Assembly: GCF_018614975.1 (NCBI RefSeq)
Contig: NZ_JAGGNR010000010.1
Coordinates: forward strand, 1 to 64,000
Source of the DNA: Paenibacillus polymyxa
Lineage (GTDB): Bacteria > Bacillota > Bacilli > Paenibacillales > Paenibacillaceae
Length of the DNA stretch: 64,000 nt
Direction of reading: 5' to 3'
In this document: in pieces, positions 1 through 64,000 of the stretch
How the letters are laid out: every line of letters starts with the position of its first letter
Position numbering within the stretch: the first letter of the stretch is position 1
The notes under the pieces: generated by a model
Databases searched by the model: none
What the model was told of the DNA's origin: nothing
What the model saw: only the letters and a program-made list of their open reading frames with translations
Program-made: the position numbers and the translations under genes

Positions 1-1
1 A

Positions 2-97
2 GTTATTTTTAGTTTTCTACAGGATGATGTAGGTGTACGGAAACCCATCCAGTCAGAAAGATTTATAGATAACATTCGAATGTTGGTAGCTGCCTAA
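2..97 (+). CDS. 3' end of an unidentified gene (partial)
   Basis: An open frame enters from the left edge and runs to a TAA stop. Its last residues read FIDNIRMLVAA. It is followed 25 bases later by a rho-independent terminator, as expected for the end of a real gene. Only about 31 codons are visible, too few to name a family. Confidence 0.5.
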   Translation, partial: VIFSFLQDDVGVRKPIQSERFIDNIRMLVAA

Positions 98-122
98 GAG
101 TACAAACTGAATAAATAAGTGA

Positions 123-163
123 ACAGTCCGGATGAACAATGTTTTTCTGGGACTGTTTTTTTA
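123..163 (+). terminator. Rho-independent terminator
   Basis: The stem AACAGTCC / GGGACTGTT is followed by a run of seven T. It closes the partial gene at the left edge. Confidence 0.75.
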
Positions 164-254
164 TGTATGTCAGTCAAAGGTAACAAAAAATTCAACAACA
201 ATAGGGCTAGGGCTAGGGCAAGGGATGAAATGATCTAAGATAAAATTCTTTACC

Positions 255-262
255 GAACGTTC
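255..262. promoter_or_regulatory. Possible TetR half-site or weak operator
   Basis: The sequence GAACGTTC followed by TAAAA is a short palindrome that resembles the cores of the stronger palindromes at 314-326 and 593-610. It may be an auxiliary operator. Support is weak because the palindrome is only 8 bp. Confidence 0.3.
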
Positions 263-313
263 TAAAAGTGATATATTGTTGTTGTAAGAGAACGGGTTTC
301 TATATTTATAATT

Positions 314-326
314 GAACGAATCGTTC
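314..326. promoter_or_regulatory. Candidate TetR operator upstream of the SDR stub
   Basis: GAACGA-A-TCGTTC is an inverted repeat followed by TAAAA. It lies 45 bases before the ATG of the truncated SDR. The spacing and the TTCTAA-like right edge resemble the palindromes upstream of the aldo-keto reductase and of the second SDR, so one or both TetR proteins encoded here may bind it. This is inferred from position and symmetry. Confidence 0.5.
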
Positions 327-370
327 TAAAAAACTCAACACAATGACATTTCAAGAGGGGAGGTAGTAAT

Positions 371-562
371 ATGAAAACTGTTGCGATCATTGGGGCTGGA
401 CCCGGACTAGGCCTCTCATTAGCCAAAACATTCGGAAGACACGGTTATCGTATTGCCTTAGTATCAAGGACACAGGTGAAACTGGATCAGTATGCAGAGC
501 AGTTGAACCAGATGGGGATTGAAGCCAGAGGATTTGCCGCGGATATTTTGAGTGGGACATAA
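371..562 (+). pseudogene. Truncated short-chain dehydrogenase (N-terminal stub)
   Basis: The 63-residue ORF begins with a typical Rossmann glycine motif (GAGPGLG, residues 8-14) and the following helix of an SDR, then stops. A normal SDR is about 240-260 residues with a YxxxK active site, which is missing here. A good Shine-Dalgarno (AGAGGGGAGG) precedes the ATG. The stop lies just before the operator palindrome at 593-610, so most of the gene appears to have been lost by a deletion that joined its 5' part to the promoter of the next gene. A stable short protein cannot be excluded. Confidence 0.65.
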
Positions 563-592
563 GAATGAAGAAGTGAATTTTTTTTGAATTAA

Positions 593-610
593 TTAGAATG
601 ATTATTCTAA
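593..610. promoter_or_regulatory. Candidate TetR operator before the aldo-keto reductase
   Basis: TTAGAATGATTATTCTAA has perfect 7-bp arms TTAGAAT / ATTCTAA around a 4-bp spacer, 30 bases before the aldo-keto reductase ATG at 640. It shares the core TTAGAATGATxATTCTAA with the palindrome at 5970-5985. TetR-family dimers typically bind 14-20 bp palindromes of this kind. The assignment to the local TetR proteins is inference. Confidence 0.65.
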
Positions 611-639
611 AATTAATGATGAAGGAAGGAGCATTAAAT

Positions 640-1677
640 ATGGAGTATCGTGTATTAGGAAATACTGGCCTTAAAGTAAGCAGTTTTGTATTAGGTACAG
701 GTACGTTTGGTTTCTGGGGGAACAATACGGAGAAAGAAGCTGCAGTTATGTTGGATGAGGCTTTGGCTGGAGGTATTAATCTGATCGACACGGCGGACGT
801 ATACTCCAATGGACAATCCGAAGAAATACTGGGTAACCTTCTAAAGGGACGCAGACAGGATGTTATTATCGCCACTAAAGGCGGAATGCCTATGGGCAGT
901 GGGCTTAATCAATCCGGTAACTCGAAATATTGGATTAAACGTGCAGTAGAGGATAGCTTGAGAAGGCTGCAGACGGACTATATCGACTTGTATCAACTGC
1001 ATCAGCCTGATCCTCATACCGATATTGAGGAAAGCCTTGATGCACTTACGGATTTGGTGCGAGAAGGAAAGATTCGTTATATTGGTACATCCAATTTTCA
1101 AGCGTGGCAAGTAACCGAGGCACAATGGAGTAGCGAACGTAACAACACGGCACGTTTTATATCCGAACAAGCTCCATATTCCATTTTGAATCGGAGTATT
1201 GAATTCGACTTGCTTGCTGCAACCCAAAAATATGGAATGGGTGTATTGGTGTGGAGCCCACTTTCGGGCGGCTTGCTAACAGGAAAATACCGCTCTGGGG
1301 AAGCGGCTGCCGAAGGTTCCAGAGCAGCAGGATCACTTGGGAAACTTTCTATTGTTGTGGACCCGAATCGAGAGGAAAACCGCTCCAAGTTCGAAGCCGT
1401 TGCCAAGCTCCAAGCCCTTGCGGATGAAGCAGGATTAACGTTGCCTCATCTTGCTATGGCATTTACACAAGCCCATCCATCCATTACTTCTGCAATCGTA
1501 GGGGCAAGAACAATTGAGCAGTTGCGTGAAACGTTAAAGGGAAGTGACATCCGCCTAAGCACTGATATCCTGGATGCGATCGATGCAATCGTTCCGCCGG
1601 GAGTGACTCTGGATGCGCTAGAAAAAGGCTGGACACCTGATTGGTTACAAGCAAGCAAACGAAGAATTCAGGGATAG
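640..1677 (+). CDS. Aldo/keto reductase
   Basis: A 345-residue NADPH-dependent aldo-keto reductase that probably reduces aldehydes or ketones in the cytosol. The family fingerprint is visible: the catalytic tetrad residues D50, Y55 (in DTADVYSNGQSE) and K80 (ATK), and the motif for sugar- or aldehyde-type AKRs around IDLYQLHQPD. I start it at ATG 640 because GGAAGGAG lies just upstream. The earlier in-frame ATG at 598 sits inside the operator palindrome and has no ribosome site. It lies in the same direction as the following TetR gene, 56 bases away. Its operator suggests repression by a TetR protein and induction by a reactive carbonyl or quinone. The exact substrate is unknown. Confidence 0.9.
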   Translation: MEYRVLGNTGLKVSSFVLGTGTFGFWGNNTEKEAAVMLDEALAGGINLIDTADVYSNGQSEEILGNLLKGRRQDVIIATKGGMPMGSGLNQSGNSKYWIKRAVEDSLRRLQTDYIDLYQLHQPDPHTDIEESLDALTDLVREGKIRYIGTSNFQAWQVTEAQWSSERNNTARFISEQAPYSILNRSIEFDLLAATQKYGMGVLVWSPLSGGLLTGKYRSGEAAAEGSRAAGSLGKLSIVVDPNREENRSKFEAVAKLQALADEAGLTLPHLAMAFTQAHPSITSAIVGARTIEQLRETLKGSDIRLSTDILDAIDAIVPPGVTLDALEKGWTPDWLQASKRRIQG

Positions 1678-1733
1678 TTTCGACTTTGCCGAGTAGTCAC
1701 TCCAATGTATATGAATAAACGAGGTGATGACCA

Positions 1734-2306
1734 ATGGCAAGATCCAAAGAGTTTGAAGTACATGAAGTATTGGATAAAGCGATACACCTGTTCTGGACTC
1801 AAGGATATGAGAAAACATCAATGCAAGAATTGGTTGAGTTAATGGGGATTCATCGAAAAAGTATCTATGATACCTTTGGGGATAAGCGTTCCTTGTTTAT
1901 GAGAGCACTGGAACGGTATGAGATGCAGCAGAGTAGCTATGTCAGGCTTCTGATTGAAAAGGACATACCCATTAAACAATTAATTCGCGAGATGTTGGAA
2001 TTAACCGTTAGATGCGAAGGGCAGCCTATTGGATGTTTTATGGTGAATTCAGGCGTGGAACTAGGTGTCTTAGATCCTGAGGTTTCATCCTTGGTGGATG
2101 AGAACTATATGAGAACAGAGGAATTATTAGCAAGCCTTATTCTCAAAGGGCAGCAGACAGGTGAGATTAAGGCTGATCTTGATCCGACAATGAATTCTCA
2201 ATATCTGATGAACGCTTGGCTTGGACTACGTACGATGGTCAAGACAACAACGGATAAACAAAAGTTAACGAATATTATCGATATATCAGTATCTATTTTG
2301 GATTAA
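1734..2306 (+). CDS. TetR/AcrR family transcriptional regulator (copy 1)
   Basis: A 190-residue repressor. The N-terminal helix-turn-helix (about residues 10-55) carries the TetR signature ending in RKSIYDTFGDKRSLF. The C-terminal ligand domain holds C94 and C101, the latter in GCFMVNSGVEL. A cysteine in this GCxxxN context is common in TetR repressors of enoate and aldehyde reductase genes such as NemR, where it senses electrophiles. The same role here is inference. The N-terminal 50 residues are nearly the same as those of the TetR at 5372-5950, which points to duplication and possibly to overlapping operators. An SDR follows 28 bases downstream, probably in one operon. Confidence 0.9.
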   Translation: MARSKEFEVHEVLDKAIHLFWTQGYEKTSMQELVELMGIHRKSIYDTFGDKRSLFMRALERYEMQQSSYVRLLIEKDIPIKQLIREMLELTVRCEGQPIGCFMVNSGVELGVLDPEVSSLVDENYMRTEELLASLILKGQQTGEIKADLDPTMNSQYLMNAWLGLRTMVKTTTDKQKLTNIIDISVSILD

Positions 2307-2333
2307 ACAGACAGATCAAAAGGAGAGATTGAA

Positions 2334-3092
2334 ATGAAATATACAGTGATTACAGGAGCAAGTTCAGGGATTGGATATGAAACGGCATTGGCCTTTGCAG
2401 CACGTGGCAAAAACTTGATTTTAGTAGTCAGAAGACGGGATAAACTGGAGGAGCTTAAAGCCACCATTCAAGGTTTAAATCCCCAAGTACAAGTGTTTGT
2501 TCACACCAGTGACCTGTCTGTTACGGCAGAGGCATATACCCTGTACAACAATTTGAAAGAATATGAAATCGAGACTTGGATCAACAATGCAGGACTTGGA
2601 GAAAGCTCATTCATTACTGATCAGAATTTGGATAAAGTGGAGACCATGTTGCGTGTAAACATTGAATCCTTAACCGTTCTTTCTACACTGTATGTGCGAG
2701 ATTATGCGAATGTCGAAGGTACTCAATTGATTAACGTCTCATCCGCACTTGGATATGCCATTGCTGTAGGCAGTGTAGCTTATTCTGCATCAAAATACTA
2801 CGTTAGTGCCTTCACAGAAGGTCTTGCCAAAGAACTGGAACTGAAAGGTGCAAAACTTAAAGCGAAGGTGCTTGCACCAGCGATCACGGAAACAGAATTT
2901 GTACAAAAATCAATTGATGCTGAAGGGTTTGATTACAAAGCGAATATGTCCAAATATCATACTGCTAAAGAAATGGCAGGCTTCATGATTGATCTGTATG
3001 ACCACAACGAAGTGGTTGTAGGGATTGTAGATCAGAACTATGATTTTCAGCTGACAGGTGCGATCTACCCGGTGATTTCAGAATTGAATTAA
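2334..3092 (+). CDS. Short-chain dehydrogenase/reductase (SDR)
   Basis: A 252-residue classical-type SDR acting as an NAD(P)-dependent oxidoreductase. The cofactor motif TGASSGIG occupies residues 7-14, NNAG is near residue 85, and the catalytic Y150/K154 pair lies in YSASK. A clear AAAGGAGA site precedes the ATG. It is 28 bases after TetR copy 1 and 60 bases before the old-yellow-enzyme reductase, so the three genes probably form one transcript. Its overall form is like the DltE/YqjQ-type SDRs of Bacilli. The substrate cannot be told from sequence. Confidence 0.88.
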   Translation: MKYTVITGASSGIGYETALAFAARGKNLILVVRRRDKLEELKATIQGLNPQVQVFVHTSDLSVTAEAYTLYNNLKEYEIETWINNAGLGESSFITDQNLDKVETMLRVNIESLTVLSTLYVRDYANVEGTQLINVSSALGYAIAVGSVAYSASKYYVSAFTEGLAKELELKGAKLKAKVLAPAITETEFVQKSIDAEGFDYKANMSKYHTAKEMAGFMIDLYDHNEVVVGIVDQNYDFQLTGAIYPVISELN

Positions 3093-3152
3093 TACAGAAG
3101 AATCCAGAGGATACATTTACAAAATCTCAAATAAGAAGAGGAGTACATTCAA

Positions 3153-4238
3153 TTGGAAAAGATATGGAGTAAAACGAAAATTGGCAACATGGAATTGCCT
3201 CACCGCCTAGCGATGGCACCCATGACACGCAGTCGAGCACAAGAAGATGGTACACCTGGAGAGTTGGCGGCACTTTATTATGCTCAACGTGCAACGATGG
3301 GACTCCTGATTACGGAAGGAACACAACCTTCCGATGATGGACAGGGATACTTGTGGTCACCTGGCATCTACACCGATAAGCATATTGAAGGATGGAAAAA
3401 GGTAACGGATGCGGTGCATGAAGCTGGCGGATATATATACATCCAATTAATGCATGCGGGTCGCATGTCACATCCAGACAATACCCCGCATCATCGTCAA
3501 CCGGTTGCGCCATCTGCAATCGCACCGGGTGTAGAAATGTTTACGGCTACAGGGATGCAGGATATTCCCGTTCCCCGCGAATTGAGTCAGGAGGATATTC
3601 AAACGACCATCGCAGATTTCCGAAAAGCCGCTGCCGCAGCAATTAAAGCAGGTGCGGACGGCGTTGAAATTCATGGAGCCAATGGGTATCTAATCAATCA
3701 ATTCCTTGGAGAAAATTCGAATACACGGACAGATGAGTATGGGGGATCTATAGAAAATCGTGCTCGGTTTGCAATTGAAGTAACGAAAGCTGTTGTTGAA
3801 GAAATTGGAGCAGAACGTACCGGCTTCCGGATATCTCCTGGAACACCTCTTGGTGGAATCCAGGATGGGGAACAAGGTCCTGAACTTTATCGTTATCTTG
3901 CCAAAGAATTAGCCCAATTGGACTTGGTTTATCTGCATATCATGCATCTTGGAAATGAAGACTTGCTCCAGGACATTCGTTCAATTTGGCAAAATCCATT
4001 GCTGGTTAATCGGGCTGGAAGAACTTTGGAGGATCTCAGTGTCGATTTAGATCGTGGTCTCGCTGATCTGGTACCTGTAGGTGTGTGGTCCTTAGCTAAT
4101 CCAGATTTGGTGGAACGACTTCAACAAGGTTCGCTACTAAATGAAGCAGACCCGACAACATTCTTTGGATTGGGAAGTAAGGGCTACACGGATTATCCTA
4201 CGTTGGAAGAATTAAAGTCACAAGAAGGGCAGCACTAG
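3153..4238 (+). CDS. Alkene reductase, old yellow enzyme family (NemA-like)
   Basis: A 361-residue FMN-dependent ene-reductase of the OYE family, which reduces activated C=C bonds of enones, quinones, maleimides or nitro-esters with NAD(P)H. Visible signatures are the N-terminal PMTRSRA segment, LMHAGRMSH, and the long family motif beginning HGANGYLINQF and ending YGGSIENRARF that forms the flavin site. The start is TTG, 10 bases after AAGAAGAGGAG. It follows an SDR and precedes a quinone-reductase-like MDR. With a neighbouring cysteine-bearing TetR this matches the nemRA arrangement known from enterobacteria, which supports a role in electrophile detoxification. Confidence 0.92.
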   Translation: MEKIWSKTKIGNMELPHRLAMAPMTRSRAQEDGTPGELAALYYAQRATMGLLITEGTQPSDDGQGYLWSPGIYTDKHIEGWKKVTDAVHEAGGYIYIQLMHAGRMSHPDNTPHHRQPVAPSAIAPGVEMFTATGMQDIPVPRELSQEDIQTTIADFRKAAAAAIKAGADGVEIHGANGYLINQFLGENSNTRTDEYGGSIENRARFAIEVTKAVVEEIGAERTGFRISPGTPLGGIQDGEQGPELYRYLAKELAQLDLVYLHIMHLGNEDLLQDIRSIWQNPLLVNRAGRTLEDLSVDLDRGLADLVPVGVWSLANPDLVERLQQGSLLNEADPTTFFGLGSKGYTDYPTLEELKSQEGQH

Positions 4239-4314
4239 CACAAAGCATGGAGCATGGCTTACAACTGAACATTGTGCGCCATGTTCCTAGTCTATAAGCA
4301 AAGGAAGAGGATAA

Positions 4315-5316
4315 ATGATGAAAGCAGCTCAAATTCAGAAATACTCCAAAAAAATTCAAGTGGAAATCAACGATATTGAGAAACCTCAGATACAGAGCCA
4401 TGAGGTCCTCGTCAGAGTAAAAGCTGCAGGTGTAAATCCGCTGGATATCTTGAATATGAATGGCAGTGTTCGGATGATTGCCGACTATAGGTTACCTCTA
4501 ACTTTAGGGAATGAACTATCGGGTGTTATTGAAGCCGTTGGTGATGATGTTTTGAATTTTAAAGTGGGTGATAAGGTTTATACCAGGTTGCCACTGAATA
4601 AAATTGGTGCTTTTGCTGAATATGCGGCTGTACATGAGGATGCCTTATCCATGATGCCTGAAAATCTATCTTTTATCGAAGCTGCGGCGGTACCCCTTAC
4701 TGCCCTGACCGCGTATCAAGCATTGCATGATGTACTCCGAGCTGAACCGAATAAAAAGTTGTTTATTCCTGGCGGAACCGGTGGATTTGGTGCAATGGCC
4801 ATCCCGATTGCCAAGTCCATGGGATTAACGGTTATCACTAGTGGCAGTGAAAGGGGCAGAGCACGTAGTTTATCCATTGGAGCAGATCAATTCATTGATT
4901 ATAAGACCGAGCGTTATGCTGATATCCTGTCCGATATCGATTATGTCATTGACACTTTGGGCGCGGACGAAATCAAAGATGAATTTAGCATTTTGAAACC
5001 ACACGGGAAATTGGTCTCTTTGAAGGCAGGACCCAATTATCGCTTTGCAGTGGACAGTCAATTCCCGTTGTGGAAAAGAGCATTGTTTGGTCTCGTAGGT
5101 GCACGCTTGGATTCAATGGCACGTAAGACTCAAACTGAATACCGTTTTTTATTCGTGCATTCCAGTGGGATTCAATTGCAAGAAATCACTTCTCTTGTAG
5201 AAAAAGAAGACATTAAACCTTCGATCGATTCTACGTATACGTTTGATGATATTGAAAAGGCATTGATTAAAGTGTCCACGGGTCACTCCCAGGGTAAAGT
5301 CATTCTTACCTTTTAA
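4315..5316 (+). CDS. Zinc-type alcohol dehydrogenase-like / quinone oxidoreductase (MDR family)
   Basis: A 333-residue medium-chain dehydrogenase/reductase. It shows the GroES-like N-terminal domain (VKAAGVNPLD) and the nucleotide motif GGTGGFGAMA. It lacks the cysteine/histidine zinc ligands of true alcohol dehydrogenases, so it belongs with the zinc-free quinone oxidoreductases that use NADPH. Two ATG codons (4315, 4318) follow AAGGAAGAGG; either could be used. It is the fourth gene after TetR copy 1 and is followed 55 bases later by TetR copy 2. A role in reducing quinones or enones fits its neighbours. Confidence 0.88.
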   Translation: MMKAAQIQKYSKKIQVEINDIEKPQIQSHEVLVRVKAAGVNPLDILNMNGSVRMIADYRLPLTLGNELSGVIEAVGDDVLNFKVGDKVYTRLPLNKIGAFAEYAAVHEDALSMMPENLSFIEAAAVPLTALTAYQALHDVLRAEPNKKLFIPGGTGGFGAMAIPIAKSMGLTVITSGSERGRARSLSIGADQFIDYKTERYADILSDIDYVIDTLGADEIKDEFSILKPHGKLVSLKAGPNYRFAVDSQFPLWKRALFGLVGARLDSMARKTQTEYRFLFVHSSGIQLQEITSLVEKEDIKPSIDSTYTFDDIEKALIKVSTGHSQGKVILTF

Positions 5317-5371
5317 AGGCCAAACGAGAGCATATTATTCGATGTTTGTTTTCTGAACAGGAGGGAAGCTA

Positions 5372-5950
5372 ATGGCGAGAAGCAAAGAGTTCGATGAGTC
5401 TGTTGTACTGGATAAAGCGATGAGACTTTTTTGGGAACAAGGGTATGAGAAGACGTCTATGACAGATCTGGTCGATCATATGGGAATTCATCGTAAAAGC
5501 TTGTATGACACATTTGGCGACAAACATACCTTGTTTCTAAAGTCAGTAGATCTGTATGATCACAAAATCAGCTCTGCCCTTGCAGCAGGAGTAAAGCGTT
5601 CTAAAACGGCAACGGAAGCACTTCAGTTTATATTTCTTTCTTTAATTCATGGAGAGGAGCATCCAGCATCAGGCTGCTTCATTGTTAATTCGACAGTGGA
5701 ATTGGCGGCACGCGATGAAGACATGAACCACCGATCGACGGAGATGTTTGCAAATACGGAGAAACTAATCAAGGACATTATGGTGTGGGGACAGCGAGAC
5801 GATGAATTCACTACGGAGTACAACGCCGAGGTATTGGCGGAATATCTGCATAATGTAGGTGTTGGGTTAAGGGTAATGGCCAAGACTTCGATGACCAAGG
5901 AAAAACTGCTTCGTATAGCGACACTATCCATGGATCTCATACTGAAGTAG
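5372..5950 (+). CDS. TetR/AcrR family transcriptional regulator (copy 2)
   Basis: A 192-residue paralogue of the regulator at 1734-2306. Both begin MARSKEF and share the HTH segment GIHRKSxYDTFGDK. The effector domain differs more but keeps a single cysteine, C102, in GCFIVNSTVE. The start has a good AGGAGGGAAG site. The palindrome at 5970-5985 lies directly downstream, between this gene and the next SDR, so the protein probably controls that SDR and possibly the whole cluster. Confidence 0.9.
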   Translation: MARSKEFDESVVLDKAMRLFWEQGYEKTSMTDLVDHMGIHRKSLYDTFGDKHTLFLKSVDLYDHKISSALAAGVKRSKTATEALQFIFLSLIHGEEHPASGCFIVNSTVELAARDEDMNHRSTEMFANTEKLIKDIMVWGQRDDEFTTEYNAEVLAEYLHNVGVGLRVMAKTSMTKEKLLRIATLSMDLILK

Positions 5951-5969
5951 TCTATTTTTTTCACCATTA

Positions 5970-5985
5970 TAGAATGATCATTCTA
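5970..5985. promoter_or_regulatory. Candidate TetR operator before the second SDR
   Basis: TAGAATGATCATTCTA is a perfect 16-bp palindrome located 54 bases before the ATG of the SDR at 6040. It matches the core of the palindrome at 593-610 in all but one central base. Its place immediately after TetR copy 2 makes that protein the best candidate to bind it. Confidence 0.7.
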
Positions 5986-6039
5986 ATAAGGGTGTTCCAG
6001 ATGAAACATATGTAATAGAAAAGAGAGGCAGGTAACGAC

Positions 6040-6823
6040 ATGAGAAAGACAGTTCTAATCACAGGGGTCTCGGGTGGGATCGGTAAAGAGTTAGCAGATC
6101 GATTTGCCAAAGGTGGACATCATATTGTGCTGGTAGCACGAAGCAAGGGTAAAATACAGGATCTAGCTCAGGAGTATCAGAAAAAGTATGGTATTCAGGC
6201 GACGGTTATTGCCAAAGATGTAGCAGCACCTGGGGTACCACAGGAGATTTATCATGAGCTGAAGGAAAAGGGCATTGTTGTTGACTATCTTGTCAACAAT
6301 GCAGGCTTTGGTCTGTTCGGGACGTTTATGGAAACGGATATGGAACAAGAAGTTAATATGATTGACGTGAATATCAAGGCTTTAACCGTCATGACAAAAC
6401 TATTCTTGCCGGATATGATACAACGTGGACACGGCGGTGTGATGAATGTGGCTTCGTTGGTAGGTTTTTTCCCTGGACCGATGATGTCGGTATATTATGC
6501 AACAAAGGCATACGTGCTATCGTTCACTGAGGCTTTGGAGAATGAAGTAAACGGTACTGGTGTTACGGTGACAGCACTGTGCCCAGGCCTGACATCCACC
6601 GGGTTTGTTGATCGCTCGGGTATGGGTGTCTCGAAGATGTTGCAGGGCCCGATCATGGAAGCCGGACAGGTGGCCGAAAGAAGGGTATCAAGGCTTTTTA
6701 CGTGGCAAGACGTTAATTATGCCTGGTGCTCGAAACCGATTCATCGCGTTTATGCCGCGCTTGTTACCGCGTAAGATGATGACTCGTATGATTAGATCCT
6801 CACAGGACAAGACAGGACATTAA
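6040..6823 (+). pseudogene. SDR (DltE-like) with a frameshift near its C-terminus
   Basis: The frame starting at 6040 has TGVSGGIG (residues 8-15) and the catalytic Y152/K156, but it ends at 6774 with an atypical tail. The +1 shifted frame from 6680 to 6823 reads EGYQGFLRGKTLIMPGARNRF and on to LLPRKMMTRMI, which is exactly the C-terminal form of the roughly 260-residue DltE-like SDRs. Removing one A at 6677-6679 (GCCGAAAGAAGGG to GCCGAAGAAGGG) restores a continuous 260-residue protein. This is either a true mutation or a sequencing error in an A run. As read, the product would be 244 residues with a scrambled last 31. Catalytic residues precede the shift, so some activity is possible. Confidence 0.8.
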
Positions 6824-6846
6824 ACATAAAAAGGAGCTGGTCGATT

Positions 6847-7239
6847 TTGATCTTTTATGATTCCCCACAAGCAACTGTTTCATGGAATGAGGATAATAAG
6901 GTAGTTGTTTTGCAATGGAAGAGCTTTGCGCGAGGTGAACAATATCGTACACCACTAAATAAATTATTGGAGTTAGCGGAGCAAAAACGCTCGAATAAGG
7001 CATTATACGATAGCCGTCACTTGGCCGTTATTTCGCCAGATGACCAAGAATGGGTTACACAAGAGTGGTACCCGAGATCACTCGAAGCAGGACTTAAGTA
7101 TTCAGCACTGCTTGTTCCCCATAAAGCAATAGCTAAATCGAGTGCAAACCGAATGCTCTCAGGAATGGACATATCCAACCCATCTCAAGAATTCCATGAC
7201 TTAGATGAAGCCTTCCAATGGCTGGCAATTGTAAAATAA
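6847..7239 (+). CDS. STAS/SpoIIAA-like domain protein of unknown function
   Basis: A 130-residue soluble protein starting with TTG after AAAAAGGAGCTGG. It resembles a family of small STAS/SEC14-like proteins by its pattern VxWxEDNKVVxLxWKSFARGExYRxxLNKxLELAE and by the later DQEWVTQEWYPRSLEAGLKY. Such proteins are found in Bacteroidetes and Firmicutes without a proven function. It lies 23 bases after the SDR and may be the last gene of that operon. Confidence 0.75.
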   Translation: MIFYDSPQATVSWNEDNKVVVLQWKSFARGEQYRTPLNKLLELAEQKRSNKALYDSRHLAVISPDDQEWVTQEWYPRSLEAGLKYSALLVPHKAIAKSSANRMLSGMDISNPSQEFHDLDEAFQWLAIVK

Positions 7240-7771
7240 GAAGGTAAGAAAACATGATATGCATAAATCAATGCGGTTACTATGGAGAGGATAAATCAGA
7301 TCTTCTCCAATTCACTCGTATCACTGTCTCCTTGGAGGGAAGCTGAAGGGCACAAATTGAATCTTCTTTTTATCCCATGAGAACAGACTTTTTTTGTATC
7401 AGATTATTGTAGGAAGTAGAACCATTTGAATTTGGTGCCAGCAACAAAAAACAAAACAATCCATCCCCACAGAATCAACAAACGTAGAGGTCGTGGAATC
7501 AGGAGATATTCTGAGTACAATTTGCTGAAAAAAATTATCACAGTTAACCACCCCTGTTAAGTTAATCCCTTATATCCACTTTCGAAAGAAAAAGAAGTAA
7601 GACGATAAGATAACCGTGGCGTAGGTCTCGAGGTTTCTTAGGTATATTATATCATGATAAAAACCAGAGAAACTTTTTGTATCAGATTCAGCCATGCCTA
7701 CGCATTCAAATAAATCGAACGAAATAATGCTGGCATGCCAATATATAGTGTAAGGAGGAAGGGGATGGCTA
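7240..7771. other. 532-base intergenic region upstream of the ECF sigma gene
   Basis: I see no convincing gene here. A 15-base sequence, TTTTTGTATCAGATT, occurs twice (7391-7405 and 7674-7688), each time preceded by GAGAA-AC. The second copy lies about 85-100 bases before the sigma gene. It could be part of an autoregulated promoter or an operator. The region between is AT-rich. Confidence 0.4.
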
Positions 7772-8359
7772 ATGAGTGAACAGGATGAGTACATAGAACT
7801 TGTGACGTTAATACGTGCGGGGCATGAAGAAGCATATGGAGAGTTATATGAAAAAACAGTGACGGGTGTATATCGGACTGTGCGATTTCTCATCAAAGAA
7901 GAGTCTGACGTGGAGGATGTGGTACAGGAGATTTATATTCAGGCTTATCGATCATTGACACGATATGATGCGAAGCGTGCTTTTCGTCCCTGGTTAATGG
8001 GTGTGACGATGCGACAGGTTCAGAGTTATCGACGCAAAAGATTGATGCAGTTTCGGTTTGGCAAGCAGATCGAAAAATCTGACGTGGGACTAGAATATGA
8101 TTTTTCCACTGATCTGGTCAACAAACTGGCCAATCGTCTTCTGCTGGAACAGGTGCACCGTTTACCGTACAAGTTGCAGCAGGTGGTCACACTTCATTAT
8201 TTGAATGAATACACGCAAGAGGAGATTGCTGGCATATTGGAAATTCCGCTTGGAACCGTAAAATCGCGCATACATTCGGCGCTGGCGAAGTTGAGACAGA
8301 AAGAGAAGATGAATCCAAGGTTGCGGGGAAAGGTGGAGGATCTGCATGAAACTCGATGA
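7772..8359 (+). CDS. RNA polymerase ECF-type sigma factor
   Basis: A 195-residue sigma-70-family protein with only regions 2 and 4. Region 2 (about residues 25-90) contains the EEESDVEDVVQEIYIQAY-type core-binding helix. Region 4 (about residues 125-175) contains LPYKLQQVVTLHYLNE and the HTH YTQEEIAGILEIPLGTVKSR. ATG 7772 follows TAAGGAGGAAGGGG. The end overlaps the start of the next gene by 14 bases, which indicates translational coupling with a membrane partner. ECF factors usually respond to envelope or extracellular stress and activate their own operon. The signal here is unknown. Confidence 0.93.
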   Translation: MSEQDEYIELVTLIRAGHEEAYGELYEKTVTGVYRTVRFLIKEESDVEDVVQEIYIQAYRSLTRYDAKRAFRPWLMGVTMRQVQSYRRKRLMQFRFGKQIEKSDVGLEYDFSTDLVNKLANRLLLEQVHRLPYKLQQVVTLHYLNEYTQEEIAGILEIPLGTVKSRIHSALAKLRQKEKMNPRLRGKVEDLHETR

Positions 8360-9095
8360 ACAGTTGCGGACAGCCTACCAGGAAGAGACCAAAGACTGGT
8401 CCGTTCCTGCGAGAATTAAACATAAAATGATGGATGGTATACGAAGTGATTCACACATCAGAAGAAATCGAAAAAAATGGCTGGTCACTGGGCTATTGGC
8501 TGCTGTACTCATTATTCCCACCGGAGTCTACGCAGGATACACCTATCTCGCAGACGGAATATATGGTTCACAGGAGAATATCAGAGCTATGGGGGGAACA
8601 GCTGAGGATTATATGAGGTTGGAAGCAAAGCTGCAGACGGCCAAGGCCCATTTCAGCGAAGAAGAATTTGTTCGATATATGGACTTGCTGAAGCAAATGG
8701 GGCATATGGCCGTGAAGTATGCCGATTCTCAGGGCAATATGCATCCAGAGCAGTGGAATACGATAGAGCAGGAACAGTATAACGCTCTTGTAGCTGAACT
8801 GGAACCGTTTTTCGAGAAGCTGGAAGGTGTGAGTGTAGGGTCCTCCATAAAAATGATGGATGAGCAGCAATTTTGGACGGAACAGTTGGTACAGGCAGAG
8901 AAGACATTTACCAAGGAACAATATCGTGAGTTCAAGTCTGTCTATGAACAAATGAAAAAATACAAAGTTATGGTTATGGACAAGGATGGAAGTATCCATG
9001 AGGAACGCTTGTCAGCGGAACAGAAGGATGATTTAAGGCAGCTAGAGAGGCGCCTAATTCCCTATTTGAAACGGTTGGGACTTAATATACGTTGA
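8346..9095 (+). CDS. Membrane-anchored DUF3600-like protein, probable anti-sigma factor
   Basis: A 249-residue protein with a short cytoplasmic N-terminus (residues 1-40), one membrane segment (about 41-62) and a large external domain. It has no zinc HxxxCxxC motif. The outer part has an internal repeat: residues about 76-160 and 168-249 share the pattern L-x2-A-x3-F(S/T)xE(E/Q)(F/Y), then QM-x8-D-x2-G-x2-H-x-E, then LE-x3-PY/F-x-KL. This recalls DUF3600, a domain found beside ECF sigma genes in Bacilli. Overlap with the sigma gene supports a sigma/anti-sigma pair. That it inhibits the sigma factor is inference. Confidence 0.8.
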   Translation: MKLDEQLRTAYQEETKDWSVPARIKHKMMDGIRSDSHIRRNRKKWLVTGLLAAVLIIPTGVYAGYTYLADGIYGSQENIRAMGGTAEDYMRLEAKLQTAKAHFSEEEFVRYMDLLKQMGHMAVKYADSQGNMHPEQWNTIEQEQYNALVAELEPFFEKLEGVSVGSSIKMMDEQQFWTEQLVQAEKTFTKEQYREFKSVYEQMKKYKVMVMDKDGSIHEERLSAEQKDDLRQLERRLIPYLKRLGLNIR

Positions 9096-9128
9096 GTCGT
9101 GTGACCTGTGAAAGAGGAGCAGAAGTGG

Positions 9129-9156
9129 AGAAGCGAATACTTTCGCTTCTTTCTTT
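9129..9156 (+). terminator. Rho-independent terminator of the sigma operon
   Basis: The perfect 9-bp stem AGAAGCGAA / TTCGCTTCT with a TACT loop is followed by TTCTTTA. It separates the sigma operon from the convergent AraC gene. Confidence 0.75.
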
Positions 9157-9170
9157 ATGTTGTGATCTAA

Positions 9171-10046
9171 TTATTTCTTCCCCTGCATATTCAGTCGATA
9201 CTGATGAGGTGTTGTACCTGTGGCATTACGGAATACTTTACAAAAGTAGGACGGACTCGACATACCGACACGGTGACCGATTTCGGGAACGGTATGTGAG
9301 GAACGGGTGAGCAGTACACAGGCATGACGAATGCGGGTAGCTTGAGCATAAGCGACAATGGTGGTGCCGGTCGCTTTTTTGAATACATGAGACAGATAAT
9401 AGGGAGATAGATGAAGTGTATCTGCGATATGCTCCAAACGGAAAGGCTGTGCATAATGCTGTTCAATCCACTGGATTGCAGCTTCGGCATGAGGATGAAG
9501 AATATTTGCATTGGATGGGGTGCCCGCCTGGGAATCACGAGTTGCAACATCTTTCCATAAGTAGCGAAGTTGCGTAAGTGAATCGAGCACAAAGAGACAG
9601 GTATCCTCCCCAGCTTCATGAGGTAGCAGATCTGGATAAGTCTTATCGAATTGTTCCATTCGTTGAATGAGTGGGGAAGTGGCAGCAAGTCGGATGGGCT
9701 GAATGGGGGATTGCTCTCCCAGCAGATCGTGTATGAAATGGTGAGTCGTCATAAAATGCGACCAATGAGCCTTCAACAGATCAAGTTCAACCATGAGTAC
9801 ATTTCGAATGAAAGGCTGCTGTCTGGATACCTGAATCTGGATGTGATGCAATTGAAAAGGTCGAAAAATCATGAGCATACCGGGTTCAAGGGAGAAAACC
9901 TGACCTTCGGTTATCAACTGGCCATATCCTTCGTGAATATATGTTATCTCTATTTGTGAATGAGCATGGAACACTTCGCGAAACGTAGTGTTGGATGTGC
10001 GACGACAGGCCAGATTAAATTGTTCTCCGAGGATGATGGACATCAT
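9171..10046 (-). CDS. AraC family transcriptional regulator
   Basis: About 291 residues. The N-terminal half is a cupin-like sensing domain (FHAHSQIEITYI, then GQLITEGQVFSLEPG). The C-terminal 100 residues carry the two AraC helix-turn-helix motifs, ending in the signature GMSSPSYFCKVFRNATGTTPHQYR. I choose the ATG at 10046 (a second ATG follows at 10043) because GGGAGGTG lies 5-8 bases upstream; the longer TTG start at 10070 has no ribosome site. It is divergent from the Gfo/Idh/MocA dehydrogenase and so probably activates that gene in response to a sugar or polyol. Confidence 0.9.
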   Translation of the reverse strand: MMSIILGEQFNLACRRTSNTTFREVFHAHSQIEITYIHEGYGQLITEGQVFSLEPGMLMIFRPFQLHHIQIQVSRQQPFIRNVLMVELDLLKAHWSHFMTTHHFIHDLLGEQSPIQPIRLAATSPLIQRMEQFDKTYPDLLPHEAGEDTCLFVLDSLTQLRYLWKDVATRDSQAGTPSNANILHPHAEAAIQWIEQHYAQPFRLEHIADTLHLSPYYLSHVFKKATGTTIVAYAQATRIRHACVLLTRSSHTVPEIGHRVGMSSPSYFCKVFRNATGTTPHQYRLNMQGKK

Positions 10047-10154
10047 GAACACCTCCCTTATCATGCGCAAGATAGTTTTATTTTAGCACAAGATGAACGC
10101 ATAAAAGCGCTTTATTATTGCGTATTGTGAAGGGAATAAGGGAGGTATGCAACG

Positions 10155-11312
10155 ATGTTAAAAGTGGCGATTATCGGAGCAGGTGCAATTAGTGGAGCAC
10201 ATATCTCAGCATATTTGGCATTCCCTGAGAGATGTCAGATTGTTGCTGTGGTCGATATCTACGTGGAAAAAGCACAGAAGCGAATTAATGAATATGGTCT
10301 GGAAGGTGTACAAGCTGTCACGGATTACACAGATTTACTTGCTCAAAACATTGATCTGGTTTCAGTCTGTACACCACCTTATACCCATGCTCCAATCGCG
10401 TGCGATTTCTTGCAAGCAGGTGCACATGTACTGGTCGAAAAACCGATGGCCTCTTCCCTGGAGGAAGCGGATCTGATGCTGAGAGCAACCGAGAAAAGTG
10501 GAAAGCTGTTATCGGTGGTAGCTCAGAATCGGTTTACGACTCCAATGATGAAGTTAAAAGGTGTGTTGGACAGTAAACGAATGGGCCCTATAGTTCATGT
10601 GCAGGTGGATTCGTTCTGGTGGCGAGGTCACAATTATTATGATCTGTGGTGGCGTGGGACATGGGAAAAAGAAGGCGGGGGTTGTACCCTTAATCATGCG
10701 GTGCATCATATTGATGCCATGCTCTGGATGATGGGACCTCCAGTGGAATTACAGGCGATGATGGCAAATACGGCACATGATCATGCCGAAGTTGAGGATA
10801 TATCCATCGCGATGCTTCGCTTCCAGGAAGGTGCGCTTGGCATGATTACCAGTTCCGTCGTACATCACGGAGAGGAACAGCAGTTAATTTTTCAAGGCAA
10901 AGAAGCCCGGGTATCTGCACCTTGGAAAGTGGTTGCTTCTACCGCGCGGAATAACGGATTTCCGGAACCAAATCAAGAGTTGGAACACCAGATTCAGCAG
11001 CTGGTTGACGAATTACCGGATGTTACTCATGTGGGCCATGCTGGGCAAGTTGAGAATGTGTTAAACGCTATTGAGACAGGATCTCCCCTTCTGGTGGATG
11101 GCGGAAGTGGTCGGAATACACTTGAACTGATTGTAGGAATCTATAAATCCGCAAGCACGGGGGAAAAGGTTGTTTTCCCACTAGGGTCGGAAGATACGTT
11201 TTACACAAGAGAAGGAATGATGCAACACGCCGTACACTTTTATGAAAAAAAGACGACGGTGGAGAACTTCGAGGATTCGAGTATTACACTCGGGAATAAG
11301 TTGGATTCTTAG
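10155..11312 (+). CDS. Gfo/Idh/MocA family oxidoreductase
   Basis: A 385-residue NAD(P)-dependent sugar or inositol dehydrogenase. The Rossmann motif VAIIGAGAISGAH is at residues 4-16, and VEKPMA, typical of the family, is near residue 96. The C-terminal alpha/beta domain contains GGGCTLNHAVHHIDAMLWM with the histidines expected at the active site. AGGGAGG precedes the ATG. It is transcribed away from the AraC regulator with an 108-base shared promoter region. The substrate is unknown. Confidence 0.9.
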   Translation: MLKVAIIGAGAISGAHISAYLAFPERCQIVAVVDIYVEKAQKRINEYGLEGVQAVTDYTDLLAQNIDLVSVCTPPYTHAPIACDFLQAGAHVLVEKPMASSLEEADLMLRATEKSGKLLSVVAQNRFTTPMMKLKGVLDSKRMGPIVHVQVDSFWWRGHNYYDLWWRGTWEKEGGGCTLNHAVHHIDAMLWMMGPPVELQAMMANTAHDHAEVEDISIAMLRFQEGALGMITSSVVHHGEEQQLIFQGKEARVSAPWKVVASTARNNGFPEPNQELEHQIQQLVDELPDVTHVGHAGQVENVLNAIETGSPLLVDGGSGRNTLELIVGIYKSASTGEKVVFPLGSEDTFYTREGMMQHAVHFYEKKTTVENFEDSSITLGNKLDS

Positions 11313-11459
11313 TATTTTAAGTACTTCCAGTTTTTTTCATCCATTTAACTCGCAATCGCTTCAAGATAATAATCTCCATAGTCATGGATTGGATCAACAG
11401 AAAGAGGGCGCAAATGAAACGCGCAGGACTACTTACTCCTTGAGACAACATCACTTTGG

Positions 11460-11633
11460 GTGGAAGAGGAGGGGCAGACGCGCCGGTTTCCAAATGGACC
11501 GTATTTCATCCAGTTATTTCGCAAAACTGCTGGGACGATCCCAATTCAGTATCGGCAACAATTTGAACGAAGCAGTAAGCATTATTTTAGTTCTCAAAAA
11601 AAAGAGCGTTATTACGTCTCTATATACAATTAG
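11460..11633 (+). pseudogene. Remnant of an AraC-family regulator (C-terminal end only)
   Basis: The frame ending at TAG 11633 reads FPNGPYFIQLFRKTAGTIP followed by IQYRQQFERSS. This matches the last helix-turn-helix of AraC regulators (compare SPSYFCKVFRNATGTTPHQYR in the neighbouring regulator). No start codon, sensing domain or first HTH can be found upstream, so it is a decayed gene end. The rest of the 11.3-11.75 kb gap holds only an imperfect long-range stem, AATCCCGG (11657) with CCGGGATT (11707). Confidence 0.65.
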
Positions 11634-11763
11634 TATTTACCGTTTGAAGTAAATAAATCCCGGCTGTGGATTGCACTAGCCAGTTGCTAAATGCGATACT
11701 CCACCTCCGGGATTACACAGCGTTACCTTCAAGCTAAATAAACCATAAGGATTCCTCAAGCTA

Positions 11764-12084
11764 TTACAGCCACTTATCAGCCCAACGTTCCACGGCGCTT
11801 AGCGCTCTCCCCAGTTCCGTGCCTTTTCGTGACAACATATATTCAGTTCGAACTGGGCGTTCCGTGACCACATGGCGAACCACGAGTCCTTCTTCCTCCA
11901 ATTCCTTCATTCGCTCATTTAACACACGTTTGCTCAAGTCAGGGATATAAGCGTGAATCTCACTGAAGCGTTTGGGTTCCTCCATCAATGCATGGATAAT
12001 GAGGGCTACCCATTTTCGGCCAATGATCTGATAAGATTGTTCCACTTTTGTGCATATTTGCTTGGCATTCTCATCATCGCTCAT
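11764..12084 (-). CDS. HxlR family transcriptional regulator
   Basis: A 106-residue winged-helix regulator with the family form: CTKVEQSYQIIGRKWVALII at the N-terminus, the recognition helix LSKRVLNERMKELEEEGLV and the wing RPVRTEYMLSRKGTEL. The start is ATG 12084 after AAAGGAG; longer in-frame starts lack a ribosome site. HxlR proteins often sense reactive carbonyls, quinones or redox state. It stands alone and its target is not evident. Confidence 0.9.
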   Translation of the reverse strand: MSDDENAKQICTKVEQSYQIIGRKWVALIIHALMEEPKRFSEIHAYIPDLSKRVLNERMKELEEEGLVVRHVVTERPVRTEYMLSRKGTELGRALSAVERWADKWL

Positions 12085-12499
12085 GATTGTGCTCCTTTGA
12101 TTTAGTATTGCCTGTAATATCATTAGTATACTTATTGTAACCTACTTGTCCACAGGCCATATGTGTAAAATGTCACATACCAATTGTTCTTAATGTTACC
12201 ACATAAAGCGTTATCATCAAATAAAAACCCTATAAACACTGGAGTTCACAGGTTCGACACGATTATTGACGAATTGTGACGACAGGTGTAATATGGGTAA
12301 CGTTAATTCAAATGGTTACAATTTATAACCTAAACACAGGTTGTGGAGAGAAGGAATGTTCCATGGTTGAATTCAGGCGTGTTATATAAACGGAGGCAAG
12401 GCGGGGAACACATCCACTTATTCCGTCTTTTGTCATGCTTGGATTTGGACATTTTGCAACATCATATACTATACTGCACAGATCACAGGAGGCACTCCA
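12085..12499. other. Promoter region between the HxlR regulator and zwf
   Basis: No gene is supported in these 415 bases. The stretch should hold divergent promoters. AT-rich segments such as GTTACCACATAAAGCGTTATCATC lie mid-gap, but I cannot assign a clear -35/-10 pair. Confidence 0.35.
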
Positions 12500-13954
12500 A
12501 TGGATGCAATGACATTTGTCCTGTTCGGGGCAACAGGCGATTTAGCCAAACGCAAGATTTATCCTGCATTATATAACTTGTACATGGATCAGAAAATGCC
12601 GAAATCCTTCTCCGTTATCGGGTTGGGACGACGTGAGTTGTCAGATACAGATTTCCAGGCGAATGTTGAAAAGTCACTGCATGAATTTTCACGTCAGACG
12701 CCGGAAGAAGCATCTCAAGTTCGTGATTTCATTGGAGCTTTCCGTTATTGTTCACTAAATAATACGAAGCTTGAGGATTACACTAAACTGTTGGAGTTGG
12801 TTCAACAGCGTGAACAAGAGCTTAACATTCCCGAAAACCGCATGTTCTACATGTCGGTGGCACCGGAATTCTTTGAGCCAATTGCATTAAACATTCAAGA
12901 AAGTGGCCTGGGTAACACCAAAGGTTGGAAGAAACTGATTATCGAAAAACCATTTGGACACGACCTGCAATCGGCTCGTGATCTGAACGAAAAACTGAGC
13001 AATACCTTTGCGGAAGAAGAGATCTATCGCATTGACCATTTCCTCGGTAAACCGATGGTTCAAAATATTGAGACGCTCACCTATGCAAATCCGGTGATTC
13101 AGGCGTTGTGGTCTAACCGTTATATTGCCAATGTACAGATTACGGCAAGTGAGACCGTGGGTGTTGAAGAACGTGCCGCGTATTACGACCAAAGCGGTGC
13201 CCTTCGTGACATGTTTCAAAACCATATGCTTCAGTTGCTGATGATGATTGGTTTGCACTTGCCCAAACGTTGCACACCGGAAGAAATTCAATTCAAAAAG
13301 CAAAAAGTTGCTGAAGCACTTCGTCCGTTGACAAAAGAAAATATCGCTTCTGAAGTTGTTCGTGCACAATATGCAGCAGGTGAGCTGCAAGGTTCCTCGG
13401 TTGTTGGATATCTGGACGAGCCTGGCATCCCTGCCGGATCTCAGAACGAGACCTATGTTGCCGCGAGACTATGGATCGATGATCCATTCTGGAGCGAGGT
13501 ACCATTTTACATCCGTACAGGTAAACGTCTGGCTGAGAAATCCACCAGAATTGTTGTTGAATTCAAGTCTCCACTGAAGACGGGGCATGAATCCGAGAAT
13601 ACAACGGAACCTAACTTGCTGACGATTGAAATTGGTCCGGGAGAAAGCATCTCGCTTCAATTAAATGCGAAGAATCCATTGAACCATGGTGAAGTGGAGC
13701 CTATGCATATGACCTTCAACTCAGGTAAACGTAACATCCCTGAAGCTTACGAGAATCTGATCTTTGATGCGATGCGTGGAGATTCCACCTTCTTCGCTCA
13801 TTGGAACGAAGTGGAGCTGGCATGGCAATGGGTGCAACCGATTCAGGAGGCATTCGAAGCAGGCAGCGTGCCACTGGATACGTACAGTGCAGGTTCGCAT
13901 GGACCCGAGTCAGCAGATCGCCTGACCGCAGCAGACGGCTACCGTTGGTGGTAA
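12500..13954 (+). CDS. zwf: Glucose-6-phosphate 1-dehydrogenase
   Basis: A 484-residue enzyme catalysing NADP-dependent oxidation of glucose-6-phosphate to 6-phosphogluconolactone, the first step of the oxidative pentose-phosphate pathway. The nucleotide motif GATGDLAKRKIYPALY is at residues 8-23. The substrate motif EKPFGHD is near residue 150. The active-site segment RIDHFLGK is at residues 177-184. The length is normal for the family. ACAGGAGG precedes the ATG. The next two genes, gnd and transaldolase, belong to the same pathway but are separated by longer gaps. Confidence 0.97.
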   Translation: MDAMTFVLFGATGDLAKRKIYPALYNLYMDQKMPKSFSVIGLGRRELSDTDFQANVEKSLHEFSRQTPEEASQVRDFIGAFRYCSLNNTKLEDYTKLLELVQQREQELNIPENRMFYMSVAPEFFEPIALNIQESGLGNTKGWKKLIIEKPFGHDLQSARDLNEKLSNTFAEEEIYRIDHFLGKPMVQNIETLTYANPVIQALWSNRYIANVQITASETVGVEERAAYYDQSGALRDMFQNHMLQLLMMIGLHLPKRCTPEEIQFKKQKVAEALRPLTKENIASEVVRAQYAAGELQGSSVVGYLDEPGIPAGSQNETYVAARLWIDDPFWSEVPFYIRTGKRLAEKSTRIVVEFKSPLKTGHESENTTEPNLLTIEIGPGESISLQLNAKNPLNHGEVEPMHMTFNSGKRNIPEAYENLIFDAMRGDSTFFAHWNEVELAWQWVQPIQEAFEAGSVPLDTYSAGSHGPESADRLTAADGYRWW

Positions 13955-14249
13955 GTGAAACGAAAAAGTGAACACAGAGATAAGAGCGGTATAAGCCGTT
14001 CTGCTCACGAATGAACATTTTGCACAATCCAATTGCGTCTTCTAAGTGAGCAGGATATAGAACGACAAGCTTCTATGCGCCTAGAGCGTTTGTGCTTGGA
14101 GCGAACTGGATTGATAAAGAAAAATGCTGATATATATGAAGTATTTATGATGAATTATACCGTTCCAATTTTGCATAAGCCCTTCCGGTTATGTGACCGG
14201 AAGGCCGTGAAAATTTTTAAATATAGATTAGCGGACGCACTGAGTTTTT

Positions 14250-14412
14250 TGCCTAAGTAGCGACGTAGTGTAGGGGACGGAATCGATTCTGTAGAAGCAA
14301 AGCGTTCGCCTTTGTATCCAAATTTCATCAATTTAAAGGTTGATGAAAAGAAATTTGGATACAACAGCGATCGAAAGAACGATCCGTAACCGGAACGATT
14401 GCTGCGAAACGG
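14250..14412 (-). repeat. Dispersed hairpin repeat, copy A
   Basis: Read on the minus strand it begins CGTTCCGGTTACGGATCGTT, continues through GATCGCTGTTGT, has a large stem (ATCCAAATTTC with GAAATTTGGAT on the plus strand) and ends ACAAAGGCGAACGCT, then ATCGATTCCGTCCCC. The flanks are nearly identical to copy B (33640-33776), and the core arrangement also occurs in copy C (50650-50790). The loop differs between copies. It lies in the 525-base gap between zwf and gnd, which has no other recognisable content. Confidence 0.75.
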
Positions 14413-14479
14413 GAATGTAGTCTGGCGCTCTGCAACAAAGATGAAATTTAAACATTGTTCATAACAGGAGGATTTTAAA

Positions 14480-15373
14480 ATGAAACTTGGACTTGTCGGA
14501 TTAGGAAAAATGGGATTGAACTTGGGTAGAAACTTGATTGATCACAAACACGAAGTGGTTGCTTTTGACCTGAACGCTGAAGCAGTAAAAGAAATGAAAG
14601 AATACGGCGCTGAAGGCGTATCTTCTTACGCAGAGATGGTGGCTTCGCTCGAATCCCCACGTGTACTGTGGATCATGGTCCCTCACAACGTAGTAGACGC
14701 TGTACTTGCTGAAGTTAGTCCATTGCTCTCCAAAGGCGACATCATTATTGAAGCGGGTAACTCCCACTATAAGGAATCCATCCGTCGTTACGAAGAGATG
14801 AAACCTAAAGGTATTCACTACATGGATGCAGGTACATCTGGCGGTATGGAAGGCGCACGTAACGGTGCCTGTTACATGATCGGTGGCGATCCTGAAGCTT
14901 GGGCAATCGTTGAGCCAGCATTTAAAGACACTGCTGTAGAGAACGGTTATCTGTATGCAGGTAAAGCGGGTAGCGGTCACTTCCTCAAAATGGTTCACAA
15001 TGGTATCGAGTACGGGATGATGGCATCCATCGGTGAAGGTTTTGACGTATTGGAGAAAAGTGGATTTGATTTCGACTTCGAACAAGTGGCTCGCGTATGG
15101 AACAACGGTTCCGTTATCCGCTCTTGGTTGATGGAGCTGACAGAACGTGCCTTCTCCAAAGATGCGAACCTCGACGAGATTAAAGGTGTAATGCACTCTT
15201 CCGGCGAAGGACGCTGGACGGTAGAAACGGCATTTGACCTTCAAACCGCTACACCAGTTATCGCATTGTCCTTGCTGATGCGTTATCGTTCCCTGGAAAC
15301 AGATACATTCACAGGTAAAGTGGTAGCAGCATTGCGTAATGAATTTGGCGGTCACGCTGTAGAGAAAAATTAA
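14480..15373 (+). CDS. gnd: 6-phosphogluconate dehydrogenase, decarboxylating (short, GndA/YqeC type)
   Basis: A 297-residue member of the short 6-phosphogluconate dehydrogenase group, which converts 6-phosphogluconate to ribulose-5-phosphate. The N-terminal Rossmann motif GLVGLGKMGLNLGRNL is followed by the substrate-binding DAGTSGGMEGA and by the catalytic segment GHFLKMVHNGIEYGMM. The long enzyme is about 470 residues; this length is typical of the short type that often prefers NAD. AACAGGAGG precedes the ATG. It lies between zwf and a transaldolase, which supports the assignment. Confidence 0.93.
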   Translation: MKLGLVGLGKMGLNLGRNLIDHKHEVVAFDLNAEAVKEMKEYGAEGVSSYAEMVASLESPRVLWIMVPHNVVDAVLAEVSPLLSKGDIIIEAGNSHYKESIRRYEEMKPKGIHYMDAGTSGGMEGARNGACYMIGGDPEAWAIVEPAFKDTAVENGYLYAGKAGSGHFLKMVHNGIEYGMMASIGEGFDVLEKSGFDFDFEQVARVWNNGSVIRSWLMELTERAFSKDANLDEIKGVMHSSGEGRWTVETAFDLQTATPVIALSLLMRYRSLETDTFTGKVVAALRNEFGGHAVEKN

Positions 15374-15459
15374 TTTTATATATAACTGTTAACATATGAT
15401 GAACATTGGGTAATGACTTATATCGTGTTTACGAATTCATCAAGTGGAGGTAACATATC

Positions 15460-16104
15460 ATGAAATTTTTCTTGGATACAGGGAATGTGGAAGAAATCAA
15501 ACGGATCGAACGTCTGGGTCTGGTGGATGGAGTCACGACTAACCCGTCTTTGATCGCCAAAGAAGGTCGCGTATTTAAAGAAGTCATTCAGGAGATCTGT
15601 GGCGTTGTTAAGGGCCCGGTCAGTGCTGAAGTCATCGGTCTCAAAGCTGAGGATATGTTGAAGGAAGCTTATGAAATTGCAGAATGGGCACCGAATGTAG
15701 TCATTAAATTGCCGATGACCGAAGATGGGCTGTACGCTTGTCATGAGTTGACGCAAAAAGGGATCAAAACTAATGTAACCCTGATTTTCTCCGCAGCACA
15801 GGGCCTGATGGCGGCGAAAGCCGGTGCAACCTACATCAGTCCATTCGTTGGTCGCTTGGATGATATTGCGGTGGATGGTATGAAATTGATTCGTGATCTG
15901 CGTCTTATTCTGGACATGTATGATCTGCCTTCCGAGATTATCGCAGCAAGCATTCGCAATATCAAACATGTAGAGGATGCAGCCCTTTCCGGTGCGCATA
16001 TTGCCACTATTCCGGGTTCGCTTCTGCCGACACTTTGGAAACACCCACTGACGGACAGCGGGATTGAACGTTTCCTGAAAGACTGGGAATCTGTTCCGAA
16101 ATAA
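15460..16104 (+). CDS. tal: Transaldolase / fructose-6-phosphate aldolase-like
   Basis: A 214-residue TalC/FSA-type enzyme. The start [14 protein letters not shown] and the later [13 protein letters not shown] are hallmarks. K83 in [11 protein letters not shown] is the Schiff-base lysine. The tail includes [23 protein letters not shown]. Small enzymes of this type in Bacilli act as transaldolases in the non-oxidative pentose-phosphate pathway, and the zwf-gnd neighbourhood agrees. Whether it is a transaldolase or an FSA cannot be told with certainty. Confidence 0.92.
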
Positions 16105-16149
16105 AAGGATAGAACATAGCCTAAATCTTTGGGTGGTCTGAACAGAAAG

Positions 16150-16192
16150 CCTTTCGCCTTGCAGAGTAATCTGCGGGTGAAAGGTTTTTTTA
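16150..16192 (+). terminator. Rho-independent terminator after the transaldolase gene
   Basis: A long stem, CCTTTCGCC-TTGCAGA / TCTGCGG-GTGAAAGG, with a GTAA loop is followed by seven T. Confidence 0.85.
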
Positions 16193-16366
16193 TCTCTGTT
16201 TATGTGTTTCCGATTTCCGATTAGATCAGCAATAAGGAGTACTTGTCCCTTTCATGTTGTTGTTACTTTCTATCCAGTGTCCACGTACTGTCCTTCTTTT
16301 TCAGGACAACGGTGCATAAGGTTAACATATAGCCTATAGCTCATCCCGTAGGGGAGGGACACTTCG

Positions 16367-17245
16367 ATGATGAGAAGAAAATGGCGAAGCCGGAGACGCC
16401 GTAAGCCGCCAAGCGGCAAACGCAAAATGTGGTTGATCATTTTATTAATCACCGCGTTTTGTTTGATGCAGGGCTTTGCTTATGTGGATAAAAAGATGAA
16501 GCCCCCCATCATGCATTTGGCCAAGATCAGAGTGAAGCAGATTGCGACTGAAGCGATCAACAAGGCGATTACAGCACAGGTTGCAGATGGCAAAACCAAC
16601 GAAGGACTGATTGACTGGAAGACGGATACCGCCGGGAAAGTTTCCGGTTTCATGCTGAACTACAATGAGCATATGCGAATCACTGCAAGTACGATGAATA
16701 TTGTGCAATCCACGCTGCAGAATGTACACATGTTAAAAGAAAAAATCCCGCTGGGGCAGGCGCTCGGCAGTCCGGTGTTGGCTTCATTTGGCCCGAGTAT
16801 ACCGGTTCGTATTGAGCCCCAAGGCGCTGTCAAAGTGGACCTGAACACCCGTCAACAGAATGCGGGTATTAACATGATTTTGGTGGAAGTGTACATTCAC
16901 ATCATTGCTGAGGTCGCGGTCGTGGTACCCTTCGACATGGAGCCCGAAACGGTCGATACGGAGATCCCGATTTCCTACCTTCTGGTTGTCGGGGATGTGC
17001 CAATGTATTATTACGATAATCAGGGCAAGCCAGTGGGCAGTAACGGCAGTAATGCCCCAGCTATTGCACTGCCCTCAGGTCATACGGGTGTATCAAGCGG
17101 TAATGGAGTAACTACGAATCCCCTTAACCAGAACCAGCAACAGACGCCGTCAGACCATTTGCAAGGGAATGAACTTGAATTTGAGCCGGATGATTTGCCT
17201 GATGTGAATGGGGGATTGCAACCTAATAAGGATACCCAGCCATGA
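16367..17245 (+). CDS. yunB: Sporulation protein YunB
   Basis: A 292-residue membrane-anchored protein. After a very basic N-terminus (residues 1-20) there is one membrane segment (about 21-40), then the YunB domain with the pattern IATEAINKAI, GKVSGFMLNYNEHMRI, IPLGQALGSPVLASFGPSIPV and ISYLLVVGDVP. In B. subtilis yunB is a mother-cell sporulation gene and sits beside lytH and near lipA, as here. The tail after residue 225 is rich in Gln, Asn and Pro and is probably disordered. A GGGGAGGG site precedes the ATG. Confidence 0.92.
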   Translation: MMRRKWRSRRRRKPPSGKRKMWLIILLITAFCLMQGFAYVDKKMKPPIMHLAKIRVKQIATEAINKAITAQVADGKTNEGLIDWKTDTAGKVSGFMLNYNEHMRITASTMNIVQSTLQNVHMLKEKIPLGQALGSPVLASFGPSIPVRIEPQGAVKVDLNTRQQNAGINMILVEVYIHIIAEVAVVVPFDMEPETVDTEIPISYLLVVGDVPMYYYDNQGKPVGSNGSNAPAIALPSGHTGVSSGNGVTTNPLNQNQQQTPSDHLQGNELEFEPDDLPDVNGGLQPNKDTQP

Positions 17246-17276
17246 TACACACAAATTTGAATTGCAAAGCAAAGAA

Positions 17277-17305
17277 GAGGCCTCTATTAAAGAGGTCCCT
17301 TTTTC
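17277..17305 (+). terminator. Terminator after yunB
   Basis: GGCCTCT / AGAGGTCC form a short stem followed by CCTTTTTC. Confidence 0.6.
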
Positions 17306-17422
17306 GAATGCTTATCGTACTGTGAGCCGAAGAGAATCGACTTAATCCCGCCAATTTACAGGTTTGGATCAAGACATGAGGTGTACTCCAAATTGCTTAC
17401 GCATACCGAGCATATCCTCGTT

Positions 17423-18493
17423 TCACTTGCTTTTCTTGTTCTTTTGTTTACGTTCATCCTGTTCCCAATGTTTCAGCAGTGGATAAGGATCGAACGACCA
17501 TTCGTGCAGTCCGCTATCCCGGTAGATCCCATAGTGCAGATGTGGAGGGAATTTGCCCTGTGTCCCCGGTTTCCCATATCCAGAACTGCCAACCCAACCC
17601 ACGACCTGACCAGGGATAACCACTTCACCAATGCGTGCGCTCTTGTCAAAACCCGAGAGATGGGCGTAGTAATGATAATGGTTGTTCAAATCCCGAATTC
17701 CGATGCGCCAGCCGCCAAACGGATTCCAACCTTTAATCTCCACGACCCCGTAACAGGTACTGCGCACAGGCAGGCCATGCGGAGCGAAGATATCCGTTCC
17801 CTCATGAATGCGATAACCGCCCCAGCTTCTTTTCGTCCCCCAGGTGCTGCGATAGGAGTAGTTGGTTCCGAGCGGGACCGGAAAGGCATGTCCGAATAGA
17901 TCCAGATTGTCAAAATGCTCATATAACTTCGCGAATTGCTGTATCCGTTGTACAGCACGGGAGTTGTGATAATATTCCCACAAAGCAATGTTAAAGTCCT
18001 CTTGCTTGTTCCCGTGACCTTGCATAACAGAAGCCATGCTGTACAGCACATCCTGATCATTGTTGGCATCTGCTATACCGTCTCCTGAACCATCACGTCC
18101 ATAGCCTTTGAAAAAAAGAATGGATTCCGGATGTTGATCCGTCTCATCGGGATTTAGCCATCCTCTCCAAGCCGGAGGAGTCATGAAGATACCCGTAAGT
18201 CGCTCCGGATACTTGCGATCCTTTGGATGTGCCCGAGTAATCGTTCGTTCATACTGATCAATTGCGGCAAGCCTGTACCAGGGAATCTGGGTCATCTGAC
18301 CGATGGTTTCATATAAATGGCGACGTTCAGCGAAAATTTCTGCGGGTTTTAACTCGGCAGCCTGTGGTTTGGGAGCGGCCTGGGCGGGTTCACTGTAAAC
18401 TTCAACAGGCAAGAATGGGAGAAGCAGAGTACCTGCAAGTAATGTTTTGATCCAAAAGCGGTACGTGTGCCTGAAGGTCAAGCGTTGTTGCAC
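17423..18493 (-). CDS. M23-family peptidase, LytH-like (sporulation cortex peptidase)
   Basis: An exported zinc metallopeptidase. A signal or anchor segment (WIKTLLAGTLLLPFLPVEVY) is followed by a helical domain and then by the C-terminal M23 domain with zinc ligands in HEGTDIF and HLHYGIY. B. subtilis LytH (YunA), which cuts L-Ala-D-Glu in spore peptidoglycan, is encoded next to yunB, and the same convergent arrangement is found here. That supports a cortex-maturation role, but the name rests on synteny. The start is uncertain. GTG 18493 has GGAAAGGGG upstream, while ATG 18514 and an upstream start at 18544 lack a ribosome site. Confidence 0.82.
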   Translation of the reverse strand: MQQRLTFRHTYRFWIKTLLAGTLLLPFLPVEVYSEPAQAAPKPQAAELKPAEIFAERRHLYETIGQMTQIPWYRLAAIDQYERTITRAHPKDRKYPERLTGIFMTPPAWRGWLNPDETDQHPESILFFKGYGRDGSGDGIADANNDQDVLYSMASVMQGHGNKQEDFNIALWEYYHNSRAVQRIQQFAKLYEHFDNLDLFGHAFPVPLGTNYSYRSTWGTKRSWGGYRIHEGTDIFAPHGLPVRSTCYGVVEIKGWNPFGGWRIGIRDLNNHYHYYAHLSGFDKSARIGEVVIPGQVVGWVGSSGYGKPGTQGKFPPHLHYGIYRDSGLHEWSFDPYPLLKHWEQDERKQKNKKSK

Positions 18494-18733
18494 TGGGAAG
18501 CAGCCCCTTTCCATTAGAATGATACAAGGTACCCGATGAACCAAGCTAAAGGTTATCGTTCTTCAAAAGTTCTCATTTTATCCATGTAAGCTTTTGGAGT
18601 GAATCGAATTATACAAATTGTCCATATCGGGCATGAATGCACAAGATGTGACAAATGGGGGTTTTTCCAACGCTTTCATGGTATAATATGTTCCGAGCAA
18701 CAGCCTAACTTCAGTAGAAAGAAGGTTTATGCA

Positions 18734-19633
18734 TTGGCAAAACGTGTTAAAGAACCGAAGCCGGATTGGATTCGGATCAAATTGACAACCGGCGATAACT
18801 ATCAGGAAATGAAAACGATGATGCGTTCTAAAACGCTGCATACGGTATGTGAGGAAGCAAGATGTCCGAATATTTATGAATGCTGGGCCAACCGAACGGC
18901 CACTTTTATGATTTTGGGCGATATTTGCACAAGGGCATGCCGGTTTTGCGCGGTGAATACAGGCTTGCCAACGGAACTTGATCTGCAGGAACCAGAACGT
19001 GTGGCGGAAGCAGCAGAGCAGATGAATCTGCAACACTGCGTAATTACAAGTGTAGCCCGTGACGATCTGAAAGACGGGGGAGCTACGATCTTTGCAGAGA
19101 CGGTAAAGGCCGTACGGCGGCGGTTGCCATTGTGCAGCGTTGAAGTACTCATTCCAGACTTTCTGGGCGATCGGGAATCTTTGCAGATTGTAATGGATGC
19201 CAAACCGGACATTCTGAATCACAATATTGAGACGGTTGAGCGGTTGTCAGACAAAGTGCGTGCCAAGGCAAAATATAAACGTTCACTGGAATTGCTTGCT
19301 CGTGCCAAAGAAATGCAACCTAACATCCCTACGAAATCAAGCATTATGCTTGGTGTAGGTGAGGAATATAATGAAATTTTATCAACAATGGATGATCTTC
19401 GTGCGGTGAACTGTGATATTATGACGATTGGTCAATATTTGCAGCCATCGGAGAAACATCTGTATGTTGAAAAATATTATCCGCCAGAGGAGTTCGCTGC
19501 ATTGAAACAGGAAGGATTAAAACGTGGGTTCAGCCACGTCGAATCCGGCCCGATGGTACGCAGCTCCTACCATGCGCATGAACAGGTGAAATCGGCTACC
19601 AAACATGCTGAACAGGCGGCAACACACGTGTGA
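18734..19633 (+). CDS. lipA: Lipoyl synthase
   Basis: A 299-residue radical SAM enzyme that inserts two sulfurs into octanoyl groups on carrier proteins to make lipoate. The auxiliary cluster cysteines are C39, C44 and C50 ([12 protein letters not shown]), and the radical SAM cluster is C65, C69 and C72 (CTRACRFC). RSSYHA near the C-terminus is the conserved serine motif. The start is TTG 18734, preceded by AAGAAGG at the right distance; the open frame extends 45 codons further upstream without a ribosome site. The yutD-like gene overlaps or abuts its stop. Confidence 0.96.
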
Positions 19634-19647
19634 TGGAGGATACCGGA

Positions 19648-20067
19648 TTGGAAGAAGAAAAAATCACAGAACAGATTCAGGACCAACTTCAGGAGCAGAT
19701 CCAGGAGCCGGTTCAGGAATCGGTTGTTGAATCGGTTGAAGAAAAGCCCAAAGAACCGGTCATTGTACAGATCGGCGGCAAAAATTATGAAATCGTCCAG
19801 AACCACAAAGAGGGTTGGAATCCAGAGGTCTTCCGTGATCGTTACAGTGAAGTGCTGGAGCGTTACGATTATATTATCGGGGACTGGGGTTATAGCCAGT
19901 TAAGGTTAAAAGGTTTTTACCGTGAAAACCATCCAAAAGCGACGAAGGATTCCACAATAGCCAGTATGGTGGATTATATCAATGAATATTGTAACTTTGG
20001 CTGTGCGTACTTTGTGCTTCAGAAGAGCAAAGATCAACCTCAAGCCAAAGCAAAAAGCGGTTCCTGA
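19648..20067 (+). CDS. YutD family protein
   Basis: About 139 residues. The first 45 are acidic and rich in Gln-Glu-Pro repeats (QIQDQLQEQIQEPVQES), a low-complexity stretch. The conserved YutD domain follows (VQIGGKNYEIVQNHKEGWN, then YDYIIGDWGYSQLRLKGFY). The function is unknown. TTG 19648 is chosen because GGAGG (19635-19639) is 8 bases before it; GTG 19630 and ATG 19633 overlap the lipA stop. In B. subtilis yutD lies close to lipA (yutB), so the pair is conserved and probably co-transcribed. Confidence 0.85.
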   Translation: MEEEKITEQIQDQLQEQIQEPVQESVVESVEEKPKEPVIVQIGGKNYEIVQNHKEGWNPEVFRDRYSEVLERYDYIIGDWGYSQLRLKGFYRENHPKATKDSTIASMVDYINEYCNFGCAYFVLQKSKDQPQAKAKSGS

Positions 20068-20083
20068 GAGGGACCGCTTTTTG
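20052..20083 (+). terminator. Terminator after the yutD-like gene
   Basis: AAAGCGGTTCC / GGGACCGCTTTTT forms a stem with a T run. It overlaps the end of the gene and faces the convergent NAD kinase. Confidence 0.75.
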
Positions 20084-20092
20084 GTGTGTGTA

Positions 20093-20896
20093 TTAGTCGA
20101 GAAATGCCGTGCGAACCCGGTTCCAGAACGGATAAGGTCGGAAACGTGCAAAACTGACCTTGTGACTGGATACCTGACAACGGACGGATATCAGATCCTC
20201 TACCATCACGTTTACATGATCAATCGTCATTAATAACCGCTGATCCTTACGAGAGAAAATATCACAATGATGATGCTTGGGCAAAATAATCGGTGAACCA
20301 AGTGTCCGATAGACCCGGTTATTAATGGAAGCAATCTCCGCAATCTGAATGGCCTCGATGGTTGGATGCACCATGGCACCGCCAAGGGCCTTGTTGTACG
20401 CCGTGCTGCCTGAAGGCGTGGATACACAGATTCCATCCCCACGGAACATCTCAAATGTCACATCGTTAATATCGACCTGGGCCACGACGGTACCGTCTAC
20501 ACCTTTTAACGTAAATTCATTAAGGGCGATGTATGAGGAATTCCCCGACTTTTTCCGGATCTCAAGCTCCAATAGCGGGTATTGTACAATGCGTGGTTTG
20601 AGACGCTCCGGATCTCCTTTGCCACTCATCAGCCTGACTAATTCCCGTAATTCTTCCTTCTTCCAATCGGCGTAAAAGCCGAGATGGCCTGTATGAACCC
20701 CAACAAAAGCAATATCCGGAATACGGTCGATGAAATTGTGAAATGCCTGTAGCATCGTACCATCGCCCCCGATGGAGATCACAATCTCCGGCGATTCTGC
20801 ATCCAGCTTGAACCCTTCTTCCTTCGCCAGCGCATGAAACTGCTGGCTGAGATCAATCGATAACTGGTCTCCGCGGTCTTGAACATAATATCTCAA
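20093..20896 (-). CDS. nadK: NAD kinase
   Basis: A 267-residue enzyme that phosphorylates NAD to NADP with ATP or polyphosphate. The diagnostic GGDGTML is at residues 43-49. LNEFTLKG and the glycine-rich PSGSTAYNKALGGA mark the NAD site. The length matches B. subtilis NadF (YjbN). The start is TTG 20896 with AAAGGAG 8 bases upstream. A truncated globin of the yjbI type lies 2 kb away, recalling the B. subtilis yjb cluster. Confidence 0.95.
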   Translation of the reverse strand: MRYYVQDRGDQLSIDLSQQFHALAKEEGFKLDAESPEIVISIGGDGTMLQAFHNFIDRIPDIAFVGVHTGHLGFYADWKKEELRELVRLMSGKGDPERLKPRIVQYPLLELEIRKKSGNSSYIALNEFTLKGVDGTVVAQVDINDVTFEMFRGDGICVSTPSGSTAYNKALGGAMVHPTIEAIQIAEIASINNRVYRTLGSPIILPKHHHCDIFSRKDQRLLMTIDHVNVMVEDLISVRCQVSSHKVSFARFRPYPFWNRVRTAFLD

Positions 20897-21000
20897 GATG
20901 AAAGCTCCTTTGTGGTCATTATACTACCGATGATAATCAATTCCGCGGAAGAACACAACGTTTGGGCGCATATTCCGTTAAATATAGATGAATCGTTGAC

Positions 21001-22254
21001 TTATTTTTTGGCATGTCGTCTAGACTTGAGAATGGAACTTAATATCGCAAGGAATAACAACAACACGATGAGGCTTACAAAAACAATCATTCCGGTTAAA
21101 AAAATTAGTCCCCAGTCCGGTGTATACGTTGATAACGATGGGATGAAACCGGGCTCCATAAGTGCGGGTGAAGAGGAACGCCCCATCATGGGTATCCATA
21201 ACAGCAGGACCAGCACAGGTGCAATTAGTGCATGAATCGCTCTGGCGAATAGAAATGGACCGTATCTCATGGGTGTGTTGCTAAGAACACTCATAATCTG
21301 TGCATGGACGGATAATCCACCCCAGGAGAGAACAAAGGCTGCTGCTGCAACTTTATAGACGAGTGGGATGGATGCCCCGGCACTTCCAGCCTCTTTGCTT
21401 CCCAGCGTTACTTCAAAAAGCCCCCCGACCAAGCTAGGAGATAAGGCTGGAGGAAGCCCGCTATGTCGAAGCAATTGCTCGGTTATCCCGTATAATCCGC
21501 CAAGCCAACCGGTCTGTACAAGCAACTCCATCATGACCGAGAAGAATACAACCAGCCCTCCTACGATAATAATAAGGCGAAGGGATGAGGAGACTGCCTG
21601 GCGCAGCAGTTCACCGAATGCCCGTCCGTCAGCCTTTCTTGCTTCATGCATCGCATAGATGGCCCGGACCAGTCTGTTTCTAGGTATCTTCTCCGAATGA
21701 GATGCAGAAGAGAGGTCTGGCTGTGAGCCTTCTGCTGTACCCCCGTGAAAACGCATGAGCATACCCACCAGAAAAGCTGCAGCGTAATGGCTCGCAACCA
21801 ATACTGGAGCAATGGCGACATTATGGAAGAACCCAACCGATACCGCTCCAATCATGAAGATCGGATCGGATGATGTAGTGAAGGCGACGAGCCGTTCTCC
21901 TTCTTCCCGGGTAACCTGCTTTTGTTCCCATAACTGGGCGGTCAGTTTTGCCCCTGTAGGATACCCGGATGCACAGCTCACGGCAAATACAAAACCACCG
22001 CTTCCGGGAACACGAAACAATGGACGCATCAGTGGATTCAGCAAGGTACCTAGAAAATGAACAATGCCAAAGCCGAGCAGAAGCTCGGACAGCACCAAAA
22101 AAGGAAAAAGGGAGGGAAACAATACGTCCCACCAGATGGACAGTCCGCGTACACCTGCATGCCAGGTTTCCGCTGGATACAAGACCATTAACACACAAAG
22201 GATCAGGAGAGCGAGTGTGACCAGGACATGGGTGAGTCGTTGTGAAGCAGCCAT
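21001..22254 (-). CDS. ylbJ: Sporulation integral membrane protein YlbJ
   Basis: A 417-residue polytopic membrane protein with about eight to ten hydrophobic segments. It carries the nucleoside-recognition-type domain and YlbJ hallmarks RGLSIWWDVLFPSLFPFLV, CASGYPTGAKLTAQLWEQ and LVAFTTSSDPIFMIGAVSVGF. In B. subtilis ylbJ is a sigma-E gene needed for normal spore resistance. AAAGGAGAAG precedes the ATG. It stands alone, divergent from a possible 31-residue gene. Confidence 0.93.
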   Translation of the reverse strand: MAASQRLTHVLVTLALLILCVLMVLYPAETWHAGVRGLSIWWDVLFPSLFPFLVLSELLLGFGIVHFLGTLLNPLMRPLFRVPGSGGFVFAVSCASGYPTGAKLTAQLWEQKQVTREEGERLVAFTTSSDPIFMIGAVSVGFFHNVAIAPVLVASHYAAAFLVGMLMRFHGGTAEGSQPDLSSASHSEKIPRNRLVRAIYAMHEARKADGRAFGELLRQAVSSSLRLIIIVGGLVVFFSVMMELLVQTGWLGGLYGITEQLLRHSGLPPALSPSLVGGLFEVTLGSKEAGSAGASIPLVYKVAAAAFVLSWGGLSVHAQIMSVLSNTPMRYGPFLFARAIHALIAPVLVLLLWIPMMGRSSSPALMEPGFIPSLSTYTPDWGLIFLTGMIVFVSLIVLLLFLAILSSILKSRRHAKK

Positions 22255-22474
22255 GAATTCTTCTCCTTTATTTTTGGAATGGTCGGTGTGCGGAAGTCTG
22301 TGATGCTATTGCCATCAATATATGAAAAAAAGTGGACAAACAGTACAAAATAATACGTAGAAAGCGCTTGCAAAAGTGGCTGTGTTTTTGAGTGATGTGT
22401 GCTAAAATGAGAAAAACGCCTGAACGTCACCTAATGGTCTCCAAGGTGGAATTCTTTCGGATGGAGTGATGATC

Positions 22475-22570
22475 ATGAGTCTTGTCACCGGAATCCTGGT
22501 CTGTGCTTTTGTATATGTGATACGTGCCTCGCTGGTACGCTCTGAGGAAGAGGACTGGCGGAGTTATTAA
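22475..22570 (+). CDS. Possible 31-residue membrane miniprotein
   Basis: ATG 22475 opens a 31-codon frame beginning MSLVTGILVCAFVYVIRASL and ending in an acidic tail (RSEEEDWRSY). One short transmembrane helix is followed by a charged tail. GGAG at 22463-22466 is 8 bases before the ATG. An extended -10-like TGCTAAAAT lies at 22398-22406. A strong terminator begins 12 bases after the stop. This complete transcription-unit layout supports a real small gene; function unknown. It is divergent from ylbJ. Confidence 0.55.
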   Translation: MSLVTGILVCAFVYVIRASLVRSEEEDWRSY

Positions 22571-22581
22571 TGAATATCTAG

Positions 22582-22612
22582 TGCGCCAACCTATGTGGTT
22601 GGCGCTTTTTTT
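22582..22612 (+). terminator. Strong terminator after the miniprotein
   Basis: The perfect 9-bp stem GCGCCAACC / GGTTGGCGC is followed by seven T. Confidence 0.9.
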
Positions 22613-22631
22613 GTGTCATGTTTTGAAGAAG

Positions 22632-22692
22632 GTCCTATATACAGATGGCAGGTTACATGTCCTGATGATTTCATGTGATATAGGACTTTTTG
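22632..22692 (+). terminator. Second hairpin, GTCCTATAT / ATATAGGAC
   Basis: GTCCTATAT (22632) pairs with ATATAGGAC (22677), followed by TTTTTGG. The long loop makes its function uncertain: it may be a second terminator or part of a leader for the globin gene. Confidence 0.4.
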
Positions 22693-22813
22693 GTTTTTTT
22701 TGATAGAATGGAGATAAAGGCTTTTGTAGCCTGGATATTGTTACTGTTTTCACAATGTTCACGGAACGTGTAATATATGGCAAAATTCGACATCAGAAAG
22801 GGGAATCAGACGA

Positions 22814-23191
22814 ATGAATCCCAGTTTGAGTATTTATGACAATCTTGGCGGTGAGAAAGGTGTTCGCGCACTGGTCGAGGCCTTTTATCCGATCGTTCAG
22901 CAGAATGAGCAGCTGGCTCCGCTTTTCCCGGAAGATATTCAGCCTGTCATCGACAAGCAGTATATGTTTTTGTCTCAGTTTTTTGGAGGACCAGGGCTAT
23001 TTTCCGAGGCATTTGGACATCCGATGATGCGTGCCCGTCATATGCACTTTGAAGTGACGGTAGAACGGGCTGAGGCTTGGCTTGCATGCATGGATCAAGC
23101 CTTAACACAGATTGGTGTGGAGGAGCCCTTGCATTCGTTTATCCTGCAGCGTTTATCCGGGCCTGCACATCATTTTGTGAATACACCGTAG
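22814..23191 (+). CDS. Truncated hemoglobin (group II, YjbI type)
   Basis: A 125-residue 2-over-2 globin. It contains IYDNLGGEKGVRALVEAFY at the N-terminus, FFGGPGLFSEAFGHPMMRARH in the haem region, and the conserved W in AEAWLACMDQAL. Group II truncated globins of Bacilli bind oxygen and peroxide; YjbI is encoded beside yjbH there. AGAAAGGGG precedes the ATG. It is followed by a DUF2225 gene 43 bases later. Confidence 0.93.
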   Translation: MNPSLSIYDNLGGEKGVRALVEAFYPIVQQNEQLAPLFPEDIQPVIDKQYMFLSQFFGGPGLFSEAFGHPMMRARHMHFEVTVERAEAWLACMDQALTQIGVEEPLHSFILQRLSGPAHHFVNTP

Positions 23192-23234
23192 TTCCGAATA
23201 TGATTATAAGCGTACGGGAGAGGGATGGAATAGA

Positions 23235-23966
23235 TTGGAATTAGAGCCGCTGTATAAGGTGAAAGTGACCTGTCATTATTGCGAAACCGAGTATGACACC
23301 TCACGGGTAAGACCGAGTTTGAAAAGGCCCTACCGGACGGATTCGGATTTTTGTGCTTACTACAAGCTGGAGAATCCAGATTTTTATGTGGTTCGCATCT
23401 GTCCACAGTGCGGGTTTGCCTCGACGGAGAACGCAACGGACCATTTGAATGATGCTCAGCGCAAGGCTTTTAAGGATCAGATCGGTAACCGCTGGGTTAA
23501 ACGTGATTATAGTGGAGCACGAACACTGGACCAGGCGCTAGCTACGTACAAGCTTGCCTTGCTGTGCGCACAGGTTATCCAGGAGAAAGATCGTGTCGTC
23601 GCTGGTCTGTTGCATCATATCGCTTGGTTGTATCGTTATATGGAAGACCATGCACAGGAACATCGTTTTCTTGAATTTAGCCTTGAAGCCTATGTGAAGG
23701 TGTTCGAACGGGAAGGAACGGGTGGCAATGAAGCCAAACTGTTGTATTTGCTAGGGGAATTGAACCGCAGGGTAGGACGGTTTAATGAAGCAGTGCAATG
23801 GTTCAGCAAGGTCATTCATGACAAGCGGATCACAGATGCGGCCATGATTCGTGCTTCAAGGGAGCAGTGGGCCGTGCTGCGTGAGCAGATGATTTCAAGT
23901 AAGTTGGAACTCCCTGAAGAGATGCGGGAAACAGACAAAGAGGCTGCGAAGCGCAGCCCCCTCTAA
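23235..23966 (+). CDS. DUF2225 family protein
   Basis: A 243-residue cytosolic protein. The N-terminal part has two zinc-binding CxxC pairs (CHYC and CPQC), as in DUF2225. The C-terminal part is helical and TPR-like (LLYLLGELNRRVGRFNEAVQWFSKVI). The start is TTG 23235, preceded by the weak GGGAGAGGG. The family is widespread in Firmicutes with unknown function. It probably shares a transcript with the globin gene. Confidence 0.85.
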   Translation: MELEPLYKVKVTCHYCETEYDTSRVRPSLKRPYRTDSDFCAYYKLENPDFYVVRICPQCGFASTENATDHLNDAQRKAFKDQIGNRWVKRDYSGARTLDQALATYKLALLCAQVIQEKDRVVAGLLHHIAWLYRYMEDHAQEHRFLEFSLEAYVKVFEREGTGGNEAKLLYLLGELNRRVGRFNEAVQWFSKVIHDKRITDAAMIRASREQWAVLREQMISSKLELPEEMRETDKEAAKRSPL

Positions 23967-23978
23967 GTTGGTCTTACA

Positions 23979-24212
23979 TTAGTTACGGACAGGACGGCTG
24001 GATAACAAATAGTCACTGTCGTTGTCGATCACGGTCATGCTTGTATTGCAGCAGGGAAAGACCAGTAATTTCTTTTTGCCTTCGCGAATGAGCACAAGCT
24101 CTTTGGGTTTGAGGGGGAGCAGCACGTTGCTTGCATGACAGTAGGGACATTGCTGTACATAGATGTCTCCCATCACAATATCGTAAGGCCAGCTGTTCTC
24201 AAACGGAATCAT
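23979..24212 (-). CDS. Small zinc-ribbon-like protein of unknown function
   Basis: A 77-residue protein with CPYCHASNVLLPLKP in the first half and PCCNTSMTVID in the second; the cysteines could bind zinc. Its ATG overlaps the stop of yycC by four bases (ATGA), so the two genes are translationally coupled. I do not recognise a named family. Confidence 0.7.
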   Translation of the reverse strand: MIPFENSWPYDIVMGDIYVQQCPYCHASNVLLPLKPKELVLIREGKKKLLVFPCCNTSMTVIDNDSDYLLSSRPVRN

Positions 24213-24379
24213 TCTTGTTCGCCTTCTGGTGCGGAAGGTTTAGAGGCTTCTTGTTTGGCGAGTTCCGCAATCTTCTGCATCAGGATATGTTGGGGCATGT
24301 GCATCAGGTGCTCCAAAGGTACGCCCAGGGATTCTGCTAATTTGACGGCTGTATCAGCCGATACTTGTAAAGGTTTCAT
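24209..24379 (-). CDS. yycC: YycC family protein
   Basis: A 56-residue protein starting MKPLQVSADTAVKLAESLGV and containing the diagnostic EHLMHMPQHILMQKIAEL. B. subtilis YycC has the same form (about 47 residues, start MRPLQIS). TCAGGAGG lies 7 bases before the ATG. The function is unknown. It is followed, with a 4-base overlap, by the zinc-ribbon-like gene. Confidence 0.85.
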   Translation of the reverse strand: MKPLQVSADTAVKLAESLGVPLEHLMHMPQHILMQKIAELAKQEASKPSAPEGEQE

Positions 24380-24410
24380 ACGTTTACCTCCTGAAAGTTA
24401 CTATAAATAC

Positions 24411-24582
24411 ATGTTCAAAAAGACTGGTTTTCAGTACCGAGAAGATGGAATGAAGCTAGAAATGGAGTAGCGGAGCGTAGGCAAACTACGTGAGCAACGG
24501 ACATTTCGGCTGAATTTCATATTCGATGCTGATGATGCCGTTAGGCATGATTCGTAATCAAAAGTGGACTTTTTGAACAACC
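24411..24582 (+). repeat. MITE-like element, copy 1
   Basis: An element of about 172 bp with short terminal inverted repeats (GTTCAAAAAG / CTTTTTGAAC). A second copy in the opposite orientation lies at 60694-60867. Identity between the two is high throughout, including TCAGTACCGAGAAGATGG (or CAAG) and TACGTGAGCAACGGACATTTCGGCTGA. There is no coding capacity. It fits a non-autonomous mobile repeat. It sits between yycC and the M3 peptidase. Confidence 0.8.
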
Positions 24583-24680
24583 TCTGTAGCTATTTCTCTA
24601 GTATAGAGATATGGCACGCAGAAAACCAGTTTTTAATTCAATCCTAACCATCCAATTTATAGAGAGAGGTGCCTTATTAA

Positions 24681-26480
24681 ATGAAAACGCCATTACACCC
24701 CGTATGGGATCTGGAGCCCATTTTTAGTGGAGGTTCTTCCTCCGAGACATTCGCTGCGTATCTGATTGAACTGGAAGAGGATGTACGTAAACTGCAACAT
24801 CTGTTGAACGAAACACCTGCACCGACTTCATTAGAAGAGACGGCTGCATTTGATCCGATTTTGGAACTGCTGCAAAGCTGTTATGTTCGCATATCGGAAG
24901 GTTCTGCGTTTGTATCCTGTCTCTCATCACAAAACCAGAAGGACAAAAAAGCAACTCAGCTTCAAGGGGCCATCAGTTCTATTGCAGCGATGCTGAACGG
25001 CAGCAAATCAAAGTTCGATAATACACTCAGTCAGACATCGGATTTGATGTGGGACGCTTGGATTGCTCGGGATGATATTCAGCAGCTGGCATTTGTACTG
25101 AACGAGAGTCGCTCGCTGGCTCGTCAGAAGCTGTCGCCGGAACTGGAAGGCCTTGCTCTGGATCTGGGTGTGGATGGTTACCATGGTTGGGGCAAATTCT
25201 ACAACACGATTGTCAGCAAGGTGAACATTCCATTTGAGCAAGATGGGGAAACGGTGATGCTCTCCGCAGGACAGGCTGCCAACAAGCTGAGCGATAGTGA
25301 TCGGAATGTACGCGAGACGGTATTTGCAAATTGGGAGCAGGCTTGGACCGATGTCGAAGATTTCTGCGCTGACACGCTGAACCACCTCGCGGGATTCCGT
25401 CTGAAGTTATATGAGAAACGTGGCTGGGATGATATCCTCAAAGAACCTCTGGCTATCAACCGGATGTCACGTCAGACACTGGATACGATGTGGGATGTAA
25501 TTAATGGTGCCAAACCTGCGCTTGTTCAATATCTGGAGCGCAAGGCAGAACTGCTAGGGGTAGACAAGCTCAGCTGGAGCGACGTAGATGCACCTGTAGG
25601 TCAATCAAGTGGCAAAATCACTTACGATGAGGCAGCCATCAATATTGTTGAACAGTTTGCCAAGTTTAGTCCTAAACTTTCCTCGTTTGCAGAGATGGCT
25701 TTTGAGAAACGCTGGATCGAAGCAGAAGACCGTCCTGGCAAGCGTCCAGGCGGATTCTGTACGTCTTTGCCACTTAGCAAAGCAACCCGGATTTTCATGA
25801 CCTTCTCCGGGACACCATCTAATGTGTCGACTCTTGCGCATGAACTTGGTCATGGATATCATCAACACATTATGGAAGAGCTGCCTGCATTGAATCAACG
25901 TTATGCGATGAATGTGGCTGAGACAGCGTCCACGTTTGCTGAACTGATTGTAGCAGATGCTCTGGTTCAGGCGGCAACAGATGAGCAAGAGAAGCTGGCT
26001 TTGCTGGAAGACAAGATACAGCGAAGTGTGGCTTTCTTTATGAACATCCATGCCCGGTTCCTGTTTGAGAATCGTTTCTATGAACAACGCAAAAAAGGCT
26101 TGGTTAACGCGGATGAGCTATCCAAATTAATGGTGGAAGCACAGCAGGAAGCGTTCTGTGGTGTACTTGCATCAGATCATCCGCATTTCTGGGCATCCAA
26201 ATTGCATTTCTATCTGACAGGTGTGCCATTCTATAACTTCCCATACACGTTCGGTTATATGTTCAGTGCGGGAATCTATGCGAGAGCACAGCAAGAAGGA
26301 ACAGCATTTGCAGATAAATACGATGATTTGTTGCGGGATACAGGGCGTATGACGGTCGAAGAACTTGCTCAGAAACATCTCGGTACGGACCTGACACAAC
26401 CGGAATTCTGGCAAAATGCTGCGGACTTGGTTATTGCCGATATTGAGCAGTTTCTACAGATGACGGCAACCGAAAAATAG
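24681..26480 (+). CDS. M3 family oligoendopeptidase (PepF-related)
   Basis: A 599-residue zinc peptidase that cleaves oligopeptides in the cytosol. The zinc motif HELGH is at residues 387-391, with the second-ligand helix after it (ETASTFAELIVADAL). The N-terminal PepF domain begins VWDLEPIFSGG. It is shorter than B. subtilis PepF (YjbG) and looks like the pepF/M3 subgroup. AGAGAGGTG precedes the ATG. It is followed by a terminator and so is probably a single-gene unit. Confidence 0.93.
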   Translation: MKTPLHPVWDLEPIFSGGSSSETFAAYLIELEEDVRKLQHLLNETPAPTSLEETAAFDPILELLQSCYVRISEGSAFVSCLSSQNQKDKKATQLQGAISSIAAMLNGSKSKFDNTLSQTSDLMWDAWIARDDIQQLAFVLNESRSLARQKLSPELEGLALDLGVDGYHGWGKFYNTIVSKVNIPFEQDGETVMLSAGQAANKLSDSDRNVRETVFANWEQAWTDVEDFCADTLNHLAGFRLKLYEKRGWDDILKEPLAINRMSRQTLDTMWDVINGAKPALVQYLERKAELLGVDKLSWSDVDAPVGQSSGKITYDEAAINIVEQFAKFSPKLSSFAEMAFEKRWIEAEDRPGKRPGGFCTSLPLSKATRIFMTFSGTPSNVSTLAHELGHGYHQHIMEELPALNQRYAMNVAETASTFAELIVADALVQAATDEQEKLALLEDKIQRSVAFFMNIHARFLFENRFYEQRKKGLVNADELSKLMVEAQQEAFCGVLASDHPHFWASKLHFYLTGVPFYNFPYTFGYMFSAGIYARAQQEGTAFADKYDDLLRDTGRMTVEELAQKHLGTDLTQPEFWQNAADLVIADIEQFLQMTATEK

Positions 26481-26496
26481 GTTGAATATATATGAA

Positions 26497-26544
26497 AGAG
26501 GCTGCAATCCCCTGTTAACAGACACGGGATTGCAGCCTCTTTTT
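26497..26544 (+). terminator. Terminator after the M3 peptidase
   Basis: The 15-bp stem AGAGGCTGCAATCCC / GGGATTGCAGCCTCT is followed by TTTT. Confidence 0.9.
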
Positions 26545-26755
26545 GTACAGAATCCTCATTTTCGATTCTCGAAGATTTTGTCGTAATTAAGTGAAAAAGC
26601 TCAGTTTAAGGAATTGGAATGGCAATTAATTGTGCAAATCATAGTTAGAAATACCCAACTTTTCCGTTGTTTGTTGAATAAACACATATAATGTCATATA
26701 ATGAGTCGTAAGTCCTTGATTTATAGGACTATAAGCATATAAGGAGAGTGTTAAT

Positions 26756-27166
26756 ATGAAAATTGATGAGCTTTCATTAGCGAGACAGTTGGATCTGGTA
26801 TTCAAAGAACTTGATCATGAGTTATCAGGGCTAGATTCAGGGGTAGTTTTTGTGCAAATACGAAACAACGTAATTGGGAAATTCGGTATTCGACATAATC
26901 CGATAGCTGGACGAGATGGGCAGATGGATGTGGAGGAAGGGGGGCTAAACGAAACCCAGAGAGCTTCTTTCCGGGCGATGGCACTGGAGACTTTGAAATT
27001 CAAACGCAATTGGACACATGGCGAAATATCGTACGACTTCACAGTAAGACAAGGTATGATTTTGGTAGATGCAACGATGGAGTCTAATTACAATATGGCA
27101 AGCCTGATGATTCGTTACCCTAGAACCAATACATACAAGGATTCAGATATGGAGTCGACCTCATAA
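26756..27166 (+). CDS. Hypothetical protein, 136 residues
   Basis: A soluble protein preceded by AAGGAGAG and followed by a terminator, so it is a real gene. No signal peptide, membrane segment or known motif is seen. The pattern VFVQIRNNVIGKFGIRHNP, then NETQRASFRAMALETLKF does not suggest a family to me. Confidence 0.7.
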   Translation: MKIDELSLARQLDLVFKELDHELSGLDSGVVFVQIRNNVIGKFGIRHNPIAGRDGQMDVEEGGLNETQRASFRAMALETLKFKRNWTHGEISYDFTVRQGMILVDATMESNYNMASLMIRYPRTNTYKDSDMESTS

Positions 27167-27181
27167 TTCGTTGAACAAGAG

Positions 27182-27217
27182 AAAGCGGCACTTCCGAAGA
27201 AGGCCGCTTTTACTTTT
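27182..27217 (+). terminator. Terminator after the 136-residue protein
   Basis: AAAGCGGC / GGCCGCTTTT, then TACTTTTT. Confidence 0.7.
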
Positions 27218-27252
27218 TGGATTCTGCTTAGGCTCAAGCATTAATTACGAGC

Positions 27253-27486
27253 TTACGAACGACCCGATAATTGCTGCTCAGCGATTTGCACCAGACGTTT
27301 AGTGATGTATCCACCCAGAGAACCTGTCTCACGGGAAGTATAGTTACCGTAGTAACCATCTTGTGGAATAGTTACACCCAGCTCTTGTGCAGCTTCCATT
27401 TTCAATTGTTGCAATGCTGCAGTTGCTTGGGGAACGACCAGGTTGTTGGAGCGGCTACCGCTACCTTGGTTTTGACCTCCGTACAT
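27253..27486 (-). CDS. Small acid-soluble spore protein, alpha/beta type (copy 1)
   Basis: A 77-residue DNA-coating spore protein. The core NNLVVPQATAALQQLKMEAA, then QELGV, then SLGGYITKRLVQIAEQ is the alpha/beta SASP signature; EAAQELGV is the region cut by the germination protease GPR. The start is ATG 27486 after AAGGAGGTGAC; the longer frame to 27612 has no such site. It shares nearly the whole core with the copy at 30677. A sigma-G-like promoter is seen at 27517-27545. Confidence 0.95.
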   Translation of the reverse strand: MYGGQNQGSGSRSNNLVVPQATAALQQLKMEAAQELGVTIPQDGYYGNYTSRETGSLGGYITKRLVQIAEQQLSGRS

Positions 27487-27516
27487 ATGTGTCACCTCCT
27501 TATGGCTTGGTGATGT

Positions 27517-27545
27517 TAGTATGGTTAGAGAATAAGGAAATATAC
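27517..27545 (-). promoter_or_regulatory. Sigma-G-like promoter of SASP copy 1
   Basis: On the minus strand GTATA (27545-27541), a 17-base spacer and CATACTA (27523-27517) match the forespore sigma-G pattern (GnATA at -35, CATnnTA at -10). The second SASP gene has the same layout. Confidence 0.6.
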
Positions 27546-27677
27546 ATGATATGGATAAAGGGAAAATATGGATAAATATCAGTGCACAGGTCACATAAAA
27601 TAGCCGACCCAATGCGGGTCGGCAAGTTGTTTGGATATCAAAATATATGGTGATTGTAAAAGCAAAATAGAGGATGA

Positions 27678-28661
27678 TCAGCTCGCTTGGTCTGTAGGAG
27701 GTATAACCTCAATACGTGTGAATAACTCAACAGGCTGTTCTGGTTCCAAACGAATCAACCCGGTTTGTTCATCCGATAAAGCCAAATTAGGTGCATCCGG
27801 GAGCCAAGTGTACGGTTCAATGCACAAGAACTGATCGGATTCACCTTTGGTAAAGAGAACCCAATGTTTGAAAAATGCTTCATCTGCTGAATATTTCAAT
27901 GTATATCCATCTTGCCTGCGTAAGTATGCCGTAGCCGGTTCACCTTCGGTAGCTTTCAACAGGGTATCCCAGTTACGTCCCTGCAAATTGATGCCTTTGT
28001 TAAGAGTAGACCATTCACCCAGAGATTCCAGTTCACCTGTCGGTAGTTGTTCTTCATTCTGTCCGTATATTCCGGAAACAGGCAGTTGCAGTGTCCAGTC
28101 GGCAGGTTTGCCGTCCAGCAAAAACCATGTATGATATCCCATCCCAAAAGGAGCGGGTGTTGAGCTCAGATTGGTGACTCGCAGACGCTGGCTAAATACA
28201 GCGTTTTGCAGACTGAATGTCATCTCAAGTTTCAGGGGAATCGGGAATTGAGCCATCCAATGCTCTTCATTTTCGGTCAGTAATTCAGTCGTAATTGCAC
28301 AGCCGTCTTCATCTTCCTCAATGTCACTGACACACCAGGATTGGGTACGGTGGAGACCGTGAATATGGTTGTCATTCGCCGTGTTCTGATCGAACTGGTA
28401 ACGAACGCCTTCATATTCGAATTGTCCACGATGAATGCGCCCGGGTGGAATCAGGAGAGGAACGCCGAAATGGTACGGCTTCTGCAGATAAAAGGCAAGA
28501 TCGTCTTCATCCGGACGGCGGACGACATCTCTGTCCTGCACTAAATCACGAATAGAAATAATATTATTTCCAAGACGCGGCAGCAGGGTGATTTCCAATT
28601 CACGGCTATGTAGGATATACGTGTCGTAACCATTCCATTGGCCTTTGGTCACTTGTTTCAT
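27678..28661 (-). CDS. Aldose 1-epimerase family protein
   Basis: A 327-residue galactose-mutarotase-like beta-sandwich protein. RIHRGQFEYEGVRY, then NDNHIHGLHRTQSW contains the conserved histidines, and PFGMGYHTWF holds the second active-site His. The Glu near FLCIEPYTWLPDAPN is the catalytic base. It probably interconverts anomers of a sugar or hexose phosphate. Its ATG overlaps the stop of a small upstream ORF (ATGA), with AAAAGGAGC before it. Confidence 0.9.
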   Translation of the reverse strand: MKQVTKGQWNGYDTYILHSRELEITLLPRLGNNIISIRDLVQDRDVVRRPDEDDLAFYLQKPYHFGVPLLIPPGRIHRGQFEYEGVRYQFDQNTANDNHIHGLHRTQSWCVSDIEEDEDGCAITTELLTENEEHWMAQFPIPLKLEMTFSLQNAVFSQRLRVTNLSSTPAPFGMGYHTWFLLDGKPADWTLQLPVSGIYGQNEEQLPTGELESLGEWSTLNKGINLQGRNWDTLLKATEGEPATAYLRRQDGYTLKYSADEAFFKHWVLFTKGESDQFLCIEPYTWLPDAPNLALSDEQTGLIRLEPEQPVELFTRIEVIPPTDQAS

Positions 28662-28888
28662 ATCGATGCTCCTTTTCCCACTTGAAATCTGTCTGCCAGC
28701 AGTTGTGATGAAGCTACTGCTGCAGGCGTGTCGTTGTGTACATGCCAGCTATTTCCTGCGCTATTTCGTGTGAAGCAGGCAACAGGATAAGCAATTCCAT
28801 CATAACAGATTTTGATGTCTCGGGTAAAAAAGTTCAACTCATTTTGACATTCGCGCCTGTGCGCATTAAGATGGAACTCTAAAAGCAT
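28658..28888 (-). CDS. Hypothetical small protein upstream of the epimerase
   Basis: A frame of up to 76 residues whose stop overlaps the epimerase start by four bases. The middle reads RDIKICYDGIAYPVACFTRN and then SAGNSWHVHNDTPAAVASS, which looks like a folded globular protein. The ATG at 28888 overlaps the trpS promoter on the other strand, so the real start may lie further in, for example TTG 28837. No ribosome site is clear. Support comes mainly from the overlap. Confidence 0.45.
   Translation of the reverse strand: MLLEFHLNAHRRECQNELNFFTRDIKICYDGIAYPVACFTRNSAGNSWHVHNDTPAAVASSQLLADRFQVGKGASI
28844..28872 (+). promoter_or_regulatory. Sigma-A promoter of the trpS leader
   Basis: TTGACA (28844-28849), a 17-base spacer and TAAGAT (28867-28872). 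It lies just before the T-box leader. Confidence 0.75.
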
Positions 28889-28899
28889 TTATTAGAATT

Positions 28900-29192
28900 G
28901 AATGACATGAAATCGATGACAGGGATAAGTAGGCCAAGAGAATCCTCTTCAGAAAGCCGGTGGTTGATGTGAACCGGTGTGAGCTCTTTACCGAATGGAC
29001 CCTTGAGTGTAGATTTGAACAGGTTAAGCCAGAGCTGGGCTTGCCCCACTAGAGTCTGCCGTATAATCCACGTTACGGAACAATGAAGGCGTTTCTTCGG
29101 CTTGACTTGATTCAGGGTCAGGAGCAATCGAAGAAAAGCGAATAAGGGTGGCACCACGGTCTCACGTCCCTTGCGGATGTGGGCCTTTTTGC
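28900..29192 (+). promoter_or_regulatory. Trp T-box riboswitch of trpS
   Basis: Stem I starts near 28905. The specifier codon TGG (Trp) lies at 28996-28998 in CGAATGGACC. The T-box AAGGGTGGCACCACG is at 29144-29158, followed by the terminator stem CACGTCC / GGATGTG and CCTTTTT (29163-29188). Uncharged tRNA-Trp would bind both the specifier and the T-box and prevent termination, so trpS is expressed when tryptophanyl-tRNA is low. Confidence 0.93.
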
Positions 29193-29248
29193 GTTCGCAG
29201 AGAATGGCAGGATTTTTTTTATATACAATCAGGGAGGCGTTATGTGTA

Positions 29249-30241
29249 ATGAAAACAGTACTTTCAGGTATTCAGCCAAGCGGTAAGCTCACACTGGGCA
29301 ACTATATTGGTGCAATCAAAAATTTTGTAAAACTCCAGCATGACTATCAATGTCATTTCATGGTGGTTGATCTTCATGCCATCACCGTGGCTCAGGAGCC
29401 AGCAGCATTGCGCGAACAGTCGGAAGCGGTAGCTGCACTTTTTATTGCAGCAGGCATTGATCCATCTAAATCTAACGTATTTCTGCAATCCCATGTACCG
29501 CAGCATGCGGAATTGGGCTGGTTGATGACAACGTTGACCTCCATGGGTGAGCTTGAACGCATGACTCAGTTTAAGGATAAATCATCCGGTAAAGATTCCG
29601 TTGGTGCCGGATTGTTTGTGTATCCGTCATTAATGGCGGCTGATATCTTGTTATACAATGCTGACCTTGTGCCAGTAGGTGAGGATCAGAAGCAGCATCT
29701 GGAACTGACACGTGATCTGGCAGGACGTTTTAACCACCGCTATGGGGAGTACTTCACCATTCCAGACCCTTATATTCCACAGGTAGGTGCACGGGTAATG
29801 TCACTTGATGATGCCTCTTCGAAAATGAGCAAAAGTAACCCTAATGCTGGCAGCTATATTGCCCTGCTGGATCCCCCGGATGTGATTCGCAAAAAAATCA
29901 GCCGTGCGACTACAGATTCGGGACGTGAAGTCGTATATGATCCGGCAAACAAACCGGAAGTTAGCAATCTGATGAGTATCTACGCTGAATGTGCAGGTAT
30001 GACGCTTAAGGAAGTAGCTGAGCGTTATGAAGGCAAGATGTACGGTCCGTTCAAAAAGGAACTGGCTGAAGTGGTTGTATCTGTGATTGAACCGCTGCAA
30101 CAACGATATAATGAGATTCGTGAGTCTGGCGAATTGGCGGATGTTCTGGATACGTCAGCTCGTCGTGCAGAAGAAGTTGCTGCTCAAACGTTAGATGCAG
30201 TGAAAGAACGTATGGGATTTGTTCCGAGACGTAAACAGTAG
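29249..30241 (+). CDS. trpS: Tryptophanyl-tRNA synthetase
   Basis: A 330-residue class I enzyme that charges tRNA-Trp. The HIGH-like segment PSGKLTLGNYIGAI is at residues 10-23, and KMSKS is at residues 192-196. I start it at ATG 29249, after AGGGAGGCG. The frame to 29171 runs into the T-box terminator and cannot be the true start. The T-box specifier TGG independently confirms the amino acid. Confidence 0.97.
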   Translation: MKTVLSGIQPSGKLTLGNYIGAIKNFVKLQHDYQCHFMVVDLHAITVAQEPAALREQSEAVAALFIAAGIDPSKSNVFLQSHVPQHAELGWLMTTLTSMGELERMTQFKDKSSGKDSVGAGLFVYPSLMAADILLYNADLVPVGEDQKQHLELTRDLAGRFNHRYGEYFTIPDPYIPQVGARVMSLDDASSKMSKSNPNAGSYIALLDPPDVIRKKISRATTDSGREVVYDPANKPEVSNLMSIYAECAGMTLKEVAERYEGKMYGPFKKELAEVVVSVIEPLQQRYNEIRESGELADVLDTSARRAEEVAAQTLDAVKERMGFVPRRKQ

Positions 30242-30284
30242 TGCTGAACAAGATATTCATTTCACACAATGAATAGTTAACATG

Positions 30285-30321
30285 AATAAAGAGGAGCCCT
30301 AATGAAGGACTCCTCTTTATT
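30285..30321. terminator. Bidirectional terminator after trpS
   Basis: The 12-bp stem AATAAAGAGGAG / CTCCTCTTTATT lies between trpS and the convergent small membrane protein. Confidence 0.8.
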
Positions 30322-30355
30322 GGTGCGTTCATTATTGAACTATCAAATGACCTGC

Positions 30356-30556
30356 TCAAGAAGTGGGCTTTGAAGCAGCCGAGCGAACTTCCTGACGTTC
30401 TTTTTTGGCACGAATCACAAATCCCCAACCAATGTTGGCAATGGACAGGACAAATAGTAGTGCAGCAAGCCAACCGGAGTAGGAAATCGTAATTGCTGTA
30501 ACCGCTAACAAAATAATCGAAGAGAATGCAAACCATAAGGATAAGCCTTTGCTCAT
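30356..30556 (-). CDS. Small membrane protein (DUF5325/YlaF-like)
   Basis: A 66-residue protein with two hydrophobic helices (LSLWFAFSSIILLAVTAITI and ALLFVLSIANIGWGFVI) and a basic tail. The start has GGAGGTTTTTCCCA before the ATG. The size and two-helix form recall YlaF/DUF5325 proteins of Bacilli, but the assignment is tentative. Confidence 0.65.
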   Translation of the reverse strand: MSKGLSLWFAFSSIILLAVTAITISYSGWLAALLFVLSIANIGWGFVIRAKKERQEVRSAASKPTS

Positions 30557-30593
30557 TGGGAAAAACCTCCATCTACTAATTTAGTGAAATTCC

Positions 30594-30622
30594 GTATAAC
30601 CTGAAGCGTACGAGCCATAATA
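30594..30622 (+). promoter_or_regulatory. Sigma-G-like promoter of SASP copy 2
   Basis: GTATA (30594-30598), a 17-base spacer, then CATAATA (30616-30622). This is the same pattern as upstream of SASP copy 1. Confidence 0.6.
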
Positions 30623-30676
30623 ATCTTGCAAGCTTGCAATACATTACAGACACAGATTGAAAGGAGATTATAAATT

Positions 30677-30898
30677 ATGGCTCAAGGATCTCGTTCTTCA
30701 AACAACTTGGTGGTACCTCAAGCGACTGCAGCATTGCAACAATTGAAAATGGAGGCTGCACAGGAACTGGGTGTAACGATCCCACAAGACGGTTACTATG
30801 GTAACTACACTTCCCGTGAAACAGGATCTTTGGGTGGATATATCACCAAACGTCTGGTACAAATCGCTGAGCAGTCTCTGGCTGGGTCTGGCAAATAA
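30677..30898 (+). CDS. Small acid-soluble spore protein, alpha/beta type (copy 2)
   Basis: A 73-residue paralogue of the SASP at 27253-27486. The two share a nearly identical core from NNLVVPQATAALQQLKMEAA through ITKRLVQIAEQ and differ only at the ends. AAAGGAG precedes the ATG by 8 bases, and a strong terminator follows. Confidence 0.95.
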   Translation: MAQGSRSSNNLVVPQATAALQQLKMEAAQELGVTIPQDGYYGNYTSRETGSLGGYITKRLVQIAEQSLAGSGK

Positions 30899-30937
30899 TT
30901 CATCTTAACCAAACAGCAACTAAACAGGATAAACAGA

Positions 30938-30970
30938 AAGCCCGGAGCGGAAACGCTCCGGGCTTTCTCG
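30938..30970 (+). terminator. Terminator after SASP copy 2
   Basis: The 13-bp stem AAAGCCCGGAGCG / CGCTCCGGGCTTT. Confidence 0.85.
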
Positions 30971-31015
30971 CGTATCAGTTCCTATATTTGATTGTGCCTT
31001 GCCATGCTCACTTCG

Positions 31016-31996
31016 TCAAGGGCGTGCAGATAAAAGTTTTTTATCCATTTTCTCATCGCTTAACCAGCCTACATACGTATCAATCGTCTCAAAATTTCGA
31101 TCCATCACAATCACAGCGACAAATGGATATTGTTTCCGGTGTCGATAACGTACATCTGCCCAGCGGACCTTGTAACCGGCAGGCAGTTCTTCAACCTCTG
31201 CCACCGCATAGGAGGTGAAATAGAGGAAGGCACTGACTTCCGGCGATTTGCGTGAAGCAGCAACGGCCGCATGAGTAGAAGACGAGGCGTGCAGACTCCA
31301 TGCCAGATTAGAACCATCCATTTTACCAATCACATAACTGCCGTCCTCAACTCGTTTAACCACATGCCAGCGGTTCCAGGATATCGTTGGAATGACGATG
31401 TATCTTGCCTGCTCTGGGCTGTTGTCGAGACGTCTAACTTTTCTGACCGCTTGTGCACGAGCAATCGTTCGCCATATATAATATATACCGGTCAAACTAT
31501 ACAACGTAACGAAGAGTGGAGCAGGAGCGATCAGATCAAAGGCCCATAACAGGATAGCTATGACATGTGTAGTGAATAGAAACGGATCAAAAATATGAAT
31601 GATGTTCCAGGCGATCCAGCGTTCCGTAAAAGGCCGGGCGGCTTGGGTTCCATAGGTGTTGAACAGATCGGTGAATACGTGAAAGCCTACGGCCACAGCG
31701 GTCCAGGTGGCAACGTGTCCAATAGGGACACCAGGGAATATCAGTGCAATGACTCCGGTGATGAGCAAAACCCATAACAGGAGAAATGGCAGAGAGTGAG
31801 ACAAGCCCCGATGATTCCGAATGTAAAGCGAATTGCTTTTGAGACGTAACGCAGTATCAATATCAGGGGCCTGGGAACCGACGATCGTGCCAACCATTAC
31901 CGCAGCTGCAAGCACGGGACTCGCCGCGACGACAGGATCGACATAAGCCAGACCAGCTAGACCAATTCCCATGACAAAATGTGTAGAGGTATCCAT
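31016..31996 (-). CDS. Membrane-bound metal-dependent hydrolase (YdjM/YfhP family)
   Basis: A 326-residue protein. The N-terminal half has about four membrane helices and the DUF457/YdjM metal-site residues: THFVMGIGLA, APDIDTALR, HRGLSHSLPF and HVFTDLFNTYG. The C-terminal half is a soluble domain (VKRVEDGSYVIGKMDGS). B. subtilis YfhP has the same two-part form. The start is ATG 31996 after AAAGGAGACG. The substrate is unknown. Confidence 0.85.
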   Translation of the reverse strand: MDTSTHFVMGIGLAGLAYVDPVVAASPVLAAAVMVGTIVGSQAPDIDTALRLKSNSLYIRNHRGLSHSLPFLLLWVLLITGVIALIFPGVPIGHVATWTAVAVGFHVFTDLFNTYGTQAARPFTERWIAWNIIHIFDPFLFTTHVIAILLWAFDLIAPAPLFVTLYSLTGIYYIWRTIARAQAVRKVRRLDNSPEQARYIVIPTISWNRWHVVKRVEDGSYVIGKMDGSNLAWSLHASSSTHAAVAASRKSPEVSAFLYFTSYAVAEVEELPAGYKVRWADVRYRHRKQYPFVAVIVMDRNFETIDTYVGWLSDEKMDKKLLSARP

Positions 31997-32419
31997 AAAC
32001 GTCTCCTTTGTGTGGTGTATCGTTCTAAGGCATATTACTTCTCTATCTAGGTGATACCCATATATAGTGTATAATATCCGTCTGTCAGGATGCAAAATAT
32101 CCTTAATTTCAAAGTTATTACAATTAACTGTTCCATACCCAATAAATGTACGAAGTTTGTCAAACTATTTTGGTGTTTCCTATGATAAACTTTATATCGG
32201 ATACTGAGAGAAGTTGCGTCAGTGAATACGAGGTTGGTTATGTTACATAAATATGTATGGGCATTGTTCCTTTTAACCGTTACAATAATATAGAATCTCA
32301 TAAAAAGTAGGTTTCTTTGAATACATATGTCACAGTAGATGGATGAAGCGTAACAAACGTGATTTGGATTCGCATATGTATGCGTATTCATAAGAGAAGA
32401 TACAGAAGGGACGAGGAAG
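31997..32419. other. Divergent intergenic region (YfhP-like / SCO)
   Basis: No gene is supported in these 423 AT-rich bases. They should contain the promoters of the two divergent genes. I see no clear operator or riboswitch. Confidence 0.35.
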
Positions 32420-33031
32420 ATGCTGAAAAAGTACAAATGGACATGGATGCTGCTTGGGCTCGCACTGATAATGGCTGTGTATCTGATGTGGGGCACCGTA
32501 TTTGCCAGTAAGGAAAAATTACCCGAGATTCGTGGAATCCAATCCTTTTCTATGGAAAATGTAGATGGCAGTACGGTATCACTGGAGGATACTCAAGGGA
32601 AAGTCCGCTTGTTCTACTTTTATTTCACCAGTTGTCCGGATGTCTGCCCTATTACGACCTTTACGTTATCCCAGGTGCAGGATCTGTTGAAAGAGGACGA
32701 CACCTTTGGTAAAGATGTCTCATTTGTATCCATTTCATTCGACCCGAAAGTCGATACAAGAGAGAAGATTAAGACGTTTGCGGACCGCTTCCATGCGGAT
32801 TATTCCGGATGGTACTTCTTGCGAGGGGATATGGACAAAACCAAACAGTTTGCCAGGGAATCATTCCAGATCCTGATCGATGGGGAGAGTAAGGATGATT
32901 TTGCCCATATGAACATGATTGGTCTGGTGGATGAGAACAACCAGCTGCGCAAGGTATATAACGCATTTAATACAGAGGACGTTGTGCCAGCTGTCATTGC
33001 CGAGGATATTCGCAATCTGATTAAGGAATAA
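32420..33031 (+). CDS. SCO1/SenC family copper-binding protein
   Basis: A 203-residue membrane-anchored thioredoxin-fold protein used in assembly of the copper site of cytochrome c oxidase. The N-terminal anchor is at about residues 8-28. The copper ligands are C72 and C76 (CPDVC) and H163 (AHMNMIGLVD). It is similar in form to B. subtilis YpmQ. GGACGAGGAAG precedes the ATG. It is followed by a terminator, so it is a single-gene unit. Confidence 0.93.
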   Translation: MLKKYKWTWMLLGLALIMAVYLMWGTVFASKEKLPEIRGIQSFSMENVDGSTVSLEDTQGKVRLFYFYFTSCPDVCPITTFTLSQVQDLLKEDDTFGKDVSFVSISFDPKVDTREKIKTFADRFHADYSGWYFLRGDMDKTKQFARESFQILIDGESKDDFAHMNMIGLVDENNQLRKVYNAFNTEDVVPAVIAEDIRNLIKE

Positions 33032-33051
33032 TCATCTGATCATCATACTGT

Positions 33052-33096
33052 AAAGGCTGCTTTCAGGTTGGATATCAACCCAAAGGCAGCCTTTTG
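33052..33096. terminator. Terminator between the SCO and Toprim genes
   Basis: AAAGGCTGC / GCAGCCTTTT, with an inner stem GGTTG / CAACC. Confidence 0.75.
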
Positions 33097-33106
33097 GTAT
33101 TTCATT

Positions 33107-33454
33107 TTAAAAGGAAGGATGTTCAGGGTATTGGATGTATGTCTCTAACCCGGCTTTCTCCAGCTGGGCAATGATATACTCATCAGGTGTTCCTTCCACA
33201 CCCGCATATCCTCGTCGTGTATACATCTGTACTGCATCCGGGAAAGCATCCCGAAGTACACCTCTAATTTTTTTGCCGGAACTGTCATTATCCATAAATA
33301 AAAAGACTTCATCGTAACCGACTTGCTTGCGCAGGGTCTCCAACTTGAGGGAATTAAGTGTTCCAAACGTACATAGAATGTTGATTTCGGGTCCAACCAG
33401 ACGTTTCAGTTTGCTTCGGTCATTCTTACCTTCCACAATGACATGAATAGGCAT
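33107..33454 (-). CDS. Toprim domain protein
   Basis: A 115-residue protein that is essentially a bare Toprim fold. The catalytic Glu lies in VIVEGKNDRSKL (residue 8) and the DxD pair in FLFMDNDSSGKKIR. This layout resembles RNase M5-like or OLD-like small Toprim proteins of Bacilli. It may act on RNA or DNA, but the substrate is unknown. The start is ATG 33454, with AGAGG 8 bases before it. Confidence 0.85.
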   Translation of the reverse strand: MPIHVIVEGKNDRSKLKRLVGPEINILCTFGTLNSLKLETLRKQVGYDEVFLFMDNDSSGKKIRGVLRDAFPDAVQMYTRRGYAGVEGTPDEYIIAQLEKAGLETYIQYPEHPSF

Positions 33455-33635
33455 GATACTCACCTCTTGTTCGAGAGCTTATGTCGACATTCCCCGGGAA
33501 ATGTTGTAGCGAAAATCGACTGATTATATAAAATGGACTCCTTTCTTTACACGTTTGCTAACTGGATAGAACAACCCATCAAGACAATTCTCTGAAATCT
33601 TATCTCATGTGCATCATTAGGTCAGTAATAGCTGG

Positions 33636-33780
33636 CAGTGGCCGTTCCGGTTACGGATCGTTCTTCCGATCGCTGTTGTCTCCATATATTTCTGATTTAC
33701 TTTTATAAAGTTAATATTTGGAGACAAAGGCGAACGCTACCGCTTCTTCAAAATCGATTCCGTCCCCTTCACTACTTTTG
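33636..33780 (+). repeat. Dispersed hairpin repeat, copy B
   Basis: The left flank CGTTCCGGTTACGGATCGTT differs from copy A only at single bases. The stem arms are CTCCATATATTTC and ATATTTGGAG. The right flank is ACAAAGGCGAACGCT, then ATCGATTCCGTCCCC. It lies in the 487-base gap between the Toprim and MFS genes, which has no other identifiable feature. It is in the opposite orientation to copy A. Confidence 0.75.
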
Positions 33781-33941
33781 GCTAATTGTTCAATCTTAAT
33801 GATCTTCAATAAGATAAAACCTTCGGTGATTGTAAAAGATAGATTTCCCAGTTAGCTTTTATTAACGTGTAAAACGTTAGTCCATTGTATATAGTTTAGC
33901 TGTAAATGGGGGAATGATGCAAAGCTAATGCAAATACAGGC

Positions 33942-35117
33942 CTAATTCAATATACTTTTTGGATCGGACAGGGAAGGTTTGCGTCTGGAATTATAGTATG
34001 GAAGCAGCAGCATACCAATCATTAACAAAAGAAACGCGATGAAATAGGGTGATAACCCGACACGAAGTTGCCCGGCTGTGATGGGGCCGATGAAAGAGCC
34101 AATGGAGGTGGCGATGGATTGCAGCGAGAAAATGCGGCCTAACCTGCTTCCTCCGCTCAGACGGATAAATAGGGTAGCCATAGCTGGAAAGATAATGCCT
34201 TTGGACATCCCAAGTACAAATAATACGGTAGACAACGGGATTTGCGGAATGGCGGCCATTGCAAAAAAACTCAAGGACATCAGCAGCACACCCGCAACCA
34301 GACGCAGTTTGGGGGAATACCGATTGAGAAATAACATGCTGAGTGTGAAGAGGGCTCCAATACTGATTATGGAGAACAAAAGACCGGTAGACATCATGGA
34401 TGAATGTCCTCCTCCCCGCAGAGGTAATTCAAAGAACAGAATCCCCTGCGCACAGGCAATAACCAGGGGCAGGACAAAGTAGCGCCAGGATACCGGCAGG
34501 AATACACTTGTAGCTTCTGCGGGTGCAACGTCAGCTTTGGCAGGTTCCGTTACTTTCTTATGCTGCTTGACGATACCACGGGGCATGGTCATGAATGCAA
34601 TGACACCTGTGAGAATAAGCAGATAACCTAAGCCTGAGAATGTAGCTGAAAATCCAATAGAACCCACAATGATCGCACCGGCTGCTGGAGATACAACTGA
34701 GGCGAGGGTATGGACTACCCCATGACCCGACATATACTTCCCCTGCTTCACCGGATCGCTGGATAGCTGAGCAAGCAGGGCGAGACATGCGGGTGACAGG
34801 AAGGCCAGCACAAAACCGCTGATGGAACGCAGCGCCAGCAGTTGCCACGGGGTATGGACATAGGCTTGCAAGAGCAAGATGAATCCTGCCCCAAGCAGAC
34901 TGAATACAATGTAGCGGCGACTGCCATGTTTATCGATTTGTGTCCCGGCAATTAGATTGCCAGGAAGGTGCGTTAAGGAATAGATGCCCATCATCCAGCC
35001 AATGAAGGTAGGGGCGGCTCCCAGCGAGATGGCAAATGGGGTCAGAATGGGATACTGGGCGTGCAAATCAAATACGGCAAGGAACAAAAACAGGTATAGC
35101 CAGATGGCCGTTTTCAC
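33942..35117 (-). CDS. Major facilitator superfamily transporter
   Basis: A 391-residue protein with 12 predicted membrane helices. The family loop motif GNLIAGTQIDKHGSRR lies between helices 2 and 3. A hydrophilic central loop (residues about 185-205, KKVTEPAKADVAPAEAT) separates the two halves. AAGGAGGGG precedes the ATG. The substrate is unknown; the form is like drug or metabolite efflux transporters. Confidence 0.88.
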   Translation of the reverse strand: MKTAIWLYLFLFLAVFDLHAQYPILTPFAISLGAAPTFIGWMMGIYSLTHLPGNLIAGTQIDKHGSRRYIVFSLLGAGFILLLQAYVHTPWQLLALRSISGFVLAFLSPACLALLAQLSSDPVKQGKYMSGHGVVHTLASVVSPAAGAIIVGSIGFSATFSGLGYLLILTGVIAFMTMPRGIVKQHKKVTEPAKADVAPAEATSVFLPVSWRYFVLPLVIACAQGILFFELPLRGGGHSSMMSTGLLFSIISIGALFTLSMLFLNRYSPKLRLVAGVLLMSLSFFAMAAIPQIPLSTVLFVLGMSKGIIFPAMATLFIRLSGGSRLGRIFSLQSIATSIGSFIGPITAGQLRVGLSPYFIAFLLLMIGMLLLPYYNSRRKPSLSDPKSILN

Positions 35118-35334
35118 ATAAGCCCCTCCTTGTTAAGCGATGCATGTTCCAATTACAGGTCTTGAACGTGTTCCCCGTTCGCCCGGCAGAACCTCATGGT
35201 ACTACTTGTACGCCTGGCGGGACGAACTTAGACCGTTTATTTTTAAGGGAGAGGGCTTAGCTGACAGCAGCTTCGGAAATCATGTATAATATTCGGGAGT
35301 GTTACAAATGAATTCTAATACGGAAGGTGTAGTC

Positions 35335-35790
35335 ATGAACATAGAAGTAATCAAAGAGTTTCTGATGCAGAACTGGCTGGTGATCGTGGTTGCATTGATC
35401 ATATTGTTCTTTGTTCTAAATGTGGTCAAAACCGTATTGAAATGGGCGATTGCCATCATCATTATTGCGGCTCTACTGATATACAGCGGCATCTCCATTG
35501 ATCAGATCAAACAGACAGTGACAGACGTACAATCCAGCACGATGGACACATTGAAGAAGGAAGCAACCAGCATGATGCTGAAGGAGGCTTCCAAAGCGAA
35601 ATACGTCAAAGGACAGGATGGAGCGTTCACCATCACAAGTCCCAATGTGGAGATTAAAGGCAGAACTCAATCGGATAAAGTTGATGTGACCTTCCGCGGA
35701 ATTTCACTTGGCGAATGGAAACTCGACAATGAAAACATACGTACGTTTGTCGAACAGGCACAGGAGAATAAAACAGCACCAGCATCGTAG
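35335..35790 (+). CDS. Hypothetical membrane protein
   Basis: About 151 residues with two close hydrophobic helices (residues about 13-50) and a charged C-terminal domain. I start it at ATG 35335, preceded by GGAAGGTG; the frame continues up to 35299 without a better site. The next gene begins 20 bases after its stop, so the two probably form an operon with the penicillin-binding proteins. Function unknown. Confidence 0.7.
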   Translation: MNIEVIKEFLMQNWLVIVVALIILFFVLNVVKTVLKWAIAIIIIAALLIYSGISIDQIKQTVTDVQSSTMDTLKKEATSMMLKEASKAKYVKGQDGAFTITSPNVEIKGRTQSDKVDVTFRGISLGEWKLDNENIRTFVEQAQENKTAPAS

Positions 35791-35809
35791 TAAAAGGGGG
35801 AATCAGTAC

Positions 35810-36955
35810 GTGCTGCAGAATTGGCTGGACAGCCTGAAGGAATTGAATGGCATCACGATTATGCTGTTGCTGATTGTGGCTGCTTCATTATTGCAGGGTT
35901 GGTCCAGAGGGGCTTCGCGTTCAGCAGGCAGACTCTTTGGGTTCCTGATGGATGGCATTATGGCGGTGATTGGTATTCTGTTGTCGATCGGTTTAACGCT
36001 GTGGCTTGCGCCATATGTACAGCGGTGGTTGTCTGCATATGCTTCAGACATGCCTAACCGTGAATTGAACCGGTGGGAACAGATGTATTATACGTTGGTT
36101 ACGGCGATTGCAGATTTTCCGCTGATGCGGTTCGCTGTATTATTTGTACTTAGCTATGGACTCATCCGACTGATTCTCGGGTTCCTCTCTTCATTTATTT
36201 TTAACAGCAGGCAGGGGTCAGCCGAGGAAAGTACACCTAAAGGTATGTTTAGTCGGTTGACGGGTGCATTCATTGGCACGATTATAGGCTCTGTCCGCGG
36301 AATGATTGTCATTGCAGTCTTGTTCATGATTGTCAGTCTTTACCCTGGGAGCATGTTCAGTCGATATGTGGAGGCATCTCCGATCTATATGCAAGGGGCC
36401 AAATCGGTTATCGAACCGTTGTCTGGCACGTTCATCAAGGACAAGCTACCCGTATTTACGCAGGCTGTGCAGAAGGAACTGGGCGGCATCCTGCAACGCA
36501 AGTATGAAGTCATCGACCACAATATTCCGAAGGACATTGAATCTGCGGCGCGTGAGGTTGTCAAAGGCGAATCGACAGATGAAGCCAAAGCAAGAGCGTT
36601 ATATGACTGGGTAGGATCACGTATTCAGTATGACTATGGTAAAGTGGATGACTATGAGCAAAAGGGCATATGGCATGAACAGACCCCGCAGAATACATTT
36701 GATACACGTAAAGGCGTATGTATTGATTATGCTCGTCTCTATGCGGTCATGGCCCGTTCACAAGGACTTGAAGTCAAAGTGGTTACAGGACTTGGTTATA
36801 ACGGCCAGGGAGGGTACGGTCCGCATGCGTGGAATGAGGTGTATTTGAGTGATACCGAGAGCTGGGTTCCGCTTGACCCGACATGGGCGATCAGTGGAGA
36901 CTGGTTTAATCCTCCGAATTTTGCCGACACCCATCTAAAGGATCAATCAGCTTAG
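35810..36955 (+). CDS. Transglutaminase-like membrane protein
   Basis: A 381-residue protein. The N-terminal part (about residues 1-190) has four to five hydrophobic segments, like CvpA-type proteins. The C-terminal part is a transglutaminase-like domain with the triad C304 (KGVCIDYARLY), H339 (PHAWNEV) and D356 (PLDPTW). The domain probably faces outside. GTG 35810 has AAAAGGGGG 9 bases upstream; the longer frame overlaps the previous gene. Such proteins may act as proteases or crosslinkers at the cell wall. The genes after it make wall-synthesis enzymes. Confidence 0.85.
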   Translation: MLQNWLDSLKELNGITIMLLLIVAASLLQGWSRGASRSAGRLFGFLMDGIMAVIGILLSIGLTLWLAPYVQRWLSAYASDMPNRELNRWEQMYYTLVTAIADFPLMRFAVLFVLSYGLIRLILGFLSSFIFNSRQGSAEESTPKGMFSRLTGAFIGTIIGSVRGMIVIAVLFMIVSLYPGSMFSRYVEASPIYMQGAKSVIEPLSGTFIKDKLPVFTQAVQKELGGILQRKYEVIDHNIPKDIESAAREVVKGESTDEAKARALYDWVGSRIQYDYGKVDDYEQKGIWHEQTPQNTFDTRKGVCIDYARLYAVMARSQGLEVKVVTGLGYNGQGGYGPHAWNEVYLSDTESWVPLDPTWAISGDWFNPPNFADTHLKDQSA

Positions 36956-37060
36956 CATTACAAGGGACATGGGTCCGGAATATGACGACGTTGCCAGGTT
37001 ATCATGCCGCGAAGAATCAGTTTGAGCGGTATGCATCAAGTCATGAAAGAGGTAGGATGG

Positions 37061-39100
37061 ATGAAAAAACATTCCAATGAGAAGGATGAACTTACAGACA
37101 AACGGCGCTTCAGTTACCGGATGAACGTATTTTTCTTCGCTTCCTTTGTTATTTTTAGCGTTATTATTGTACGTTTGGCCTTTTTGCAATTCGTGGAAGG
37201 ACCTGAACTCAGTCAGGAAGAAGCAAGCAACATTACCAAGGATGTACCGCTTCCTCCTGTGAGAGGCACGATCTATGATTCTACAGGTGAGGTGAAGTTG
37301 GCTTACTCCAAGCCCATTCAGTCTCTCTACCTTACGCTTTATAAAAACTATGGGGATGTTGATGGGAAACCGAGTCCTAACATAGGGGAAGTGCAGGATA
37401 TTGCATCCCGGTTGCATGATGTGTTTGAACAGTACAAGCTGAAGGATTCAGAGTCACTTACGGTGGAGAAAATTATTGAAGAGATGGACTTGAACTCCCG
37501 CAAAGCGAACGGTTTTATGCCGCGTCTGATCAAGAGTGATCTGTCCGAGGAAGAAGTCGCTTATTTCCTGCAACATAAGGATGAGTTCAAAGGTATTCAG
37601 ATCGTCGAGGAGAGTGTACGATTCTACGATCCGGATACGGTAGCGGTTCAGACAATCGGTTATCTGAAGAAGTTCAGAAGTTCGAAGTCTTTGAACAAAT
37701 ACAAAGAGGTGGACGAGGCCAATAAAAAGCAAACAGATCCGGGCCTGGTGTATACGGAGAATGAATTTGTAGGCTTTGATGGACTGGAGCTGCAATATCA
37801 GGATGCCCTGCGGGGTAAAAGCGGATATACATCCGTTGATGTTGATTTGCGTAATTTGCCTGAAGGTGTGGCTGGTTCTACTCCGCCGGAGAAAGGTTAC
37901 GACCTGATTTCCAGCATTAACAAGAACGTTCAGGTAAAAACAGAACAGGCCATTCTGGATCAGTTGAGTTGGCTTCATCGGAATCCGGTTTCCGGTAAAT
38001 TGCATCCAAATGCCAAGACCGGATTTGCAGTTGCGATGGAAGTGGATACTGGGAAAATCGTGTCTGCTGCCAGTATGCCGGATTATGATACCAACGTATG
38101 GAGAACTGGCGGTATAAGTTCTGAAGATTACGACAAAATAAAATATATTTATCAAAATGGTACCATTCGTGGATTCCCGCCAGACGATTCAGGTAAACGG
38201 GCGGAATCTGTTGTATTGCTTGGTTCTACAATTAAACCGCTCAGTGTATTGATCGGTTTGAAAGAAGGTTTCTTCACTACAAATACCGTATATTCAGATA
38301 GGGGTTCAACGACCTTTGGTGGAGACAATCGCAGAGTGCAGAACTCATCAGGGCATGTGTATGGTGCATTGTATCCTCGTGATGCGATTCGTCATTCCTC
38401 GAACGTGTTCATGATTGATGAAATTGGTAAAAAGCTTTACTCCAAGTATGGTGCAAAGGGTGTCGACGTGTGGGACGAATACATGGAGAAATTTGGGTTA
38501 GGTATCTCCACAGGTGTTGACCTGCCTAATGAATATCTTGGGCGCAAAGAATATGGTAAGGACAGCATTGAGAGTTCTTTGACCAAGCTGGTGTATGCCT
38601 CCTTTGGTCAACAAGGAAAATATACAACCATGCAGCTCGCTCAGTACACTACAATGTTGGCGAACAAAGGAAAGCGGATGGAGCCACAACTGGTTAGAGA
38701 GTTCCGGGATTCGGAAGGCAACGTGGTTGAGAAAGTAAAACCGAAGGTACTCAGTACGGTGGAGTTTAACGATGCCTACTGGAATGAAATACAACGAGGC
38801 ATGGCAACCGAGGTATCTGCATTTAGCGGATTCCCTTATGACTTTGCCAGAAAAACAGGAACATCGACACAGGTAGTAGGTGGTAAACTGGTGGATAACG
38901 GGGTGTTTATCGCCTATGCACCACGTAATAATCCGAAGCTTGCTGTCGCTGTGGTTATCCCCGAAGGGGGCTTTGGTTCGAGCAGTGCTGCTCCGGTTGC
39001 ACGTGCCATCTTCGATGCCTATGACGAAGAATTCGGTCTCGACGGTGTACCGAAAAAGGACAAAAATAAAGATTCAAATTCGGAATCAGGCACACAGTGA
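37061..39100 (+). CDS. Class B penicillin-binding protein (transpeptidase), copy 1
   Basis: A 679-residue enzyme that crosslinks peptidoglycan. It has one N-terminal membrane anchor (MNVFFFASFVIFSVIIVRL), a PBP-dimer domain (PPVRGTIYDSTG) and the transpeptidase domain. Its active-site motifs are S389-T-I-K, S446-S-N and K598-T-G-T. Start ATG 37061 has AGAGGTAGG upstream. It resembles the PbpA/PbpH rod-shape enzymes of Bacilli. The second copy lies 370 bases downstream in the same direction, which indicates tandem duplication. Confidence 0.95.
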   Translation: MKKHSNEKDELTDKRRFSYRMNVFFFASFVIFSVIIVRLAFLQFVEGPELSQEEASNITKDVPLPPVRGTIYDSTGEVKLAYSKPIQSLYLTLYKNYGDVDGKPSPNIGEVQDIASRLHDVFEQYKLKDSESLTVEKIIEEMDLNSRKANGFMPRLIKSDLSEEEVAYFLQHKDEFKGIQIVEESVRFYDPDTVAVQTIGYLKKFRSSKSLNKYKEVDEANKKQTDPGLVYTENEFVGFDGLELQYQDALRGKSGYTSVDVDLRNLPEGVAGSTPPEKGYDLISSINKNVQVKTEQAILDQLSWLHRNPVSGKLHPNAKTGFAVAMEVDTGKIVSAASMPDYDTNVWRTGGISSEDYDKIKYIYQNGTIRGFPPDDSGKRAESVVLLGSTIKPLSVLIGLKEGFFTTNTVYSDRGSTTFGGDNRRVQNSSGHVYGALYPRDAIRHSSNVFMIDEIGKKLYSKYGAKGVDVWDEYMEKFGLGISTGVDLPNEYLGRKEYGKDSIESSLTKLVYASFGQQGKYTTMQLAQYTTMLANKGKRMEPQLVREFRDSEGNVVEKVKPKVLSTVEFNDAYWNEIQRGMATEVSAFSGFPYDFARKTGTSTQVVGGKLVDNGVFIAYAPRNNPKLAVAVVIPEGGFGSSSAAPVARAIFDAYDEEFGLDGVPKKDKNKDSNSESGTQ

Positions 39101-39118
39101 TGTAAAGTATTCGTTTAG

Positions 39119-39150
39119 AGAGAGGACCTTGGCGGGTCCTCTTTTTTTGT
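39119..39150 (+). terminator. Terminator between the two PBP genes
   Basis: AGAGGACC / GGGTCCTCT stem followed by seven T. The second PBP therefore has its own promoter in the 320 bases that follow. I could not name one with certainty. Confidence 0.85.
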
Positions 39151-39470
39151 TCTTACGGTGAGAATGGATCGTAAGAATGAACTAATTAATTGCATTAATA
39201 TGTAACCATATGAGCTGTACCACGTTTATATAAGGGAAGGGTAAACGCGATCCGGAGAACGGGATAACGTTGATATGTCAGTGTTTACATCGAAATCAGT
39301 AGATTGGGTAGTGTAACGGTTCTGATTACGATAATGTAACCAAATATTGAAAGACGTGACAGCTGACCTTTGGTAGAATTGTATGAGAAAGGTTTAAATA
39401 TTGGATTGAACACGTTCACAAGACGGATTAAATATTTTATTTTTATAGAGGAACGGGAGAGGCTTAAAAC

Positions 39471-41450
39471 ATGTTTAACCGATTGAGGAAGAAACCCATG
39501 ACTGAGGAAGATACACCCGTCAACAAGCCTTCCACCGCAAGGCTGAATCTGTTTTTTTTCGCGGCATTTGTCATATTCAGTATCCTTATTTTCAGATTAG
39601 CCTTTGTGCAATTTGTGGAGGGTCCTGAACTGACGTATATGGAAACGAGTCGTAATACCAAAGACATCCCGCTTGCACCCGTGCGTGGCCCCATCTATGA
39701 TGCAACAGGGGAAGCGGCACTCGCTTATTCCGAACCTGTACAGTCCCTATATGTGCTGTTATATGAGGATTATCGGAATGATGAACGTAGACAGGAAGCG
39801 GAGGAACTGGCTCATGATCTGGCGGCTGTGTTTAAGCAGTTTAATCCAGGGGACAAGGAGCAGCCGGATGCGGAAGAGATCATCAAACGATTGGATCTCA
39901 AATCTCAGAAGGCACATGGGTATACCCCTCGCCTAGTGAAGTCGGATCTAAACACGAAAGAAATTGCTTATTTTATGGAGAAGAAGGCGGAGTATCCAGG
40001 TGCCATGGTACTGGAAGAAAACATACGAAAATATGATCCGGACGGGGTTGCCGTTCAGGTGATTGGATATACAAGGGAGTTCAAAGGTCAACAGGAAAAC
40101 TTGCCTAAATATATAGAAATAAGCAAGTCGGAAGCAACGCAACGCGACCCAGGACTTCGCTATACCCAACAAGAAAAAGTTGGAGTTGATGGCCTGGAAT
40201 TTCAATATCAGGAAGAGCTTCGTGGACGTAGCGGTTATCAGTCCATTGATATTAATTCACGTAATTTGCCAGAGGGCACGATGAAACAGACTCCGCCAGA
40301 GAAAGGTTACAGTCTGGTATCCACAATTAACAAGGAAATTCAGATGGCAGCACAAGAGGCGATAACGGACGAATTGCGCAGACTTCCCAAGGCAATTACC
40401 GGATACGCGGTAGCCATGGAAGTGGATACGGGAAACGTGGTGGCCATGGCGAGCATGCCGGACTATGATCCGAATGATTGGGATTATGACAAAATCAAAT
40501 ATGTGTTTCGGAATGGAACCACGGAGTCTTTCCCACCGAATGATGATAAGCCTAGACGAGCGGAATCCGTTGTACTTCTTGGGTCAGTGATCAAGCCGCT
40601 AAGTGTGCTTATTGGATTAAAAGAGGGATTATTTACAGCAGGAGAGACCTATCACGATCAGGGATATGCGGTTTTGGGGAAAGACGGACGACAAGTGAAG
40701 AACTCGCATTCTGCTTATAATGGTTCTATTACGGCAAGAAGAGCGATTGAGAAGTCTTCCAATGCGTTCATGATCGACATGGTAGGCAAACGTTTGTTAA
40801 GCAAATACGGTTCAGAGGAAGGCATCAATGTCTGGGACAGATACATGAAGGATTTCGGTTTGGGGGTGCCTACTGGTATTGATTTACCCAAAGAATACGA
40901 GGGCACGTTAGAATATACTAATGAGGAACAGGAATCAGCTCTAACACGTTTGGCATTTGCCTCTTTTGGGCAGCAAGCCAAGTACACTACGATGCAACTT
41001 GCCCAATACACGACCATGCTTGCCAATAAGGGCAAACGGATGGAACCACATCTGGTGAAGGAAATCCGTGACGCGGACGGCAATGTGGTGAAAGAGATCA
41101 AACCTAAGGTGCTTAATGAAGTTGATTTTGCCGATGCGCACTGGAATGAAGTGCACAAAGGTATGGTTACCAAAGTAAGTTCATTTGACGGTTTCCCATA
41201 CGATTATGCACGGAAAACAGGAACATCAGAGCAGGGCACCGGACCGAACAAAAAAGAGAATGGTGTATTTATTGCCTTTGCACCAAGAGATAATCCGAAG
41301 CTTGCTGTAGCTGTTGTTGTACCGGAAGGTGGGTTCGGGTCAGTCAGTGCCTCGCCGATTGCACGGAAAATTTTCGATGCATATGATGAAGTGTATGGTC
41401 TCGATGGAACGCCAAAAGGTAAGAAAGACGAAGGAAAAGACAACGAGTAA
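39471..41450 (+). CDS. Class B penicillin-binding protein (transpeptidase), copy 2
   Basis: A 659-residue paralogue of the enzyme at 37061-39100, with the same layout: membrane anchor (LFFFAAFVIFSILIFRLAFV), VRGPIYDATGEAALAYS, and active-site motifs S372-V-I-K, S429-S-N and K582-T-G-T. The two genes share long segments (for example EKGY, PLSVLIGLKEG, AQYTTMLANKGKRMEP). All catalytic residues are present in both copies, so both may be active. A GGAACGGGAGAGG site precedes the ATG. Confidence 0.95.
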   Translation: MFNRLRKKPMTEEDTPVNKPSTARLNLFFFAAFVIFSILIFRLAFVQFVEGPELTYMETSRNTKDIPLAPVRGPIYDATGEAALAYSEPVQSLYVLLYEDYRNDERRQEAEELAHDLAAVFKQFNPGDKEQPDAEEIIKRLDLKSQKAHGYTPRLVKSDLNTKEIAYFMEKKAEYPGAMVLEENIRKYDPDGVAVQVIGYTREFKGQQENLPKYIEISKSEATQRDPGLRYTQQEKVGVDGLEFQYQEELRGRSGYQSIDINSRNLPEGTMKQTPPEKGYSLVSTINKEIQMAAQEAITDELRRLPKAITGYAVAMEVDTGNVVAMASMPDYDPNDWDYDKIKYVFRNGTTESFPPNDDKPRRAESVVLLGSVIKPLSVLIGLKEGLFTAGETYHDQGYAVLGKDGRQVKNSHSAYNGSITARRAIEKSSNAFMIDMVGKRLLSKYGSEEGINVWDRYMKDFGLGVPTGIDLPKEYEGTLEYTNEEQESALTRLAFASFGQQAKYTTMQLAQYTTMLANKGKRMEPHLVKEIRDADGNVVKEIKPKVLNEVDFADAHWNEVHKGMVTKVSSFDGFPYDYARKTGTSEQGTGPNKKENGVFIAFAPRDNPKLAVAVVVPEGGFGSVSASPIARKIFDAYDEVYGLDGTPKGKKDEGKDNE

Positions 41451-41530
41451 TGTAAAAGAACCTCGCAAAAGTTAGCCCTTTTACCATCGTGACCAGAAAG
41501 TTAATGAAGTGAATTAAATATATTTGGACA

Positions 41531-41562
41531 GGCAGGGGAAATAAGCCCTTGCCTTTTTTTTT
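41531..41562 (+). terminator. Terminator after the second PBP
   Basis: GGCAGGGG / CCCTTGCC stem followed by nine T. Confidence 0.85.
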
Positions 41563-41572
41563 GGCTTCGGAT

Positions 41573-41594
41573 AAAATTTGCACAAGGGAAACAT
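41573..41594. promoter_or_regulatory. Candidate MntR box before the metal transporter
   Basis: AAATTTGCACAAGGGAAACAT resembles the B. subtilis MntR sites (TTTGC...AGGGAAAC form, recalled from the mntABCD and mntH promoters). It lies about 90 bases before the lipoprotein gene. If real, manganese-bound MntR would repress the operon. The match is from memory and was not scored. Confidence 0.5.
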
Positions 41595-41680
41595 TATTAG
41601 TCTTGATTAAAAATTAATACCTTGTACAACAAAATTAGATGTAGACAAGTATTTTAGGAGAGGGAAAGGGGACGGTTGAA

Positions 41681-42631
41681 TTGTTAATGGTGAAAATGAG
41701 GAGTATTCAGAGGGCGTTCATTACGCTAGCCGCTCTGGTTCTGGTTGTTGTACTTACGGCATGTTCCAGTGATGCAGAGACGAGCAGTGGTGGCAAGTTA
41801 CAAGTAACCGCTACAACGGGAATGATCGCTGACTTAGCACGTGAGGTAGGCGGGGCATATGTTGATGTTACCGGGCTAATGGGCCCGGGCGTTGATCCAC
41901 ACCTGTACAAGGCCTCCCAAGGTGATATTCGCAAGCTGGAGCAAGCGGAAGTCATTTTCTATAATGGACTGCATCTCGAAGGTAAAATGACAGACATTTT
42001 GGAGAAAATGTCCTCAAGCAAGCTGGTTACAGCCGTTACAGAGACTATTCCAGTCGAGGAGTTACACTCAGGCAAAGATACAGGCGGCACCGAATATGAT
42101 CCACACGTCTGGTTTGACGTCAGCCACTGGATGCATGCGGCAGAAGCCGTACGCGATACGCTCGTGGAGGCGGACCCGGACCATGCGGAAGAGTACAAGG
42201 CTCAGGCAGAGGCGTATCTGGCGAAGCTCGAAGCACTGGATGCCGAGGTGCGTGAGAAGATTCTGGAGATTCCTGAAGCAAGCCGGGTATTGGTTACGGC
42301 GCATGATGCATTTGGATATTTCGGTCAGGCTTATGGAATGAAGGTGATGGGACTTCAGGGCATCAGTACAGCAGCCGAATACGGTGCAAAAGATGTTAGC
42401 GAACTGCGGGATTATCTCGTGGATAATCAGATCAAAGCCGTATTTGTTGAATCGAGTGTGCCTGCAAAAGCGATGGAAGCCATCATTGCCGGAGCAGCTC
42501 AAAAAGGACATACGGTCAGCATTGGTGGAGAACTGTTCTCGGATGCCATGGGGGCTGAGGGAACGGACGAAGGCACATATATCGGTATGATTCGTCACAA
42601 TGTTGAGACGATTGTAGAAGCCCTGAAATAA
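41681..42631 (+). CDS. mntA: Metal ABC transporter, substrate-binding lipoprotein (MntA/TroA family)
   Basis: A 316-residue extracellular lipoprotein. The signal peptide ends in LTAC with lipidated C28. The TroA-fold metal ligands are visible: H in VDPHLYKASQGD, H in YDPHVWFDV, E/H around VTAHDAFGYFGQ, and the late D in GTDEGTYIG. AGGGAAAGGGGACGG precedes a TTG (41681) and an ATG (41687); either may be used. With two permeases downstream it fits the Mn-type MntABCD/TroABCD systems better than ZnuABC. Zinc cannot be excluded. Confidence 0.88.
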   Translation: MLMVKMRSIQRAFITLAALVLVVVLTACSSDAETSSGGKLQVTATTGMIADLAREVGGAYVDVTGLMGPGVDPHLYKASQGDIRKLEQAEVIFYNGLHLEGKMTDILEKMSSSKLVTAVTETIPVEELHSGKDTGGTEYDPHVWFDVSHWMHAAEAVRDTLVEADPDHAEEYKAQAEAYLAKLEALDAEVREKILEIPEASRVLVTAHDAFGYFGQAYGMKVMGLQGISTAAEYGAKDVSELRDYLVDNQIKAVFVESSVPAKAMEAIIAGAAQKGHTVSIGGELFSDAMGAEGTDEGTYIGMIRHNVETIVEALK

Positions 42632-42662
42632 TGAATCACATGAAGAGAGGAGTTACAGGATA

Positions 42663-43484
42663 ATGGAAGATACAACTTTATTGGAACCAACTCCTACGAA
42701 ACTGAACAACAGTCACTTGCAGGGAACGCAGCCAACATCGGCTCCGCTTAGTGTGAGGGATCTGGCTGTTGCGTATCACAAAAAGCCGGTGCTTAGCAGC
42801 GTATCCTTCGATATTCCGGAAGGACAGCTCATCGGTATTCTTGGCCCAAATGGCGCAGGGAAATCTACTCTGATCAAAGCTGTGCTAGGACTGGTGCCGA
42901 AGATGCATGGAGAGGTACGAATTTTCGGACAATCTTACCGGGAACAACGTCGCCGCATCGGTTATGTGCCCCAACGGGAATCGGTCGACTGGGATTTCCC
43001 CACGCATGCGCTCGATGTGGTGATGATGGGACGGTATGGTCATCTGGGCTGGTTCCGTCGTCCGGGAAAAAAGGAGCGGGACCTGGCGGCACACTGCCTG
43101 GAGCAAGTCGGCATGGGCGATTACATGTACCGCCAGATCAGTCAGCTGTCCGGTGGACAGCAGCAACGTGTCTTTCTGGCGCGGGCACTCGTGCAAGACG
43201 CAGATCTGTATTTCATGGATGAGCCGTTTGCAGGTGTGGATGCCACCACAGAGAAAGCGATCATTTCGCTTTTGGAACAGTTGAAGAAACAAGGCAAGAC
43301 GGTACTGGTTGTTCACCATGATCTGGCGACAGTCGAGGAATACTTCGACCATGTGCTGCTGCTCAATGGACGACTGGTGGCAGGTGGGCCGACAAGTGAA
43401 GTATTTGTACCGGATACACTGCAAGAGACGTACGGAGGCCGGATTGCGATGATCGGAAGCCGGACGGAGAAAGGCCAGGTGTAG
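42663..43484 (+). CDS. mntB: Metal ABC transporter, ATP-binding protein (MntB-type)
   Basis: A 273-residue ATPase of the manganese/zinc type. Walker A GPNGAGKST is near residues 61-69, the signature LSGGQQQRVFLARAL and Walker B LYFMDEPFAG follow, and the switch His is in VVHHDL. The first 30 residues are a non-conserved, hydrophilic extension. It lies 31 bases after the lipoprotein gene with AGAGAGGAG before its start. Confidence 0.92.
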   Translation: MEDTTLLEPTPTKLNNSHLQGTQPTSAPLSVRDLAVAYHKKPVLSSVSFDIPEGQLIGILGPNGAGKSTLIKAVLGLVPKMHGEVRIFGQSYREQRRRIGYVPQRESVDWDFPTHALDVVMMGRYGHLGWFRRPGKKERDLAAHCLEQVGMGDYMYRQISQLSGGQQQRVFLARALVQDADLYFMDEPFAGVDATTEKAIISLLEQLKKQGKTVLVVHHDLATVEEYFDHVLLLNGRLVAGGPTSEVFVPDTLQETYGGRIAMIGSRTEKGQV

Positions 43485-43487
43485 TGC

Positions 43488-44447
43488 ATGTGGAACTGGA
43501 TCGTTGCCATCTTATCTGACCCCAATACACGTTGGATATTGCTTGGCTGTCTGTTGTTAGGATTCAGTAGCGGAATGATTGGCTCCTTCACCTTTCTTCG
43601 TAAACAGAGCCTGATGGGGGACACCCTTGCTCATGCAGCTCTGCCTGGGATCTGTATTGCATTTATGTTGACGGACACGAAGTCGGTCGGATTATTCCTT
43701 TTCGGTGCTCTAGTGGCCGGTATTGTCGCTACCTTCGGAATCTCGTGGATTACGCGCTACTCACGGATCAAGCAGGATGCGGCGATGGGGATCGTGCTGA
43801 CCGTATTTTTCGGGATTGGCGTAGTCATGCTTACGCGCATTCAGCATGGGGCGAGTGGAAGCCAGAGCGGACTCGATAAATATTTGTTTGGACAGGCGGC
43901 ATCCATGGTCATGACGGATGTCTATGTCATGGGTGGCGTATGCCTCGTATTACTGATTGCCTGTCTTGCCTGGTTCAAGGAATTTAAGCTGGTGAGTTTT
44001 GACCCGGGTTTTGCACGAGGCATGGGTCTGCCAGTTGCCATGCTGGAGCAGCTCATTCTGCTCTTGACGGTGATTGCGGTGGTTGCCGGGATTCAGGCGG
44101 TGGGTGTGGTGCTTGTCGCGGCCCTGCTGGTGACTCCGGCTGCAGCGGCACGCTGCTGGACCGACTCCCTTGCACTTATGGTATTGCTCGCAGGCATATT
44201 TGGTGCATTGAGCGGAGCGACGGGTACCATCTTCAGCACGCTCGTGCCCAATCTGCCGACGGGACCTGTAACGGTTCTTGCGGCTACGGTGCTGTTTGCC
44301 GGATCAGCCTTGCTCGCCCCACGTCGTGGATTGTTAGCTCGACGGTTGCGTAGTATTCAGGCAAAGTCCGCATATATGCGTGAAGAGCGAGCTACACTCC
44401 AGACTCTCACCGCACAGCGAAATCAGCAGGAACGGGGGGAGATGTAA
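43488..44447 (+). CDS. mntC: Metal ABC transporter permease (MntC-type)
   Basis: A 319-residue integral membrane protein with about eight to nine helices. The family motif GDTLAHAALPGI lies near residue 44 and DPGFARGMGLP in the middle. It starts 3 bases after the ATPase stop and its stop overlaps the ATG of the next permease, so the operon is tightly coupled. Confidence 0.92.
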   Translation: MWNWIVAILSDPNTRWILLGCLLLGFSSGMIGSFTFLRKQSLMGDTLAHAALPGICIAFMLTDTKSVGLFLFGALVAGIVATFGISWITRYSRIKQDAAMGIVLTVFFGIGVVMLTRIQHGASGSQSGLDKYLFGQAASMVMTDVYVMGGVCLVLLIACLAWFKEFKLVSFDPGFARGMGLPVAMLEQLILLLTVIAVVAGIQAVGVVLVAALLVTPAAAARCWTDSLALMVLLAGIFGALSGATGTIFSTLVPNLPTGPVTVLAATVLFAGSALLAPRRGLLARRLRSIQAKSAYMREERATLQTLTAQRNQQERGEM

Positions 44448-45319
44448 TGGCAACGTTTTGGATTATCTTGACGGCCGTTTTGGTATCTTCTGCTTGCGCC
44501 ATCCTCGGTTGTTTTCTGATCCTGCGGCGAATGGCTCTGGTCGGTGATGCGATCAGTCATGCGGTTCTCCCCGGTATTGCGATTGCTTTCCTGTGGAGTG
44601 GTTCCAGAGATTCATTGTGGATGCTGCTTGGCGCAACGGTGTTTGGACTACTGACGGTGTTCTTCATACAAAGTCTGCAGGCGGGTGGACTCTCGTCTGA
44701 TGCCTCAATCGGAATTGTGTTCACAGCACTCTTCGCAGTAGGGGTTATTCTGATTAGTCTGAACGCCCAACATATTGATCTGGATCTGGACTGTGTCTTG
44801 TTTGGTGAGATCGCTTATGTACAGTGGGATACACTAACCCTTGGAGGTACAGATGTCGGGCCGAGGGCGGTCTGGATGCTGGGTATCACTTTACTAGTCA
44901 TCCTCGTCGTCATTGGGCTGTTCTACAAACAGTTCAAGCTGTGTGCCTTCGATCCGGCGCTGGCTGCAGCCTGCGGGATTCCTGTAGTGCTGTTCCATTA
45001 TCTGCTCATGGGACTTGTTTCCATGACATCCGTAGCTTCATTTGAGAGTGTTGGGTCCATTCTCGTGGTTGGTATGCTGATTGTACCCGCAGCGACGGCT
45101 TACCTGCTCACAGATCGTCTGGGCAAAATGATTCTGTACGCCGTTCTGATCGGAGCAGCTTCCTCGGTTGGAGGTTACATCATGGCTTATGCCCTGGATG
45201 CTTCCATCGCGGGCTGCATGGTGGCTGTTGCTGGGATTTTGTTTGTTCTTGCACTGTTGCTGTCACCGAAACATGGCATCGTATTCCGTTATGCTCGTCG
45301 CAAATTCGCGGCAAGGTAA
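44447..45319 (+). CDS. mntD: Metal ABC transporter permease (MntD-type)
   Basis: A 290-residue paralogue of the preceding permease, with GDAISHAVLPGI near residue 33 and DPALAAACGIP later. Two different permeases per operon are typical of MntABCD and TroABCD manganese systems. GGGGGAGATGTA precedes its ATG, which overlaps the previous stop. Confidence 0.92.
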   Translation: MATFWIILTAVLVSSACAILGCFLILRRMALVGDAISHAVLPGIAIAFLWSGSRDSLWMLLGATVFGLLTVFFIQSLQAGGLSSDASIGIVFTALFAVGVILISLNAQHIDLDLDCVLFGEIAYVQWDTLTLGGTDVGPRAVWMLGITLLVILVVIGLFYKQFKLCAFDPALAAACGIPVVLFHYLLMGLVSMTSVASFESVGSILVVGMLIVPAATAYLLTDRLGKMILYAVLIGAASSVGGYIMAYALDASIAGCMVAVAGILFVLALLLSPKHGIVFRYARRKFAAR

Positions 45320-45364
45320 TGAAAGTTTAAGTGAATAACAGGTGAATAAACAAAATTACAAGAA

Positions 45365-45392
45365 GCCGTCTGCAATGCAGGCGGTTTTTTTG
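45365..45392 (+). terminator. Terminator of the metal transporter operon
   Basis: GCCGTCTGCA / TGCAGGCGG hairpin followed by seven T. Confidence 0.85.
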
Positions 45393-45687
45393 CGTGTCTG
45401 GTCGTATTACTTTCACAAGATCAAAAGGGCAAAAGGATATAAGTATGGTATATACATCTGAAGTGAGGCGTCAGTTTTCCGATTCCGGGTTATTTTGTTG
45501 CATACAGATGATCTGTGGTAAAATGTCGTTAGCTATGACGTCCGGAGCGTCCGCATTAGCGGTTGCCGGGCGATCTTGTTATGAGAGTATTTGGAATAGA
45601 GGGTTGAGCGCTAACGAACCTGAGCCGTGTTATTCAGAGATTTGAAGCGTCTGCACGTAGAGAGATATTATGAGGAGGAAATACAGC
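45393..45687. other. Leader region of the HAD phosphatase gene
   Basis: No protein gene is supported. A possible promoter is TTGCAT (45498) with TAAAAT (45519) at a short 15-base spacing; between them lies the palindrome ACAGAT-G-ATCTGT. The 165 bases from there to the ATG are GC-richer than usual for leaders here and contain short inverted repeats (for example GACGTCCGGAGCGTCCG), so a structured 5' UTR is possible. Confidence 0.3.
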
Positions 45688-46437
45688 ATGAGTGAACTGA
45701 AATACAAATTGCTTGCATTAGATATGGATGGAACATTACTTAACGATAATCATGAAATTACACAGGAGACCGCCAAGTGGATTCAAATTGCCATTCGTCG
45801 GGGTGTACATGTGTGCCTTTCCACGGGAAGAGCCGTATTCCACGCGATGCCTTATGCGGTCCAGCTTGGACTTGAGACACCGATGGTTACGGTGAATGGC
45901 AGTGAAGTCTGGAAAGCCCCGCATGATCTGCATATGCGTCATCTGATGGACCCGGCAATGATTCGCAAATTGCAGGAACTTGGTGAGAAATATAACAGTT
46001 GGTACTGGGCATACTCCGTGGAAGAGCTGTTCAACCGTGATCGCTGGACAGATGATATTGAAGCCCGGGAATGGCTGAAATTCGGCTTTACTACCGATGT
46101 GGATGAAGTTCGTCACCAGATCATGATGGAGCTGCAACAAATGGGCGGTCTGCAAATGACCAATTCCTCACCCGTCAATATTGAGATTAACCCTGGTGGG
46201 ATATCCAAGGCAAGCGGGGTAGCCGAAGTCTGCAAGCTGCTGGGCATCGAGATGTCCGAAGTTGTTGCTGTTGGAGACAGTCTGAATGATCTGGCTGTCA
46301 TTGAGGCCGTGGGTCTGGGTGTAGCGATGGGTAATGCGCAGGAGCAGGTGAAGGAAGCGGCTGATCTGGTCGTAGCGAGTAACAATGAAGACGGTATCGT
46401 CGAAGTGATCCGTGAACATATTTTGAAGGGGGAGTAA
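45688..46437 (+). CDS. Cof-type HAD-IIB family hydrolase
   Basis: A 249-residue phosphatase of the HAD superfamily. Motif I LALDMDGTLL contains the catalytic aspartates; motif II is LSTGR; motif IV is VAVGDSLNDLAVI. The C2B cap domain in the middle (residues about 85-190) places it among the Cof-type sugar- or cofactor-phosphate phosphatases. Start ATG 45688 follows AGGAGGAAATACAGC. It is followed immediately by the DUF456 gene. Confidence 0.93.
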   Translation: MSELKYKLLALDMDGTLLNDNHEITQETAKWIQIAIRRGVHVCLSTGRAVFHAMPYAVQLGLETPMVTVNGSEVWKAPHDLHMRHLMDPAMIRKLQELGEKYNSWYWAYSVEELFNRDRWTDDIEAREWLKFGFTTDVDEVRHQIMMELQQMGGLQMTNSSPVNIEINPGGISKASGVAEVCKLLGIEMSEVVAVGDSLNDLAVIEAVGLGVAMGNAQEQVKEAADLVVASNNEDGIVEVIREHILKGE

Positions 46438-46440
46438 CCT

Positions 46441-46932
46441 TTGCTCGCAACCATTGCCTGGATTTTAATTGTGCTGCTGTTTGCAGTGGGGATGGCTGGA
46501 ACGGTATATCCTATACTGCCTGGTGCTGTAGCAATTTTCTTCGCGTTTCTGGTCTACGGCTGGTTCTTCAGCTTTGATCCGTTTGGTGTGTGGTTCTGGA
46601 TCATCCAGATTCTGATTGTTGTTGTGTTGTTTGTGGCTGATTATGTCGTCAGCGCATGGGGTGTGAAGAAGTTCGGTGGCTCCAAGTTATCGACCACGCT
46701 GAGTACCATTGGTGTTATCATTGGCCCATTTGTCATTCCGGCATTCGGACTGGTGTTGGGGCCATTTATCGGTGCTTTTATCGGGGAACTGATCGGAGGG
46801 TCTACACCTTCCAAAGCGTCGAAAGTTGGATTTGGTTCCGTCGTGGGGCTATTTACGAGTACTGTGATGAAAATTATTTTGCAAATCGTCATGATTGTTC
46901 TCTTTATTATCTGGGTGGTAAGATTCGCCTAA
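46441..46932 (+). CDS. DUF456 family membrane protein
   Basis: A 163-residue protein with four to five hydrophobic helices and the DUF456 glycine-rich loop (VLGPFIGAFIGELIGG). The start is TTG 46441, after GGGGGAG and only 3 bases past the previous stop, so it is co-transcribed with the HAD gene. The function is unknown. Confidence 0.88.
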   Translation: MLATIAWILIVLLFAVGMAGTVYPILPGAVAIFFAFLVYGWFFSFDPFGVWFWIIQILIVVVLFVADYVVSAWGVKKFGGSKLSTTLSTIGVIIGPFVIPAFGLVLGPFIGAFIGELIGGSTPSKASKVGFGSVVGLFTSTVMKIILQIVMIVLFIIWVVRFA

Positions 46933-46994
46933 ACGTTCAGGATTAGCTTTCAACGGGATGCACGTCCGGTGTGGAGGAAAGAAGGGGAATTGGT

Positions 46995-48623
46995 TTGTCT
47001 AAGAAAGAAACATTCATTAGGGGTACGCTCATTCTGGCGGCAGCTGCGCTGATCGCAAGAGTACTCGGATTGGTTCAACGGGTGCCGCTGGAGCATATCC
47101 TCGGAGATGTTGGTAACGCATCGTTTACGATCTCCAATACGGTATATTTAATGCTGTTAACTGTAGCAACGGCGGGCATACCGAGTACACTTAGTAAAAT
47201 GGTATCGGAACGTTATGCGCTCGGACGCGCGAGTGAAGCTCAACAGATCTACCGTGCAGCCCTGATCTTTGCCGCTGTTGCCGGGGTAGTCATGTCTGCT
47301 TTGTTGTGGTTCGCGGCACCTTATTATGCTACGTATGTCTCCAAAGTACCGGAGTCAGTCAGCGCCATTCGCGCCTTGGCTCCAGCCTTGCTGCTGTTCC
47401 CGGCTATTGCGATGATGCGTGGATATTTCCAGGGACGCGGCAACATGACAGCGGGTGGTATTTCACAGATTGTGGAACAGTTCGCCCGTGTAGGTACAGC
47501 CATTATCGTGGCTTATGTCATGCTGCAATGGAATTATGATGACCAGACGATTGCTGCGGGTGCTTCATTTGGTGGAGTATTAGGAAGTGTGGGTGCCTTC
47601 GGTGTCATGCTGTACTTCACCTTGAAGCTGCGTCGTAGCGACCGTGCGGCCCAATTGAATTACGAGCGTGCAGAGCAGTTACCGATGCGAGGCATCTACA
47701 GTGATATCTTCAAGCTGTCTATTCCAATTGTGCTGTCCTCACTTGCAGTTCCAGCCATTAACTTCATCGATTCATCCCTTGTGGTACCACTGCTTAGTGG
47801 CCAGATCGGACTCGAAGAAGCGACTGGTGTACTTGCGATCTTGGGTGCTAAAGCTCAAAGTATTGCGGGTATTCCTCCGATTCTGGCTATCGCTTTGAGT
47901 CAATCCTTGGTGCCTGTCATATCGGCAGCATTTGCCCGAAAGGATGAAGCGCATCTGAAGAGTCAGGTTACACTTGCGTTGCGTATTTCGATTCTGACAG
48001 GTATGCCGATTGTCATTGCACTTTGTGCAGCAGCGTATTCGGTCAACGGATTGCTGTTTACCAATCTGGATGGAACGCCGATCATTGCCTTGTTAACATT
48101 CGGCACCATTTTCCAGATTACGATGATGACTACCAACTCCATTTTGCTTGGGGTAGGTAAACCGAGGATTACGATGATCAGTGTCGCAGCGGGTGTTGTG
48201 GTCAAGCTGATTGCAAGTCTGATCCTCGCGCCGATGTTTGGCATTTACGGCATCATTATTGCAACAGCCCTTTGTTTCCTGGTCATCACATACCTTAATC
48301 TGCGGGTTCTTCGCAAAATCGTTGATTTCTCCATCATGGGAGATCGTTGGAAAGGATTTATCATTACGGTCTTGCTTGCAGCAGGTGTAGGATTTGCAAC
48401 GAACTGGATCGGGAATATGATCTTTGGACTGTTCCTGCCAGCGCGTGTATCCTTCTTGTTTACCTGCTTTGTGGTTGGTATGCTTGTTGTTGTGGTGTAT
48501 CTGGTTCTCATGGTTGTGCTGCGTGTACTGCGCAAGGACGAGCTGGGCAGTTACCCCCGTATTCTGCAAAAAATTCTTCGTCCACTTATGCGTCTTCAAC
48601 GTGGTACTGGGCAAAGAGGATAA
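46995..48623 (+). CDS. MATE-like lipid flippase, MurJ/SpoVB family
   Basis: A 542-residue polytopic protein with about 14 helices. The opening TFIRGTLILAAAALIARVLG and later GIPSTLSKMVSERYA, MRGYFQGRGNMTAGGISQIVEQFARV are those of the oligosaccharide/lipid-II flippases related to B. subtilis YtgP (MurJ) and SpoVB. It probably moves lipid-linked wall precursors outward. TTG 46995 is chosen because AAGGGG lies 7 bases before it; GTG 46971 has weaker support. Which of the two paralogous roles it serves cannot be said. Confidence 0.85.
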   Translation: MSKKETFIRGTLILAAAALIARVLGLVQRVPLEHILGDVGNASFTISNTVYLMLLTVATAGIPSTLSKMVSERYALGRASEAQQIYRAALIFAAVAGVVMSALLWFAAPYYATYVSKVPESVSAIRALAPALLLFPAIAMMRGYFQGRGNMTAGGISQIVEQFARVGTAIIVAYVMLQWNYDDQTIAAGASFGGVLGSVGAFGVMLYFTLKLRRSDRAAQLNYERAEQLPMRGIYSDIFKLSIPIVLSSLAVPAINFIDSSLVVPLLSGQIGLEEATGVLAILGAKAQSIAGIPPILAIALSQSLVPVISAAFARKDEAHLKSQVTLALRISILTGMPIVIALCAAAYSVNGLLFTNLDGTPIIALLTFGTIFQITMMTTNSILLGVGKPRITMISVAAGVVVKLIASLILAPMFGIYGIIIATALCFLVITYLNLRVLRKIVDFSIMGDRWKGFIITVLLAAGVGFATNWIGNMIFGLFLPARVSFLFTCFVVGMLVVVVYLVLMVVLRVLRKDELGSYPRILQKILRPLMRLQRGTGQRG

Positions 48624-48668
48624 CCTTCACGAAATATCTAGGCCTCATCATTCGGTCAAAATACGATA

Positions 48669-48707
48669 CAAGCTCTGTTTGCTGTTGAAGCGGACAGGGC
48701 TTTTTTG
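48669..48707 (+). terminator. Terminator after the flippase gene
   Basis: AGCTCTGT / ACAGGGCT stem, with inner TTGCTGTTGAAGCGG, then TTTTTT. Confidence 0.7.
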
Positions 48708-48821
48708 TATATCTAAAGCGAGCTGAGCGACTGAGTTGGACAGTAGGCAAGCAAGCCTAAATTCGCTGTACTTCGGGTGTTCGCATGATCTGGATTAACC
48801 TGTTCTATGTGATCTTTACAA

Positions 48822-50108
48822 TTAGTGTGTGATGGCTTTCGCATCATGAGCCAGTGCTGTTTTCAACATGCCATACCGGTGTTCGTGACTCATCTCAAAC
48901 AGCCATGGCCGACGTGGTGCCGTCAGATAACCGAGACAATCCCGAGTCTGAAGCCAGTCATGTCTGGTGATTGGTTCATAAGGCGTGTCCCCCCATACGG
49001 AGAGAAGTTCCGGACTATATAATCGTTGCCCTTCTGGAAGCCATTCTTCATCAAGTAACGCCTGAGCGTATAATGTATGATCACCCGCCTCGTCTTCACG
49101 ATGGGTAAACAGGCCAGGCCAATATTCGGCACGTGAGCCACGATGAGGAACCGAATGTGTGAACTCCAACACTTGTGAGTGTACTTGCTCCACGCCAAAC
49201 AACAGAGCATATAGCCCTTTACCAAACATGATTCGCTCATCCAGCTTGCCAAAATGTTCAATGACGCGTCCTGCGAGTCCTGCTCCCCGTCCAAGAGGGA
49301 AGACGATATGATTCAGACCCGCCAGATTATGCAGATGGAATGCGGGTTTGGATAGTACTTCTTTTTGAAAATAAGGATGCTGCACCACCCGGCTCTCGAT
49401 ATAGTTCTGCTCATTAATAATTAATGCCACACTTAGCAGTGAACTGCACCGTTCCAGCCAAAAGCGTTCCCAAAACGGCGTCATAAACGCCGATACGTGA
49501 AAGTGCGACAAGAGATGGAAACAGCTTCGTCGGATCCGGCGGCTGTTCATATACAGCAGAAGCTGTGGGTAGGCATCTTGGAAAATGAGTGCATTGCATC
49601 GCTCCAGCAGCCGATACATATGCTCGCGATCGCTATGATTCTGCAGATTATGCATTAAGTCACTCTGAAGATCTGTCATGTGATATCCGCCGTTGCGAGA
49701 GACCATATGAGCTAATAGAGCCCAGTGCAGTTCAGGATATTGCTCATAACATTCCAGATAGGCTGCTGTGCGGGTGATATTACTCCGATTGTGCTCCTGA
49801 GTCAGTGTCTTAATCTCTTCCAGAATGATGCAATCTTCTTCGCAGACGAGTGCGCTCTGAACCTGGTCCGTGCGTGCAAAAGACTTGCCGCTGGCAGGTA
49901 ACAAACGCTCCACCTCAGATTGCAGGGCAGCTGCCGTATCGGTATCCCACTCGATGTCACGCAATGGGTGACGAAGCTGTGCAGAAGCTTGCCATGCAGC
50001 CTGTTTGCCACGCCAGATTTCCCGGGCAGCACCCGGAATGGAACGGACCATCTGCAGGAGGGACCCGTGATGTTGTTCGCTGGAAGAATCGGTTCTGGTG
50101 GAAGTCAT
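48822..50108 (-). CDS. DUF2515 family protein (YppC-like)
   Basis: A 428-residue soluble protein. The central part (NRSNITRTAAYLECYEQYPELHWALL, MVSRNGGYHMTDLQ) and the C-terminal FGKGLYALLFG resemble DUF2515, represented by B. subtilis YppC. The function is unknown. Start ATG 50108 has GAAAGGATG upstream; the longer frame to 50126 lacks a site. Confidence 0.82.
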   Translation of the reverse strand: MTSTRTDSSSEQHHGSLLQMVRSIPGAAREIWRGKQAAWQASAQLRHPLRDIEWDTDTAAALQSEVERLLPASGKSFARTDQVQSALVCEEDCIILEEIKTLTQEHNRSNITRTAAYLECYEQYPELHWALLAHMVSRNGGYHMTDLQSDLMHNLQNHSDREHMYRLLERCNALIFQDAYPQLLLYMNSRRIRRSCFHLLSHFHVSAFMTPFWERFWLERCSSLLSVALIINEQNYIESRVVQHPYFQKEVLSKPAFHLHNLAGLNHIVFPLGRGAGLAGRVIEHFGKLDERIMFGKGLYALLFGVEQVHSQVLEFTHSVPHRGSRAEYWPGLFTHREDEAGDHTLYAQALLDEEWLPEGQRLYSPELLSVWGDTPYEPITRHDWLQTRDCLGYLTAPRRPWLFEMSHEHRYGMLKTALAHDAKAITH

Positions 50109-50250
50109 GATGTGACATCCTTTCATGATGTTCTGGGTTTAAATTCACAGACCATGTGGTTTATTCTAAGTATGCGCTGATTATTTGACTTCCACTCGCC
50201 AATTTGCTTCACTTAGGGTAAGACAAGGTACAGAAAGGGAGATGAACCGA

Positions 50251-50595
50251 ATGGAACAGATTACTTCCAAACCGGCTTTTGATGTAGCCATCCAATCCCC
50301 GCGTTTGACGATTGCCGTATTCAAGGCAGACTGGTGTGGTGACTGCAAATACATCGATCCGTTTATGCCTGAGGTTGAAGAGAAATATGCACGTGAACTG
50401 ACCTTGATTGAGGTCGACGTGGATCAGGTTGGAACCGTTAGTGAAGAGCAGAATATTCTTGGCATTCCGAGCTTTGTGGCGTATACAGATGGCCGCGAAC
50501 TCGTACGGTATGTGAACAAGCTGCGCAAGTCGAGAGAAGAGATTGAGCAGTTCCTGGATCGTGCAGTTGAGGTGTACAACACGATCCATAAATAA
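50251..50595 (+). CDS. Thioredoxin-like protein
   Basis: A 114-residue thioredoxin-fold protein with the redox motif WCGDC (C29, C32) in FKADWCGDCKYIDPF and the cis-Pro segment GIPSFVAYTDG. The CGDC pair is typical of a YtpP-type subgroup, not classic CGPC thioredoxin. Start ATG 50251 follows AAAGGGAG by 9 bases; ATG 50242 is too close to it. Divergent from the DUF2515 gene. Confidence 0.88.
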   Translation: MEQITSKPAFDVAIQSPRLTIAVFKADWCGDCKYIDPFMPEVEEKYARELTLIEVDVDQVGTVSEEQNILGIPSFVAYTDGRELVRYVNKLRKSREEIEQFLDRAVEVYNTIHK

Positions 50596-50644
50596 TGTTA
50601 TATAAGTTCAACTAATGAATATTTACACAGACACTCCGATGACA

Positions 50645-50795
50645 GAATAACCTTTTGATCGCTGTTATCCCCAGATTTCTTTGATCCCTTTTATAAAGGG
50701 GGAAATCCGGGGATAAAGGCGAAGCATATGCTTCCGATGCAGCTTTCTTTCAGAAAGCTTTTAGCTCCGCTTCTTCTGGTTATTTCTGTCCTCTC
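50645..50795 (+). repeat. Dispersed hairpin repeat, copy C
   Basis: It shares GATCGCTGTT, the stem ATCCCCAGATTTC / GAAATCCGGGGAT and ATAAAGGCGAAGC with copies A and B but diverges in the flanks, and it contains an extra hairpin (AGCTTTCT / AGAAAGCT). It lies between the thioredoxin-like gene and ctaA. Confidence 0.6.
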
Positions 50796-50870
50796 CGTTA
50801 TTGTGTAAATGTTTCATTGAACTTATATAAAGTATGACAGGTTCATGTTGTAAAAGGGTATAATAAAAAG

Positions 50871-50905
50871 AACGCCATTTCTCTTGAAATAGGGAAATGG
50901 CGTTT
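50871..50905. terminator. Hairpin AACGCCATTT / AAATGGCGTT
   Basis: A 10-bp perfect stem with a 14-base loop upstream of ctaA, followed by TTGTGTG. It could end transcription from the left or form part of a leader. Confidence 0.45.
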
Positions 50906-51122
50906 GTGTGTTCGACTTGTTCTATGTAAGAAACGTTTATGTACATATCCTCAATGACTTGCGGGTCATTATTTCACCAGACGTTAACATTTTGTCACAA
51001 AGCGCGACGTCAATGAACATTTTATCCGGTATAATGAATTTAGTTGTGAAATAAGTGTCAAAGTACCGAAACAAGCGGAGAATATTCTTCGCCATCTTAA
51101 ACCAACAGCGGGTGAGAAAAAA

Positions 51123-52061
51123 TTGAAACATTTAACTTTGTTTAAATGGTTAACCGTATTAACCTGTCTTGTCATGTTTCTGGCCACTTTTGGTGGAGGC
51201 ATCGTAACCAAAACGGAATCGGGCCTTGGCTGCGGAACGGAATGGCCTTTATGTAATGGAAAACTCGTTCCAGCACATACTGTGGCTTCACTTATTGAAT
51301 ATTCCCATCGCGCTGTAAGCGCACTGGCTGGATTGTTGTCCATTGCCTCGTTTGTTGCTTTTCTGCGGTTCGGCAAGTCACGCCGTGACCTGCAATTGTT
51401 TTCTTTCTTAACCCTGGTATTTGTTATCGTCCAGGGAATCATGGGGGCTTTTGCCGTTGTCTTCTCCCAATCTTCAGCAGTCATGGCACTGCATTTTGGC
51501 TTTGCGCTGATTGCTTTTGCCAGTTCCCTAATGATGGCCTTGGGCATAAGGCAGGAGGCCAAAGATGGCGGATTGGAGCGCCTGAATAAATACCCTCGGG
51601 TTAGCAAAAAATTCAGGAATCTGGTCTGGTTCTCCACCATTTACACATATCTCGTGGTATACACGGGTGCATTTGTGAGCCACACGGATTCTGCCGGCGG
51701 ATGTTCCGGATTTCCGCTCTGTAACGGGCAGATTATTCCTGAGCTTTCGGGTGGGGTAGCGGTTGCCTTTGCTCACCGTGCAGCAGCTGCATCGCTCGTG
51801 ATTGTTATCGCAATCCTGGGTCACTTCGCTTACCGAAATCATCCGGACAACAAGGAAATGCGCACCCTTGGCGTGGTATCCGTTGTTCTTATTCTGTTGC
51901 AAGTAGTCATTGGTATTTTCATGATGGTGACAATGAACCGTCCGGAAGTATACATGTTCGTAGCTCTCGCTCATATGCTGGATATCGCCATATTGTTCGG
52001 AGTCTTAACGTATATGAGCTTCCTGGTGTACAAGCTGCATCGCCCGGCTAATCGGTTCTAA
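51123..52061 (+). CDS. ctaA: Heme A synthase
   Basis: A 312-residue membrane enzyme that oxidises the C8 methyl group of heme O to make heme A for cytochrome aa3. Eight helices are visible. Haem-ligand histidines fall in IEYSHRAVSAL and AHRAAAA, and in LHFGFAL and ALAHMLDIA. The cysteine pair loops CGTEWPLCNG and CSGFPLCNG are typical of the Bacillus form. The start is TTG 51123 with GCGGGTGAG upstream. No ctaB lies beside it. Confidence 0.95.
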   Translation: MKHLTLFKWLTVLTCLVMFLATFGGGIVTKTESGLGCGTEWPLCNGKLVPAHTVASLIEYSHRAVSALAGLLSIASFVAFLRFGKSRRDLQLFSFLTLVFVIVQGIMGAFAVVFSQSSAVMALHFGFALIAFASSLMMALGIRQEAKDGGLERLNKYPRVSKKFRNLVWFSTIYTYLVVYTGAFVSHTDSAGGCSGFPLCNGQIIPELSGGVAVAFAHRAAAASLVIVIAILGHFAYRNHPDNKEMRTLGVVSVVLILLQVVIGIFMMVTMNRPEVYMFVALAHMLDIAILFGVLTYMSFLVYKLHRPANRF

Positions 52062-52105
52062 GATATAGATCCATTCTTTTTCCAAAGGTAATTGGGCTAA
52101 ACTTG

Positions 52106-52155
52106 AAAGTCCACCATCCAGTGATGTACATCATTGGACAGGTGGACTTTGTTTG
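52106..52155 (+). terminator. Terminator after ctaA
   Basis: The 10-bp stem AAAGTCCACC / GGTGGACTTT with an inner stem CCAGTGATG / CATCATTGG, followed by GTTTG. Confidence 0.75.
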
Positions 52156-52266
52156 ATGTCAGGGGGATCAGGGCAACCTATGGCAAGCAGCAATTACACG
52201 GAATGGATGATGTGTTACGTTTACGGTGATGAATTCTTGTTGATTTTGGAAAAGAGGAGGTTAGCT

Positions 52267-52983
52267 ATGCTGCGAACGTTGTTGGGGGAAAAGCCACGTA
52301 TAAACGAAGGTAAATTGAAGGCAGCGATAGACGTAATGGCGCATACGCTTGAGCTATTTCAACGACAAATGCATGTGGACCATGATCCCAAGCATGACTA
52401 TCGGAAACTATATGTGTGGACTCAGGGGCTCATCTCCTCACTGGATGAACTGGAGCAAAGCTGCTTCGCTGCTGCTCATTTTCGCAAAAAGGTCGTTGCA
52501 GGTTCAACGGATGATATGACGCCGACTGAAAAAGCCGAGTATGCTCGGTATGTGTATTTTTACAAGGATGGCTTCATTCGCTGCTTTGCCATTCTGGATA
52601 AGGTCGGCACCGTATTGAATGAAATATTCCAACTGAATACTTCAAATACCAAAGCGCATTTTTCTTATTATACTGTGTTAAGGCAGTTCGATTATGCGAG
52701 GGAGCATCATGATCTGGCGTTGCAATTAATACAGATCAAGGACTCTTATCGTGAGCCGATGAGCAAGCTGCGCAAACGACGTAATATGGAAATTCACTAC
52801 ATGAACTCCGAAATGCACGATGACCTGTGGCAGTTACACCAGACCTTGCAAGGTAAAGTGAAATTGGAGGATCTGAATCAGCATGTGCAGGAAATGCGTC
52901 AGGGCGTTGATATGGTCTGTGAAACGTTAACAGCCTCTTATAGTTACATCAACAGAATATGGAAAAGAAATAATTCCCTTTGA
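52267..52983 (+). CDS. HEPN-like protein (Cthe_2314 type), uncertain
   Basis: A 238-residue soluble, all-helical protein. Helical segments with RKxMEIHYMNSEMHDD resemble the HEPN group named after Cthe_2314, in which a basic RxxxxxH-like motif is present. In other systems HEPN proteins are RNases, but no antitoxin partner lies next to this gene, so a toxin role is not supported. I start it at ATG 52267 because AGAGGAGG is 6 bases upstream; the frame runs on to 52153. Confidence 0.6.
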   Translation: MLRTLLGEKPRINEGKLKAAIDVMAHTLELFQRQMHVDHDPKHDYRKLYVWTQGLISSLDELEQSCFAAAHFRKKVVAGSTDDMTPTEKAEYARYVYFYKDGFIRCFAILDKVGTVLNEIFQLNTSNTKAHFSYYTVLRQFDYAREHHDLALQLIQIKDSYREPMSKLRKRRNMEIHYMNSEMHDDLWQLHQTLQGKVKLEDLNQHVQEMRQGVDMVCETLTASYSYINRIWKRNNSL

Positions 52984-53113
52984 CAAATCGGAATACTTGG
53001 AATATACTGAGTTTCAATCGAAAGTTACACGGATATAACTGATATTTCAAAAGTTACGTTCACATTATAAAGCATAAACTACATGAACTTATAAAATCCT
53101 ACAACAACATATT

Positions 53114-53254
53114 TCTTATCGAGAGCGGCGGAGGGACAGGCCCGATGAAGCCCGGCAACCGATTTGTAGCGACATGATACATGTATCATTCGTTATAGAT
53201 GTTAGGTGCTAATTCCTACAAAATGGTGCAAGGCACGATTTTGGCAGATGAGAA
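53114..53254 (+). promoter_or_regulatory. SAM-I (S-box) riboswitch
   Basis: The conserved blocks are present in order: CTTATCGAGAGCGGCGGAGG, GACAGGCCC, GATGAAGCCCGGCAACC, a variable stem, GGTGCTAATTCCTAC and the closing GATGAGAAG. A terminator follows at 53273-53312. SAM binding would stop transcription of metNIQ. Confidence 0.96.
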
Positions 53255-53272
53255 GGTATATTCTTTCACGTG

Positions 53273-53312
53273 AAGAGCCCTCTTTGTATCTGCAAAGGGC
53301 TCTTTTTTGTAC
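53273..53312 (+). terminator. Riboswitch-controlled terminator
   Basis: AGAGCCCTCTTTG / CAAAGGGCTCT followed by six T. It is the expression platform of the S-box. Confidence 0.85.
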
Positions 53313-53379
53313 TTAAAGGGGAGTTTTCCTTTAGATCGGGTAAAGATACATGTAGGTGGTTGGAAAGGGGCAAGTGCGA

Positions 53380-54414
53380 TTGATTGAATTAAAAGGTTTA
53401 ACAAAAACGTACGGCAAAGGGAAAAAATCTACAACAGCGTTATCCGAGCTGAATTTGAGCATCCAAAAGGGTGAAATCTACGGAGTGATTGGTCATTCCG
53501 GAGCGGGCAAAAGCACATTGATTCGCTGTATTAATTTGCTGGAACGGCCTACGCAGGGTGAGGTATGGGTTGACGGAATCAACCTGACTGAACTGAGCAA
53601 AACCGAATTGCAGCAACAGAGACGCAAAATCGGGATGATTTTTCAACACTTTAATCTGTTATCCTCGGCAACGGTATATGACAATGTGGCTTTTCCACTA
53701 AAACTTGTGAATACACCCAAGGATGCCATTGATCGCAAAGTGAAGGAAATGCTCGCACTGGTTGGTCTGGAGCACCATAGCAACAAATATCCGGCTCAAT
53801 TATCGGGTGGACAGAAACAACGTGTAGGGATTGCGAGAGCACTTGCAAGTGATCCAAATGTACTTCTCTGTGATGAGGCTACTTCAGCACTTGATCCACA
53901 GACGACAAATTCAATCCTGAAGTTATTACTCGACATTAATGAAAAGTACAACCTCACGATTGTTCTGATTACACATGAGATGCATGTCATTCAGAACATC
54001 TGTGACAAGGTAGCTGTCATACATCAAGGTGGCATTGTGGAACAGGGACCTGTAACAGACGTGTTCCTGAAGCCGCAGCATACGATTACGCGGGACTTCA
54101 TGATGCGTGACCATGAAGCTGGACTTGCTCTGGAAGAGACCGCTCTGGCGAATGCAGGCGTTGAGTTGCAGGCAGGTGTTGCTTCCAAACTTGTGAAGAT
54201 ATCCTTTCTGGGTAACAAAACGTATGAAGCGATTTTGTCCAGGACGGTACGTAAGACGGGTGTGGATTTTGCCATCCTGCAAGGAACGATCTCTACGATT
54301 AAACAGGTTCCTTATGGACAGCTGACCGTTCGGTTTGAGGGTGATTCAAATGCGATTGATCGGACGATATCAGAATTAACCGCTGAGGGACTTGATGTGG
54401 AGGTGCTTCGTTAG
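53380..54414 (+). CDS. metN: Methionine ABC transporter, ATP-binding protein
   Basis: A 344-residue ATPase. Walker A GHSGAGKST is at residues 38-46, the signature LSGGQKQRVGIARAL and Walker B LLCDEATSALDP follow, and the C-terminal NIL domain (KISFLGNKTYEAILS) is the methionine-sensing part of MetN. I choose TTG 53380, 9 bases after GGAAAGGGG, which gives the usual MIELKGL start. The upstream SAM riboswitch confirms the methionine role. Confidence 0.96.
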   Translation: MIELKGLTKTYGKGKKSTTALSELNLSIQKGEIYGVIGHSGAGKSTLIRCINLLERPTQGEVWVDGINLTELSKTELQQQRRKIGMIFQHFNLLSSATVYDNVAFPLKLVNTPKDAIDRKVKEMLALVGLEHHSNKYPAQLSGGQKQRVGIARALASDPNVLLCDEATSALDPQTTNSILKLLLDINEKYNLTIVLITHEMHVIQNICDKVAVIHQGGIVEQGPVTDVFLKPQHTITRDFMMRDHEAGLALEETALANAGVELQAGVASKLVKISFLGNKTYEAILSRTVRKTGVDFAILQGTISTIKQVPYGQLTVRFEGDSNAIDRTISELTAEGLDVEVLR

Positions 54415-55074
54415 ATGGATTTTTCAACCGTACGTTGGGAAGAGGTTGGTAAAGCCTCCATTGAGACACTGCAAATTTTGGGTGTATCAGGCTTGTTTAC
54501 CGTTATCTTAGGTTTACCGCTCGGAGTTCTGCTGTTCATGACGGCTAGATCGGCTTCGATCAAGTCACGGGCAGTGTACACTATACTATCCCTGATTGTG
54601 AATATTTTGCGCTCAGTCCCATTTATCATATTGATTGTTGCTCTTATTCCATTCACTCGTATACTCGTCGGTACAGCTACGGGGGTGCTCGGCGTTATAC
54701 CCCCTTTGGTTATTTCAGCAGCTCCTTATTTTGCTCGATTGGTGGAGAAGACGTTGCGAGAAGTTGATCGGGGTGTCATTGAAGCGGCACAGTCGATGGG
54801 TGCATCGACCGGACAGATTGTAAGACGGGTGTTACTGCCTGAGGCACTCCCTGGACTGCTTGCGGGTATAACGATCACCATTGTTACGCTCGTCTCCTAT
54901 ACGGCGATGGCGGGCATGGTTGGCGGTGGAGGTCTGGGAACACTGGCAATCAACTATGGATACTTCCGTTATCAAAATGAAATCATGATTATATCCGTAG
55001 TGTCGATGATCATTCTTGTGCAAATTCTCCAGATGGCTGGAGATCGCTTGGTTACATTTTTCACCAGGAAATAA
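54415..55074 (+). CDS. metI: Methionine ABC transporter permease
   Basis: A 219-residue permease with five membrane helices and the EAA loop motif VIEAAQSMGASTGQIVRRV. It starts at the base after the metN stop, with GGAGGTG upstream. It forms the channel of the MetNIQ transporter. Confidence 0.95.
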   Translation: MDFSTVRWEEVGKASIETLQILGVSGLFTVILGLPLGVLLFMTARSASIKSRAVYTILSLIVNILRSVPFIILIVALIPFTRILVGTATGVLGVIPPLVISAAPYFARLVEKTLREVDRGVIEAAQSMGASTGQIVRRVLLPEALPGLLAGITITIVTLVSYTAMAGMVGGGGLGTLAINYGYFRYQNEIMIISVVSMIILVQILQMAGDRLVTFFTRK

Positions 55075-55149
55075 CACATAGATAACATGATGGATATGCA
55101 TTTATGCGGTCGCCACATGAAAAAAATGATTAGAGAAGGGGTTTTACAC

Positions 55150-55989
55150 ATGAAAAAATGGTCTTTTGCTTTACTTAGTCTTATGTTGATTGCGGTTCTC
55201 GCAGCTTGCGGAAACAACAAGGACGCCGATAGCGGCGCAGACAATTCAGCAGGTGCACCACGTACGGTTGAATTGAAAGTTGGAGCTTCACCTACACCAC
55301 ATGCAGAGATTCTGGAAAGCATCAAGCCTGAGCTGGAAGCACAAGGTATTCGTTTGCAAGTCGTTACGTTTAATGACTATGTACAACCCAACCAGCAACT
55401 TGCTGATAAAAAATTGGATGCAAACTTCTTCCAGCATCAGCCTTATCTGGACACAGAGAATAAAGAACGTGGATTCAACCTCGTTACTGTAACACCTGTT
55501 CATGTTGAACCTTTTGGCGGATACTCCAAAAAGATTAAGTCTTTGGATGAATTGGCTGACGGCGCAAAAGTAGCAATTCCGAATGACCCATCCAATGGTG
55601 GACGTGCACTGTTGCTGCTCGCGAAGGAAGGCATCATTACGCTGAAAGACAACACAAATATCACATCTACGATTCAAGATATCACAGCCAATCCGAAGAA
55701 CCTGGATATCATCGAGCTGGATGCAGCTATGATGCCTCGTCAATTGGATGAAGCGGATCTGGTATTCATCAACGCCAACTATGCGCTTGAAGCGAACCTG
55801 AATCCCGCGAATGATGCTTTGTTGATCGAAGATCTGCAAGGTAACCCATACGCGAACATCCTCGTTTCCCGTGAGGACAACAAGGACGCAGATGCGATTC
55901 AGAAGCTGGCTGCTGCTCTGCACTCCGAAGAAGTGAAAACATTCATCAAAGAACGTTATAAAGGTGCAGTTGAACCTGCAACTGAATAA
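55150..55989 (+). CDS. metQ: Methionine-binding lipoprotein
   Basis: A 279-residue NlpA/MetQ family lipoprotein. Its signal peptide ends in LAAC (C20). The domain GASPTPHAEILESIKPEL, FFQHQPYLDTEN and VAIPNDPSNGGRAL matches the family. ATG 55150 follows AGAGAAGGGG; the longer frame from 55087 would spoil the signal peptide. It is the last gene of the operon and is followed by a terminator. Confidence 0.95.
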   Translation: MKKWSFALLSLMLIAVLAACGNNKDADSGADNSAGAPRTVELKVGASPTPHAEILESIKPELEAQGIRLQVVTFNDYVQPNQQLADKKLDANFFQHQPYLDTENKERGFNLVTVTPVHVEPFGGYSKKIKSLDELADGAKVAIPNDPSNGGRALLLLAKEGIITLKDNTNITSTIQDITANPKNLDIIELDAAMMPRQLDEADLVFINANYALEANLNPANDALLIEDLQGNPYANILVSREDNKDADAIQKLAAALHSEEVKTFIKERYKGAVEPATE

Positions 55990-56030
55990 TATTACGGAAT
56001 GTATGAAATGTGATGAAGCTTGTGAGTAAA

Positions 56031-56068
56031 AGCTGTATGTCTCTCTAATGGAGACATACGGCTTTTTA
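56031..56068 (+). terminator. Terminator after metQ
   Basis: The stem AGCTGTATGTCTC / GAGACATACGGCT (one G-T pair) is followed by TTTTAG. The rest of the 378-base gap to the next SDR holds nothing else I can identify. Confidence 0.85.
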
Positions 56069-56367
56069 GATTTCGCGTGCCCAGAGGCATGCATGATCTT
56101 GTTGGTGGAAATCAACAGAGGTTATCGTTTATCTGATGTATCAACGTTAGATGGATGCCCAGATTGGCCCGATGTCCATCTTCTGTTTTTTCATGTTCGT
56201 GTTAAGATCCTTTCAAGTTATATCCTCGACAGTACCATAGGTGTTCGATTTCAATCAAGATATATTTGGAATTAAAGGTGGATAATCCCTTGTGGATAAG
56301 CGAGTTGTAGGAGGACGATAAATCTTTTATACTGGATAGTGACTGCTCTTTGAAGAGGGGGATGAAC

Positions 56368-57147
56368 GTGAAGGGAAAGATTGCCCTCATAACGGGAAGT
56401 GCCAAAGGTCTTGGTAAAATGACGGCCCTCAGTCTGGCAGATCAAGGGTGTCATATTGCCCTCAACTATGTACACAGCAGAACAGAAGCTGAGGCTTTAA
56501 AGGCTCAGATTATAGCCAAGGGTGTGCGGTGCATTGCCATCCAGGCTGATATATCCAAGGTGGAAGATATCTCTTCATTGGTTGAGCAGGTGGAAGGCAA
56601 CCTGGGCAGCATTGATATTTTGGTGAATAACGCGGGTCCATTTGTCCGTGAACGACGATTATTTGCGGATTATTCTGAAGCTGAGGTCCAGATGCTTGTG
56701 CAGGGTAATCTGTTGGGACCGATGTTACTGGATCAGCGTGTATTGCCAGAGATGAGACGCAAGCAATGGGGACGCATTATCCATTTTGGCTTCAGTCATG
56801 CTGGAGAAGCGAGATCCTGGCCTCATCGCGCCGTATATGCGGCTGCCAAGGTGGGTCTGGTATCTTTTACAAAGACACTCGCGGTTGAAGAAGCTCCGTA
56901 TGGAATTACGGTTAACATGGTATGTCCAGGTGACATTCGTGGTGCGAACAAAGAGAAAACGATTGATGAAATGGCAGGCATCACCGACGAGGAAACGCCA
57001 AGAGGGCGACCAGGCAGCGGTGAAGATATTGCACGAGTGATTACGTATCTGTGCCTTGATCATTCCGATTTTATAACAGGTAACATTATGGATGTATCTG
57101 GAGGACTTGATCCGATTCGTCCAACCATACAGCGCGAGGATACTTAA
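56368..57147 (+). CDS. SDR family oxidoreductase (FabG-like)
   Basis: About 259 residues. TGSAKGLGK is the cofactor motif, NNAG follows, and the YxxxK pair is in YAAAK. It ends with DVSGGLDPIRP, as in FabG-type SDRs. GTG 56368 fits best with GAGGGG 7 bases before it; ATG 56362 is possible but too close. The gene is alone and its substrate is unknown. Confidence 0.85.
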   Translation: MKGKIALITGSAKGLGKMTALSLADQGCHIALNYVHSRTEAEALKAQIIAKGVRCIAIQADISKVEDISSLVEQVEGNLGSIDILVNNAGPFVRERRLFADYSEAEVQMLVQGNLLGPMLLDQRVLPEMRRKQWGRIIHFGFSHAGEARSWPHRAVYAAAKVGLVSFTKTLAVEEAPYGITVNMVCPGDIRGANKEKTIDEMAGITDEETPRGRPGSGEDIARVITYLCLDHSDFITGNIMDVSGGLDPIRPTIQREDT

Positions 57148-57221
57148 AAGGTGAATTGAAGGATTGTACGTGGAAACGGGTCAAGGTGACTGTGAACATG
57201 GACTCTCTGCATATGCACACA

Positions 57222-57262
57222 AAAAAAGAGCCCTCCGCTTCATGCGAAGCGAAAGGCTCTTG
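57222..57262 (-). terminator. Terminator of yutI
   Basis: On the minus strand AAGAGCC...GGCTCTT is followed by seven T; an inner stem CCGCTTC / GAAGCGA strengthens it. Confidence 0.8.
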
Positions 57263-57285
57263 AGGTTTATTTCGTGAAGGATTGA

Positions 57286-57531
57286 TTAGAATACTTGTAC
57301 GACTTCTTGTACACCCTCAACTTCTTCGAGAAGGGCACGTTCAATCCCGGCTTTTAAGGTAATGGTGGAGCTTGGGCAACTGCCGCAGGCACCGACCAGT
57401 TTCAGCTTAATGATGCCGTCCTCCACGTCGACCAGTTCCACGTCACCGCCATCGCGCTGCAGGAACGGACGAAGTTTATCAAGCACATCAGATACCTCAT
57501 CATACATGGTGCTTTGTGCGTTTTCGCTCAT
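57286..57531 (-). CDS. yutI: NifU-like iron-sulfur scaffold/carrier protein (YutI)
   Basis: An 81-residue protein with only the C-terminal NifU domain. The conserved CxxC is C49/C52 in [29 protein letters not shown] is the family signature. It binds and delivers a 4Fe-4S cluster. Start ATG 57531 follows AAAGGAG. In B. subtilis yutI lies near yuzB, yutJ and yutM, as here. Confidence 0.93.
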
Positions 57532-57611
57532 ATTGTTCAACTCCTTTCCTTCCTATATTATATTACAAATGGCCACAAATTAAAATGGTCAAACAAAGCA
57601 GGTGAACTTAA

Positions 57612-57866
57612 ATGAGACCGATTATTGAATTTTGTGCCAATAATATGCATTTTGGCACAGATGAAGTCATGGATCAACTGGAAGAAAATCCAGACTATGA
57701 CGTGATTGAATACGGCTGCCTCACCAACTGCGGCCAATGTTCTATGACTCCATTTGCACTGGTGAATGGCGAAGTTGTCATCACGGACAAAGTGGAAGAT
57801 CTATATAACGCTATTCTGGCCAAAGTTGCCGAAGCCGATGTCTGGGACGAGCTCGATCTCGACTAA
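57612..57866 (+). CDS. yuzB: YuzB family protein (DUF1450)
   Basis: An 84-residue protein with cysteines in FCANNMHFG and YGCLTNCGQCSMTPFALVNG. The YuzB family of Bacilli has this form; the CxxCxxC-like cluster suggests metal or thiol binding. The function is unknown. It is divergent from yutI and convergent with yutJ, whose stop overlaps its own (shared CTAA). Confidence 0.92.
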   Translation: MRPIIEFCANNMHFGTDEVMDQLEENPDYDVIEYGCLTNCGQCSMTPFALVNGEVVITDKVEDLYNAILAKVAEADVWDELDLD

Positions 57867-58924
57867 CCGAGATGGCGCTTGGACATCCATAGCACACCAC
57901 TTTTCAAAATACGAGGTACACGTCCCATCATGGACGTTTTGCCCATCAGCCCAAACCCAGACTTCTTGCCGAGTGCACCCAGTGTGCCACGAAGCTTGAG
58001 TGGATGTGGATTGGGCTTTTCGCCTTTCCAGAGGGCATGCTGAATATGGGCGATCTGCTCACCCTGTACTTCCGCAGCTTGACCGCTAGGTGCATAAGGT
58101 ACACTGGCACAGTCACCAACGACATACACATCGGTATATTCCGGGATTTGGTAGTATTCATTCAGGACGACACGTCCTTGAGGGTCTTTGGTCACGTCCA
58201 GATCCTGTACTACTTTTACGGGCTGAATGCCTGCAGTCCACACGACAGCATCCGTTAGAATCTGTTCATCCCGGTTATAGATAGCATTAGGTTCAACGCG
58301 TGAAATGGCGATATGCCCGCGTGTCTCTACCTGATGTTCGTTGAACCATTCATGCACATACACGGATAGACGTTGCGGGAAGGCTGATAATACACGCTCA
58401 CCACGATCCAAAATGCTGATGTTCAGATCCGGTCTGCTCTCACGAAGTTCGGCTGCCATCTCGACACCACTTAATCCTCCGCCTACGATATGCACATTGC
58501 CATAGGCTTTGACTTCATTAAGGCGCAGGTAAGTCTCGCGTGTTTTGCTAAAGCTCTGAATGGTACAGCTGTAGTCTTCGGCGCCTGGTGTATTGTGGAA
58601 ACGGTCTGTACAACCAAGTCCAATCACAAGCTTGTCGTACACGAGCGGGTCTTGGCCTTCAAATTCAATCTGACGCTGTTCCAGGTCAATCGAAGTAACT
58701 TCTCCATAACGGTAAGTGACTTTATCGCTCACTGGAAATTGGATACGCAGGTCATAATCGGATACGGTTCCTGCTGCGAGTGCGTAATATTCGGTCTTTA
58801 ATCCCTGAAAGGGGCTGCGGTCCACCAAAATAATTTGTGTATCGGATGGAATTTTACCCTCCAGAAGTTCCTTGATGATGGTGAGGCCGCCATAGCCGCC
58901 TCCAAGAATGACGAAATTTTTCAT
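57863..58924 (-). CDS. yutJ: NADH dehydrogenase-like FAD oxidoreductase (YutJ)
   Basis: A 353-residue pyridine nucleotide-disulfide reductase-type protein. GGGYGGLTIIKEL at residues 8-20 is the FAD site, VGGGLSGVEMAAEL is the NADH site, and VYVVGDCA near residue 270 is the second FAD motif. It is a type II NADH dehydrogenase-like enzyme. B. subtilis YutJ has the same size and neighbours (yuzB, yutI). GAAAGGAAG precedes its ATG. Confidence 0.92.
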   Translation of the reverse strand: MKNFVILGGGYGGLTIIKELLEGKIPSDTQIILVDRSPFQGLKTEYYALAAGTVSDYDLRIQFPVSDKVTYRYGEVTSIDLEQRQIEFEGQDPLVYDKLVIGLGCTDRFHNTPGAEDYSCTIQSFSKTRETYLRLNEVKAYGNVHIVGGGLSGVEMAAELRESRPDLNISILDRGERVLSAFPQRLSVYVHEWFNEHQVETRGHIAISRVEPNAIYNRDEQILTDAVVWTAGIQPVKVVQDLDVTKDPQGRVVLNEYYQIPEYTDVYVVGDCASVPYAPSGQAAEVQGEQIAHIQHALWKGEKPNPHPLKLRGTLGALGKKSGFGLMGKTSMMGRVPRILKSGVLWMSKRHLG

Positions 58925-58975
58925 GACTCGGCTTCCTTTCTACATCAGTCCCACTGAAATGGGGCTGTAAACTGT

Positions 58976-59008
58976 GGAGCAGCTATGCAATAACATAGCT
59001 GCTCCTTT
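58976..59008. terminator. Hairpin GGAGCAGCTATG / CATAGCTGCTCC
   Basis: A perfect 12-bp stem with a CAATAA loop between mqnE and yutJ. The T run (TTTTG) is on the plus strand, although both flanking genes read on the minus strand. It may still end mqnE transcription or only stabilise RNA. Confidence 0.5.
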
Positions 59009-59158
59009 TGTTTGGATTTGAACAATTGAAAAGGTGACATTGAAAATTAAAGATATCATTTAGCAGTTTGCACCACTCGAAATCAAACGTCTCCCTATAA
59101 AGAAAGCTGGGTTCTGGAGTGGTGCTGGTGCAATATTAGTTGTGGATGGAGTTATATC

Positions 59159-60265
59159 CTATTCGTACACTTGAATTTCATTGTAGAACGTATCACGTTC
59201 TACCGGAATACGTCCTGCACCCTTAATGAGCCATATGAGCTCTTTACGTGTAAGGCCTTCAGGTGTGAGTGCACCTGCCGCATGGCTAATTCGTTCGCGA
59301 ACAATCGTGCCGTGTGCATCTGAAGCACCAAATCCAAGGGCGACTTGAGCCAGCTGTGGACCGATGTTAATGAAGTATGCTTTGATATGATCGATGTTAT
59401 CCAGCATCAGACGGCTGATCGCAATCGTTTTGAGATCCTCATAAGCCGAGTTACGACGCATAATACTCGCGTTTTTACTTTTTGGCTGCATGGAAAGTGG
59501 GATAAAGACCATGAATCCGTTGGTCTCGTCTTGCAATTCACGGATCTGTACCATATGGTTGACGCGGTCCTCATAGGATTCGATCGATCCATACAACATC
59601 GTAGTATGTGTACGCATGCCGAGATCATGAGCTGTACGGTGCACCTCAAGATAACGATCCACGTTGGCTTTGTCTACACGCATTTTTTTGCGATATTCAT
59701 CCGAGAGAATCTCAGCGCCGCCACCAGTCAATGTTTTCAGACCTGCTTTTTGCAGCTCTTGCAGAACTTCTCTGATACTGAGTCCGCTAATCCGGGTGAA
59801 GAAATCAATCTCGGCTGCCGTGTAAGCTTTCAGTGTAACATCCGGATATTTCTCGTTTAAAGCACGCAGGGAATCGACATAATATTGAAAAGGAACATGG
59901 TTGTTATGTCCGCCTACGATATGGAACTCACGTACGCCTGGATGAATATGCTGTTCCACATAATCGATCATTTCCTGACCGGATAATGTATAAGAGCCTT
60001 CTTCGCCCTGGTCTTTGCGGAAATTACAAAAAGCGCAATGGGCTTCGCATACGTTCGTAAAATAAAGACTCATGTTTTCGATGAAATATACTTTCTTACC
60101 ATTCTTCCGCAGGTTGGCCTCATTGGCCAGCTGGCCCAAAGTCAACAGATCATCTGTTTCATACAGATATACGCCGTCTTCTACGCTCAGCCTTACGCCG
60201 TTCTGCACTTTCTCAACGATTTCAGCCATTTTTTTGTCTGTGAACGGTGTTACCAATGTAGACAT
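59159..60265 (-). CDS. mqnE: Aminofutalosine synthase (menaquinone biosynthesis)
   Basis: A 368-residue radical SAM enzyme. The cluster cysteines C73, C77 and C80 are in CEAHCAFC. HIVGGHNNHVPFQYYVDSLRAL and GAGRIPVERDTFYN are typical of MqnE. It joins the enolpyruvyl product of MqnA with SAM in the futalosine route to menaquinone. Paenibacilli are among the Firmicutes reported to use this route; the other mqn genes are not in this window. GGAGGAAAC precedes its ATG. Confidence 0.93.
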   Translation of the reverse strand: MSTLVTPFTDKKMAEIVEKVQNGVRLSVEDGVYLYETDDLLTLGQLANEANLRKNGKKVYFIENMSLYFTNVCEAHCAFCNFRKDQGEEGSYTLSGQEMIDYVEQHIHPGVREFHIVGGHNNHVPFQYYVDSLRALNEKYPDVTLKAYTAAEIDFFTRISGLSIREVLQELQKAGLKTLTGGGAEILSDEYRKKMRVDKANVDRYLEVHRTAHDLGMRTHTTMLYGSIESYEDRVNHMVQIRELQDETNGFMVFIPLSMQPKSKNASIMRRNSAYEDLKTIAISRLMLDNIDHIKAYFINIGPQLAQVALGFGASDAHGTIVRERISHAAGALTPEGLTRKELIWLIKGAGRIPVERDTFYNEIQVYE

Positions 60266-60646
60266 ACTGTTTCCTCCTGTTCTTTACCGGAATTGAGTTG
60301 TGTGTAGGACCTGCTTACAGAACTACATAGCAAAGATGCGGTCAACTGCCGCCTTCTTAGTTGGACTAACTCTTATTTACCCGGTGCAGCGTGTGCTGCA
60401 TATGAAAGCTAAATTTTTTCAAAAAATGGAGTCGGTTGACTCATATATGCATTGGGGACTGCGTTGCAGTCTCGAAATGTGAAAAAAATTACAACTCCAA
60501 TTATGACCATCGTCTGAATAAGTCATGACAAAATATCGACATTTCAGGGCGACCACCTATTCATTATAAACCTCGTATCCCGGGGGTTCAATACACTGGG
60601 AAGAAAAAGGAGTAGAGGGGGAACGCGGAAAGAGGCAAACATGACT
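60266..60646. other. Non-coding region upstream of mqnE and yutM
   Basis: No gene is supported in these 381 bases. They should contain the mqnE promoter (minus strand). CGTATCCCGGGGGTTCAATACACTGGG and a purine-rich stretch near 60600-60640 stand out but cannot be assigned. Confidence 0.35.
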
Positions 60647-60674
60647 TGAGACCCTTGACGGGGTGGAGTATAAT
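60647..60674 (+). promoter_or_regulatory. Sigma-A-type promoter of yutM
   Basis: TTGAGA (60647-60652), a 16-base spacer and TATAAT (60669-60674). The MITE-like element begins about 20 bases downstream, so the transcript would carry the whole element in its 5' UTR. Confidence 0.65.
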
Positions 60675-60693
60675 TTAAAGAAGAGTTAATGAA

Positions 60694-60867
60694 AGGTTGT
60701 TCAAAAAGTACGCTTTTGATTACGAAGGATGCCTAGCGGCATCTCAGCGTCGAATATGGGATTCAGCCGAAATGTCCGTTGCTCACGTAGTTTTGCCTAC
60801 GCTCCGCTACTCCATTTCTATCTTCATCCCATCTTCTTGGTACTGAAAAGCGCCCTTTTTGAACATG
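60694..60867 (-). repeat. MITE-like element, copy 2
   Basis: An inverted copy of the element at 24411-24582, of the same length, with ends GGTTGTTCAAAAAG and CTTTTTGAACATG. It lies between the promoter and the start codon of yutM. It has no coding capacity. Confidence 0.8.
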
Positions 60868-60897
60868 ATTTTATATGAAAAAGGAGAGTGACCTGGC

Positions 60898-61254
60898 ATG
60901 ATTAACATCAGCGAAACGGCTGCTGACAGATTGAAAGAGATGCTTGCACAGCAAGAGACACCTGGTATGTTCCTGCGTCTTGGCGTAGCACCGGGCGGTT
61001 GCACCGGATTTTCGTACGCCATGGGCTTTGACGATAAAGAGTCCGATGAGGACCTGTATATGGATATTCAGAACATGAAGGTTGTAGTTGAGAAGGAAAA
61101 CCTGAAATACCTGGATGGACTTGAAATTGATTTTGAAGAGTCCGGTATGACGGGTGGGTTCACCATCCATAATCCGAACGCGGTAGCCACTTGTGGTTGT
61201 GGATCTTCTTTCCGTACGAAGGAAGACGCGGGTGTGCCGGATAAGGATTGCTGA
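60898..61254 (+). CDS. yutM: Iron-sulfur carrier, IscA/HesB family (YutM)
   Basis: A 118-residue A-type Fe-S carrier. The three conserved cysteines are C35 (GGCTGFSY), C99 and C101 (CGCGSSF). ATG 60898 follows AAAAGGAGAGTGACC. It lies near yutI, yuzB and yutJ as in B. subtilis. Codons 88-93 (FTIHNP) contain the 17-bp sequence TTCACCATCCATAATCC, which occurs again at the end of the window. The reading frame itself is intact, so if an element inserted here it kept the gene functional. Confidence 0.95.
   Translation: MINISETAADRLKEMLAQQETPGMFLRLGVAPGGCTGFSYAMGFDDKESDEDLYMDIQNMKVVVEKENLKYLDGLEIDFEESGMTGGFTIHNPNAVATCGCGSSFRTKEDAGVPDKDC
61159..61175 (+). repeat. Candidate attL: 17-bp direct repeat inside yutM
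   Basis: TTCACCATCCATAATCC is identical to 63984-64000. It is placed in the 3' part of a conserved gene, a common target of tyrosine integrases, and an integrase fragment lies about 300 bases downstream. Confidence 0.55.
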
Positions 61255-61452
61255 TCTGACGCGGGTTTGAGCGTGTTATAAGACGCTCGATGGACGCAAG
61301 CCTGTAACGGTAGCCTTAACGGTGCAGATTGTGAATTGCGTAGGTATTTCGGTAGGTTAACAACCCCGAACGATGAACGTTATCAATCCTTGAAATGGCA
61401 TTTCAGGGTTGTGAATCACGGCCTCTATGGCGTATTAGTCTCGTACTAATTA

Positions 61453-61638
61453 CGTTATGGAGGTCTTTTTGTTAACGAGAACGGCGGCGCGCGTGATGTA
61501 AAGTTGTTCCCGGAGCTTACATTAGAGCGAGCGTTAGACCTTATAATCAACGCGAAGAAAGTGGAGGGACTGCGCGAAAGGACGCTTATGGATTACAGGA
61601 AGCATTACGGTTACTTTGTGAACGTAAACCAGTTATGA
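61453..61638 (+). pseudogene. Tyrosine integrase fragment (N-terminal SAM-like domain)
   Basis: The frame ending at TGA 61638 reads LTLERALDLIINAKKVEG, then LRERTLMDYRKHYGYFVNV, which is the core-binding domain of phage integrases (TL-x-E-A-x-xxF-x-x-AK-x-xGL-x-x-xT-x-x-DY). There is no proper start codon: GGAGG at 61459-61463 is followed by GTT where a start would be expected. The catalytic domain is absent. It is a remnant of an integrase, fitting the att-like repeat in yutM. Confidence 0.65.
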
Positions 61639-61733
61639 ATGAATTTATTTTCTTAATTGATGGTGAGAAATACAACGAGAAGCGCATTAACGTTCAAAGA
61701 GTATCTGAACGAGGAAAAATAAAAGTATTCTGA
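61635..61733 (+). CDS. Possible 32-residue ORF after the integrase fragment
   Basis: ATG 61635 overlaps the TGA of the integrase fragment (ATGA) and encodes a short charged peptide (MNEFIFLIDGEKYNEKRINV and onward) ending at 61733. An imperfect hairpin and a T run follow at 61735-61769. It has no recognisable family and may be part of the decayed region. Confidence 0.3.
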   Translation: MNEFIFLIDGEKYNEKRINVQRVSERGKIKVF

Positions 61734-61780
61734 ACCGCAGCGGATAGCATTTCTGTTGCGTTTTTTTTGTTTATACCGTA

Positions 61781-61818
61781 GCGAAGGATTCCTTGCCACG
61801 TTGCAAGGAATCCTTCGC
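61781..61818. repeat. Perfect 16-bp inverted repeat
   Basis: GCGAAGGATTCCTTGC, loop CACGTT, then GCAAGGAATCCTTCGC. There is no T run on either side, so it is not a standard terminator. It could be a protein-binding site, a recombination end or an RNA structure of the integrated element. Confidence 0.7.
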
Positions 61819-61898
61819 ATGCGAGCGTGGTTATGTTGAAGTATATCGGAGTGAGTGGGGGAACGAGTTCATTTTTAACGGTGCCTCCGGAGTAGACA

Positions 61899-61929
61899 AG
61901 AAAAAGACGCAGTTATTATAGACTGCGTC
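61899..61929 (-). terminator. Terminator of the 251-residue gene
   Basis: On the minus strand GACGCAGTCT / AGT(T)ACTGCGTC-type stem (8 bp GACGCAGT / ACTGCGTC) followed by TTTTTCTT. Confidence 0.75.
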
Positions 61930-61993
61930 CGGGTCTTGCGTATGTTGGCGGTAAGTGTTGGTAAACTATAGTTTCGGATGCTTGTTTCACAGG

Positions 61994-62749
61994 TTATTCT
62001 GAACCTATGTTATTATCAGAAGATGTCCCTTCTTCAAGATGAAGAATTTCAACTGGGAAGTGCTCCTTTATGTCGGGCGGTAACATTTCAAGAGCTGCTC
62101 CACCTAATGCTTTTACAGTATTTGGGTTTCGACGACTCCAAGTATATACTTTAGTTGTAAAAGCTTTTACCCAATTTCCTTTAGTGAATGAGTCGAGTTG
62201 ATTTTTTAAAAGTTCGATTTCTTTAGAAAGATTCGCCATCTCTTGGTTGAGTTTGTTTTTGTCTTGATGTTCTTCTTCTAGTTTAACTTTAAATGTTTCC
62301 TCTAACTTTGTTAATCTTATCGCTAATTCTTTCGATTCGGATGATGTGAAAAGAACGTCCTTATCTATTTTATCTACAGATGATTCTATCCGTTTCAAAG
62401 TTTCTTCGAAAATTTTGTGTTTTTCTTCCAATATCCGATTAGATGGAGATAGATTCATATCCGTTTCCATTAGATCAAGCCAGTTTTTTATAGAGGTTAT
62501 TACTCCCCAAGTGTCCTTTTTTGAGTGGTTTTCCTTATCCAATATACTACCAGGAGATTGCTCTATTTCTATAACGCCATTACTTCCAATTGTAATACTC
62601 ATCTTATATTTTTTGTTAAACCTATAAATAATTGATATGACAGCATCGTCATAACTTTGACTTTCGAGAAACTCAAAATCTTCCGATGAGAATACCCCTG
62701 TGTCTAACGCTTGTTGGAATTTAATTTTAGTAGCTGTATTTAAGGCCAT
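61994..62749 (-). CDS. Unknown 251-residue protein of the integrated element
   Basis: ATG 62749 follows AAGGAG by 9 bases, and a terminator follows the stop, so it is a true gene. Residues about 1-95 form a globular N-terminal part (SYDDAVISIIYRFNKKYKMS, then ITIGSNGVIEIEQ and WLDLMETDMNLS). Residues about 105-190 are a strong coiled coil (LEEKHKIFEETLKRIES and LNQEMANLSKEIELLKNQL). The tail has AFTTKVYTWSRRNPNTVKALGGAALEMLPP, which looks like a small hydrophobic hairpin. There is no signal peptide. It is more AT-rich than the chromosomal genes. I do not recognise a family. Position on an integrated element allows a defence or exclusion role, but nothing in the sequence proves it. Confidence 0.75.
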   Translation of the reverse strand: MALNTATKIKFQQALDTGVFSSEDFEFLESQSYDDAVISIIYRFNKKYKMSITIGSNGVIEIEQSPGSILDKENHSKKDTWGVITSIKNWLDLMETDMNLSPSNRILEEKHKIFEETLKRIESSVDKIDKDVLFTSSESKELAIRLTKLEETFKVKLEEEHQDKNKLNQEMANLSKEIELLKNQLDSFTKGNWVKAFTTKVYTWSRRNPNTVKALGGAALEMLPPDIKEHFPVEILHLEEGTSSDNNIGSE

Positions 62750-62872
62750 CTGTTAATACTCCTTCATCTCATAGATTTCGTATAGAGGGCTATTTAGATT
62801 TAACCTGATTAGTGATTCGGTTTATTGATACTTGGAATGACTCAATAATGTCCTCAACTGATACTCTAATAC

Positions 62873-63164
62873 ATGGCACAATTTATCGACAGACGAGGAA
62901 ATCCGCAGAGATATCGTGGACCTGAACGATCTAGTCGGCTGATGGATAGCGTAGGATTGCTGTACGATACCGGACAGAGTAGCGATGAGTGGGTATTAAA
63001 AAAACTACACCGTGCTCCTGGCGGATGGCCACGGGTAAACTTCGGGGTTGGACGACTACATAACGAATGCATACTGCACGGATGGCCGGCTGTATAAACT
63101 GCCAGTAGGTTACGGCCGATATACGCCTTTAGTCCGCGCAGTTATACGGTTTATGAGCATATAG
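62873..63164 (+). pseudogene. Possible frameshifted gene in the element
   Basis: The frame from ATG 62873 encodes a basic segment (DRRGNPQRYRGPERSSRLMD, then LLYDTGQSSDEWVLKKLHRA). Near 63040 the +1 frame takes over with LDDYITNAYCTDGRLYKLPV and ends at 63164. Together they would give about 96 residues with even composition. No ribosome site is seen. It may be a decayed phage gene. The following 63165-63328 holds nothing I can support. Confidence 0.3.
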
Positions 63165-63328
63165 GAGTGGGAATGTATATGCAATGAATAACGCGGGATT
63201 GATAATCACATATCCGCAATCCTTTGCTACGGTATATTTATGCGGTAAGCAAGATGGTTAAACGGAACGGAATTGTGTGACCCCCAAGGGCCCATACGCA
63301 AGTCATCGAGGTACAACAACCTGACCAC

Positions 63329-63370
63329 TAAAAAAGTGGCGCAGTTCCCACTCCAATGAGGTCTGCGCCG
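63329..63370 (-). terminator. Terminator of the 117-residue gene
   Basis: On the minus strand GGCGCAGA / ACTGCGCC with an inner stem, then ACTTTTTTAG. Confidence 0.65.
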
Positions 63371-63380
63371 TTTCTACGTT

Positions 63381-63722
63381 TTATGCTTCGTTTTTTAATC
63401 CAATATTGCTTCTATATGATTTGTGAACCATATCCTTCACAAATTCTACCAAATCTAAGTCGGGATCACGTTCGATAGCGTCATACACATATTTGATGCT
63501 CAGGTTTAGTGGGACTTTGTATACGTCAATCTGAGCGCTCTTACTCCCGATAGAAGTTGGTGCGGTTGATATCCCAGCTCGACTTAGCGCATCGAACACA
63601 TTACGGAACGCATCAGTTACATTTTCTTGAGCACGACGTATTTTTATCTGCCTGTCTGCTCTCTCTTTAACGATTTTTTCTTTTTCTTGATTCGCTAGTT
63701 CTAACATTTCAACAAGATTCAA
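63381..63722 (-). CDS. Unknown 113-residue protein of the integrated element
   Basis: A helical N-terminal half (MLELANQEKEKIVKERADRQ) is followed by a conserved-looking ARENVTDAF-type segment and a C-terminal globular part (VYKVPLNLSIKYVYDAIERD). TTG 63722 has AAGGGTGG 8 bases upstream; GTG 63734 is the alternative. A terminator follows the stop. I recognise no family. Confidence 0.6.
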   Translation of the reverse strand: MNLVEMLELANQEKEKIVKERADRQIKIRRAQENVTDAFRNVFDALSRAGISTAPTSIGSKSAQIDVYKVPLNLSIKYVYDAIERDPDLDLVEFVKDMVHKSYRSNIGLKNEA

Positions 63723-63734
63723 CCGATTGACCAC

Positions 63735-63983
63735 CCTTCACATATATTCTACTACTTATATATTTTACCACGTGAAATATTGTAAATCTACTAAACAACT
63801 GCTTGCCACGTAGTTTAAAACCTTGTTGATTTGTCCACGCCCACTAGGGTAGAGTGCGGTTAACGAGATTATGCGTCATAGTGGCGCGTGATTAACAAGT
63901 AGTCGTGTGGATTCACAATCCCGCCCACATGCCAGAAACAGCGTAGTGACGGACGTTAAGCCTTCCTAATAGCTAAGCGTAAA
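63735..63983. other. Right end of the element, non-coding
   Basis: AT-rich upstream region of the 113-residue gene (63735-63800), then about 180 bases without an open frame that leads to the second direct repeat. I see no gene. Confidence 0.4.
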
Positions 63984-64000
63984 TTCACCATCCATAATCC
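63984..64000 (+). repeat. Candidate attR: second copy of the 17-bp yutM repeat
   Basis: TTCACCATCCATAATCC is identical to yutM codons 88-93 and is cut off by the window end, so the true length of the match is unknown. Confidence 0.55.

Follow-up and report, generated by a model that had tools for sequence, protein, structure and literature searches.

The question raised by this locus is why a piece of the yutM gene recurs at the very end of the window, that is, the whole stretch of 64,000 nucleotides of Paenibacillus polymyxa DNA that was analyzed, and what kind of DNA lies between the two copies. The yutM gene (60898–61254, forward strand) codes for an A-type Fe–S carrier of the IscA/HesB family with 118 amino acids; the frame is unbroken and of full length and matches the profiles TIGR00049 (5.3e-34) and PF01521 (4.7e-21). 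The sequence TTCACCATCCATAATCC is found exactly at 61159–61175 within yutM and at 63984–64000. A preliminary description had pointed out this repeat and had proposed a mobile element which uses the 3′ part of yutM as attachment site and whose duplicate yutM 3′ end should lie beyond the window. Taken by itself the 17-mer is only suggestive, because shuffled sequences had on average 0.30 matches at up to three mismatches. When the assembly that contains the window was searched, however, the second copy proved to run for another 75 bases beyond base 64000, to contig position 64075. The alignment of 61159–61250 with contig 63984–64075 gives a repeat of 92 bp with 97% identity and three mismatches, which reaches the yutM stop as anticipated; only thereafter do the two yutM copies differ in their stop codon (TGA versus TAA). 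The extension of the repeat to 92 bp therefore excludes chance.

Both comparisons with other genomes that the preliminary description had recommended turned out positive and, together with the extended repeat, support the proposed mobile element. In relatives without the insertion (G032, G067, G005, G035, G051, G050 and G003) yutM is joined straight to the DNA that follows the second repeat copy, and elements occupying this site do exist in other genomes. Elsewhere in the genus the duplicates of the yutM 3′ end are 16–18 kb apart, and in five elements (L090, L091, L092, L095 and L097) the repeats comprise 96–112 bp with 98–100% identity. Integrases of one clade, termed Int1, are found directly behind yutM in all 23 genomes examined, whereas none of the seven next-best integrases is located there; all nine named genomes, among them Cohnella lupini, have Int1 behind yutM. 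The Int1 clade is monophyletic with a support of 100/99 (the placement of L079 was disregarded, as Int1 is broken there and the tree row represents a wrong open reading frame). Attachment repeats, empty sites and a site-specific integrase clade thus support an element that integrates site-specifically into the 3′ end of a gene; its excision and integration are inferred from sequence. In the open-access literature we found no description of an IscA/HesB/YutM-type gene as attachment site. This site, which is conserved across the Paenibacillaceae, and its integrase clade could be a potential genetic tool for these bacteria.

The alignments also allow us to locate the crossover. The identity between attL and attR begins at 61159–61175, at yutM codon 88 (FTIHNPNA...), in the compared elements except L042 and L098, and we take this stretch as the crossover region, i.e. 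the core of attB. The first mismatch between attL and attR is at position 12 in L091 and L097 and at position 18 in L041; by this comparison the crossover is within the first 11–17 bp of the site. We suggest that Int1, an element-encoded tyrosine recombinase, would recombine an attP holding a copy of 92–107 bp of the yutM 3′ end with yutM, the exchange occurring inside the first 11–17 bp of TTCACCATCCAYAAYCC. Because the crossover is at codon 88, each element provides the new last 31 residues of YutM including the CGCG ligand motif. As the aligned repeats show, yutM is kept intact with 31 donor-derived last codons, and the host's 3′ end comes to lie, as attR, on the other side of the insert. 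Thus attL (61159–61250, forward strand) is the element-borne copy, and the original 3′ end of yutM starts at 63984–64000 and continues outside the window to contig position 64075.

What remains of the element within the window can be assigned part by part. The left end (61159–61622, forward strand) is intact and 85–87% identical on the nucleotide level to the left ends of L040, L041, L043 and L044. The integrase fragment noticed before is real: a stretch on the forward strand (61486–61638, with an open reading frame at 61504–61638) codes at 61486–61620 for a segment with 84% identity to residues 13–57 of the full 346-aa tyrosine integrase of relatives (L040 Int1), stops after about 57 residues and has lost the catalytic domain. 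It is followed by a terminator-like hairpin at 61781–61818 with arms of 19 bp (95% complementary, no spacer) and by a small piece of element interior (61891–61955, forward strand; 82–88% nucleotide identity) which in L041, L044 and L045 is situated some 3 kb inward from the left end. Opposite-strand genes and broken frames between the repeats had already been described and are present. The first such gene (61994–62749, reverse strand) codes for a coiled-coil-like cargo protein of 251 aa and unknown function without a family match above the curated cut-off; among 297 genomes searched only two others have homologues (31–34% identity), and PADLOC gave only weak coiled-coil matches. The second (63381–63734, reverse strand) is a 117-aa cargo gene with 36% identity to its positional counterpart in the G002 element. 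Between them the last 21 residues of a TerS-like gene (62877–62939, forward strand) are 76–81% identical to residues 130–150 in L041 and 145–165 in L046, and a gapped block (62888–63293, forward strand) has 74–88% nucleotide identity to the right ends of L040–L046. The right terminal block (63825–64000, forward strand), which ends in attR, is 79–91% identical to the right ends of L041 and L043–L046, and its part 63845–64000 is 89% identical to that of L040.

By these alignments the insert of 2.8 kb belongs to a family of 16.1–18.4-kb elements but has suffered internal deletion: both ends survive, and the entire stretch between about residue 57 of Int1 and the last 21 residues of TerS has been lost or replaced. 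This goes beyond the preliminary description: the copy in the window is a deletion remnant and not an intact element, and its intact relatives of about 17 kb look satellite-like. Since the interior from Int1 to TerS is lost or replaced, the remnant cannot move by itself, although it has kept its ends and att sites. The short relic illustrates how such an island can erode and still leave its target yutM repaired.

Intact elements were found across the Paenibacillaceae, for instance in Paenibacillus amylolyticus Heshi-A3, Paenibacillus sp. OVF10 and Cohnella lupini CECT 8236, and the 13 divergent elements that were sized have 16.1–18.4 kb and a uniform gene order. They contain one or two integrases (often two in tandem with a 4-bp overlap), replication genes, TerS and defence cargo. 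A TerS-like protein is present in 10 of 15 elements and missing in five; the same counts hold for the tape measure protein (TIGR01760, 1.5e-42), which varies from 486 to 1349 aa within the family. Some elements have primase or initiator matches, and the defence matches comprise SpbK (7e-64), AbiJ (3.6e-15) and a Stk2/PD-T4-6-type kinase (1e-34 to 1e-28). Tape measure and the baseplate protein DUF2577 occur together in L041, L044, L045, L046, L047, L092, L093 and L114. An XkdN-type tail assembly chaperone (TAC) was recognized only in L114 and L115 (53–54% identity); the 106-aa gene in front of the tape measure in other elements has no similarity to it detectable by hhalign, and we therefore claim a TAC for these two only. 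Portal, capsid, sheath and tube had no detectable homologue in 17 satellites when searched by tblastn with the proteins of one phage, a PBSX-type prophage to whose tape measure that of the satellites is up to 80% identical, and portal and capsid are also absent from the 25 PHROG families listed out of 120 matched, a search which is not exhaustive. L092 carries in addition TerL, and L094 has no second repeat within 20 kb; some members may thus be larger or different.

We suggest, with a probability of about 0.85, that the insert is a deletion-worn remnant of an element which uses the yutM 3′ end and whose parent family most likely consists of phage satellites. Such islands would replicate via their own primase or initiator, would be mobilized by a helper phage through the satellite TerS and would protect the host with their anti-phage genes. 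Their own tape measure, often together with DUF2577, could give rise to chimeric tails whose other parts are made by the helper. The island of about 17 kb is probably phage-dependent. The satellite life cycle (helper, induction, excision, packaging, transduction) and the use of the tail genes are inferred; none of helper, induction, excision or packaging was observed.

The 17-bp repeat alone would be weak evidence, and one could imagine that it arose by coincidence, or that the end of yutM was merely duplicated segmentally, without any mobile element. This can practically be ruled out: the repeat has 92 bp at 97%, the ends of the insert are homologous to intact elements, the integrase clade occupies the same site in 23 genomes, and the extension beyond base 64000 together with the empty sites in relatives refutes it. 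Very improbable, too, is an integrative conjugative or mobilizable element. Site-specific integration which restores a conserved gene would fit, as would defence cargo such as SpbK, which was first described on ICEBs1. Yet no relaxase or conjugation gene was recognized among the conserved clusters, a single FtsK/SpoIIIE-like match was found among 98 representatives, and what the elements do contain are genes for phage packaging.

The elements hold true phage genes, namely those for tape measure, DUF2577, TerS and, once, TerL, and the tape measure matches full phages. The 17-kb elements could hence be compact or defective prophages (tailocin-like remnants) in which these genes were left over from lost phages that all used yutM. 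We consider this unlikely because independent decay is not expected to yield the same gene set: the 13 divergent elements agree in size and gene order, the reading frames stay open, identity between att repeats reaches 100%, and the phage queries used detected neither a capsid nor a portal, sheath or tube. A phage with a yutM-type attP was not found; the YutM-like matches in phage records are mostly full-length genes, and many of these records look like host DNA. Finally, the copy in the window might be a non-autonomous derivative that is still excised when an intact Int1 is given in trans. It has kept both ends (61159–61622 and 63825–64000, 74–91% identical to intact elements) and both att sites, and G020 and G068 likewise retain only the Int1 N-terminus. 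The same 2.8-kb form was, however, not seen in a second genome, and a second repeat was not detected in G020 or G068, which suggests plain erosion; we give this possibility little credence.

How do the proposed satellites compare with known ones? PICIs and StCIs are defined as islands of 7–20 kb bounded by attL and attR, with int at one end, replication genes and TerS (PMC13376191, PMC11364771, PMC10111431). Judged by gene content the yutM elements fulfil this, having 7–20 kb, int and a replication module, and TerS without a capsid or portal found. They resemble the Gram-positive PICIs (SaPI-like islands and Streptococcus StCIs) also in their defence cargo and housekeeping-gene site. They differ in the site itself, in the often two tandem integrases, in their phage tail proteins and in that nearly all genes are collinear with int, whereas SaPIs have a divergent arrangement. 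A search for Stl/AlpA-type regulators gave only generic transcriptional-regulator matches (phrog_8). As the strict definition excludes viral structural genes (PMC13376191), which tape measure and DUF2577 breach, we withhold the label PICI, but maintain, as an inference from gene content, that the elements work like a satellite.

The partial tail module, with a tape measure, often a baseplate protein, a TAC only in L114 and L115, and no sheath or tube found, parallels in kind that of the Vibrio PLE satellites, which are reported to form chimeric tails with a satellite-borne tape measure (PMC12987554, Nature 2026). The yutM elements differ by an unrelated host phylum, a putative helper that is PBSX-like instead of ICP1, the presence of TerS and DUF2577 in place of BhuB, and tail incorporation is shown for PLE but only inferred here (PMC12987554). 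Some cf-PICIs also have a putative tmp; they make, however, their own capsids (PMC12987554, Extended Data Fig. 10), and no capsid gene was detected in the yutM elements. Slightly below even odds, we would go further and propose an undescribed Gram-positive satellite family with a yutM-specific integrase clade, in which chimeric, satellite-specific contractile tails, made by substituting the helper's tape measure and one of its baseplate proteins, evolved independently of the Vibrio PLEs and a donor C-terminus with two cluster-ligand cysteines repairs the Fe–S target. The combination of defence genes with a few borrowed phage-tail genes is only just beginning to be recognized in phage satellites. 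The parent elements, which form a single family sharing one integration system, lend themselves naturally to testing the recently proposed remodelling of phage tails by satellites.

The type of the putative helper is represented by PBSX-type myoprophages (L113 from IMG/VR and L124 in G010), whose tape measure (26–81% identity), DUF2577 (36–62%) and TAC (54%) are homologous to the satellite genes and which, unlike the satellites, have complete head, sheath, tube and baseplate. The genome of the window has no tape-measure match, and thus no PBSX-like helper was found there. In G010 the helper-like prophage shares the genome with a satellite and is located elsewhere than at yutM; that at least one satellite is accompanied by a putative helper adds to the value of the family as a test case.

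A conserved 319-aa protein gave a predicted structure with a pLDDT of only 32. A Rz-like spanin match on a 202-aa coiled coil was taken as chance. A conserved 206-aa protein is confidently predicted to form a helix bundle over its first 150 residues, but its fold matches no viral protein significantly.

The 17-bp exact direct repeat that the preliminary description had placed inside yutM (61159-61175) and at the end of the window (63984-64000) exists exactly in this form. It had been predicted to run on for about 80 bases past the window, and a search of the window's own assembly recovered 75 more, to base 64075 of contig C2, whose first 64000 bases are the window. The second copy matches window 61159-61250 over 92 bp with 97% identity; in the alignment the two yutM ends differ at three positions and diverge at the stop codon. 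Insertion-free relatives, in which yutM had been expected to join the DNA beyond the right repeat directly, were seen as well (genomes G032, G067, G005, G035, G051, G050 and G003). The G032 yutM is 99% identical to that of the window, and in these relatives the gene is followed by the sequence found after the second copy in P. polymyxa G000, including the NAD(P)-binding-like gene. In a five-way alignment the element-borne yutM end (attL) carries the chromosomal left flank, the displaced host copy (attR) the right flank, and the empty sites carry both. At the level of sequence, yutM is thereby established as the attachment site, together with its duplication and the empty sites.

Elements at the same site in other genomes, a search for which had also been proposed, were found with yutM DNA and with profiles of the element's integrase Int1. 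Using yutM DNA as query, eight further genomes among 75 of the genus contain a second yutM 3′ end, at a distance of 16-18 kb in seven and about 7 kb in one (G056). The Int1 profile search of 396 genomes of the family gave bimodal scores: all 23 matches of at least 312 bits lie directly behind yutM and none of the seven examined matches at or below 301 bits does. A separate scan of named genomes, ranging from P. amylolyticus to Cohnella lupini, gave nine Int1 matches, every one behind yutM. In a maximum-likelihood tree the 25 correctly extracted yutM-associated integrases, some of which are the same genome encountered twice, form one clade (support 100/99). Genome comparison thus demonstrates the association of this integrase with its site. 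In 20-kb stretches from more genomes (L090, L091, L092, L095 and L097) the yutM-end repeats measure 96-112 bp with 98-100% identity, so either these insertions happened recently or exchange has kept them alike.

In the elements compared, the two copies start to be identical at TTCAC, at codon 88 of yutM, or a few bases from it, except in L042 and L098, where the repeat homology extends further upstream. Within the repeat, L091 and L097 show their first mismatch at position 12 and L041 at position 18. If mismatches mark the boundary, we infer that the exchange falls in the first 11-17 bp of the repeat; the element therefore supplies the last 31 residues of YutM (FTIHNPNAVATCGCGSSFRTKEDAGVPDKDC in the window copy). 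This end contains the CxC motif, which in A-type carriers (IscA/SufA) supplies two of the three cluster ligands. In element L044 the left yutM end aligns with about 14% difference to the displaced right copy of the host and closely matches the native end in G002, a pattern which interspecies transfer would leave.

The 13 elements with both repeats are 16.1 to 18.4 kb in size. The gene order starts with Int1, often followed with a 4-bp overlap by a second tyrosine recombinase, Int2, and by small genes; then come a conserved unknown protein (families of 319 or 309 aa), a cold-shock-domain protein and a helical 206-aa protein, and finally a tape-measure protein (10/15), DUF2577 and a protein similar to terminase small subunits (TerS; 10/15). 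Some intact elements encode an AEP-type primase and one TerL. Defence cargo includes an SpbK-type TIR protein (L095:15777-16913), AbiJ (L047:13079-13909) and an Stk2/PD-T4-6-type kinase (L098:9837-11030). An 86-aa protein (L047:6283-6543) matches the C-terminal part of a phage scaffolding protein with 46% and is possibly a factor interfering with capsid size or assembly; it recalls the size-redirecting scaffolds of SaPIs, which is a lead only and not a test. No capsid or portal family is among the 25 PHROG families listed of the 120 matched by 98 cluster representatives. With tblastn, portal, capsid, sheath, tube and baseplate J of a PBSX-type prophage have no homologue in 17 satellites, the sole exception in this search being a 46-residue hub fragment in L093.

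From this gene content we infer a satellite life style, with a probability of about 0.75. We withhold the label PICI because strict definitions exclude structural genes. The PBSX-type prophage L113 has a tape measure that shares 61-81% identity with those of L041, L045 and two IMG/VR elements, L114 and L115; the remaining satellite tape measures are further away from it (27-57%). L113 further encodes portal, capsid, sheath, tube, XkdN-type chaperone, LysM, hub, DUF2577 and baseplate J; the chaperone is also present in L114 and L115 (53-54%). Genome G010 harbors both a satellite at yutM and, elsewhere, a complete PBSX-type tail cluster. PLEs, described in March 2026 as the first satellites reported with tape measure, chaperone and baseplate hub, build chimeric tails, and putative tmp genes were noted in other satellites too (PMC12987554). 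With its tail genes, the family in Paenibacillaceae would add a separate case from Gram-positive bacteria. Tail reprogramming, again inferred from the genes carried, remains tentative at slightly under even odds, and entry of the proteins into particles has not been shown.

The window copy itself has demonstrably decayed, as judged from its alignment with intact elements, with which its left 464 bp and its right-end blocks share 74-91% identity. Its Int1 breaks off at about residue 57, and of the TerS-like gene the last 21 residues are left, at 62877. The interior has been lost or has given way to a 251-aa gene on the opposite strand, which a search of 297 genomes found in just two others. For a 117-aa gene of the window copy, the G002 element has a relative in the corresponding position. 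Relic is the best term for the window element, which is unable to encode an integrase of its own. Other remnants, in G020 and G068, likewise retain only the Int1 N-terminus.

Upstream of yutM lies a segment of about 185 bp (60695-60878) with 39-nt inverted ends (60689-60727 / 60836-60874). Part of it occurs in about 30 copies in G000; it is absent from the corresponding position in G032, G067 and G005 and present in G035 and G051. This segment is a MITE-like dispersed repeat.

Several arrangements at yutM are atypical. Two elements stand in tandem in Paenibacillus sp. Soil750 (L052, 1318-11023), with the full yutM and one Int1 followed by a second yutM 3′ copy and a different Int1; L098 holds a similar tandem remnant. 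In P. faecalis (L054, 10001-11230) Int1 residues 1-240 are fused, with stops, to Int2 residues 115-302, apparently by recombination between two tandem integrase genes. Besides Int1, the P. tengchongensis locus L094 has another recombinase gene and genes for an AEP-type primase, a TerS-like protein and TerL; a second yutM repeat was not found within 20 kb, and the locus may be a larger element or a phage occupying this site. L092 has a total of three yutM 3′ ends, the last two separated by about 200 bp and close to an N run (16943-17249, yutM on + orientation); either an earlier insertion left this behind or the assembly has a gap here. Finally, a shorter AT-rich element of 7.1 kb in P. taichungensis (L042/L053) has a more distant Int1 (55%) and a repeat which begins further upstream, at yutM base 220.
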